Below, piece by piece: positions 1 to 36,069 of a DNA stretch of 36,069 bases. How positions within the stretch are numbered: position 1 is the first letter of the stretch; the number at the start of each line of letters is the position of its first letter. The notes under the pieces were generated by a model. The model had not been told where the DNA came from, did not search any database, and worked only from the letters and a program-made list of their open reading frames with translations. The DNA comes from Deltaproteobacteria bacterium (GTDB lineage Bacteria > Desulfobacterota > Dissulfuribacteria > Dissulfuribacterales > UBA3076). Made by a program: the position numbers and the translations under genes. The stretch lies in contig DQXT01000128.1 in NCBI GenBank assembly GCA_011042225.1, positions 1 through 36,069 of the forward strand, in the 5' to 3' direction.

Positions 1-1271
1 CAAAAAAAACATAGCTTGATAGGTATGAGCAAAGGAAGAGATTTTTCTATAAGTTGTTGATTCCATAAATTAATAACACCATCGTATCGAAGAAGATAAG
101 AAGTCAAATAGGCGATTGTTATAAGCACAGTATCTACCGCTGCCTGGAGAATTTGCTTCTTGTTAAGTACTTGGGATAAAAGCGATGAGCCTCGAAATTT
201 GGTATATGAATTCCCTGCCTTGCTATTATAGACAGTGCCGTTTAAATGTGTAAGAAATGTTCCAAAAAATAAAGAAATTACAGCTATTACACTCAGCATA
301 ACCAAAAGACCCTGGGCACTCTGATATGATAGATATAATGCCAAGGCCGATATACTTCCGGCACACGCCATAAGTGTTAATACAGTCCTTTTTTCTGAAT
401 ATCCCAGCAAAACCATACGATGAGAGGTATGATCACGTCCCCCCTTAGAAATAGGTCGTCCGGTCTGGACCCTGGTAAAGGACACAAGAGCGGTGTCAAA
501 GAGTGGTATGATCAGAACGGCCACAGGGACCACCAGAACTAGTACCAAATTAGTAAATCCAGTGTAAACACCGGATGGTGTATTGGGTATGCCTGACGTC
601 CAAGTACCTGTTATGGTCAAACCTGCCAGGAGAAAGCCTAAGAAGAGACTTCCGCAATCTCCCATAAATATTTTGGCGGGATTAAAATTGTATATCCAGA
701 ATCCAGCCGTAGCCCCTGCAAGGAGCATAGCCGGCAGACCCAATATAATAGGACCTCCGAGTTGACTATAAACCCAAAGTGAGCAGGCAGCTATAAACGA
801 AATGCCGGCTGCCAGACCATCCATATTGTCAAGAATATTGACTGCATTGGTAATAGCTACAAACCAAAAAAGTGTTACAATTATAGACGCGGCGGGATGC
901 CCAAGTCCCTGTATTCTGACTCCACCGGCAACAATCAGAGCAGAGATGATTAATTGAGCTATAAATTTGCTTTGAGGCGATAAATCGTGGACATCATCAA
1001 TCAGCCCCAACAAGAACATGGCACTTGCCCCCAGAATCAAGATAAGCATGGGACGTGGAATTTCACCGAGAAACAAATTGGGAAGCATAAACGACAAAAA
1101 TAACGCAATGCCTCCCAGAAGGGCGGTTGGACGCCTATGCCAGCGGTCCTCTCTGGGCTGAGCCACAAAGCCGATGCGTTTCGATAACCATATCACGCAT
1201 GGAATCAAAAACGCGCTGAGCCCAAAGGAGTAAAGAAAAAAAAGGCCTGCGTCAAGAAGGGTAAGCGACAT
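1..1271 (-). CDS. WecA/MraY-family polyprenyl-phosphate sugar-1-phosphate transferase with CapD-like C-terminal membrane extension (3' partial)
   Basis: Minus-strand frame open from ATG at 1271 to the left edge (423 codons, no stop), so the gene is cut at its 3' end. Family members are multi-pass inner-membrane enzymes that load a sugar-1-phosphate from a UDP-sugar onto undecaprenyl phosphate, starting O-antigen or exopolysaccharide synthesis. Visible motifs: IDD at residues 91-93, NILDNMDG at 145-152, FMGDCGS at 202-208, and HTSHRM at 281-286, where HTSH stands at the HIHH position of WecA. These favour WecA/TagO over MraY. After the transferase core (about residue 345) comes a linker, then a segment (AAVDTVLITIAYLTSYLLRY) resembling the start of the membrane domain of CapD/FlaA1-type polysaccharide proteins. 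That suggests a fusion or extended C-terminus. The ATG has no clear Shine-Dalgarno sequence. An epimerase gene lies 247 bp upstream on the same strand, fitting a polysaccharide cluster. Family call firm; substrate unknown. Confidence 0.85.
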   Translation of the reverse strand, partial: MSLTLLDAGLFFLYSFGLSAFLIPCVIWLSKRIGFVAQPREDRWHRRPTALLGGIALFLSFMLPNLFLGEIPRPMLILILGASAMFLLGLIDDVHDLSPQSKFIAQLIISALIVAGGVRIQGLGHPAASIIVTLFWFVAITNAVNILDNMDGLAAGISFIAACSLWVYSQLGGPIILGLPAMLLAGATAGFWIYNFNPAKIFMGDCGSLFLGFLLAGLTITGTWTSGIPNTPSGVYTGFTNLVLVLVVPVAVLIIPLFDTALVSFTRVQTGRPISKGGRDHTSHRMVLLGYSEKRTVLTLMACAGSISALALYLSYQSAQGLLVMLSVIAVISLFFGTFLTHLNGTVYNSKAGNSYTKFRGSSLLSQVLNKKQILQAAVDTVLITIAYLTSYLLRYDGVINLWNQQLIEKSLPLLIPIKLCFF

Positions 1272-1518
1272 ACAATACAATTAGTACATTAATTTTGTAT
1301 TCTGCGGTGAAATGTCTTTAAATTAATTGGCCTTAAAGTACATAAAGTTAAAGTAACTACACGCTATCCACTCAGAACCGGATCGAATCCCCTGTTTTGC
1401 GGTTAAAGATTTGAACTAATGACAATAGTATATAATCTTTAAGAAATTTGATTCTGGTCATTTTTATTTACCACGCAGAAATCGCACATCACAATCCTTA
1501 GGCACTATTCCAGTCTTC

Positions 1519-2490
1519 CTAAATAATGGAACGAAAATATTCTGCGGTCTTTTCAAGAATCGTATTAAAAGGAGTTTGTGGAACAAAATCTATTAAGCTC
1601 TTGAGTTTTTCAGATGAAGGAACCCTGCGCATCATGTCTTCAAAGTCTTTACCGTAGACTCTTTCGTAAGGGATATAGATTATTTCCGACTTACTCCCAA
1701 TAAGAGACTTAATACGCTCGGCAAGCTCTGATATAGAAATCTCCTCCGTGCCTCCTATATTTATTACTTCACCATATGCCTCTTCGCACTCCATAAGTCT
1801 GCATATGGACTCCACGACATCTCCAACATAAGTGAACGTCCGAGTCTGCTGGCCGTCACCAAAAACTGTTATAGGTTCATCTCTCAGGGCCTGCTGAATC
1901 AACCTGGGTACCACCATTCCATAGAGACCTGTCTGCCTGGGTCCTATTGTATTAAAGCAACGGAATACAGCCACCTGTAGCTTTTTAGTACGATGATATG
2001 CAAGCGCGGTAAACTCATCTATAAGCTTCGAGGCAGCATAGCTCCATCGCATGGTAGTGGGAGGACCATAAATTAAATTGTCATCCTCTTTAAGAGGGGC
2101 ATGCATGTGTTTCCCGTAGACTTCTGAGCTTGACGCTATTAGTATCTTTTTCTTATACTTATTAGCAAGATTGAGCACTATTTCAGTGCCGCAGATATTA
2201 GTTTCGATAGAGGAAAGCGGATTTTCTACGACGTATTTGACACCTACAGCAGCAGCAAGATGGACTATTAGTTCACATTGTTGAACGAGACTATCCATCC
2301 TATCCTTGTTTAGAATGGTGTCATTTATATATTGAAACCTTGAATTACTGAGCAGATGAATTATATTTTCAAAGAAACCGGTGGAGAGATCATCTATAGC
2401 TGAAACATAATCTCCTCGAGAAATAAGGTGATCACATAAATGAGATCCGATAAAACCGGCTCCGCCAGTCACTAAAATATTCATTTGCAT
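1519..2490 (-). CDS. NAD-dependent nucleotide-sugar epimerase/dehydratase (SDR family)
   Basis: A 323-residue extended short-chain dehydrogenase of the GalE / UDP-glucuronate decarboxylase / GDP-mannose dehydratase superfamily. The Rossmann motif GGAGFIG is at residues 9-15, and the catalytic pair Tyr151-x3-Lys155 is in YAASK. A conserved CFNTIGPRQ block follows. Length is normal. Such enzymes make or interconvert NDP-sugars in the cytoplasm for surface glycans. The exact reaction cannot be read from sequence; the UGP/UGD-like C-terminal half fits a UDP-sugar 4-epimerase or decarboxylase. The first ATG is kept because GGAG sits 5 nt before it; a second ATG two codons on is possible. It lies 73 bp after the TPR gene and upstream of the WecA-like gene, all on the minus strand. 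Confidence 0.85.
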   Translation of the reverse strand: MQMNILVTGGAGFIGSHLCDHLISRGDYVSAIDDLSTGFFENIIHLLSNSRFQYINDTILNKDRMDSLVQQCELIVHLAAAVGVKYVVENPLSSIETNICGTEIVLNLANKYKKKILIASSSEVYGKHMHAPLKEDDNLIYGPPTTMRWSYAASKLIDEFTALAYHRTKKLQVAVFRCFNTIGPRQTGLYGMVVPRLIQQALRDEPITVFGDGQQTRTFTYVGDVVESICRLMECEEAYGEVINIGGTEEISISELAERIKSLIGSKSEIIYIPYERVYGKDFEDMMRRVPSSEKLKSLIDFVPQTPFNTILEKTAEYFRSII

Positions 2491-2563
2491 ATATCTCCAG
2501 ATACTGATTTTACCTTTTTAGCTATAATATTTGAAAAAATCAAGGAATAACGGGATAAAAATC

Positions 2564-5065
2564 CTAATCGGAACAGAATATCCCCTCCCAGGATTTAAGG
2601 GCCATAACATCAAGATTTTGCCACATCCAAATGCCCGAAGGGGCCGCTTCTCCAGAAACAGTTCTTAATTCATTGTTATCTTTTCCGTAATAAAGAAATA
2701 ATCTTAGCTGTTTTATTTTGCTACAAGCACTATACCTTAATTTTTGTGCCGAGTCTGCTTTACCTATGCTATTATATATGCGTACCAGACGTTCATAACC
2801 GGGCCAGTATGTATCATGCCTCTTCAAGAATGTGCGCCACATCGTAATCGCTTCTGAAAAATTTTCGAAATGTTCGTAGGATAAAGCAAGTAGTAAGGGA
2901 CATGCTTCTCCTTCCATTTCACAGAAGGAAGAATCAAGAATATCTTTAGGCGGCAACAAATTCTTGCTGCATATAAACCCACTCAAGTAAGCTCCAGGAG
3001 CCTGTATCACGCTCCCATTCGCTACAAATATTGGAATGAACTTTTCGTTGTCGCCATCGGGCAAAAGATCTATGCACCTACTTCCTGTAATTAATTCTAA
3101 ACCTCGGGCCTCTGCATCCGCCTCATACCCCAACCCATAGGCTTCAAAATTGAACCATCTGCCTCTATGTGCTTCCAAATGATTCGGTGCTTGTTGAATT
3201 ATTTTTCCGTAAACATCGAGCGCTTCTTCATATCTTCCTGCCAAGCCGTGAGCACATGCCTCATACAGCAGTCTTTTTTCTTTCCCCCACTCCCAAATAT
3301 TCTCTACATAGATTGAAAAAAGCACTTCCCGCGCCAATTCAGCCCTAGTCATATTAAGAAGCAGATAGACCTGTTTTAATTTAAGCCTCGCCGAAGAAGG
3401 ATAAATAGATAGGGCATCTTCAAGCAAAGCAACCGCATCTTCACACATATCCTTCTCAAGGTATCGATTGATCAACATGTCAACAGACCAAAGGGACCGG
3501 CTTTCAGACCAGCAACACCTTAACACCCTCTCAGCCATATCCTGTTGGCCAATGCCCTCAAGCAGTTTGACTCCGGCCTGTAGAAGGTCTTTCCTCTTTT
3601 CAGCCTGGGCAGCCAAAGCAAGTAAGGCGTCTTCATATAAGCCAAGTCCTTTCCGGCTAGACACATAGCCAATCGAAACGACAAGAGAAACGTATGATAC
3701 TAATATATCATCATCCTTAAAAAGGAGACTGTCACCGTCTAAAAGCTTTTCAACTCTTTGCGCATCTCCCTTCCCGTGATAGACATCTAGCAGGAGTTCT
3801 CTCCCCTTGATATCATTTTCCAGCCTACTGCGCACATCCTCGGTAATTAGAAGATTTGCCCGATCAAAATCTTCTAATTCTAAAAATAATTTAATCAGAT
3901 GGACAGTAATGTCCGGACTGTGTTCAAGAATTAAGAGTTGCTTATAAATAGAAATGGCCGGTGTAAAGAGCTGAAGGCGCTCATACGTTCGAGCCATAAA
4001 CATCAACGCCTCTTTGTTGTCCGGTTCCTCTCCCAGAAAAGTTCTGAATGTGTCAAGGGCCTTGAGATAATTATGCGAAGCATAATACAAACGCCCGGCA
4101 GTTGCCAAAAGCTTTTTATCAAGCACTTTCGGATGCTCATGTTTCAAGTCCTCAATTACTTTGATTGCTGACTGGATATCTCCTTCCATTAAATATAAGG
4201 AGACAAGCTCATTAACACCCCATATCAGACTATCTGCTTTATCTTCCCTGCTAATATCAGTGGAAAGTGTCACAAACCTCTCAAGTATTTTAATGGACTT
4301 ATCTCGATCTCCCACAGCTAAAAGTGCCTCTGCATAGTTGGCCAAAAATTCTGTATCATCTTTATATTGAGGTAATAATTTATTGAAGATTGGTAAGGCC
4401 TTTTTTTCTTTTTTTATACGGAGAAGTCCGCAGGCCAGATCAAACTCAAGGTCTTTTCGGTCAGGTTCTAGGGCTAAAGCCTTTAGCAGATATTTTATAG
4501 ACTCATTAAACCTTTTTTGGGATTTAAGACAATGGGCAAGACTCTCTATAATCTTCACCAAGGTCAAGTCTTCAGTTATATCAAACAATTCATTCTTGGC
4601 TATATGGAAGTCTTTCCCCCGGAGATTGACTTCTTCCACCAAATTTTTATAGATGGCAATAGCTTTATCACACTGACCTGAACGGCTTAGAAGTTCCGCA
4701 AGAATGAATAATGTCTGAATATCATCGGGCCTGGCCTCCACAACACGCTCAAATTCGAGTATGGCCTGACTTTCTTTGTTTAACTGCATTAAAACTAAAC
4801 CCAATTCCCACCTGGCCTCTATAAGACCTTGGCGATCCCTTAACAATTCTTTGTAAAGGGCTACAGCACCATCAAGTTCATTTTTTTTCACCATCTCCCT
4901 AGCTTCATCCCAAACCAACTGCCATGAAGGGAAAACCGACTCATAATTTACCTGAATCCTTGCCTTTGGTATGTTATTTTGAGAAATTTTCACAAAATCC
5001 TGCCCAGTTGCAGCAGACGCTAAAAGAATGAAATATAAAAAAAAGCCTATAAGAAGGTCCTTCAT
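2564..5065 (-). CDS. Secreted tetratricopeptide-repeat protein
   Basis: An 833-residue protein with a typical signal peptide (charged MKDLL start, hydrophobic core, ASAATGQ cleavage region), followed almost entirely by TPR-type helical hairpins. Repeat hallmarks such as ARWELGLVLMQ, LFILAELLSRSG, LEFDLACGLLRI and AHGLAGRYEEALDVYGKI recur from about residue 50 to the C-terminus. It is likely a periplasmic or outer-membrane-associated scaffold. Large TPR proteins next to polysaccharide genes often help export or assemble the polymer, but that role is inferred from context only. The longer frame starts at a TTG (5083) with no ribosome binding site. The ATG at 5065 has AGGA 5 nt upstream and puts the signal peptide at the N-terminus, so I chose it. 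No enzymatic motif was seen. Confidence 0.8.
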   Translation of the reverse strand: MKDLLIGFFLYFILLASAATGQDFVKISQNNIPKARIQVNYESVFPSWQLVWDEAREMVKKNELDGAVALYKELLRDRQGLIEARWELGLVLMQLNKESQAILEFERVVEARPDDIQTLFILAELLSRSGQCDKAIAIYKNLVEEVNLRGKDFHIAKNELFDITEDLTLVKIIESLAHCLKSQKRFNESIKYLLKALALEPDRKDLEFDLACGLLRIKKEKKALPIFNKLLPQYKDDTEFLANYAEALLAVGDRDKSIKILERFVTLSTDISREDKADSLIWGVNELVSLYLMEGDIQSAIKVIEDLKHEHPKVLDKKLLATAGRLYYASHNYLKALDTFRTFLGEEPDNKEALMFMARTYERLQLFTPAISIYKQLLILEHSPDITVHLIKLFLELEDFDRANLLITEDVRSRLENDIKGRELLLDVYHGKGDAQRVEKLLDGDSLLFKDDDILVSYVSLVVSIGYVSSRKGLGLYEDALLALAAQAEKRKDLLQAGVKLLEGIGQQDMAERVLRCCWSESRSLWSVDMLINRYLEKDMCEDAVALLEDALSIYPSSARLKLKQVYLLLNMTRAELAREVLFSIYVENIWEWGKEKRLLYEACAHGLAGRYEEALDVYGKIIQQAPNHLEAHRGRWFNFEAYGLGYEADAEARGLELITGSRCIDLLPDGDNEKFIPIFVANGSVIQAPGAYLSGFICSKNLLPPKDILDSSFCEMEGEACPLLLALSYEHFENFSEAITMWRTFLKRHDTYWPGYERLVRIYNSIGKADSAQKLRYSACSKIKQLRLFLYYGKDNNELRTVSGEAAPSGIWMWQNLDVMALKSWEGIFCSD

Positions 5066-5467
5066 ATTAATCCTGTTACACAATAGCTATGGCGAATAAG
5101 GATTGCGACAACTAAAACTGATATTATAGTAATATATTTAAAAAAGACACTTGCAAAATACCAGATCTTGCTCTAAGGGTCTGTCACAAAAAAATAGAGG
5201 GCCTTGATTGCCGTTTAGACCATCAAAACATAAATATTCGGATACAAAAGGGAATGACTTTAAAAATCTTCACAATTTAGTATTCTTTGTTTGATTATTC
5301 TGCAGTCTAAAACAGTATCGGCCGAAACGATGATAAAGGCCTAAATGATATAGGATTTTTGGATCCTGTGCTATCCCGAAAAGCAAGGAGCTAATTTTTG
5401 AAAATTTGAGTCCAATACACTATCTACTTATTCATATTATGCCAATTTTTTAACTGGAGAATATAAA
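5066..5467. other. Divergent intergenic region before rpoZ
   Basis: About 400 bp of AT-rich DNA between the minus-strand TPR gene and plus-strand rpoZ, so it should hold promoters for both. A possible plus-strand promoter is TTGAAA (5398-5403), a 17-bp spacer and TATCTA (5421-5426). The -10 box is poor, so I do not list it separately. A weak hairpin AGGAT-loop-ATCCT lies near 5351-5366. No ORF, tRNA or convincing small RNA was seen. No GG-N10-GC sigma54 element was found near either gene start. Confidence 0.5.
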
Positions 5468-5731
5468 ATGGCCAGAATAACCATAGAAGATTGCCTGAAA
5501 AATTTGCCTAACCGTTTCGCATTAGTACATCTTGCTATCGAGAGGGTGAAGCAATTACGTAAAGGCGCTCAGCCCTTGGTAAAATGTAAAAACAGGGAAA
5601 TAGTCTTGGCGTTGAGAGAAATCGCCCAAGATAAAGTAAAATTTGAGAATCTGGAAGAATTGGCCCGAGAGGCAGAAGAACAACGAATCTTTCAAGCATT
5701 ACAAACAGATATTAATCAAGCAGAAGGTTAA
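5468..5731 (+). CDS. rpoZ: RNA polymerase omega subunit
   Basis: An 87-residue protein matching RpoZ in length and pattern: MARITIEDCL start, NRFALVHLAIERVKQL helix, then KNREIVLALREIA, the region that cradles the beta-prime C-terminus. Omega helps assemble RNA polymerase and is part of one ppGpp-binding site in proteobacteria. ATG at 5468 is preceded by CTGGAG with good spacing. It is the first gene of a plus-strand series; dnaJ follows after 23 bp. A dksA-type gene three genes on is a notable neighbour, since DksA and omega both mediate the ppGpp response in proteobacteria. Confidence 0.92.
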   Translation: MARITIEDCLKNLPNRFALVHLAIERVKQLRKGAQPLVKCKNREIVLALREIAQDKVKFENLEELAREAEEQRIFQALQTDINQAEG

Positions 5732-5754
5732 AAAAGACTGCTTAGGCATTATCG

Positions 5755-6894
5755 ATGAAAAGAGACTACTATGAGATTTTGGAGGTCTCCCGAGACTGCT
5801 CATCTGAAGAACTGAAAAGGGCTTATCGGAAGCTGGCCTTAAAATATCATCCTGATAAAAACCAGGGTGATAAAGACGCGGAGGAACGCTTTAAAGAGGC
5901 GGCAGAAGCCTATGAAGTGCTCAGAGATCCCCAAAAAAGGCAGACCTATGACCTTTATGGTTACGAAGGAATAGCCGGGACAGGCTTCAGAGGTTTTTCC
6001 GGACCACAAGACATATTCAGTAATTTTAGTGATCTGTTTGAAGACCTGTTCGGTTTTTCTACCGTGCATCAGAAACACGGCACATCCATGGGGCCAGAGG
6101 CGGGAGCAGATCTAAGATATGACCTTGAAGTATCATTTGAAGACGCAGCCAGAGGTGCTGAGACTGAAATAGAAATCGTTCGTCTTGAGTCTTGTTCCCT
6201 CTGCCAGGGGACAGGTATGGCCTCCGGAAGCCGCCCTGCTACTTGTCCGACCTGCCATGGAAGAGGTCAAATAATAAGGTCGGAAGGATTTTTCAGGATT
6301 TCATCCGTTTGTCCACATTGTTCCGGAAGCGGGACAATCATTACCGACCCCTGCCAGGCATGCCAAGGTAAAGGCAGAGTTCGAGAACGACACAAAGTGA
6401 GAGTACATATTCCGGCAGGCGTAGATACAGGCTCAAGGTTGCGACTAAAGAGAGAAGGTGAGGCTGGACTCAGGCACGGACCCAGAGGGGATCTCTATAT
6501 AGTAATCCACGTAAAACCCCATGAGCTTTTTGAACGTCATGGCAATGACATATATTTACGGCTTCCCATTTCTATTGTACAGGCGGCCATAGGAGACGAA
6601 ATTGAAGTATCCACCTTGGATGGACCACGTAATTTAAAAATCCCGGCAGAAACCCAGACAGGAGAACACTTTAGGCTGAAAGGACTCGGCATTCCTGATC
6701 TAAGGGGATTCGGATCCGGAGATCAGATAATTGAAGTTGTTGTTGTAACACCAACAAAATTGACAGACCGCCAACGTACTCTGCTTCAGGAATTTGCTGA
6801 TATCGAAAGAGAAAAAAAAGAAGGGGGCTTCTTTCGCAAACTGTTTAAACGTTCCGAGGTGCATGGGCACTCCAGTCATGAGAGGACATCTTGA
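5755..6894 (+). CDS. dnaJ: Chaperone protein DnaJ (Hsp40)
   Basis: A 379-residue type I J-protein that stimulates DnaK ATPase and delivers unfolded clients. Domains in order: J domain (residues 1-70) with the HPD tripeptide in YHPDK; a short Gly/Phe-rich segment containing [19 protein letters not shown]; a zinc-binding region with four CxxCxGxG-type repeats ([32 protein letters not shown]); then the two C-terminal substrate-binding beta domains and a short basic tail. Length is normal. No dnaK or grpE lies in the window. It is preceded by rpoZ, and its stop overlaps the moaC start by 4 bases, so translation is probably coupled. Confidence 0.95.
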
Positions 6895-7376
6895 ACAAGA
6901 ACTCCTTTTCTCATTTGAACAAGAAGGGCCGGGCACAAATGGTGGACATAAGCTCAAAAGCTATGACTCAGAGGGAAGCCGTTGCTTCAGGGCAGGTAAT
7001 AATAGGTCCTGATGCCTTTAATCTTCTTGTTGACGGTAAAATCCTAAAAGGCGATGTTATGGCTGTGGCCAGGATAGCAGGGATCATGGCCGCCAAAAAG
7101 GTCGGGTGTCTGATTCCCCTTTGTCATCCTTTAACATTACAAAACATAGAGATTGACTTTACCCTAAACCCAGAGAAAAATGCCATAGAAATTTTGGCAC
7201 GAGCAAAGGCAAAAGGCGCTACCGGCGTAGAAATGGAAGTATTAACGGCTGTTTCAATTGCTGCTTTGACCATTTATGATATGTGCAAGTCAAGAGAAAA
7301 AAATATAACTATTGAAAAAATACAATTAGATTATAAAGCCGGCGGAAAGAGCGGAACCTGGAAAAGAAAAATCTGA
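6891..7376 (+). CDS. moaC: Cyclic pyranopterin monophosphate synthase MoaC
   Basis: A 161-residue MoaC, which with MoaA turns GTP into cyclic pyranopterin monophosphate, the first stage of molybdenum cofactor synthesis. Signature features: FSHLN and MVDIS near the N-terminus, PLCHPL with His79, and the catalytic region TIYDMCK with Asp130 and Lys133. The likely start is TTG at 6891, inside the dnaJ stop (TTGA overlap), with GAGGA just upstream. Starting there restores the FSHLN segment that MoaC proteins normally carry, while the next in-frame Met (residue 17) would remove it. Presence of moaC indicates molybdo- or tungsto-enzymes in the cell. moaA is not in the window. Confidence 0.93.
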
Positions 7377-7389
7377 GGAGAATATCAGA

Positions 7390-7752
7390 ATGGAAAAGGA
7401 ACAACTGGAGTATTTTCGCACCCTACTCCAGAAAAAACTTGATGACCTTTTAGATGAAGCGGACAGGACCCTGGAAGAGATGACTGACATGAACAATCAC
7501 TTTCCCGATCCGACAGATCGGGCGTCCGCAGAATCTGATCGTAGTTTTGAACTGCGTATTCGAGATAGGGAAAGAAAGCTAATAAAAAAGATAGATAAGG
7601 CCTTAGAAAGGATCGAAAACGGGACTTACGGCATCTGTGAAGATTGCGGCGGGGAAATAGGTATTAAACGGCTTACGGCCAGACCTGTCACCACCCGTTG
7701 CATTGAGTGTAAATCAAAGCAAGAAAAAGAGGAAAAGGCCAAAGGCATATAA
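7390..7752 (+). CDS. dksA: DksA/TraR-family C4 zinc-finger transcription factor
   Basis: A 120-residue protein that enters the secondary channel of RNA polymerase and, with ppGpp, changes promoter use under starvation. A coiled coil spans about residues 1-75. Its tip holds DPTDRASAESD, which includes the DxxDxA acidic tip motif (Asp40, Asp43, Ala45). The zinc finger has Cys83, Cys86, Cys104 and Cys107. Slightly shorter than E. coli DksA (151 residues) but typical of delta-proteobacterial homologues. It follows moaC by 13 bp, with TGAGGAG before ATG 7390. Its stop overlaps the next start by one base (TAATG). The symbol is by family; it could be a paralogue. Confidence 0.85.
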   Translation: MEKEQLEYFRTLLQKKLDDLLDEADRTLEEMTDMNNHFPDPTDRASAESDRSFELRIRDRERKLIKKIDKALERIENGTYGICEDCGGEIGIKRLTARPVTTRCIECKSKQEKEEKAKGI

Positions 7753-9920
7753 TGCTTCAGTTAAATGTTGCTTTTCTTTGGCATATGCATCAACCTCTTT
7801 ACCTTGACCCGATCTGGGACCGGTTTGCGATGCCATGGGTCAGACTACATTCTGTCAAGGCTTACTCCGACATGATAGCATGTCTGGACTCCAGGCCCGA
7901 GGCAAAGGTAACTTTCAATCTGGTTCCATCGCTTATTTCCCAAATCCTGTCTTATATCCAAGGCAAAACCGACGGTTTCCTGGAATTGAGCCGCCGCCCT
8001 GCCTTCGAGCTTTCTCCTTCAGAGCAGGAGTTCATCCTCACGCATTTTTTCAGCTGCCAGTGGCCTACTATGGTAGAACCTTATAAGAGATATCTGCAAC
8101 TGCTGGAGTTGCGGGGGAGGGACTTTAGCCCATCGCATTTCTCACAAGTGAGAAAGAAATTTTCAGCACAGGATTATTTAGACCTTCAGGTATGGTTTAA
8201 TCTCACCTGGGTCGGTTTTTCCTCGAGAAATCACCCCTTGATAAGTTCTCTTTTGAAAAAAGGGCAACTGTTCAGCGAAGAAGAAAAGATGGATCTACTG
8301 GAATTCCATATTGAACTCATGAAAGGCATCATTCCCCGTTATAGTTCGAAATGGAACGAAGGGCAGATAGAGATCAGCGTTAGCCCATTTTATCATCCTA
8401 TTCTTCCCCTCCTGATCGATACGGATCTGGGGAAAAGGCCCAGGCCGGAGACCAAGCTCCCCGTGCGGCTGACTTGCCCGGAAGATGCCAGAACCCAGCT
8501 GAAAAGAGGTAAGCATTACTGTAGGGAGGTCTTGGGGAAAAACCCTTTAGGAGTCTGGCCATCGGAAGGCTCCGTTTCCCCTGAGCTTATCCCTATTATT
8601 GAAGAGGCTGGATTCTCATGGACAGCAACAGACGAAGCCATCCTATATAATTCACTTGAGAAAATCGAATCACAAAGTCTATTTCAGCCTTATAGAGTGG
8701 AAATCAATGGATGCCACGCAGACATGGTCTTTCGCCACCGTCAGCTTTCGGACCTGATAGGTTTTGTTTATCAGAAAAACCACCCCCAGGCTGCAATCAC
8801 CGACTTTGTCTCCAGGTTAAAAGAAATCTATAATAGCCTTCAGAGAATGGATCGTCCCCCTTTTGTTGCTATAATCTTGGATGGGGAAAATCCATGGGAA
8901 TATTACCAAGACGGTGGCGAATCCTTCCTGACAGGTCTATATGATGCAATTATCAAAGAACCAACGCTTGCTCTTGTGACCATTGGACAATATCTTGAAA
9001 ACCATCCGCCGACATTGATCCTGCCGCGGCTATATACAGGATCTTGGATAAATCATGATTTCGGCATCTGGATCGGTGGACAGGATGAAAACCGGGCGTG
9101 GGAAGCCCTTGGTCATACAAGAAAGGCCATCGACAATGCTAAAAAACAGGAAAACATTAATGAAGACGCCGTGGACATAGCCATGGAATCTATTTTTGCT
9201 GCCGAAGGAAGTGACTGGTTCTGGTGGTATGGAAACAAATTTAAGACTGGTTATGCGTATGAATTTGACCGCCTCTTCCGAACTCATCTCAAAAAAGTCT
9301 ATAATAGCCTTAATATGGCAGTCCCTGATGAGTTGCTGAGTCCGATCAGGGCTCCAAGACAAGTAGCGCCCAATACTGAACCAACGTGTTTTATACACCC
9401 GCGAATCGATGGACGATTGAGCTATTTTGGGGAATGGAGAGGTGCAGGATCAATTACCTTGGAAGACAACGGGGGAGCCATGTATTTCGGAGCGGACTCA
9501 CTGACTGAGATTATCTACGGCTTTGACCTTGAGTCTTTTTATATCAGGATAGATACTAGAGAAGGGGGCTTTGATGCATGGGACACTGATTCCGGTATCA
9601 AGATAACCATCTCATCCAAGGCCATAATTATTATCGAGCTGACTATCAACGGATCTATAGGCTCTCTTGATGAAAAATCCAGGCTTTTAAAAAATGGAAA
9701 GCCCCTTGTTTTTCACGAAACTGGAGCAAGATACGCTGTAAATAAACTGGCAGAAATGGCAATACCTTTCTCACTTCTAGACTCCAATCCCAAAGATGAA
9801 TTGACCTTTTATGTTGAAACAATACAAAACAAATTGGTGAGAGATAGGTTGCCCCGGGAAGGCTATATAATGGTCAAAGTACCGGATAAGGACTTTGAAC
9901 GCAGGCTTTGGCTGGTTTGA
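7752..9920 (+). CDS. Glycoside hydrolase family 57 enzyme (alpha-amylase / glucanotransferase-like)
   Basis: A 722-residue GH57 protein acting on alpha-glucans (glycogen, starch or maltodextrins), probably cytoplasmic because no signal peptide is present. GH57 motifs: HMHQP at residues 11-15, HPILP at 215-219, WPSEGSV at 269-275 with Glu272 as likely nucleophile, LDGENPW near 376-382 with Asp377 as likely acid/base, and AEGSDWFWWYG as the fifth region. The catalytic barrel takes up about 450 residues; the C-terminal 200 form a beta-rich domain. Whether it hydrolyses, branches or transfers glucans cannot be decided here. The start ATG overlaps the preceding stop; galT follows after 10 bp. The pairing suggests glycogen or galactose-containing glucan turnover. 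Confidence 0.88.
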   Translation: MLQLNVAFLWHMHQPLYLDPIWDRFAMPWVRLHSVKAYSDMIACLDSRPEAKVTFNLVPSLISQILSYIQGKTDGFLELSRRPAFELSPSEQEFILTHFFSCQWPTMVEPYKRYLQLLELRGRDFSPSHFSQVRKKFSAQDYLDLQVWFNLTWVGFSSRNHPLISSLLKKGQLFSEEEKMDLLEFHIELMKGIIPRYSSKWNEGQIEISVSPFYHPILPLLIDTDLGKRPRPETKLPVRLTCPEDARTQLKRGKHYCREVLGKNPLGVWPSEGSVSPELIPIIEEAGFSWTATDEAILYNSLEKIESQSLFQPYRVEINGCHADMVFRHRQLSDLIGFVYQKNHPQAAITDFVSRLKEIYNSLQRMDRPPFVAIILDGENPWEYYQDGGESFLTGLYDAIIKEPTLALVTIGQYLENHPPTLILPRLYTGSWINHDFGIWIGGQDENRAWEALGHTRKAIDNAKKQENINEDAVDIAMESIFAAEGSDWFWWYGNKFKTGYAYEFDRLFRTHLKKVYNSLNMAVPDELLSPIRAPRQVAPNTEPTCFIHPRIDGRLSYFGEWRGAGSITLEDNGGAMYFGADSLTEIIYGFDLESFYIRIDTREGGFDAWDTDSGIKITISSKAIIIIELTINGSIGSLDEKSRLLKNGKPLVFHETGARYAVNKLAEMAIPFSLLDSNPKDELTFYVETIQNKLVRDRLPREGYIMVKVPDKDFERRLWLV

Positions 9921-9930
9921 GGAATTATTA

Positions 9931-10932
9931 ATGCCTGAACTACGCAGGGATACAATCATAGGCAGATGGGTTATTATAGCCAAGGAAAGGGGGCAACGCC
10001 CATATGATTTCGTCATTGAAAAAGACAAGACCAAGGGAGGATTCTGTCCTTTATGCCCAGGAAATGAGCATACGACCCCGCCTGAAGTTCTGGCCTATGG
10101 ACGACCACAGTATGCACCAAATGGACCAGGCTGGACCCTGAGGGTAGTGCCGAACAAATTCCCCGCACTGGTTATAGAAGGAGATCTAAATAAAAGGGGT
10201 GAAGGTATTTATGATAAAATGAACGGCATCGGTGCCCATGAAGTTATAATAGATACTCCAAGGCATGACGAAACCATCCCAGCCATGTCTCATGAACAGC
10301 TTATCCAGACCTTTTGGGCCTATAGAGACCGGATACTTGATTTGGCGCAGGACTCCCGTTTTCGCTATATAATAATTTTCAAAAATTTCGGGCGGGCTGC
10401 AGGTGCTTCTTTAGAACATTCTCATTCCCAGCTTATTGCTCTTCCTATTGTACCTCACCGTATACAAGAAGAGGTCCAAAGCAGTTTACACTATTATGAG
10501 TTTAAGGAACGCTGTATCTTTTGCGACATCATACGTCAGGAAAAATCTCAAGACACAAGAATAGTATGTGAAAATAATAATTTTATTACGATTTGCCCCT
10601 TTGCACCACGTTCGCCTTTTGAGATGTGGTTGATGCCCAAGGAACACCAGTCCTCTTATGTTTCTATGAACGATAATCAATTTCACTCATTGACTGACCT
10701 ATTCCTGGAGACAATGCAACGACTCAACAAAGCCCTGCCGGAAGTACCTTATAATTACATGTTGCACACTGCTCCATTGCGTGACCCTTTCCTGCAACAC
10801 TACCACTGGCATATAGAAATAATGCCCAAGGTGACCACGGTAGCGGGGTTTGAGTGGGGTACCGGATTTTATATCAATCCCACCCCTCCAGAAGAGTCCG
10901 CTCAGTTTCTTAAAAAAATCACTTTAGAATAA
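9931..10932 (+). CDS. galT: Galactose-1-phosphate uridylyltransferase-like protein (GalT family, HIT superfamily)
   Basis: A 333-residue GalT-family nucleotidyltransferase. GalT swaps UMP between UDP-glucose and galactose-1-phosphate through a His-UMP intermediate. Features: start PELRRDTIIGRWVIIA, zinc-type CPLC (Cys39, Cys42), RVVPNKFPAL, and active-site EHSHSQ with His163 and His165. The central residue is Ser, whereas E. coli GalT has HPH. CIFC and the C-terminal HYHWHIEIMP histidine block follow. The HSH form occurs in GalT-like enzymes of many anaerobes, some of which may use other sugar phosphates. The longest frame begins at TTG 9895 inside the GH57 gene; ATG 9931 has GAGGA 8 nt upstream and gives the family N-terminus, so I chose it. 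Confidence 0.85.
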   Translation: MPELRRDTIIGRWVIIAKERGQRPYDFVIEKDKTKGGFCPLCPGNEHTTPPEVLAYGRPQYAPNGPGWTLRVVPNKFPALVIEGDLNKRGEGIYDKMNGIGAHEVIIDTPRHDETIPAMSHEQLIQTFWAYRDRILDLAQDSRFRYIIIFKNFGRAAGASLEHSHSQLIALPIVPHRIQEEVQSSLHYYEFKERCIFCDIIRQEKSQDTRIVCENNNFITICPFAPRSPFEMWLMPKEHQSSYVSMNDNQFHSLTDLFLETMQRLNKALPEVPYNYMLHTAPLRDPFLQHYHWHIEIMPKVTTVAGFEWGTGFYINPTPPEESAQFLKKITLE

Positions 10933-10957
10933 TGGAGTACTAATAATTGTATTAAAC

Positions 10958-10968
10958 TGCTATATAAT
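10958..10968 (+). promoter_or_regulatory. Possible extended -10 promoter for the response-regulator gene
   Basis: In the 70-bp gap between galT and the response regulator, TGCTATATAAT contains a perfect TATAAT (10963-10968). With the -10 read as TATATA (10961-10966) it also fits the TGnTATAAT-style extended -10. No good -35 is present. It would start transcription about 27-30 nt before ATG 11003 and so allow the regulator to be expressed apart from galT. Confidence 0.35.
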
Positions 10969-11002
10969 CAATATCAATAATAAGCAGCCAAGAAGGTGAT
11001 CC

Positions 11003-11362
11003 ATGAATAAAGAAAAAATACTCATAGTTGATGATGAAGAAAGTATTCATCTCCTTTACAAGGAAGAGTTGGAAGAAGAAGGCTATGAAGTCTACTCGGC
11101 GATGAGTGGAGAAGACGCCCTTAAAGTATTTGATGCTCAGGAACCGGATCTTGTCATCTTAGATATCAATATGCCCGGCATGGACGGCATAGAAGTACTC
11201 CGCCAAATGAAACAGAAAAAGCCCGGAGTGCCTGTTATCTTGAGTTCTGCTTATCCTGAGTATAAACAGGATTTGGCATCATGGGCCTCAGATGACTATA
11301 TAGTCAAATCCTTCAACTTAGATGATCTCAAATCCTCTGTCCGTAGAAATTTAGCCAAATGA
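11003..11362 (+). CDS. Single-domain response regulator (CheY-like)
   Basis: A 119-residue protein consisting only of a receiver domain. Acidic pocket Asp10-Asp11, phosphoacceptor Asp54 in LDINMPGMDG, Ser81/Ser82 at the switch position and Lys102 are present. The usual Lys-Pro pair is Lys-Ser here. With no output domain it must act by binding a partner or as a phosphate sink in a relay. ATG 11003 has GAAGGTG upstream. Its 3' end overlaps, in the opposite direction, the 3' end of the PilZ-PAS-kinase-like gene by 12 bases. That neighbour lacks the phosphoacceptor His, so a direct kinase-regulator pair is doubtful. Confidence 0.9.
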   Translation: MNKEKILIVDDEESIHLLYKEELEEEGYEVYSAMSGEDALKVFDAQEPDLVILDINMPGMDGIEVLRQMKQKKPGVPVILSSAYPEYKQDLASWASDDYIVKSFNLDDLKSSVRRNLAK

Positions 11363-12850
11363 AGAAGAGAAGGGAAAGTTTGGCGTATCACTTAAGGAAA
11401 CAGATTTTCTTAATGGTTCTTGTATCTTTGATGTTGTCACCTTAAATATCACTGTTTGAGAACCCGAATTGCCTGAAACGTATACATTAACTCCATATTT
11501 CTTTTTCAAGAGCGGCAAAATATTAAGGGCGGGATCTTTATCTAAAGGGGTATTCAGAGCCTTTCCGTTGTGGCTGATGCGGAGGACCAAGTCTTCATCC
11601 TCCTTAAAAGTTTGGATCGACATCCACATATTGTCAAGAGTCGCCATCTGCTTCATCAGCACTAGGCATAGAGCTAAAAATGCATTAGCCCACTCTGAAT
11701 AATTTCCATAAATTAGAGGGAGATCAGGGAATAAAGATACCTGCCTGTTTATCTTTCTGAAAAAGAAATGGAGGTCTAAAATTCTTAGCTCATCTTTTAT
11801 CAGGCTATTCAAGGAAAACGGCACCATTGCTCCTACTGTCTCATTCTTTCTCCTACGAGCAATGGCCCAACAAAATTCCGTTATTTGACCTGTTATAATC
11901 TGAATTGATTCGATATCAGAGACCCAATCCTTGATCTGTGTTTCATCTATGGCAGTTTCACATCTGGATATTTTTTTAGCTATAAGATCTAGACGCCCGA
12001 TTATTGCGGATAAAGGATTTGCAATATCCTCAAGGAGATCATCGAACAGTTGACCAAAAATCAAATGCCTGTACTGTTGCCAGAGGGTCTCCTCCCTAGC
12101 TTTTTCCCTATCCTGTAACCGATGTAGTGCAGTAACATCGCGATTGCGCAAAAACAGACCTATTGTATCCCCACAAGGGCCAATTAAGGGCAAAAGCCAG
12201 ATATTATAATATTTATTATGACAATCCGGATCATTTAGCCACGGCAAGTCGCAAGGGAAAGAGCTTATCCTAACGTCTTCTTTATCAACCAATGCTTTAT
12301 CGAACAGTTCTTTAAAAGAAGCCTCTCCTTTAGAACCCCTATATAGTAAGCAAACCTCTGCAAATTGTTTTCCTCGGAGTTTTTTAGGATCTCTAGGCAG
12401 GCAAAATGGCTGATTAATATTAGAAAAAACAATATTAAGCTTGGAATCAAAGATCAGGATTCCGTCATCCAGACTATCTAAAAGGTATTGAAAATAAATT
12501 AAATGACTGAGTTCAGTCTCAAGACCTTTAACTAGATCAGAAACAGAAAAAGTCCAATTAGTTACATCTTCAAAGGCTATTCCACTCCTGAATTTGCCTT
12601 TTTCTTTTTTAACCCATTTAATTTGCCCTTTCACAATGTAATCAGTACCAGAGGCCTTTTCACTAGGCCCGAGGGTCACAGTCTCATGATGATGCACAGG
12701 ACTGTCAGACTTAATCTGTATGCCATACGGACTCAAATCAGTTGAGACTGCACGGGTCGCAGTTCCATGGGTTCCTGTTTTTAAGCACAGAGAAACATTT
12801 AGCGGTATTCGTAAGGATCGGCGCCGCTCTTTATGGACTCCTTGTTGCAC
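11351..12850 (-). CDS. PilZ-PAS protein with degenerate histidine-kinase core
   Basis: A 499-residue protein. An N-terminal PilZ domain (residues 1-105) has both c-di-GMP contacts intact: Arg10-x3-Arg14 (RRSLR) and Asp38-x-Ser40-x2-Gly43 (DLSPYG). A PAS-like domain (about 120-245, YLLDSLDDGILIFD) follows. Next is a helical dimerisation region whose H-box reads LLEDIANPLSAI: Glu274 stands where the phospho-His belongs. The remaining ATPase-like domain has no clear N-, G1 or G2 box. It probably reads c-di-GMP and a PAS signal and works by protein contact rather than phosphorylation. The GTG start is well supported: AAGGAG lies 6 nt upstream. A sigma54-type promoter sits 66 bp before the start, and the gene for a sigma54 activator lies beyond it. 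Confidence 0.82.
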   Translation of the reverse strand: MQQGVHKERRRSLRIPLNVSLCLKTGTHGTATRAVSTDLSPYGIQIKSDSPVHHHETVTLGPSEKASGTDYIVKGQIKWVKKEKGKFRSGIAFEDVTNWTFSVSDLVKGLETELSHLIYFQYLLDSLDDGILIFDSKLNIVFSNINQPFCLPRDPKKLRGKQFAEVCLLYRGSKGEASFKELFDKALVDKEDVRISSFPCDLPWLNDPDCHNKYYNIWLLPLIGPCGDTIGLFLRNRDVTALHRLQDREKAREETLWQQYRHLIFGQLFDDLLEDIANPLSAIIGRLDLIAKKISRCETAIDETQIKDWVSDIESIQIITGQITEFCWAIARRRKNETVGAMVPFSLNSLIKDELRILDLHFFFRKINRQVSLFPDLPLIYGNYSEWANAFLALCLVLMKQMATLDNMWMSIQTFKEDEDLVLRISHNGKALNTPLDKDPALNILPLLKKKYGVNVYVSGNSGSQTVIFKVTTSKIQEPLRKSVSLSDTPNFPFSSSFG

Positions 12851-12915
12851 AGAGTCTCCTTATCCTTAAATAAAAAATGTTATGTTAGAGAAAAAACTTA
12901 AGTATTTGAACTAAA

Positions 12916-12931
12916 TGCAAATAAGGTACCA
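12916..12931 (-). promoter_or_regulatory. Sigma54 (-24/-12) promoter for the PilZ-PAS gene
   Basis: Read on the minus strand the site is TGGTAC-CTTAT-TTGCA, compared with consensus TGGCAC-N5-TTGCA: one mismatch, with the essential GG and GC elements exactly 10 bp apart. The predicted transcript start is near 12904, giving a leader of about 55 nt before GTG 12850. Position, orientation and the adjacent sigma54-activator gene all support it. The site was found by eye and has not been scored against a matrix. Confidence 0.65.
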
Positions 12932-12992
12932 AAATAAAAAAATTTACTAATTCAATACTGGGGATACAGTCTAATATCTAAACATCTTTACC

Positions 12993-13040
12993 AATAAAGA
13001 GAAAAGCTTTTCCATAAATGGAAAAGCTTTTCTCTTTATT
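12993..13040. repeat. Perfect 21-bp inverted repeat made of two GAAAAGCTTTTC palindromes (candidate activator-binding sites)
   Basis: Arms at 12993-13013 and 13020-13040 are perfect inverted copies around the 6-base spacer ATAAAT. Each arm itself contains the 12-bp palindrome GAAAAGCTTTTC (13001-13012 and 13021-13032), so the structure is also two direct operator-like sites 20 bp apart, about two helical turns. They lie roughly 100 and 120 bp upstream of the predicted sigma54 transcript start, where enhancer sites for sigma54 activators usually sit. The element directly follows the activator gene. It could instead, or also, act as a terminator, but no U-run follows the hairpin on the minus strand and the stem is AT-rich. 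Confidence 0.65.
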
Positions 13041-13061
13041 ATTTGCCGAATACAAAAATCA

Positions 13062-14144
13062 TTAGAATAGTTCCAGTTCTTTTGGCAACTTCAACTCCAA
13101 GCTACCGTCAGATGAATCCCTGTCCGGCACCTCTACCCCAAAATCTTTTATCTTATAAAGAAGTGCCTTGTAACTTATTTGGAGTAGCTGAGCAGCCTGT
13201 TTGCGATTACCCTTAGTCCGCCTTATGGCCTCTTCTATCACTACTTTCTCAATACGAGCCAGACTCTTTTTTCGGATTTCCTTTAAAGACGGAAACTGTA
13301 TTTGCATTTCATGTCTACAGTTATCTATCACAGATTTTATCAGAGATTCATCCGGCATCCATATTTCAGCAACGGATCGATCTTCCGGCATCTGTTGGCC
13401 CTTGGACTTAAGGATTTCTTCTTCAAGCAAATCAGCGTCTTCTAGGACTATCAATCTCCTCACATAGTTCTCAAGCTCCCTTACATTCCCAGGCCAATGA
13501 TATTCAGCAAAAACCTTTTCAAGCTTACTGGGTATGTCAATAACTCCACCCTTGGACATGCCCTTGTACTTTCGAATAAAGTGTTCAAGAAGGTATGAAA
13601 TATCTTCCTTTCTGACCCGAAGGGGGGGGACTACTATCTTTATAATATTGATTCGGTAATAGAAATCCTCTCGAAACCTACCTGTACTTACATCTTCATC
13701 AAGATTGTGATTAGTAACGGATATCACCCAGGTATTGACATGAACATTTCTTACCCCGCCTACACGAACAAATTCAGAATCCTGTAATACCTGTAAAAGT
13801 TTGGCCTGTAATGCGACAGGCATATCGCCGATCTCATCCAGTAATATGGTCCCCTTGTCAGCCAATTCAAATTTTCCTGGCTTTGGCTGTATTGCTCCGG
13901 TAAATGCACCACGCTCGTAACCGAATAGCTCGCTCTCAAGAAGCTCACTCGGTAGCGCAGCACAATTAACTTTGACCAGAGGATGCTCCCGACGATAAGA
14001 AAGATGGTGCAGGGTACGGGCAACCAGTTCTTTACCTACACCACTTTCTCCACAAATAAGGACATTTAAATCGGTGTCCACTACCTGGTTTATCAGATCC
14101 TTGATGCGCCTGATCGATGGACTATTGCCAATCATTAAGTTCAT
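13062..14144 (-). CDS. Sigma54-dependent transcriptional activator without receiver domain
   Basis: A 360-residue bacterial enhancer-binding protein. The AAA+ domain begins at residue 4: Walker A GESGVGKE (32-39), sigma54-contacting loop GAFTGA (79-84), Walker B ILLDEIGDM (100-108), and the WPGNVREL sensor-II region near 215. A Fis-type HTH follows close to the C-terminus (GNRKQAAQLLQISYKALLYKI, about 312-332). There is no N-terminal receiver, GAF or PAS domain, as in PspF, so control must come from a partner protein or from expression level. The start is ATG 14144. The target is probably the next gene downstream on the same strand, which has a matching sigma54 promoter and twin palindromes. 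It is divergent from the diguanylate cyclase gene. Confidence 0.92.
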   Translation of the reverse strand: MNLMIGNSPSIRRIKDLINQVVDTDLNVLICGESGVGKELVARTLHHLSYRREHPLVKVNCAALPSELLESELFGYERGAFTGAIQPKPGKFELADKGTILLDEIGDMPVALQAKLLQVLQDSEFVRVGGVRNVHVNTWVISVTNHNLDEDVSTGRFREDFYYRINIIKIVVPPLRVRKEDISYLLEHFIRKYKGMSKGGVIDIPSKLEKVFAEYHWPGNVRELENYVRRLIVLEDADLLEEEILKSKGQQMPEDRSVAEIWMPDESLIKSVIDNCRHEMQIQFPSLKEIRKKSLARIEKVVIEEAIRRTKGNRKQAAQLLQISYKALLYKIKDFGVEVPDRDSSDGSLELKLPKELELF

Positions 14145-14444
14145 TTATTTTTTGACTAGAGAAAAAACACCCATGAGTGAAAAATATTAACTGTAAAATT
14201 AATTTAACCTTAGCAAGAAGGCAAATCAAAATCAACAAGGCTACTATTTTTAATATTTTATTCAAATCAAGGAATATCTTGTTTCGTTCTCTTTAAATGA
14301 TTATAAATCACTTTGATTGGAGGGGTTGAAAAACTATACTTAATAAAGTAGGCATCATTTTCTTTAATTTGTACTTTATAAAGCAATTGTTTCAAGAAAA
14401 TTTTGTATGCTAAATAATATATCAATAAAATCTCGGGGAATAAA
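14145..14444. other. Divergent AT-rich intergenic region
   Basis: Exactly 300 bp between the sigma54 activator (minus) and the receiver-GGDEF gene (plus). It should carry promoters for both. I found no sigma54 element on either strand. A weak sigma70-like possibility for the plus gene is TTGTTT followed 18 bp later by TAAATA, around 14388-14417. The 10-bp palindrome CTTTATAAAG occurs around 14370-14379. No coding sequence or RNA gene was recognised. Confidence 0.4.
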
Positions 14445-15428
14445 TTGTCTGAATTTTTAGAATCATCTGACGACCAAATAAATTTGATCCCAAAAAAACT
14501 GTCACAAAAGCCACAACAACTCCTAATTGTTGACGACGATCCTGCTATAAGAAATTTGCTGACAGAATTTCTCTCCCGTTTGGGACACCAATGTCGTACA
14601 GCGGTTGACGGTGTGGAGGCCATGGCATTGTTAAAACAGTCCCCCAGCACGATCGTAATCACTGACTTCCAGATGCCCAGAATGGATGGAATGGAGCTTA
14701 TCCTTAAAATCAAAAAACTCTGGCCTGAAACCGACGTAATAGCAATAACAGGATATGTTCGAGACTTTAATTATACCGACGTTATTAAAGCCGGGGCATC
14801 TGACTTCATTCAAAAGCCCTTTCACCTCGATGAGCTAGAGGCCAAACTCAACAGAATAACTATAGAACGTGGATATAGGACCCTGCTGCAGAGACTTTCT
14901 ACAAGAGATGTCCTCACAGATCTATACAACAGGCGCTTTCTCGATCATAAACTTGAACAGGAGGCAGAGAGGGCCACACGTCAAAATTATTTTATTTTTC
15001 TAATCATATTAGACCTGGACAATTTCAAGGAGCTAAATGACACCTTGGGACATCAGGCCGGAGACAAAGTGCTCCAACGCTTAGCTCAGGTGTTGAGTAA
15101 TTCCATCAGGAGTAATGTTGATATTCCATTTCGCTATGGAGGAGATGAATTTGCTATAATGATTCCCCAAGCCGACACAGAGCAGGTAAATCAAATAGCA
15201 GAACGTATACGAAGCAATTACATGAATGAAGATATAGGCAAAACTTCACTTAGCATAGGTATTTCCCGCTTCAGAAGAACAAACAAGAGTTTGCGCGAAG
15301 ATATTAACGATTTTATACGTAAAGCCGATAGCTCAATGTATGCTGCAAAAAAAGGGGGGGGTAATAAAATAATATTTAACGAAGAAATTAAAAACGGAAC
15401 TCACTTGATCACAGAGCCTGCTAATTAA
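14445..15428 (+). CDS. Response regulator diguanylate cyclase (receiver-GGDEF)
   Basis: A 327-residue PleD/WspR-like protein. The receiver (residues 25-140) has Asp30-Asp31, phosphoacceptor Asp74 in ITDFQMPRMDG, and Lys124. The GGDEF domain (about 152-315) keeps GGDEF at 232-236 and the DLDNFKELND metal/GTP region. It should therefore make c-di-GMP when phosphorylated. The inhibitory I-site RxxD is not conserved: SNVD stands at that spot, so product feedback is doubtful. The start is TTG 14445 with GGGG upstream; no in-frame ATG occurs before the receiver. Its last 8 bases overlap the 3' end of the opposing mreB-like gene. A PilZ c-di-GMP receptor is encoded about 2 kb away. Confidence 0.9.
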   Translation: MSEFLESSDDQINLIPKKLSQKPQQLLIVDDDPAIRNLLTEFLSRLGHQCRTAVDGVEAMALLKQSPSTIVITDFQMPRMDGMELILKIKKLWPETDVIAITGYVRDFNYTDVIKAGASDFIQKPFHLDELEAKLNRITIERGYRTLLQRLSTRDVLTDLYNRRFLDHKLEQEAERATRQNYFIFLIILDLDNFKELNDTLGHQAGDKVLQRLAQVLSNSIRSNVDIPFRYGGDEFAIMIPQADTEQVNQIAERIRSNYMNEDIGKTSLSIGISRFRRTNKSLREDINDFIRKADSSMYAAKKGGGNKIIFNEEIKNGTHLITEPAN

Positions 15429-16446
15429 TAAATACCCTTTCGTAATCCTTAAAGACTTCGATTGTTTGACCAGCACCTTGCACTACAGTTGTAAGTGGAT
15501 CAGTTGTAAGGTGAAAAGCAAGACCAGTCCTTAAACCCAAGAATTGGACAATACCTCTAAGCAAAGCCCCACCCCCTGTCAATGTTATGCCGCTGGCCTT
15601 TATGGAAGCTCTAATGTCCTTAGACAAAAGCCCAAAGACACCCTCTATCATATCGGCGATTGCATTTAGCGGCCTTTCCAGAACAGGTCTCAGTTCTCGA
15701 GGAGTAATTACAGAACTTACCGGTAACCCTCGCAGAAAATGCTTTCCTCTCACATTATATTCTTGATCCAACCCCTTTTCATCACCCCAGACCGTTCCAA
15801 TGTCCCATTTAATAATCTCCGCAGCAGTCAAGCCAACCACCAGATTATGTTCTTCGGCCAACCACCGAACAATGGCGTCGTCAAATTCATCCCCTGCCAC
15901 CCGTAATGTCTCAGAATGTAAATAAGACCACTTGGCTATCACCGCCAACTCAGTCGTCCCACCACCTATATCCAGCACCATCTGAGGCTCTTCTCCATGG
16001 ATGGGAAGACCCGCACCTATAGCAGCAGCCATGGTCTCTTCCAATAAAAAAATTTTTTTTGCCCCAGCCTCATAAGCCGCCTCAAGCACAGCCCGTTTTT
16101 CCACCTGGGTAATATTAGAAGGAAGACAAATTACTATTCTTGGTGAAAAGATACCCTTTCTTTCTTGTGCACGGTTTAGGAAGACTTTTATCAACTGACT
16201 TACTGCATCGAAGTCCTCTATGATTCCATCCTTCATCGGACGGATAGCCTTGATACCCTGAGGAGTCCTGCCCAGATACTTTTTTGCGGTAAGCCCCACC
16301 TCAATTATCCGGTTGTTAATTGAATATGCAATTACAGTGGGTTCATTCAGGACAACGCCCTCCCTCTGAACATAAATAAGGGTGTTGGCAGTCCCCAAAT
16401 CCATTGCCAGGTCCTGTTTTATCATGTTTTTAAGGTTTTTAAGCAC
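15421..16446 (-). CDS. mreB: MreB-family bacterial actin
   Basis: A 341-residue cytoskeletal ATPase that forms membrane-associated filaments guiding cell-wall synthesis. Phosphate-1 loop DLGTANTLIY near residue 16, VICLPSNITQVEKRAVLEAA, LLEETMAAAIGAGLPI, phosphate-2 loop DIGGGTTELAV and adenosine motif TGGGALLRG are all present. The amphipathic MLKNLKNMIKQD start suits membrane binding. The longest frame starts at a TTG lying before GGAGGT; GTG at 16446 has GGAGGT 6 nt upstream and matches typical MreB starts. mreC and mreD are not adjacent. Instead it follows gatB, mtnA and a GAF protein on the minus strand, so it may be a second, specialised copy. Its 3' end overlaps the GGDEF gene tail-to-tail. 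Confidence 0.88.
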   Translation of the reverse strand: MLKNLKNMIKQDLAMDLGTANTLIYVQREGVVLNEPTVIAYSINNRIIEVGLTAKKYLGRTPQGIKAIRPMKDGIIEDFDAVSQLIKVFLNRAQERKGIFSPRIVICLPSNITQVEKRAVLEAAYEAGAKKIFLLEETMAAAIGAGLPIHGEEPQMVLDIGGGTTELAVIAKWSYLHSETLRVAGDEFDDAIVRWLAEEHNLVVGLTAAEIIKWDIGTVWGDEKGLDQEYNVRGKHFLRGLPVSSVITPRELRPVLERPLNAIADMIEGVFGLLSKDIRASIKASGITLTGGGALLRGIVQFLGLRTGLAFHLTTDPLTTVVQGAGQTIEVFKDYERVFIN

Positions 16447-16485
16447 CACGGGACCTCCAATCAATAGTAATTTTGCTGGAACAAC

Positions 16486-17385
16486 TCAATTTACAGTATA
16501 ATCTTTGATAACTCGATCAAGAGAAAAAACCAGGAGTTCGGCCAGACCTCCGGGCCAACCTGAAAAGTCTGTATCTCCGGTAACTATCCAAACCAATGTG
16601 CCGGCTTCAATTGACTGGATGAGTCCTATTAAAACCGGACCTCTGTCAAAAGGCTCACCAGGCCATAAAAAATACGACTTGTGCTTATCCGCTTCATAGC
16701 GATTAATAAGCATCAAGTGCTTTCTGTATTTTAAAAGCCAACCTACAAGACCTTTCTCTACATTAAAACACTGACCTTCCAGACTAATGTCTTGTGGTAG
16801 TCCGGTTGTGGCCTTAATTATAAAGACCTTCCCATCCATTTGATGAAAGGCCACAAGACCGCTTTTAAGCCCTAGCAATTCTTTCAAACTTACCAATATA
16901 TGCCCTATTCCCCCTGAAAGGTTATGGTGCCATTGGTTCCAACGACGATAGAACTGTAGTTCATTACAAGTTTTCCTGGAAAACCATAAATCAGTGGCTA
17001 TTATTGCACAATCTTCTAAAATACGTTGTTTCTTTTCAGGAAAAGAATAACGATTCTTACTATCAACCATCAAGACCCCTTCACCGCGAAGTAAGGGAGC
17101 TGCCAGAAATGCCTTTATACCAACATCCTTGCTGTAAATACCCAAGGTCCTGGTATCTCTATCGAAATTGGTTGCATGCAACCTTTTCCCTTCCCGTGCA
17201 ACCCAGCCTATAAGCCCCTGACCAACCTCTATATTACATTCAGGCACTATATAGGGACTAAGACTCTCCCATGCCATCAAATGGAGGACGTCATCACCTT
17301 GATGACTACGGACGAAAAGGGCGGTCGTGAAAGAATCAAAAACATTTGCAACCAACCGGACTAAATGCTCAAGAGAAGCAGGCAT
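16486..17385 (-). CDS. Two-GAF-domain protein
   Basis: A 299-residue soluble protein that appears to be two GAF domains and nothing else. The first (about residues 1-130) contains VGQGLIGWVAREGKRL and a FLAAPLLRGEGVLMVDSK strand pair. The second (about 155-295) contains VEKGLVGWLLKYRKHLML and VLIGLIQSIEAGTLVWIV. GAF domains bind small ligands or cofactors; no output domain is visible, so it may regulate a partner. The ATG at 17385 overlaps the mtnA 3' end by 17 bases; an upstream GTG (17418) is also possible and neither has a strong ribosome binding site. Only 39 bp separate it from the mreB-like gene, so it may act with that protein. Confidence 0.7.
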   Translation of the reverse strand: MPASLEHLVRLVANVFDSFTTALFVRSHQGDDVLHLMAWESLSPYIVPECNIEVGQGLIGWVAREGKRLHATNFDRDTRTLGIYSKDVGIKAFLAAPLLRGEGVLMVDSKNRYSFPEKKQRILEDCAIIATDLWFSRKTCNELQFYRRWNQWHHNLSGGIGHILVSLKELLGLKSGLVAFHQMDGKVFIIKATTGLPQDISLEGQCFNVEKGLVGWLLKYRKHLMLINRYEADKHKSYFLWPGEPFDRGPVLIGLIQSIEAGTLVWIVTGDTDFSGWPGGLAELLVFSLDRVIKDYTVN

Positions 17386-18472
17386 AAATAGCAGGACCGT
17401 ATGGCTCTTTAAGCACACCTAACTCGGTGATTATGGCGGTTACAAGATGATGAGGAGTTATATCAAACACAGGATTATGAACTCTCACACCCCTGGCGGC
17501 AATCTGTTTTTCTGCAAAAGTGATAATTTCTCCAGGCCCACGCTCTTCTATGGGTATCTGATCTCCAGAATGAATAAACGGATCAATAGTAGAAACAGGA
17601 GCAGCTACATAAAAAGGAACATTATTGGCCCTGGCAAGTTCAGCTATAGCATAGGTACCGATCTTGTTGGCAACATCACCATTAGCTGCTATACGATCGG
17701 CCCCGACCACTACAGAGTTGATCCAGCCCCTTTGCATCAAAAAACCGGCAGCCCCGTCCACAATCAGAGTAACCGCAATATCGTCCCTGATAAGCTCCCA
17801 AGCCGTAAGCCTGGCGCCTTGGAGCCAAGGGCGGGTCTCGCCTGCAATAACATTGATCTCCTTGCCTCTGGAAGCGGCAGCCCTGATAACTCCAAGGGCC
17901 GTTCCATATCCACCGGTAGCAAGGCCGCCAGCATTGCAGTGAGTGAGCACGCCGCCCGTTTCAGGTAAAAGGTCCTGGCCATAAAACCCGATGGCTAGAT
18001 TGGCCTTTACATCTTCTGTCCAAATAGAAATGGCCTCCTTTTCCAAAATGGAGGTGAGATTGCTTGGGCTCATTTTATAATGTTCACGCACAAGCTTTTC
18101 CAGCCTCTCCACCGCCCACTTCAAGTTCACTGCCGTAGGCCGGGCCTGGAGCATGAAAGCTGCTTTCTCCAGCCATTTTTCTACAAACAGACCCTCATTT
18201 TTATCTTTGAGTCCATAAGCGGCCAGAACCATACCAAAGGCAGCCGTGATACCTATGGCCGGTGCTCCTCTCACTACCATGTCCCTTATAGCTTGCTCCA
18301 CATCTTTCACAGATCTATAGGTAAGCCATGTCTCCTCCTGAGGTAACAACCTCTGGTCTAACAAATAAAGAATGTGCTTTTCCCAACTAAGGGGCACGAC
18401 AGATGTGTTGCCTCTGGTCCTAAGCAGGCTCAAGGGTAAGACGTATTTTTCTTCTGCATTAATCTCTTTCAT
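17369..18472 (-). CDS. mtnA: S-methyl-5-thioribose-1-phosphate isomerase (eIF2B-alpha family)
   Basis: A 367-residue MtnA-type isomerase, which converts methylthioribose-1-phosphate to methylthioribulose-1-phosphate in methionine salvage. Motifs: RGAPAIG (68-74), RPTAVNLKWA (111-120), THCNAGGLATGGYGT with catalytic Cys179, ETRPWLQGARLTAWEL, and VVGADRIAANGDVANKIGT with Asp259. The remaining mtn genes are not present. In anaerobes homologues can serve related sugar-phosphate pathways such as DHAP shunts, so the physiological substrate is uncertain. The longest frame starts at TTG 18502 without a ribosome binding site; ATG 18472 is the better choice. It lies 51 bp after gatB on the same strand and overlaps the following GAF gene. 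Confidence 0.88.
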   Translation of the reverse strand: MKEINAEEKYVLPLSLLRTRGNTSVVPLSWEKHILYLLDQRLLPQEETWLTYRSVKDVEQAIRDMVVRGAPAIGITAAFGMVLAAYGLKDKNEGLFVEKWLEKAAFMLQARPTAVNLKWAVERLEKLVREHYKMSPSNLTSILEKEAISIWTEDVKANLAIGFYGQDLLPETGGVLTHCNAGGLATGGYGTALGVIRAAASRGKEINVIAGETRPWLQGARLTAWELIRDDIAVTLIVDGAAGFLMQRGWINSVVVGADRIAANGDVANKIGTYAIAELARANNVPFYVAAPVSTIDPFIHSGDQIPIEERGPGEIITFAEKQIAARGVRVHNPVFDITPHHLVTAIITELGVLKEPYGPAIYACFS

Positions 18473-18523
18473 AGGTCCACGTTTATGGTCCGCTACAGCC
18501 AAAGGGGAAATGTATATTTACTC

Positions 18524-19954
18524 TTATACGCCCAAAGCCTTTCGCAGCAGCTCGTTTACTTTTTGGGGATTGGCCTGGCCCCTTGTCTCTTTCATGACCT
18601 GTCCGACTAAAAATCCCAGTATCCTGGTCTTTCCGCCCTTGCACTTTTCCACCTCTTTTGGATGGGCCGCCAGTATCTGATTAACCACGGTACTTATGGT
18701 CGACTCGTCATTTACCTGGGCAACGCCCTGTTCTTCCACAATCTCTTTGGGACTCTTTTGGGAATCATATGCCTGTTCAAGAATAGCTTTTGCCATCTTG
18801 CCGCTAATAGTGCCGTTGTCTATCAGCTTGAGCAATTCCGCCAAACCGGCGGGAGATATCGGACTGGCCTCAATTTCCCGTTCCTCCTGTTTCAGAAGGC
18901 GAAACAGTTCTACCATTATCCAGTTGCTAACAATCTTTGGATTCGGAAACAGTACTACGCATTCCTCAAAATAATCAGCCAGGGGCTTCGAAGCTGTGAG
19001 AGCACTCGCGTCATAGCCTGAGAGACCGTATTGTTCCTCAAAGCGAGCGCACTTTACATCAGGCAGTTCAGGCAATTCTGCCTTAACTCTGTCTATCCAA
19101 GTATTATCAATCTCAACCGGCACCAAATCAGGATCAGGAAAATATCGATAATCATGGGCCTCTTCCTTGCCTCTCATTGTTACTGTTATAACTTTGGCCG
19201 TATCCCAAAGACGTGTCTCCTGAACTACCTCATGACCATCCAGTAAAAGAGCTGTCTGACGCCTTATCTCAAACTCCAATGCCTTCTGCACATTACGAAA
19301 GGAATTCATATTTTTAAGTTCCGTCCTGACGCCGAAACCTTCCTGGCCTATGGGTCTCAAGGAAATATTGGCATCACAGCGCAGGCTGCCCTCTTCCATA
19401 TTGCCGTCGCTGATCTCCAAATAACGGACCTGCTGCCTCACTTTCTTAAGATATAAAGCAGCCTCTTCGGGACTTCGAATATCAGGCTCACTTACAATCT
19501 CAATCAAAGGCACCCCTGCCCTGTTAAGATCCACATAGCTGACCGGCCTGTTTTCATCATGTATCAATTTACCTGCATCCTCTTCTAAATGAATGCGGGT
19601 AATACCGATTCTCTTTTTGTGTCCGTTTATAGCGATTTCGACCCAACCGCGTTCAGCTAAAGGAAGATCATATTGAGAAATCTGATAGCCCTTGGGGAGA
19701 TCAGGATAAAAATAGTGCTTTCTGGCAAAAACGCTGAAGGGGGCTATTTCGCAATGTGTAGCCAGTGCCATTTTAATGGCAAATTCCACAACTTTTCTGT
19801 TAAGAACAGGAAGAACGCCCGGCATTCCTATACAAATCGGACATGAATGCGTATTAGGTGGCGCCCCAAAAGTAGTTGAACAGGGACAAAAAATCTTCGT
19901 CTCAGTCTGTAACTGGACATGGACCTCAAGGCCTATTACCGCCTCATATTCCAT
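18524..19954 (-). CDS. gatB: Aspartyl/glutamyl-tRNA amidotransferase subunit B
   Basis: A 476-residue GatB, the kinase/transamidase subunit of GatCAB that converts Glu-tRNA(Gln) and Asp-tRNA(Asn) to the amidated forms. Diagnostic segments: [85 protein letters not shown], and the C-terminal YqeY-like tail ending [16 protein letters not shown]. Length is normal. ATG 19954 has AAGGAG upstream. gatA and gatC are not in the window. It is the first gene of the gatB-mtnA-GAF-mreB series. Confidence 0.95.
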
Positions 19955-20111
19955 AAATCTAACTCCTTCACAACAGCTACATCTTCACATCGAAACCTCA
20001 TTAGGCTAACACGTCATGCCCTCTCAATCAACAGAAACACAACTCCAGTCATTCTACAAAGTCTGTAAAATCAAGTCTTATAAATTTTTGTAACGAAGTC
20101 ATAAAATGAAT

Positions 20112-20146
20112 AAAAAAAGCAGCTACATCATATTTGACACAGCTGC
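20112..20146 (-). terminator. Intrinsic terminator of the small HTH gene
   Basis: On the minus strand, a 28-nt hairpin (20146 to 20119) has a 12-bp stem that starts GCAGCT/AGCTGC, includes three G-U pairs and closes on an AATA loop. It is followed at once by seven U residues (20118-20112). It lies 31 bp past the stop of the HTH gene and before gatB, separating the two transcription units. Confidence 0.75.
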
Positions 20147-20177
20147 ATTTATCTTTAAAGATATAGCTTGCTGATAG

Positions 20178-20453
20178 CTAAGACTTCTTGCGCTTTCCCT
20201 TAGTTTTTGTCTTGGCTGACTCTTTTGGCTCAATACCTTCTTCCTCCAAAAACTTAAGAATTGGATTGGGCCGATGCACAGTCTTCTTAGGTAAATCTAT
20301 ATGTTTCCTGAGTTCACTGACAATCTTTGACACCTGAAACCTACTGATACCAAGCTTATCGGCTATATCGGAAGCCGTCATTTCAGCATAATGCTTATGC
20401 ACATATCGTACGTCATCTACATTATACGGCCTACTTCTCTTTCTTCCAGTCAT
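20178..20453 (-). CDS. Small basic helix-turn-helix DNA-binding protein
   Basis: A 91-residue protein, strongly positive at both ends (MTGRKRSRP at the start; a Lys-rich tail with KTKTKGKRKKS). The central HTH is MTASDIADKLGISRFQVSKIVSELRKH (about residues 25-51), with TASDIADKLG and SRFQVSKIVSELR as the two helices. I do not recognise a named family; it resembles homeodomain-like/sigma-region-4-like HTH modules. It stands alone, with a near-consensus sigma70 promoter and a strong terminator, so it is probably well expressed. AAAGGAG lies 6 nt before ATG 20453. A nucleoid or local regulator role is possible but unproven. Confidence 0.75.
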   Translation of the reverse strand: MTGRKRSRPYNVDDVRYVHKHYAEMTASDIADKLGISRFQVSKIVSELRKHIDLPKKTVHRPNPILKFLEEEGIEPKESAKTKTKGKRKKS

Positions 20454-20496
20454 GGCAAACTCCTTTCTAGTTTATTAAAATATTCAATATATATTT

Positions 20497-20526
20497 ATTA
20501 TATAGTGATTTCTATTTCTTTGCCAA
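20497..20526 (-). promoter_or_regulatory. Strong sigma70-type promoter for the HTH gene
   Basis: On the minus strand: -35 TTGGCA (20526-20521, 5 of 6 matches), an 18-bp spacer, and -10 TATAAT (20502-20497, 6 of 6). The predicted start is near 20490, giving a short leader of about 36 nt that contains AAAGGAG before ATG 20453. Confidence 0.65.
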
Positions 20527-21015
20527 TTACATCAAAGGGAATTATGAATTTAAAAATTGAGGCACTTTTTCTCATTTCAGGCGCAAAAAAAATCGACCAA
20601 TAAATTCTATAGTAGAAGTACAAAAAGAAGCATAGCTTGTCAATAGCTGTAAAATTGTACAAACTCACGATAAATCCTGGCTTAAGACAGTAAATATACC
20701 TAAAAACCATAAAGATTATCATCTATAAAATGCTAAAAATGAAAATTACTAGGCAGAAAATTAAAAAATGAGATTCATTATAAATCCATACTATTCAAAC
20801 AACTACTAACAATTATTAAGACATAACATGTATTAAATTGGTAGTGAGGAGAAAAAATTTAAGATCGAATAAGATGTGAGATCAAAATGGATAGAGATGA
20901 TGCTAATATAACCCGATTCAAGGCAACAACATAGGCGGTATATGGCCTTTATAGACTAATATGGAATTGTCTTTATGATAGAAAATCCGGATCTCAATCA
21001 GATCTTTCTCTGTTT
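20527..21015. other. AT-rich intergenic region downstream of nfnB
   Basis: About 490 bp between the nfnB stop and the HTH promoter, very AT-rich. I found no convincing ORF: short frames here lack ribosome binding sites and family resemblance. No clear intrinsic terminator follows nfnB; only a weak 5-bp hairpin (GATCT/AGATC, near 20988-21003) was seen. No tRNA or sigma54 element was identified. Confidence 0.4.
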
Positions 21016-22422
21016 TCACCATCCCCATGTAAGATAATGATGTATTGAACCAGAGGCCTTTCTGCCTGCCCCCATGGCCAAAATGACCGTCGCCTGGCCT
21101 GTTACTATATCTCCCCCGGCCCATACGCCTCTCTTCATGGTCTTGCCTGTCTGGGGATCCGTCACAATATAACCCCATTTGTTGATTTTCAGATCCTTGG
21201 TTGACTTAGTTAAAAGAGGATTAGCGCCTGCGCCCACAGCAATAATCGCCAGATCGCAATCCAATTTGAACTCGGAGCCTTCTATGGGTATGGGACGCCG
21301 TCGCCCGGATTCGTCAGGCTCACCCAATTTCATTTGGAGACACTCTACACCGGTCAGACGTAAACTTTCATCACCCATGAACCTGGTTGGTGCCGTAAGC
21401 AAAAAGAACTCAACACCTTCCTCTTCTGCGTGATGAATCTCTGCGTGTCGAGCAGGCATTTCATCCCGAGACCTGCGGTAAACGATACGTACTCTGTCAG
21501 CGCCCAAACGCATGGCGGTGCGTGCGGAATCCATAGCCACATTTCCTGCCCCGAACACAGCCACATTTTTACCTCTGACAAGAGGGGTATCGTATTCAGG
21601 AAACAGATATGCCTTCATCAAATTGGCCCGGGTCAGATACTCATTAGCTGAATATATACCGGAGAGATTCATACCGGGGATCTTTATAAAGGCAGGCAGG
21701 CCTGCCCCGACTCCTATAAAGACAGCGTCAAACTCATCTCCTGTAAGAAGCTCGTCAACCGTACGGATATTTCCGATAACAGAATCAAGCTCTATCTTTA
21801 CACCCATCTTCAACAGGAAATCGATCTCTGCCTCAACTATAGACTTGGGAAGACGAAATTCAGGAATGCCATAAAAAAGGACCCCCCCCGGCTTGTGCAG
21901 GGCCTCGAATATGACTACATCATGTCCCAATCTGATCAGATCACCTGCCACAGTCAGTCCGGAGGGTCCGCTGCCCACCACGGCAACCCTCCTGCCGGTA
22001 GGCGGGACCTTTCCGGGCAACTCAATCAGGTTGTTCTCGCGTTCGTAGTCAGCGCAAAAACGTTCCAGATTGCCGATAGCAACCGGGGCCCCCTTTTTCC
22101 CTAGAATACAACCGGATTCACACTGGATCTCTTGAGGACACACACGGCCGGTTACGCCGGGAAGGGCGTTTTTCTCTTTGACCGTCCTTGCCGCTGCGGC
22201 GAAATTACCCTTTGCTATAAGTGATAAAAATTTTGGAATGTTCACCTGAACCGGACAACCAGTCATACAACCCGGCCTCTTGCAATTAAGGCAGCGTTTC
22301 GCCTCTTTTACAGCCGCTTCAGGAGAATAACCATACGGGACCTCTTCGAAATTTCTTACCCTCAACTCGGGCAATTGCTCCGGCATATGTTGACGGGAAC
22401 TCTTTTTGTCCTCGTTTTTCAT
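21016..22422 (-). CDS. nfnB: NfnB-type NADPH:ferredoxin oxidoreductase large subunit (glutamate-synthase small-subunit family)
   Basis: A 468-residue flavoprotein with two N-terminal [4Fe-4S] sites (Cys44, 47, 52, 56 in CLNCKRPGCMTGC, and Cys95, 101, 105 in CPQEIQCESGC). An FAD site VVGSGPSGLTVAGDL follows near 148-162, then an NADP(H) site VFGAGNVAMDSARTAMRLG near 285-303, with RRSRDEMPA as the phosphate-binding stretch, and a second FAD contact GGDIVTGQATVILAMGAGRKA. In NfnAB this subunit carries the bifurcating FAD and exchanges electrons with NADPH and ferredoxin. The same fold serves glutamate synthase and sulfide dehydrogenase (SudA). Adjacency to nfnA (23 bp) rather than gltB supports Nfn. 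It is the last gene of the five-gene operon. Confidence 0.88.
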   Translation of the reverse strand: MKNEDKKSSRQHMPEQLPELRVRNFEEVPYGYSPEAAVKEAKRCLNCKRPGCMTGCPVQVNIPKFLSLIAKGNFAAAARTVKEKNALPGVTGRVCPQEIQCESGCILGKKGAPVAIGNLERFCADYERENNLIELPGKVPPTGRRVAVVGSGPSGLTVAGDLIRLGHDVVIFEALHKPGGVLFYGIPEFRLPKSIVEAEIDFLLKMGVKIELDSVIGNIRTVDELLTGDEFDAVFIGVGAGLPAFIKIPGMNLSGIYSANEYLTRANLMKAYLFPEYDTPLVRGKNVAVFGAGNVAMDSARTAMRLGADRVRIVYRRSRDEMPARHAEIHHAEEEGVEFFLLTAPTRFMGDESLRLTGVECLQMKLGEPDESGRRRPIPIEGSEFKLDCDLAIIAVGAGANPLLTKSTKDLKINKWGYIVTDPQTGKTMKRGVWAGGDIVTGQATVILAMGAGRKASGSIHHYLTWGW

Positions 22423-22445
22423 TGAATTCTCTTTCTGGACATACT

Positions 22446-23264
22446 TTACCTATAGGTTTGATAGGCCATTGCCTCTTCTTTCAGATATAAAGATCTTCTT
22501 GCGAAGAGCTCTTGCCAATCAACCTCATGACCGTCAAATTCAGGACCATCTACACATGCAAATTTTGTGTTTCCTTTTACTGTCACCCGGCAACACCCGC
22601 ACATGCCTGTACCATCTACCATAATCGGATTAAGGGCAACGAGTGTCTTTATATTATGAGGCCTGGTTACAATGGAACAGTTCATCATCATAAACGTACA
22701 GCCAATAAAATAACTTCGATCAATCTTTTCACCGGAGTCGATCAGTCTGCTAAGGACCTCATGGACCCTGCCCTTCATCCCCCTTGATCCATCAGCTGTA
22801 CTGACCATTAACTGATCAGAAAATTCTTTCAGGGAGTCCTCCATATACAGGAGATATGCGCTTCGGGCCTCTATGATGGAGATAACTCTGTTCCCTGCCT
22901 CTTTCATGGCACGTGCAAGAGGGAAAATGGCCCCGATGCCGTAACAGCCCCCTCCAAGGACAACTGTACCCAGCTTATCTATATGTGTCGGCATACCAAG
23001 CGGCCCTGCCACACTATACAGCTTACCACCACTTTCTATCCTGGCCATCTTGGCTGTCGATAATCCCACTTCAAGGAAAAAGATGGAAATCGTCCCTTTT
23101 CCCGTGTCCCAGTCCGATATGGTAAAAGGGACCCGTTCCCCGGTTTCATCCGGCATAACTATTATGAATTGACCCGGTTTTGCCTTATCTGCTATAGCAG
23201 GTGCCTTTATCACCATAAGGTGAATATTCGGTACAATCTCATCTCTCCGTACAACTTCGTACAT
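22446..23264 (-). CDS. nfnA: NfnA-type NADH-binding flavoprotein small subunit
   Basis: A 272-residue ferredoxin-NADP reductase-fold protein of the NfnA/SudB/PyrK group. The FAD-binding half has RVPFTISDWD (residues 44-53); the NAD-binding half starts at VVLGGGCYGIGAIFPLARA. A C-terminal [2Fe-2S] motif DGTGMCGCCRV...KFACVDGPEFDGH follows, with Asp217, Cys222, Cys225 and Cys237. This agrees with the Asp-plus-three-Cys ligand set known for NfnA. It would oxidise or reduce NAD(H) in the Nfn complex. ATG 23264 is one base after the upstream gene's stop and has GGAG 6 nt before it, so translation is tightly coupled. The longer frame (TTG 23294) would lie inside the upstream gene. Confidence 0.88.
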   Translation of the reverse strand: MYEVVRRDEIVPNIHLMVIKAPAIADKAKPGQFIIVMPDETGERVPFTISDWDTGKGTISIFFLEVGLSTAKMARIESGGKLYSVAGPLGMPTHIDKLGTVVLGGGCYGIGAIFPLARAMKEAGNRVISIIEARSAYLLYMEDSLKEFSDQLMVSTADGSRGMKGRVHEVLSRLIDSGEKIDRSYFIGCTFMMMNCSIVTRPHNIKTLVALNPIMVDGTGMCGCCRVTVKGNTKFACVDGPEFDGHEVDWQELFARRSLYLKEEAMAYQTYR

Positions 23265-23265
23265 C

Positions 23266-25641
23266 TTATTCTCCAAGGATTCTTTCATACACAAGCTTGA
23301 GGTCTTGTACCTTTTCAGTTATGTCAATACCTCGATAATATAGAGGATGTAGAGGCATCTTCTCAGAGATAATCTCACTCTCCTTCCACACCGAATCTTC
23401 AACAGGGGTCAGTGCAAACTCCGCCGAAGTTCTTGGAGACCAGATACCGTACCCGGAAATGAGGGGATTGACCCTGCATATTTCATTAAATACCTCCTCA
23501 GCACTTGTAAAATCAAAGCCTTCGACCTTCATCTTTTCAGCTATCAGACATATAATTTTCCAGTCAGGCAAGGCCATACCTATCGGCTTTACCACAGCAG
23601 CAAGACACTGCACCCTTCGTTCCAGTGAAGTAATGGTCCCATCTTCTTCCGTGAAAGCTACGGATGGAAACACTACATCGGCTATCTCAAAAAGCGGTGA
23701 GGGATAAATTCCATGAAGGACGATAAAATCGATTTGCGGCAGGTGGATCTGGTCGGGCATCCATCCACCTGTTATATAGAGGACCTTCAGGGCACCTCTG
23801 CCGGCCGCCCTGATCATCTCCGAATAGCTGGCTCCCGTTTCTGCAGGTAACTTTGCAGACCATGCCTCTTCTAGTTCTGACACGGCATCTTTGTCAGAGA
23901 CATCTCGGTAGCCGGGGAAAAAGTTCGGCAGGGCACCCATATCACCTGCGCCCTGTTCGTTCCCTTCTATTCTCAATGGTATAAGGCCTGAATGGCTACC
24001 CTTTAAAAGAAGGATATTAAAGAGCAAATGGATGACCTGTTGCGGGTTACTGCTTTCAAGGATCTTTGATCCATAGAGGATGCATCCCCTCTTTGACTTT
24101 AGGATCTGAGATGCAAGACCCTTTACTCTATCCACGGAAAGGCCGCAAGGCGCTATAATTTCCTCTAAATCCATATCAAGGAGAGACCTCTTGAGATTTT
24201 CAAACCCGGTACACCGACGAGCTACAAAATCTTTGTCAAAGGCCTCCTCGTCCACAAGTATCTTCAAAATACCAGAAAGAAGAGGCAGATATCCGGATGG
24301 TTGAACGGGAACCAAACTGTCGACCATCCTTAAAATTATATCATTCTCTGGACCTATCAGGCAGACGGTTGTTCCCTGTCTTCTTGCTTTATTGATACTC
24401 ACCGTGAGAACGGGATGTGAGGTTAGAACATCCGCACCTATTACTATAATCCACTCTGCCCTCTCGATATCTTCAATGGTTCCTGTTCCGGCTCCCACAC
24501 CTAAGCGCCGGACGTGTGCATCTATTACTGGGCCTGAAAAAGCAGAGGCTATATCTATATTGTTCGTGCGCGTTCCGATGCGAGCGAATTTTTGCAACAG
24601 ATATGCTGCTTCGTTCGTAAGAAACGGTGAAGCCAAAAACCCCACTTCCTCTGGAGAATAGCTGCCCAATCTTTTTGCAACCAGCTCAGCAGCCTCTTCC
24701 CAGTCTGCCGGGACCAGTCTACCTTCCTTTCTGATCAGTGGATACTTCAGGCGCTCAGCACCATTGACCAGAGCCGGGATGCAAAAACGCCCCCTCACAC
24801 AGGCCTGCCCGTGATTGACCGGGCCATCTTCATCCGGTCGGACGGCCATCACTCTCTCCCACTTCGCCTCCAGTTTTAGCCTGCATCCAACACTACACAA
24901 GGCACAGGTGGTGGTCACCTCTTTTTCGGGGAGACCATGCCACTTACTCCCCCTGGCAGAAAGAGCACCTGTAGGGCATACATCTACACAGGCACCGCAG
25001 AATCTACATCCCCCATCGAGGTGAAATTTGCCAAAGGCGGTACCTATCTTAGTATCGTGCCCACGCTTTGTAAATGCAATAGCCCCGATACCCCTGACCT
25101 CCTGGCATACCCGCACACAGCGACCGCATAAAATGCAGAGATTATAATCGCGATCAAAAAAGGGATCTTCCCTCTCCATTGGCAGATCCTTATAGTTGAA
25201 AGGTATCCTGATCTCCTTTAGCCCGAGATACTCTGTTACCTTTCTCAATTCACACCGGTCACGGGCGGGACAAAAAGTGCAGCCTGTCACCCTGCCGGAC
25301 TTTGTAGGACATATATAGTACTTTTCACAGGATTCTTTTTGATCACATATAAGACAAGAATTGGGATGCTCCGAAAGGATGAGTTCCAATACATTTTTTC
25401 TCAGATTACGGAGTTCCGGATCCTCTGTAATGATCTTCATTCCTCTGGCAGCCGGCGTAGTACATGCCGGTGGAAATCCCCGCATATTCTCAACCTTCAC
25501 CAGGCACAACCGGCACGCCCCAAATGGAGAAAGCTCCTTATGGGCGCAAAGAGAAGGAATATAGATTCCATTATCCCTGGCAACTTCAAGAACAGTTGCT
25601 CCTTCTCTGAACTCTACCTCTTTGCCGTCAATGGTAAGCAT
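23266..25641 (-). CDS. NuoG/FdhA-like iron-sulfur subunit with inactive molybdopterin-type domain
   Basis: A 791-residue protein. Fe-S sites in order: [2Fe-2S] Cys32, 43, 46, 60; NuoG-type His92-Cys96-Cys99-Cys105; an unusual extra set Cys111, 121, 124, 130; two ferredoxin-type [4Fe-4S] sites (Cys169/172/175/179 and 212/215/218/222); and a [4Fe-4S] at the head of the molybdopterin domain (Cys246, 249, 253, 281). In formate dehydrogenases a Sec or Cys plus His follows TNNxD; here the stretch TNNIDIASAFSGPVID has neither. The usual C-terminal dinucleotide-binding domain is also missing. It should therefore not be a formate dehydrogenase; more likely it is an electron wire, like NuoG or Geobacter SfrA. 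It overlaps the nuoF-like gene by 14 bases and abuts nfnA. Confidence 0.82.
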   Translation of the reverse strand: MLTIDGKEVEFREGATVLEVARDNGIYIPSLCAHKELSPFGACRLCLVKVENMRGFPPACTTPAARGMKIITEDPELRNLRKNVLELILSEHPNSCLICDQKESCEKYYICPTKSGRVTGCTFCPARDRCELRKVTEYLGLKEIRIPFNYKDLPMEREDPFFDRDYNLCILCGRCVRVCQEVRGIGAIAFTKRGHDTKIGTAFGKFHLDGGCRFCGACVDVCPTGALSARGSKWHGLPEKEVTTTCALCSVGCRLKLEAKWERVMAVRPDEDGPVNHGQACVRGRFCIPALVNGAERLKYPLIRKEGRLVPADWEEAAELVAKRLGSYSPEEVGFLASPFLTNEAAYLLQKFARIGTRTNNIDIASAFSGPVIDAHVRRLGVGAGTGTIEDIERAEWIIVIGADVLTSHPVLTVSINKARRQGTTVCLIGPENDIILRMVDSLVPVQPSGYLPLLSGILKILVDEEAFDKDFVARRCTGFENLKRSLLDMDLEEIIAPCGLSVDRVKGLASQILKSKRGCILYGSKILESSNPQQVIHLLFNILLLKGSHSGLIPLRIEGNEQGAGDMGALPNFFPGYRDVSDKDAVSELEEAWSAKLPAETGASYSEMIRAAGRGALKVLYITGGWMPDQIHLPQIDFIVLHGIYPSPLFEIADVVFPSVAFTEEDGTITSLERRVQCLAAVVKPIGMALPDWKIICLIAEKMKVEGFDFTSAEEVFNEICRVNPLISGYGIWSPRTSAEFALTPVEDSVWKESEIISEKMPLHPLYYRGIDITEKVQDLKLVYERILGE

Positions 25642-27526
25642 TGGTCACAGTCCTCTCTGTTTCCCTAAAACCCGTTACCTTCTCCACCGCCCCTATCTTG
25701 GATGGACATACCTGGTAACATGTGCCACACTTTACACACAGGGATTGATCTATAACATGTAACTCTTTCTTTTTGCCGGTAATGGCGCCAACAGGACATT
25801 TTTTCTTACAGATCCCACAGCCAACACATTTTTCAGAAATTATATACTTGATAAGGTCCTTGCATACCAGTGCCGGGCAACTCTTATCTCTTATGTGGGC
25901 TTCATATTCATCGCGGAAATAGCGCAAAGTAGTCAACACTGGATTAGGGGCTGTCTGGCCCAGTCCACAAAGTGAGGCATTATGAATCGTAGCAGCAAGT
26001 TCAGATAGGCGATCGAGATCTTCTTCCTCCCCTTGACCCGACTTGATTCTTTCCAATATATCGAGCATTACCTTTGTCCCGATCCGACAGGGAGAACATT
26101 TTCCGCACGATTCTGCCTGGGTAAAAGAAAGAAAATAGCTGGCAATGTCTACTACACAAGTATCTTCATCCATGACGATCATGCCGCCTGACCCCATTAT
26201 AGAACCAGCTGACATCAGTGATTCATAATCCACCGGAAGAGTTGCAAGATCCGCCGGGATACAACCACCGGAAGGGCCACCTGTCTGCACGGCCTTGAAC
26301 TCCCTGTCTCCCAATATTCCTCCACCGATATCAAAGATAATCTCCCGGAGTGTCGTACCCAATGGGACTTCAATCAATCCAGTCCGTTTTACCTTGCCCA
26401 CCAAAGAGAAGGTCTTGGTGCCCCTGGATGACTTTGATCCGTATCCTGCATACCATTCACCTCCCTGTCGTATGATTGTCCCCAGAGTCCCCAGTGTCTC
26501 TACGTTGTTGATAATAGTCGGTTTGCCCCATACACCTGAAATGGCAGGAAAAGGCGGCCTGGGTCTGGGCATGCCCCTTTTCCCCATGATTGAGGCGATA
26601 AGGGCCGTCTCCTCGCCACATACAAAGGCACCGGCACCTTGCTTTATTTTGACATCAAAACTGAAATCACTATCCAGAATATTGTCACCTAACAGATTGT
26701 ATAAGCGCATCTGATCGATAGCATGCATCAAACGCTCAATTGCCAGGGGATATTCCGCTCTAATATATATATATCCATGATTGGCCCCAATGGCATAAGC
26801 ACCTATCAAAAGACCTTCAAGCATCGCATGGGGATCTCCCTCTAACAGAGATCGGTTCATAAAGGCGCCCGGATCGCCTTCATCAGCATTGCATATAAGG
26901 TACTTGTCATCACTTTGGACATTATGACAGATTTCCCATTTTTTCCAGGTAGGGAAACCAGCACCTCCACGTCCTCTGATCCCTGAAGTCTTTATCTCGT
27001 CAATTACTTCCCCGGGAGTCATATCAAGGGCCTTTTTGATTCCCAGGTATCCATCTCGAGCGATATAATGATCTATCTCTTGAGGATCGATGATTCCACA
27101 ATTTCTCAAGACCAGCCGAGTCTGTGGTTTGAGCATAGGATGATCGAAACACCTGGGTATGCCGTCGATCTTATCATCTCCCAGTGTCCCCAAGGCCATA
27201 TCAGACCTGGGATTATCCTTTAAAAGATAATCCTCTATGAGATCCGTCACTATCTCAGGTGTAATCCGTCTGTAACAAATAGGAGGACGTCCCTGTTTCT
27301 GAATGTAGATCAAAGGTTCGAGATAGCAAGGACCTAAACAACCTACTTCCACCAGATTCACTTCAAGGTCAAGCCTACCTGTGCATTTTCTTATTTCTTC
27401 TTTTACTGCCTCTATCCCGGCCGCCCGGCCGCATGTAGCTGCTCCTAAATAGATGACAGGGGTCTTGCTTGATAATAAATCCTGCCATTTAGCAATAGCC
27501 TGTTTCTGAATGTCAGAAAAATCCAT
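25628..27526 (-). CDS. NuoF/HndC-like NADH-binding flavoprotein subunit
   Basis: A 632-residue diaphorase subunit. Parts in order: thioredoxin-fold [2Fe-2S] domain (Cys32, 63, 67 with Cys48 nearby); NuoF core with GIRGRGGAGFPTWKKW and NADEGDPGAFMNR for NADH and FMN; the [4Fe-4S] motif ESCGKCSPCRIGT with a later distal Cys in ASLCGLG; and two C-terminal ferredoxin-type [4Fe-4S] clusters (CVGCGICKKKC and CVKCGTCYQVC). This layout matches HndC, HydB of bifurcating hydrogenases and NAD-dependent FDH beta subunits. It transfers electrons between NAD(H) and Fe-S partners. A GTG start (27532) overlaps the nuoE stop, but ATG 27526 has GGAG 5 nt upstream and is preferred. No hydrogenase H-cluster gene is present in the operon. 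Confidence 0.9.
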   Translation of the reverse strand: MDFSDIQKQAIAKWQDLLSSKTPVIYLGAATCGRAAGIEAVKEEIRKCTGRLDLEVNLVEVGCLGPCYLEPLIYIQKQGRPPICYRRITPEIVTDLIEDYLLKDNPRSDMALGTLGDDKIDGIPRCFDHPMLKPQTRLVLRNCGIIDPQEIDHYIARDGYLGIKKALDMTPGEVIDEIKTSGIRGRGGAGFPTWKKWEICHNVQSDDKYLICNADEGDPGAFMNRSLLEGDPHAMLEGLLIGAYAIGANHGYIYIRAEYPLAIERLMHAIDQMRLYNLLGDNILDSDFSFDVKIKQGAGAFVCGEETALIASIMGKRGMPRPRPPFPAISGVWGKPTIINNVETLGTLGTIIRQGGEWYAGYGSKSSRGTKTFSLVGKVKRTGLIEVPLGTTLREIIFDIGGGILGDREFKAVQTGGPSGGCIPADLATLPVDYESLMSAGSIMGSGGMIVMDEDTCVVDIASYFLSFTQAESCGKCSPCRIGTKVMLDILERIKSGQGEEEDLDRLSELAATIHNASLCGLGQTAPNPVLTTLRYFRDEYEAHIRDKSCPALVCKDLIKYIISEKCVGCGICKKKCPVGAITGKKKELHVIDQSLCVKCGTCYQVCPSKIGAVEKVTGFRETERTVTNAYH

Positions 27527-27528
27527 AC

Positions 27529-27996
27529 TCACTCCTCTACATTTGGTGATCGATAGTGAGACAGGATATTATCGACCGCAGGGGAAGCGACATTTCCATA
27601 GATCTTATTGTCTATCACCATTACCGGTGCAAGTGCGCAACAGCCCATACATGCCACACTTTCCAGACTAAAAATAGAATCCGGTGTAGTTTCACCAGAT
27701 TTTATATTTAGTGTTTTTTCTACCATTTCCATAATTTGCTCACCACCTCTTACATGACAGGCCGTGCCGACGCAGACCCTTATTTGATGATCTCCTGGCT
27801 TGGTAAACCTGAACTGAGCATAAAAGGTTGCCACTCCATAGATTTCATGTTCTGACATCTTAATGCCTTTTGCGATAGCGTTAACAGCCTCTTCGGAAAT
27901 GTATCCACATTCTTTCTGAACAGCTTGGAGGATCGGAATCAGACTCCCTTTCTCCTCTTCATGGAATCTCATTATCTTCTCAATTATTTTCTGCAT
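27529..27996 (-). CDS. NuoE/HndA-like [2Fe-2S] subunit
   Basis: A 155-residue thioredoxin-like ferredoxin subunit. A helical N-terminus (MRFHEEEKGSLIPILQAVQKECGYISEEA) is followed by the [2Fe-2S] ligands Cys75-x4-Cys80 (CVGTAC) and Cys116-x3-Cys120 (CMGCC). It normally partners NuoF/HndC and carries one cluster, N1a in complex I. First gene of the operon; the nuoF-like start is 2 bp past its stop. The upstream 129 bp show no clear promoter that I could defend, and the enolase-family gene before it points the same way, so read-through is possible. Confidence 0.93.
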   Translation of the reverse strand: MQKIIEKIMRFHEEEKGSLIPILQAVQKECGYISEEAVNAIAKGIKMSEHEIYGVATFYAQFRFTKPGDHQIRVCVGTACHVRGGEQIMEMVEKTLNIKSGETTPDSIFSLESVACMGCCALAPVMVIDNKIYGNVASPAVDNILSHYRSPNVEE

Positions 27997-28125
27997 AATA
28001 TCAGTACCTTTCTCGCCATATATACTGACTCAATGTGTCCGTCTGATCCTTTAGTCAAACAGCCATCCGAATATTATTCTCAGAGCGGCACTTTGCGCCG
28101 AAAATGGAAGCCGGCAGATGTCTCA

Positions 28126-29298
28126 TTAGGTTCCAACCCTTGGAAAACATCGCGTTTTCCCAATACTCAACATCTCAAGTTTGTTTTCATCTACCATGAA
28201 ACCCAATCCCTGTCCTCTTATTATTTCAGCTACTCCACCAAAACCAAAAGAGAAATCCTCCGATGTTATATTTTGTGAAAGAAGATAACTATCATAAGAG
28301 CCGTCAACATACATCGCGCCTGAAAGAATAGATGCGGCTACCCGGCCTACGGCAGAAAGAATTCCAGTCTCCCCAACGTGACATCCAATTTGATACTTAA
28401 GCCCTCCTTTTTCAGCGATTTCAGCCAGTTTTAAAATTTTAAGGAGTCCCCCGTTTTTTGAAAGCCGAAGATTGATCATATGGTAACTTTTATTTTCCGC
28501 CATAGACTCTATATCATTGATAGTAAGGGCTGATTCGTCTGCTACAAATTTAAAATCGCTGCTCTCTGGAGCCTTAAGAAGAAAGAATATCTCCTCGCTA
28601 TTTCTGCCAAAAGGCTCTTCAATCAAAAATATTCCATATTTACGGCATACTTTTAGACATGCAAGTGCTGTCTCTAATGACCATGAGGCATTAGCATCGA
28701 CTCTTAAATCAAAATCCCGACCTAGTTTTTCTCGTGATAGCTTAAATATCTCCTCATTGTAATCTAAATCAGTGCCGACCTTGATCCTTATATTGCGTAT
28801 ATTTGCTCTTTCGTACATACCCAGAAAATATTCTGCTGCTGAGAAGGGAAGAATAGGAAGAATTCCACCATACTGAACTGATTGTCTGACCGGTCCTTTT
28901 TTTAAAACATCATAGATGTCTCCCCCTGAAGTATGGCAAAATATATCTAGTAATGCCGTTTCAGCTGCACACAGCAATGGAAGCTCGTGTGATTTGAGCG
29001 AGAGAAAATTAAAATATTCCTTTACTTCTTTCCAGGAAATCTCCTTTTCCATAAGGGGCTCAAAAATTTTTGCTATGATCTCTTTGGCATTTTCCAATAA
29101 GTAGGCATTTTCTCCGATCTCGCCCGATACATAATCTCGTATGATGGCCTCACCGAAGCCCCTTTTCCCTTGCCCCTCAATCTTAAGAATCAGGGAATCA
29201 GAAAAGGATCGGGAGGCCATTGCATGAGTAAAATCCATCTTAAACGGGATTTTTAATGCATAGAGTTCTGCTTTATCAAGCTTTATATATTGCTTCAT
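28126..29298 (-). CDS. Enolase-superfamily enzyme (muconate cycloisomerase / dipeptide epimerase subgroup)
   Basis: A 390-residue MLE-subgroup enzyme with an N-terminal capping domain and a C-terminal barrel. Catalytic pattern: Arg171-x-Lys173 (RIKVG, where many members have KxK), metal ligands Asp201 (RVDANAS), Glu227 (IEEP) and Asp254 (VADES), and Lys281 (LSKNGG) on the opposite strand. These enzymes abstract a proton alpha to a carboxylate. Close relatives include L-Ala-D/L-Glu epimerase, o-succinylbenzoate synthase and N-succinylamino acid racemase; substrate cannot be fixed here. The longest frame starts at TTG 29337; ATG 29298 is preferred because the conserved fold starts just after it. 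It is 129 bp upstream of the nuoE-like gene on the same strand. Confidence 0.82.
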   Translation of the reverse strand: MKQYIKLDKAELYALKIPFKMDFTHAMASRSFSDSLILKIEGQGKRGFGEAIIRDYVSGEIGENAYLLENAKEIIAKIFEPLMEKEISWKEVKEYFNFLSLKSHELPLLCAAETALLDIFCHTSGGDIYDVLKKGPVRQSVQYGGILPILPFSAAEYFLGMYERANIRNIRIKVGTDLDYNEEIFKLSREKLGRDFDLRVDANASWSLETALACLKVCRKYGIFLIEEPFGRNSEEIFFLLKAPESSDFKFVADESALTINDIESMAENKSYHMINLRLSKNGGLLKILKLAEIAEKGGLKYQIGCHVGETGILSAVGRVAASILSGAMYVDGSYDSYLLSQNITSEDFSFGFGGVAEIIRGQGLGFMVDENKLEMLSIGKTRCFPRVGT

Positions 29299-29424
29299 AA
29301 TCGTTAATAGCTTACTGTATGAGAGATATACTATCAATAGATATTCGATTTTGTGAAGTTAGCTTTTAAAATAATCAATCCCTGTTTAACTACCGGAAGA
29401 CATCATCTTTCTTGAATTATAAAA

Positions 29425-29829
29425 ATGTATAGTCGTATCCTTTCAGGGCATAAAATATGTATGGAACCAATTTTTGTCTCTGTCTTGGTCATCAGCTGTT
29501 TTTTATTAACAAAATATCTGGTAATCTCAAATCAAAAGGGACCGATGCAATCTCCTCTGAAAACAGAAATTACTGCAGATAATGTACAGTATGGCCGCAA
29601 TGTAAAGGATTTGCTCTTTTTTCGTCCAATGGATATAAACACTGCGTCTTTAGAGGAGCTGACCTTGCTTCCCGGAATCGGCGAGGTTAATGCGTGCAGA
29701 ATTGTTCAATTTCGCCGGGCTATTGGTTTTTTCCTCTCTGTTGATGAGCTTGATACCATCAATAGCCCCCTTAGTCCAAAACTATTAGAGACTATAACCC
29801 CATACTTAACTGTTGAATTTGATTACTAA
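29425..29829 (+). CDS. ComEA-like helix-hairpin-helix protein with N-terminal membrane anchor
   Basis: A 134-residue protein. A hydrophobic segment (EPIFVSVLVISCFLLTKYLV, about residues 14-33) should anchor it in the membrane. The C-terminal half is a double helix-hairpin-helix: DINTASLEELTLLPGIGEVNACRIVQFR (about 71-98), then FLSVDELDTINSPLSPKLLETITPYL. This matches ComEA, which binds incoming DNA in the periplasm. No other competence gene is in the window. ATG 29425 or the Met 12 codons later may be the start; neither has a good ribosome binding site. Its 3' end overlaps the cooC-like gene by 17 bases. Confidence 0.75.
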   Translation: MYSRILSGHKICMEPIFVSVLVISCFLLTKYLVISNQKGPMQSPLKTEITADNVQYGRNVKDLLFFRPMDINTASLEELTLLPGIGEVNACRIVQFRRAIGFFLSVDELDTINSPLSPKLLETITPYLTVEFDY

Positions 29830-30601
29830 TACCCATATTCCAGAAACAGCCCAAATACTTGCCGTGGCTGGCAAAGGTGGTACCGGCAAAACCACTCTCA
29901 GTGCTCTCCTGATCAAATATCTTGTGGAGAAAGGACTGACTCCTGTATTGGCCGTTGATGCCGATGCAAATGAAAATCTTAATGAACTCGTCGGCCTTTC
30001 AGTAAAGACCAGCCTGGGAGATATCAGAGAAAGGATGAAGACAGATACGCCTCCCGGCATGGCCAAAAGAGACTATATGGAAATGTATATAAACCAGGCC
30101 ATTATAGAGACCAAAGGTTTTGACCTAATGGTCATGGGTCAGCCCGAAGGCCCTGGCTGTTACTGCATGGCCAACACGATATTGGCACAAATAATAGAAG
30201 GACTGGCCAGAAGTTACCGCTACCTCATAGTCGATAATGAGGCTGGAATGGAGCATCTGAGCCGCTTAAATCTCCGGAAAATACACACCTTATTTGTCGT
30301 ATCTGACCCTTCAATACGGGGGATAGTGACAGCAGCGCGCATAGCTAATCTTACTAAGGCTTTAAAAGTAGAAGTAAGAAATAAACTACTCGTAGTAAAC
30401 AGGGTGCCAAAGGACCTGCCGGCAGCACTGGAGGATCAGATAAGGGAGGTCATACAAAAAACTGATCTTTTGTTTGGAGGCTGTATCCCGGCAAGTGAAG
30501 ATATTTTCCAGAGTGAACTTCAGCAGAAATCTCTGCTGAAGCTATCAGCTAAAACCGAAGTAGTACAGATAATAACACGATTTTTTGACAAATTTTTGTA
30601 A
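29813..30601 (+). CDS. cooC: CO dehydrogenase maturation ATPase (CooC/AcsF family)
   Basis: A 262-residue MinD/ParA-type P-loop ATPase. Walker A GKGGTGKTT is at residues 20-28, with DADANENL after the second strand. The diagnostic Cys-x-Cys (GCYCMAN, Cys116 and Cys118) forms the metal-binding site at the dimer interface of CooC. The protein inserts nickel into carbon monoxide dehydrogenase or CODH/ACS, so the organism very probably has such an enzyme elsewhere. The start is uncertain: TTG 29813 gives the longest frame, overlapping the ComEA-like gene, and TTG 29819 is an alternative; no ribosome binding site is obvious. It ends 16 bp from the 3' end of the opposing hybrid kinase gene. Confidence 0.88.
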   Translation: MNLITNTHIPETAQILAVAGKGGTGKTTLSALLIKYLVEKGLTPVLAVDADANENLNELVGLSVKTSLGDIRERMKTDTPPGMAKRDYMEMYINQAIIETKGFDLMVMGQPEGPGCYCMANTILAQIIEGLARSYRYLIVDNEAGMEHLSRLNLRKIHTLFVVSDPSIRGIVTAARIANLTKALKVEVRNKLLVVNRVPKDLPAALEDQIREVIQKTDLLFGGCIPASEDIFQSELQQKSLLKLSAKTEVVQIITRFFDKFL

Positions 30602-30617
30602 TTTTTTGGTAACTACT

Positions 30618-33368
30618 TCAATTATTTGCATTTTTATGATTCAGAACCTGCTGCACCTTCCCAACTAACTCGCCTATTTTAAAAGGCTTGCCGACACAAT
30701 TCGGATCATTAATTATTGATGCTCCACATATCTCGTTATCTGGATTATGGCCGCTGCAGAATAACACCTTTATATTAGAATTGATCTCTTTGAGCTTCTC
30801 ATAGGTTTCCTTGCCCCCCATCCTCGGCATACATATATTCAAGAGTACAAGGTCAACATCGTGTTCAAAGGCGCTGTAGACATTCAAGGCTTCGAGACCA
30901 TCCTGTGCCAGCAACACACTGTAACCATAGACGGAAAGGACCTCTCTCGCCAAATCCCTAACGACTTCTTCATCGTCAACCACCAAAATGGTCTCTGATC
31001 CGCCCAGCTTCTGACTTTTCAGAGGTTCTTCGGCCGATTTCGTAACGGAATCCCACGCAGGGAAAAAGACCTTAAAGGTGCTTCCCTGCCCCCTCTCACT
31101 TTCAATTTGAATACACCCTTTACTGCTTTTCACAATCCCGTAAGCCATGGGAAGTCCAAGACCAGACCCCTTGCCCACCTCTTTGGTTGTAAAAAAGGGA
31201 TCGAATATCCGGTCCCTTACTTCGGATTCCATGCCAGTCCCTGTATCACTGATGCTGATGCAGACATAACGATCAGAATGGTCTGTAAAATCCGGACAAA
31301 GGGCAAGGGCTTCTTTGTATTCTACTTCACTTGTGGCCAGCGAAAGACTACCTCCATCAGGCATAGCGTCCAGAGCATTAAGGCATATATTTAGAATGGC
31401 CTGCTGAACTTGTGTAGAATTACAATTAATAAAAGGGAGATTTTCCTGAAGAGAAATTCTTATCTCAATATTTTTGGGTAAAGAGCTTTTCATGAGTTCT
31501 ATTGTTTCCTGTACAATCTCATTGACCGCTGATACGCTGGATTCTTCGGACCGGCTGCCACGGCTGAAGGCCAAAAGTTTTGCCACCAATTCGGCAGCCC
31601 TCAGGCTGGACTGCTCTATAATATCTGCATAGCGACCTATCTCAGAATCCTGCCCGATTTTCAGTTTTAAGAGATTTGTATAACCTAAAACACCGGTAAG
31701 TATATTATTGAAGTCATGTGCAATACCACTGGCCATAGTCCCTATGGATTCAAGCTTTTGGGACTGCAATAATTGGTTCTCAAGATATTTTTTTTCTGTT
31801 AAATCAGTCAACATAGCCAGACAACCGCTGTACCGATCGTCTGTCATGATAGGAACACTGCTGATCAAAACATTAACAGGTTCATTTGACTTACAATGCA
31901 ATATGACCTCTTCCTTGGCTGTTTTTCCCCTCTTGTTCTCCATAAGTATTCGAAGAAGTATCTTTTTCCCCTCTTTGTTTACAAGATTATATACGCTTCG
32001 ATTTGTCAGATGTTTATAGCCGAGCATTTTCTTCAAATGACAGTTTGAAAAATTGATCACTCCTTTTTCATCCAAAATCCAGATACCCTCGTTGACATTC
32101 TCTACAATGTCGCGGTACTTGCGCTCTGAGTCCTCAAGTCTCCTGTAAAGGTTTGCATTCTCAAGGGCCATGGCAATTTGGTTAGCAAAACTGGTAAGAA
32201 AATCCTTATCGATTTCCGCAACAAAATTCTGATCATTTTGATTGTCTCCCAGCATGATACCGACCAACCGGCCCCGCACAATCATGGGCACCAGAATAAA
32301 GGCCTTTGGCTTTAACTTCATCAAAAGAGGATTTTGGAAATTAAGGGACATTGCCCCCACATCTTTTATCAGGACAGACCTTTTTTCTCTGGCAGTACGG
32401 GCAATAATGTTGTCCTTTTTATCCAGGGGAATTTGATAACCCTTAAGGTCTGAAAAGATATCGGGTTCCACTCCCACTGCGTGAATCAGAATCAGGCTGT
32501 TTTTGGCTTCATCAAACAGGAATATACCTGCTCTATCGAGGTGAGCAATCTTCAAGAGCCTTTTGAGTATCAATTCCAGAAGCTCTTCCAGCCTGAGTGT
32601 GGAAAGGATTGCGGCGCTGCACTCATTAATGGTAGTAAGTTGATTCACCTTTTGTTGCAGGTCCTTATTTAGTTGATGGATCTGATTATATTTTTCTCTG
32701 AGGATTTCCTTATCCCTCTCAAGCTCCCTTCTGCTGTCTTTGAATACCTTCAATGGCGTTAACATCATGTGATAAAAATCTTTAAATTTGTTTCGAGTCT
32801 CCCACCGGAGGTGGTATTCGCAGTAGTCGTCCCCTCTGAAAAAACACCTGGTCTCTTCCAAACAGCTGGGTGGAAGGCCCCAAATCGTTGGAATCGCCTG
32901 ATAAATACCTTTATTCATAAGACAAAAATCAGGGCTGAGCGGGATATCCTTTGACCATATGAGACGTATTACGGCGTTATTACGAGAAGAGCTAAGCAGT
33001 TCTATCCTCTTGGTCTTGTTGAAATAGTCATTTACCTTCTGGGTATGCTTTATTCCCATTTCTGGATTGCCAAAGGCATAGATTATAATCCTCTGGATAT
33101 AGCCCAGACGCTGCCTTAATACGGAATTAAAACCTATTTTGTAAGCTGCATCATCATCGCCCGAAATCTTCCTGGCCCTGTCGTAAAGCTGAATCATTAC
33201 GTTGGATGAAACCCAGTTATTCATATCAGAAAGAAAAGCCTTTGGATCGGATATTCCCTCCAATTCCTGTCCAAAATCCTCAAACAACTCAGACAATCTC
33301 CCAGGCTCCATATCCTCTATATACTGAATAACGGCAAGAGAATTAATACAACTATTGTGTTTATCCAT
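30618..33368 (-). CDS. Hybrid sensor histidine kinase (sensor-GAF-PAS-HK-pseudoreceiver)
   Basis: A 916-residue soluble hybrid kinase. The N-terminal sensor (about 1-195) ends in a Cys-rich [16 protein letters not shown] block resembling V4R-type ligand domains. A coiled coil (205-245), GAF (260-410), PAS (420-530), HisKA with phospho-His551 in GIAHDFNNI, and an ATPase domain with GTGMES and [13 protein letters not shown] glycine boxes follow. The C-terminal receiver keeps the VVDDEE pocket and the KPF lysine, but its phosphoacceptor position reads [11 protein letters not shown]: Asn844 (codon AAT at 30839-30837) replaces Asp. Phosphotransfer within the protein should fail, so output probably goes to a separate regulator. 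ATG 33368 is preferred over TTG 33389 because GGGA lies upstream. Confidence 0.87.
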
Positions 33369-33548
33369 TTGGTATGATCCCGATGTCAATTTTCTAATTC
33401 ATTCAAAGCAAAAAATTAGATAATAACATAGCCTTTAATTAATAAAGTAATCATATGAGCGTTATGAAAGCATTTTAATAACATAAAACGCAATGCCCAT
33501 AGAACACAACAAGACATTTCAAACAAAGGCATATTCTTTTAGATCTTG

Positions 33549-33603
33549 CAATTAAAAAATTGCTTTACTTATTAAAATTAATTGATAAACAAATTATAAT
33601 TTG
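33549..33603. repeat. Paired 14-bp dyads (candidate upstream activator sites)
   Basis: CAATTAAAAAATTG (33549-33562) lies in a longer inverted repeat GCAATT-AAAA-AATTGC (33548-33563). CAAATTATAATTTG (33590-33603) lies in the perfect 16-bp palindrome 33589-33604. The two agree at 10 of 14 positions and start 41 bp apart, about four helical turns. They fall roughly 130 and 90 bp upstream of the predicted sigma54 start. The AT-rich setting raises the chance of accidental palindromes. Confidence 0.45.
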
Positions 33604-33657
33604 TCTCATTAATTGTTTTCTGGCAAGTTACATAGCGGTAGTGCAGGCATAACAGAT

Positions 33658-33673
33658 CGGCATTAATTTTGCG
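33658..33673 (+). promoter_or_regulatory. Possible sigma54 (-24/-12) promoter for the LpxL-like gene
   Basis: CGGCAT-TAATT-TTGCG compared with consensus TGGCAC-N5-TTGCA: GG (33659-33660) and GC (33671-33672) have the required 10-bp spacing and TTGC is perfect; mismatches are at the outer T, the sixth base and the last base. The predicted start is near 33684, giving a leader of about 115 nt. Weaker than the site at 12916-12931. Confidence 0.45.
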
Positions 33674-33798
33674 TATATTTAAAAATAATGAACGTCAATC
33701 TGAAGTCGATCCCTCAATCTGTTTTTTAATATTGTTTTTCATCTGGCATAGAAAACGTTTCTCATAATATTAAAAAATACTGAAAAAAGGAGGATATG

Positions 33799-34785
33799 AT
33801 GTACGGAATACCTGATGTTACCAGTCTTGGCTTAAGTCAGTTCTTTCAACTTTCCTTTAATGTAAAATTGGCTCGGTTATCACCACTCATGTGCCTTCGC
33901 TTCTACCTCTATATATTGGGATTTTTATACTTCTTCGTAAAAAGACATGATAGAAAAAATATAGTAATCTGTCAAAATTATGTATTGAAGCTAAATCTCA
34001 AAAAAAATGTGTCTTATCTGGACTCCATCAAGACCTTTCTGGGCGTTTTTGATCATTACTTTGAAAAATTAATAATGGCCCACAGGCCTCTATCAGAGAT
34101 GATTGATTTTTTGCGCCTGAATTTACACATCAAAAACAAGAGTTGTTTGGACAAAATCAAAAAAACAGGAAAAGGGTGTATCTTTGTCACCGGACATTTT
34201 GGGGCAGTAGAATTCCTTCCGCTGTCATTGGCTATAGAGGGCTACAAGATAGCATTAATATGTAGATTCAAAACGAAAAAGCTAAAAGAGGAACTGATAA
34301 AAAGGGCAAAAAAGTTTGATGTCATATTAATAGATGCCAATGAGCCTAAAGTGGTATTTAGGGCACTCCGGGCCATAAAAAGTGGAAGAATACTAATCAC
34401 CGAATGCGACGAATTCTCAGAATGGCGCCCATATCCGGACAAGCAGATCTCAGTCTTCGGCCACAGTATGCCACAAGACAAGACACTGGACTTTTTATAT
34501 AAAAGGGCAAAAGTGCCTGCACTCATGGGAATTATGAGGCGGGGGAAAGACGGCTTTACCTTATGTATTGATTCCCTTGCAGATGGCAGTAAAGATGAAT
34601 CTTTAGCCGTCATTGCATGGAAAAAGCTTGAAAACCATATACTCAATTATCCCCAACAGTGGTATCAATGGAAAGATGCTGCGACAGCACTGTCTGAACA
34701 TATTGTTCGGAACACCGATAAAGATCACCTGGAAGAGACGTCAGCACCCTCTGAAAGCCCCTTTCTGTCTCCCAATCTTTCATAA
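33799..34785 (+). CDS. LpxL/HtrB-like lysophospholipid or lipid A acyltransferase
   Basis: A 328-residue membrane-associated acyltransferase of the LpxL/LpxM (HtrB) family. These add a secondary acyl chain to lipid A or a related lipid on the inner face of the inner membrane. Key motif: VTGHFGAVEF, the H-x4-E form of the catalytic motif (His about 133, Glu about 138). It is followed by an ALICRFKTKKL region, ILITECDEF and PALMGIMRRGKDGFTL. A hydrophobic stretch (about 35-50) precedes the catalytic domain. It is somewhat divergent from E. coli LpxL, so the lipid substrate is uncertain. Two adjacent ATGs exist (33796 and 33799); GGAGG lies 5 nt before the second, which I chose. It converges with the FadL-like gene. 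Confidence 0.78.
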   Translation: MYGIPDVTSLGLSQFFQLSFNVKLARLSPLMCLRFYLYILGFLYFFVKRHDRKNIVICQNYVLKLNLKKNVSYLDSIKTFLGVFDHYFEKLIMAHRPLSEMIDFLRLNLHIKNKSCLDKIKKTGKGCIFVTGHFGAVEFLPLSLAIEGYKIALICRFKTKKLKEELIKRAKKFDVILIDANEPKVVFRALRAIKSGRILITECDEFSEWRPYPDKQISVFGHSMPQDKTLDFLYKRAKVPALMGIMRRGKDGFTLCIDSLADGSKDESLAVIAWKKLENHILNYPQQWYQWKDAATALSEHIVRNTDKDHLEETSAPSESPFLSPNLS

Positions 34786-34852
34786 GGACATATGGCTTTG
34801 TGAACGATTAATGAGATTGTTAAAGACTAATCAGTTCCGTCCTCGCCGCTTG

Positions 34853-36069
34853 CTAAAACCTATAATACAGGCTAAAGGCCAATGAATGAGTCCTCTGTTT
34901 ATAATCCCCATTGGCCCTCAGCTGTTCGGGCAGGCCGGGCATTATCCTGTTGTCTTTTTCGCGCTCCTCGCCATATATGAAGTTATAGGCAATTCCCAGG
35001 ACTGTCTTGGCTCCGAGTTTCCAGTCAAGACCGGCCGTATATATGTGGCGGTCCCCGTCAGGCTGCTGTGGATCAACGGTTGAATCAGGCATGGGTGCTT
35101 CATCGAAAATGTATCCGACCCTGAAGGTGTAATGCTCAGACATACTGTATTTTATGCCGAACCTGTAAGCAAAAACGTCTTCCCACTTCTTGGGCTGAGC
35201 AGATAAATATTGCCCGTTTACCGGATCTTCGAACTTGATCTTTAATTCATCATAAGTAGACCAGCCTGTCCAGGTAACATCAAATTCCAGGGTCCACCTG
35301 GTGTCCGGCTTAAAGGATACTCCGGCGGTAAGAGAGGGAGGCAGGTCCAGATCGCCCTCACCCTTCGTATCAGGGAAAATGCCTTTTAAGGGCTCAGGCA
35401 CATCGAATTCAGCCTCCCCATGGTCAAAGCTCAATTTTATTTCACTTCTGTAAGACATACCCATCTGCCAGTAATCATTCACGTGGTATAAAAAGCCGAG
35501 ATTGTAACCATAACCCCACGTATCGTCAGTGAGTTTCGACTCGCCGTCAGGATAAGGCATAAGTGGAAGTTTCTTTTTGAGTTCAAGGTCGCCCCGCAAG
35601 ACGTTTAATCCTGCGGACACAGCCAGACCCCCTTTTTTGAAGGCCAGATTAGGATTAATATTAAATGTCTGTAAACTGGAATAGGTGCCAAGATAGCGTC
35701 CTTCCCAATCTTCATTCCATACCGTCGAAAGCCCAAAAGGAGAAAAGATTCCGAGTCCAAAATAGATTTGAGGTGATATCTGTTGTGTCAGATACGCATA
35801 TGGCGGTATATGGATTCTGGCTACAGTTGCCTCGTCCTGGTTACCTGAGCCGTTATATTTAACCCTGGGGGCTATAAATGTCGAGCCGAGATACGCCTGG
35901 TTCCCCTTGAGTTGGACTATGCCTGCAGGATTGAAAAATACTGCAGAGGGGTCATCGGCCTGAGCCACAAAGGCATTCCCCTGACCCATGGCACCGGTTC
36001 CCTGCTGTAATATTGCGAAACCAGCGCTGTAGGCATAGTCTGCCAAAACAGCTAAAAGAAGTAATAGAA
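34853..36069 (-). CDS. FadL/OmpP1/TodX-family outer-membrane transporter (5' partial)
   Basis: An outer-membrane beta-barrel that takes up long-chain fatty acids or other hydrophobic compounds. The frame is open to the right edge: the last visible residues upstream read LLLLLAVLADYAYSAG, the end of a signal peptide. The true start therefore lies outside the window, and the internal TTG at 36046 is not the start. The mature N-terminus AGFAILQQGTGAMGQGNAF and the signature DDPSAVFFNPAGIVQL correspond to the plug-forming N-terminus of FadL. Alternating aromatic beta strands continue to the terminal YYRF, a normal outer-membrane barrel end. About 405 residues are visible. Near the LpxL-like gene, it adds to an envelope-lipid theme. 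Confidence 0.88.
   Translation of the reverse strand, partial: LLLLLAVLADYAYSAGFAILQQGTGAMGQGNAFVAQADDPSAVFFNPAGIVQLKGNQAYLGSTFIAPRVKYNGSGNQDEATVARIHIPPYAYLTQQISPQIYFGLGIFSPFGLSTVWNEDWEGRYLGTYSSLQTFNINPNLAFKKGGLAVSAGLNVLRGDLELKKKLPLMPYPDGESKLTDDTWGYGYNLGFLYHVNDYWQMGMSYRSEIKLSFDHGEAEFDVPEPLKGIFPDTKGEGDLDLPPSLTAGVSFKPDTRWTLEFDVTWTGWSTYDELKIKFEDPVNGQYLSAQPKKWEDVFAYRFGIKYSMSEHYTFRVGYIFDEAPMPDSTVDPQQPDGDRHIYTAGLDWKLGAKTVLGIAYNFIYGEEREKDNRIMPGLPEQLRANGDYKQRTHSLAFSLYYRF

Follow-up and report, generated by a model that had tools for sequence, protein, structure and literature searches.

What purpose is served by two identical palindromes lying just behind the gene of a sigma54 activator is the question raised by the window, i.e., the whole stretch of 36,069 nucleotides that was analyzed. 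Both are exact copies of GAAAAGCTTTTC, with no strand assigned, located at 13001-13012 (the predicted proximal activator site) and 13021-13032 (the predicted distal one). Reading along the minus strand, the end of the activator gene is followed by 29 bp, the distal palindrome, 8 bp, the proximal palindrome, a further 69 bp, and the sigma54 -24/-12 promoter TGGTACCTTATTTGC (12917-12931, minus strand), which was recognized by pattern match and is the sole TGGYAC-N5-TTGC match in the window, where 0.12 would be expected. Beyond this promoter come the transcription start predicted from it at about 12905, the ribosome-binding site AAGGAG (12861-12856, read directly, with AGGAG kept in the genus alignment), and the GTG start of the next gene at 12850. 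The palindrome centers are 20 bp apart and stand about 101 bp (proximal) and 121 bp (distal) upstream of the predicted start, with 88 bp between the proximal center and the -12 GC. A sigma54 enhancer is expected to consist of palindromic (dimer) sites some 80-200 bp upstream of a -24/-12 promoter, with at least two of them in helical phase; both palindromes lie within this range, and the spacing is 20 bp in the genus and 20-23 bp elsewhere, where two or three sites are present.

In the 2.05-Mb genome that contains the window, GAAAAGCTTTTC is found in three places only, i.e., the window pair and one further copy (L003), while the reversed control is found in none. The third copy, unpaired and lying in coding sequence, was rejected as a chance occurrence. 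The spaced pair GAAAN4TTTC-N6-11-GAAAN4TTTC occurs once in this genome, and a literature search for GAAAAGCTTTTC as an exact string returned unrelated papers only.

The initial annotation of this DNA had described twin palindromes 20 bp apart, about 100 and 120 bp upstream of a start from a near-consensus -24/-12 promoter, next to the gene of a Fis-HTH sigma54 activator. Its coordinates and distances are correct, the promoter is the TGGTACCTTATTTGC described above, conserved in the genus, and the Pfam matches of the adjoining gene bear out its identity. What had been left unnamed was the gene served by the promoter, which faces away from the activator gene and into a separate gene, the next on the same strand (11351-12850, minus strand).

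The activator gene (13062-14144, minus strand) encodes a protein of 360 aa, the predicted binder of the palindromes, in which a sigma54 AAA+ domain beginning at residue 4 (PF00158, 5.6e-66) is followed by a lid and a Fis-type HTH (PF02954, 1.2e-12), and Pfam detected no receiver or sensor domain N-terminal to the AAA+ domain. The GAFTGA loop is invariant in the ortholog alignment, and the genome thus encodes the AAA+/GAFTGA and HTH activator that an enhancer calls for. The protein scores far under the cut-offs of the NifA, NtrC, PspF, and PrsR models, and it falls outside both the PspF family (TIGR02974; 266.7 bits, cut-off 443.55) and the PrsR family (TIGR02915; 290 bits, cut-off 502.6, with the receiver absent). 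Orthologs are present in 25 other genomes at approximately 54-93% identity.

Some features of the activator’s neighborhood and relatives may be recorded here. A receiver-GGDEF (diguanylate cyclase) gene at 14445-15428 (plus strand) is divergent from the activator gene and is a possible source of c-di-GMP beside the PilZ target, and opposite-strand ORFs of like length are found at its position in several genus loci. In a Desulfobacterales MAG (DAOVOU010000016, locus L035), two sigma54 activator genes of the type found in the window are arranged in tandem, and the DNA between them contains GAAA-type sites spaced by 22 bp together with a sigma54-like TGGCATCAAATTTGC, the distance being greater than that seen in the order.

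The target gene (11351-12850, minus strand) encodes a PilZ-PAS-histidine-kinase-like protein of 499 aa (Pfam PilZ and PAS_4), in which the PilZ domain is followed by the PAS domain and then by an AtoS-kinase-like stretch, residues 119-433 being AtoS-like. The PilZ domain contains the RxxxR (RRRSLR) and DxSxxG (DLSPYG) motifs, which usually bind c-di-GMP. As every aligned ortholog has Glu where the phospho-accepting His of the kinase would be (LLEDIxNPLSA vs HExxNPL), the family is probably a conserved pseudokinase. The ATPase motif of the family is also degenerate (HNGKAL).

The arrangement is conserved in the genus. The activator ortholog is present in six of the seven other genomes, at 84-93% identity, and in all seven ortholog-bearing genomes (including that of the window) both palindromes are exact, with the 20 bp spacing, and are followed by the promoter in the form TGGYAYCTTATTTGC, while the intervening and flanking DNA drifts. 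The remaining genome (G002) has neither the activator ortholog nor the palindrome pair. In the sister genus (G008), the sites read GAATTTTTTTTC-N8-GTAAAGCTTTTC, still 20 bp apart, and in more distant loci across the order, where the activator is approximately 54-63% identical, the GAAAAnnTTTTC sites number two or three, at spacings of 20-23 bp, and the PilZ-PAS target gene follows the sites in orthologous loci throughout the order. Taken together, 32 copies of the site yield the consensus G A A A A/T n n T T T T C, in which G1, A3, T10, and T11 never vary.

The position of the sites is tied to the promoter. In 20 orthologous loci, 88-91 bp (mean 89.1, SD 0.9) separate the center of the proximal site from the -12 GC, whereas the distance from the activator stop to the start of the distal site varies from 2 to 282 bp (SD 71). 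The apparent values of 111-113 bp in G025, G035, and G038 are due to a third site, the promoter-proximal site being in fact near 89-91 bp. A near-fixed distance of this kind is unusual among sigma54 enhancers, which are generally regarded as position-tolerant. In G034 (L131, contig C124), an IS-like element with a transposase separates the activator from its PilZ target by approximately 1.4 kb, and the sites GAAAAATTTTTC and GAAATTTTTTTC (20 bp apart) and the promoter TGGTGCACTATTTGC nevertheless remain with the target. The insertion begins within or beside the most distal site, and is thus a natural experiment on the enhancer.

The initial annotation had read the locus as enhancer geometry and as an operator-regulator pair formed with the adjacent activator, had proposed that related genomes be searched for the pair beside orthologous activators, and had named the loss of the pair or of the -24/-12 site at orthologous loci as fatal to its reading. 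The search recovered the pair in all six other ortholog-bearing genus genomes, so that pair and promoter are conserved at 7/7 genus loci, and a degenerate form is present across the order. The reading has thus survived, supported by this conservation and by the way in which the sites track the promoter, with binding as its predicted part.

A wider set of promoters was sought by searching 46 genomes of the order for GAAAANNTTTTC with a GG-N8-TTGC match 58-84 bp downstream, the score and the spacing range having been fixed after the first loci had been seen; 39 matches were obtained in 21 of the genomes, against approximately six for the reversed pattern. Of the 31 matches from outside the genus, 26 show a gap of 69-74 bp (P ~5e-13 if uniform), the gap being mostly 70-72 bp, and a second site is present 19-24 bp upstream in most of the 31. 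The genes behind these matches encode DUF3135 proteins, proteins with PEP-CTERM-type tails (PVPEPATIMLFGSGL..., VPIPGAVWLLGSGL...), an asparagine-synthase-like protein, and others. The list comes largely from other families, the window’s own genome having just the one perfect pair. The initial annotation had also called for a scan of the whole genome, which yielded that one spaced pair, and the 39 order-wide matches, a set that it had not seen, support and extend its view by indicating that promoters of the putative enhancer class exist beyond the window locus.

Within this set, DUF3135-type genes recur as targets (L187, L189, L191, L194, L197, L198, L200, L203, L210, L212, and L216), two of them having been identified by Pfam and the rest by eye; the two proteins checked match PF11333 at 1.6e-12 and 1.1e-24. 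Hardly any literature on DUF3135 was found. At two other loci, L199 (G045:C8) and L206 (G039:C116), the gap is 62 rather than 70-72, and the gene that follows encodes a conserved Cys-containing protein of 70 aa with no Pfam match. Looser single-site matches within the genus were mostly located in coding DNA and were set aside for this reason, such matches being credible only if they are non-coding with a gap of 71, or paired, as in G004 C124, G006 C226, and G007 C108.

The PEP-CTERM genes deserve separate treatment, given that a predicted activator of these genes, PrsR, has already been described, its site being a 17-nt motif whose last bases are TTTACA and whose spacer measures 63 +/- 11 bp (Haft et al. 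2006, PMC1569441). The genes were collected using TIGR02595, and their upstream regions were scored with a threshold of 24 (the 99.9th percentile of the shuffle being 22). In the activator-bearing genomes, 23 of the 46 PEP-CTERM loci reach this threshold with paired sites and a promoter in the fixed frame, which represents 22 distinct promoters, as two loci share one, compared with 2 of 11 loci in the ortholog-less genomes, a difference that is not significant by locus (p 0.09). The genes themselves are present in 12/12 of the ortholog genomes examined and in 4/15 of those without the ortholog (p 2e-4). The TTTACA-type promoters, predicted to belong to PrsR, precede another subset of the PEP-CTERM genes, and none of the PEP-CTERM promoters examined combines the TTTACA type with the GAAAAnnTTTTC type. 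In the window’s own genome, for example, there is a true PrsR (C12), and the adjoining PEP-CTERM gene has TTTACA at -69 before its promoter, while at least two PEP-CTERM-like genes (C131 and C12:32496) have no TTTACA and carry degenerate GAAAA-type sites, these being weak candidates. In the window, TTTACA is absent from the coding strand between the activator stop and the target start, that is, no PrsR-type site is found there. The GAAAAnnTTTTC enhancer class is probably, as judged from these promoters, a second control circuit of the PEP-CTERM genes.

Which activator reads the sites is a separate matter. The strict match of site and promoter is found in 19 of the 26 ortholog genomes and in 2 of the 20 without the ortholog (Fisher 2e-5), and with the genus left out in 12/19 and 2/19, respectively (p 0.002), although the genomes are related, and shared ancestry overstates their independence and inflates both tests. 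The sites could function as an enhancer and still be bound by another sigma54 activator, i.e., a receiver-containing paralog, rather than by the adjacent receiver-less protein. Many further sigma54 activators are encoded in every genome, and two genomes, G017 and G018, have no recognizable ortholog and yet contain the site-promoter unit before a DUF3135 gene (in G018 also before a PEP-CTERM gene), and therefore the motif may be read by a different activator, or these drafts may lack the ortholog. Against this, the distribution of the motif parallels that of the adjacent activator both within the genus and across the order, while NtrC-like paralogs occur in 46/46 genomes, unlike the motif. PrsR itself was set aside as the binder, given that 12 of the 21 genomes with the motif have no PrsR above the cut-off, and that its recognition helix reads SRPTLHDL, compared with SYKALLYKI in the adjacent activator. 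Binding by another activator is thus unlikely, and the adjacent activator is favored as the predicted binder on account of its adjacency and its joint presence with the sites in genus and order.

A less probable reading is that the inverted repeat acts mainly as an intrinsic terminator, or as a hairpin that protects the 3' end of the activator mRNA, with the palindromic nature of its arms being incidental. The pair had been suspected in the initial annotation of doubling as a hairpin, and the two palindromes, together with 9-10 flanking bp (12992-13041, minus strand), do fold as a long hairpin on either strand (approximately -30 kcal/mol; z -8 and -10), right behind the activator stop, with a T-rich tail in the genus loci. 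Compared with its closest relative, G005, the window shows compensatory changes at two base pairs of the flanking stem, and for this reason a use as a weak terminator of the activator mRNA may be considered. The five other genus loci have lost the flanking stem or keep it only in reduced form. In the sister genus (L129, G008), the hairpin has nearly vanished (-6.5 kcal/mol), but both sites persist in degenerate form. An intrinsic terminator consists of a G+C-rich stem followed by a U-tract along the direction of transcription; the stem formed here is strong and A+T-rich, and the terminator scan of the activator strand gave no site at this position. Each arm, moreover, is palindromic in its own right and constant in sequence, a feature not required of a terminator, and such sites also precede genes that have no activator gene upstream. 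Given that the position of the sites is tied to the promoter rather than to the activator stop, and that they remain with the target in G034 beyond the IS-like element, they are not primarily a terminator; this reading is very unlikely, and the hairpin, although real, is secondary. That the palindromes are a dispersed repeat or the end of a mobile element with no regulatory role, as their perfect tandem form might suggest, is a negligible prospect, given the single such pair in the 2.05-Mb genome, the retention of the exact sequence and orthologous position in seven genomes, and the fixed offset from a sigma54 promoter elsewhere.

The palindromes are, then, probably the tandem enhancer of the adjacent receiver-less activator, which would switch on the PilZ-PAS-pseudokinase gene and, elsewhere in the order, the DUF3135 and PEP-CTERM genes. 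The sites, their geometry, conservation, co-occurrence with the activator, and target genes are read directly from the sequence, and from these we infer binding, activation, looping, and the control of the activator by its level or by a partner. One Fis-type HTH dimer would sit on each GAAAAnnTTTTC palindrome, and, since the sites are about two helical turns apart on the same face of the DNA, two or three dimers could seed the AAA+ ring. This ring would then loop across approximately 90 bp to the sigma54-RNA polymerase at the -24/-12 site, where ATP hydrolysis would open the promoter and turn on the PilZ-PAS-pseudokinase gene. In the rest of the order, and in the genus at a small number of promoters, the same enhancer would drive the genes of DUF3135 and of the PEP-CTERM proteins, which are surface proteins sorted by exosortase, and its position before these genes suggests that the circuit probably controls the production of cell-surface or biofilm proteins. 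As the activator has no sensory domain, it would be controlled through its abundance or through a partner, possibly the pseudokinase that it is predicted to regulate, which is the natural candidate as the most constant of the targets. Taken one step further, and only tentatively, these elements may form a second, so far undescribed transcription system for the PEP-CTERM/exosortase surface proteins, based on a receiver-less activator and near-rigid tandem GAAAAnnTTTTC enhancers, tied to c-di-GMP through feedback from the PilZ-PAS pseudokinase, which would have taken PEP-CTERM promoters over from PrsR in some lineages.

Similar systems are known. The receiver-less activators of the PspF type resemble that of the window in having only an AAA+ domain and a C-terminal Fis-type HTH, and are expected to need control by a partner or by their level, as PspA provides for PspF. 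The window activator differs in its score (267 bits, compared with the PspF-model cut-off of 443.55) and in its targets, i.e., PilZ-PAS-pseudokinase, DUF3135, and PEP-CTERM genes. In Desulfovibrio vulgaris, the genes of sigma54 activators often lie beside a sigma54 promoter of their own, which in one case (DVU0569) is downstream of the activator gene, and regulons are generally small (Kazakov et al. 2015, PMC4641369). These activators, as described there, are like that of the window in having their own target nearby. The text of that report, on which the comparison is based, deals with groups of TGT-ACA half-sites and makes no mention of PilZ, and one of the 33 motifs shown as logos in its Fig. 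2 may match.

The closest parallel is the PrsK/PrsR system (motif 1 / motif 2, PMC1569441), in which, as here, the site of a sigma54 activator, sometimes repeated, precedes PEP-CTERM genes at a fairly regular distance from the -24/-12 promoter. The PrsR site, however, ends in TTTACA and has a spacer of 63 +/- 11 bp, whereas the sites described here are GAAAAnnTTTTC, in tandem at 20-23 bp, with a gap of mostly 70-72 bp; PrsR has a receiver and another recognition helix, whereas the window activator is receiver-less, and the two types of promoter are found on different PEP-CTERM genes, as in the window’s own genome. As many PEP-CTERM genes have no PrsR motif, further regulators and DNA motifs were still to be found (Haft et al. 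2006, PMC1569441), and the GAAAAnnTTTTC enhancer fits this gap in one bacterial order by providing a candidate activator, the exact site, and the targets, which makes the idea testable with a single protein and a single DNA fragment. The PilZ co-target, with its kinase-like part and the His to Glu replacement, offers a testable link between c-di-GMP and the display of surface proteins. The general kind of system, the sigma54 enhancer, is known, and what is new is the class of site, its strict geometry, the receiver-less activator with a PilZ-pseudokinase target, and what is likely a second PEP-CTERM circuit.
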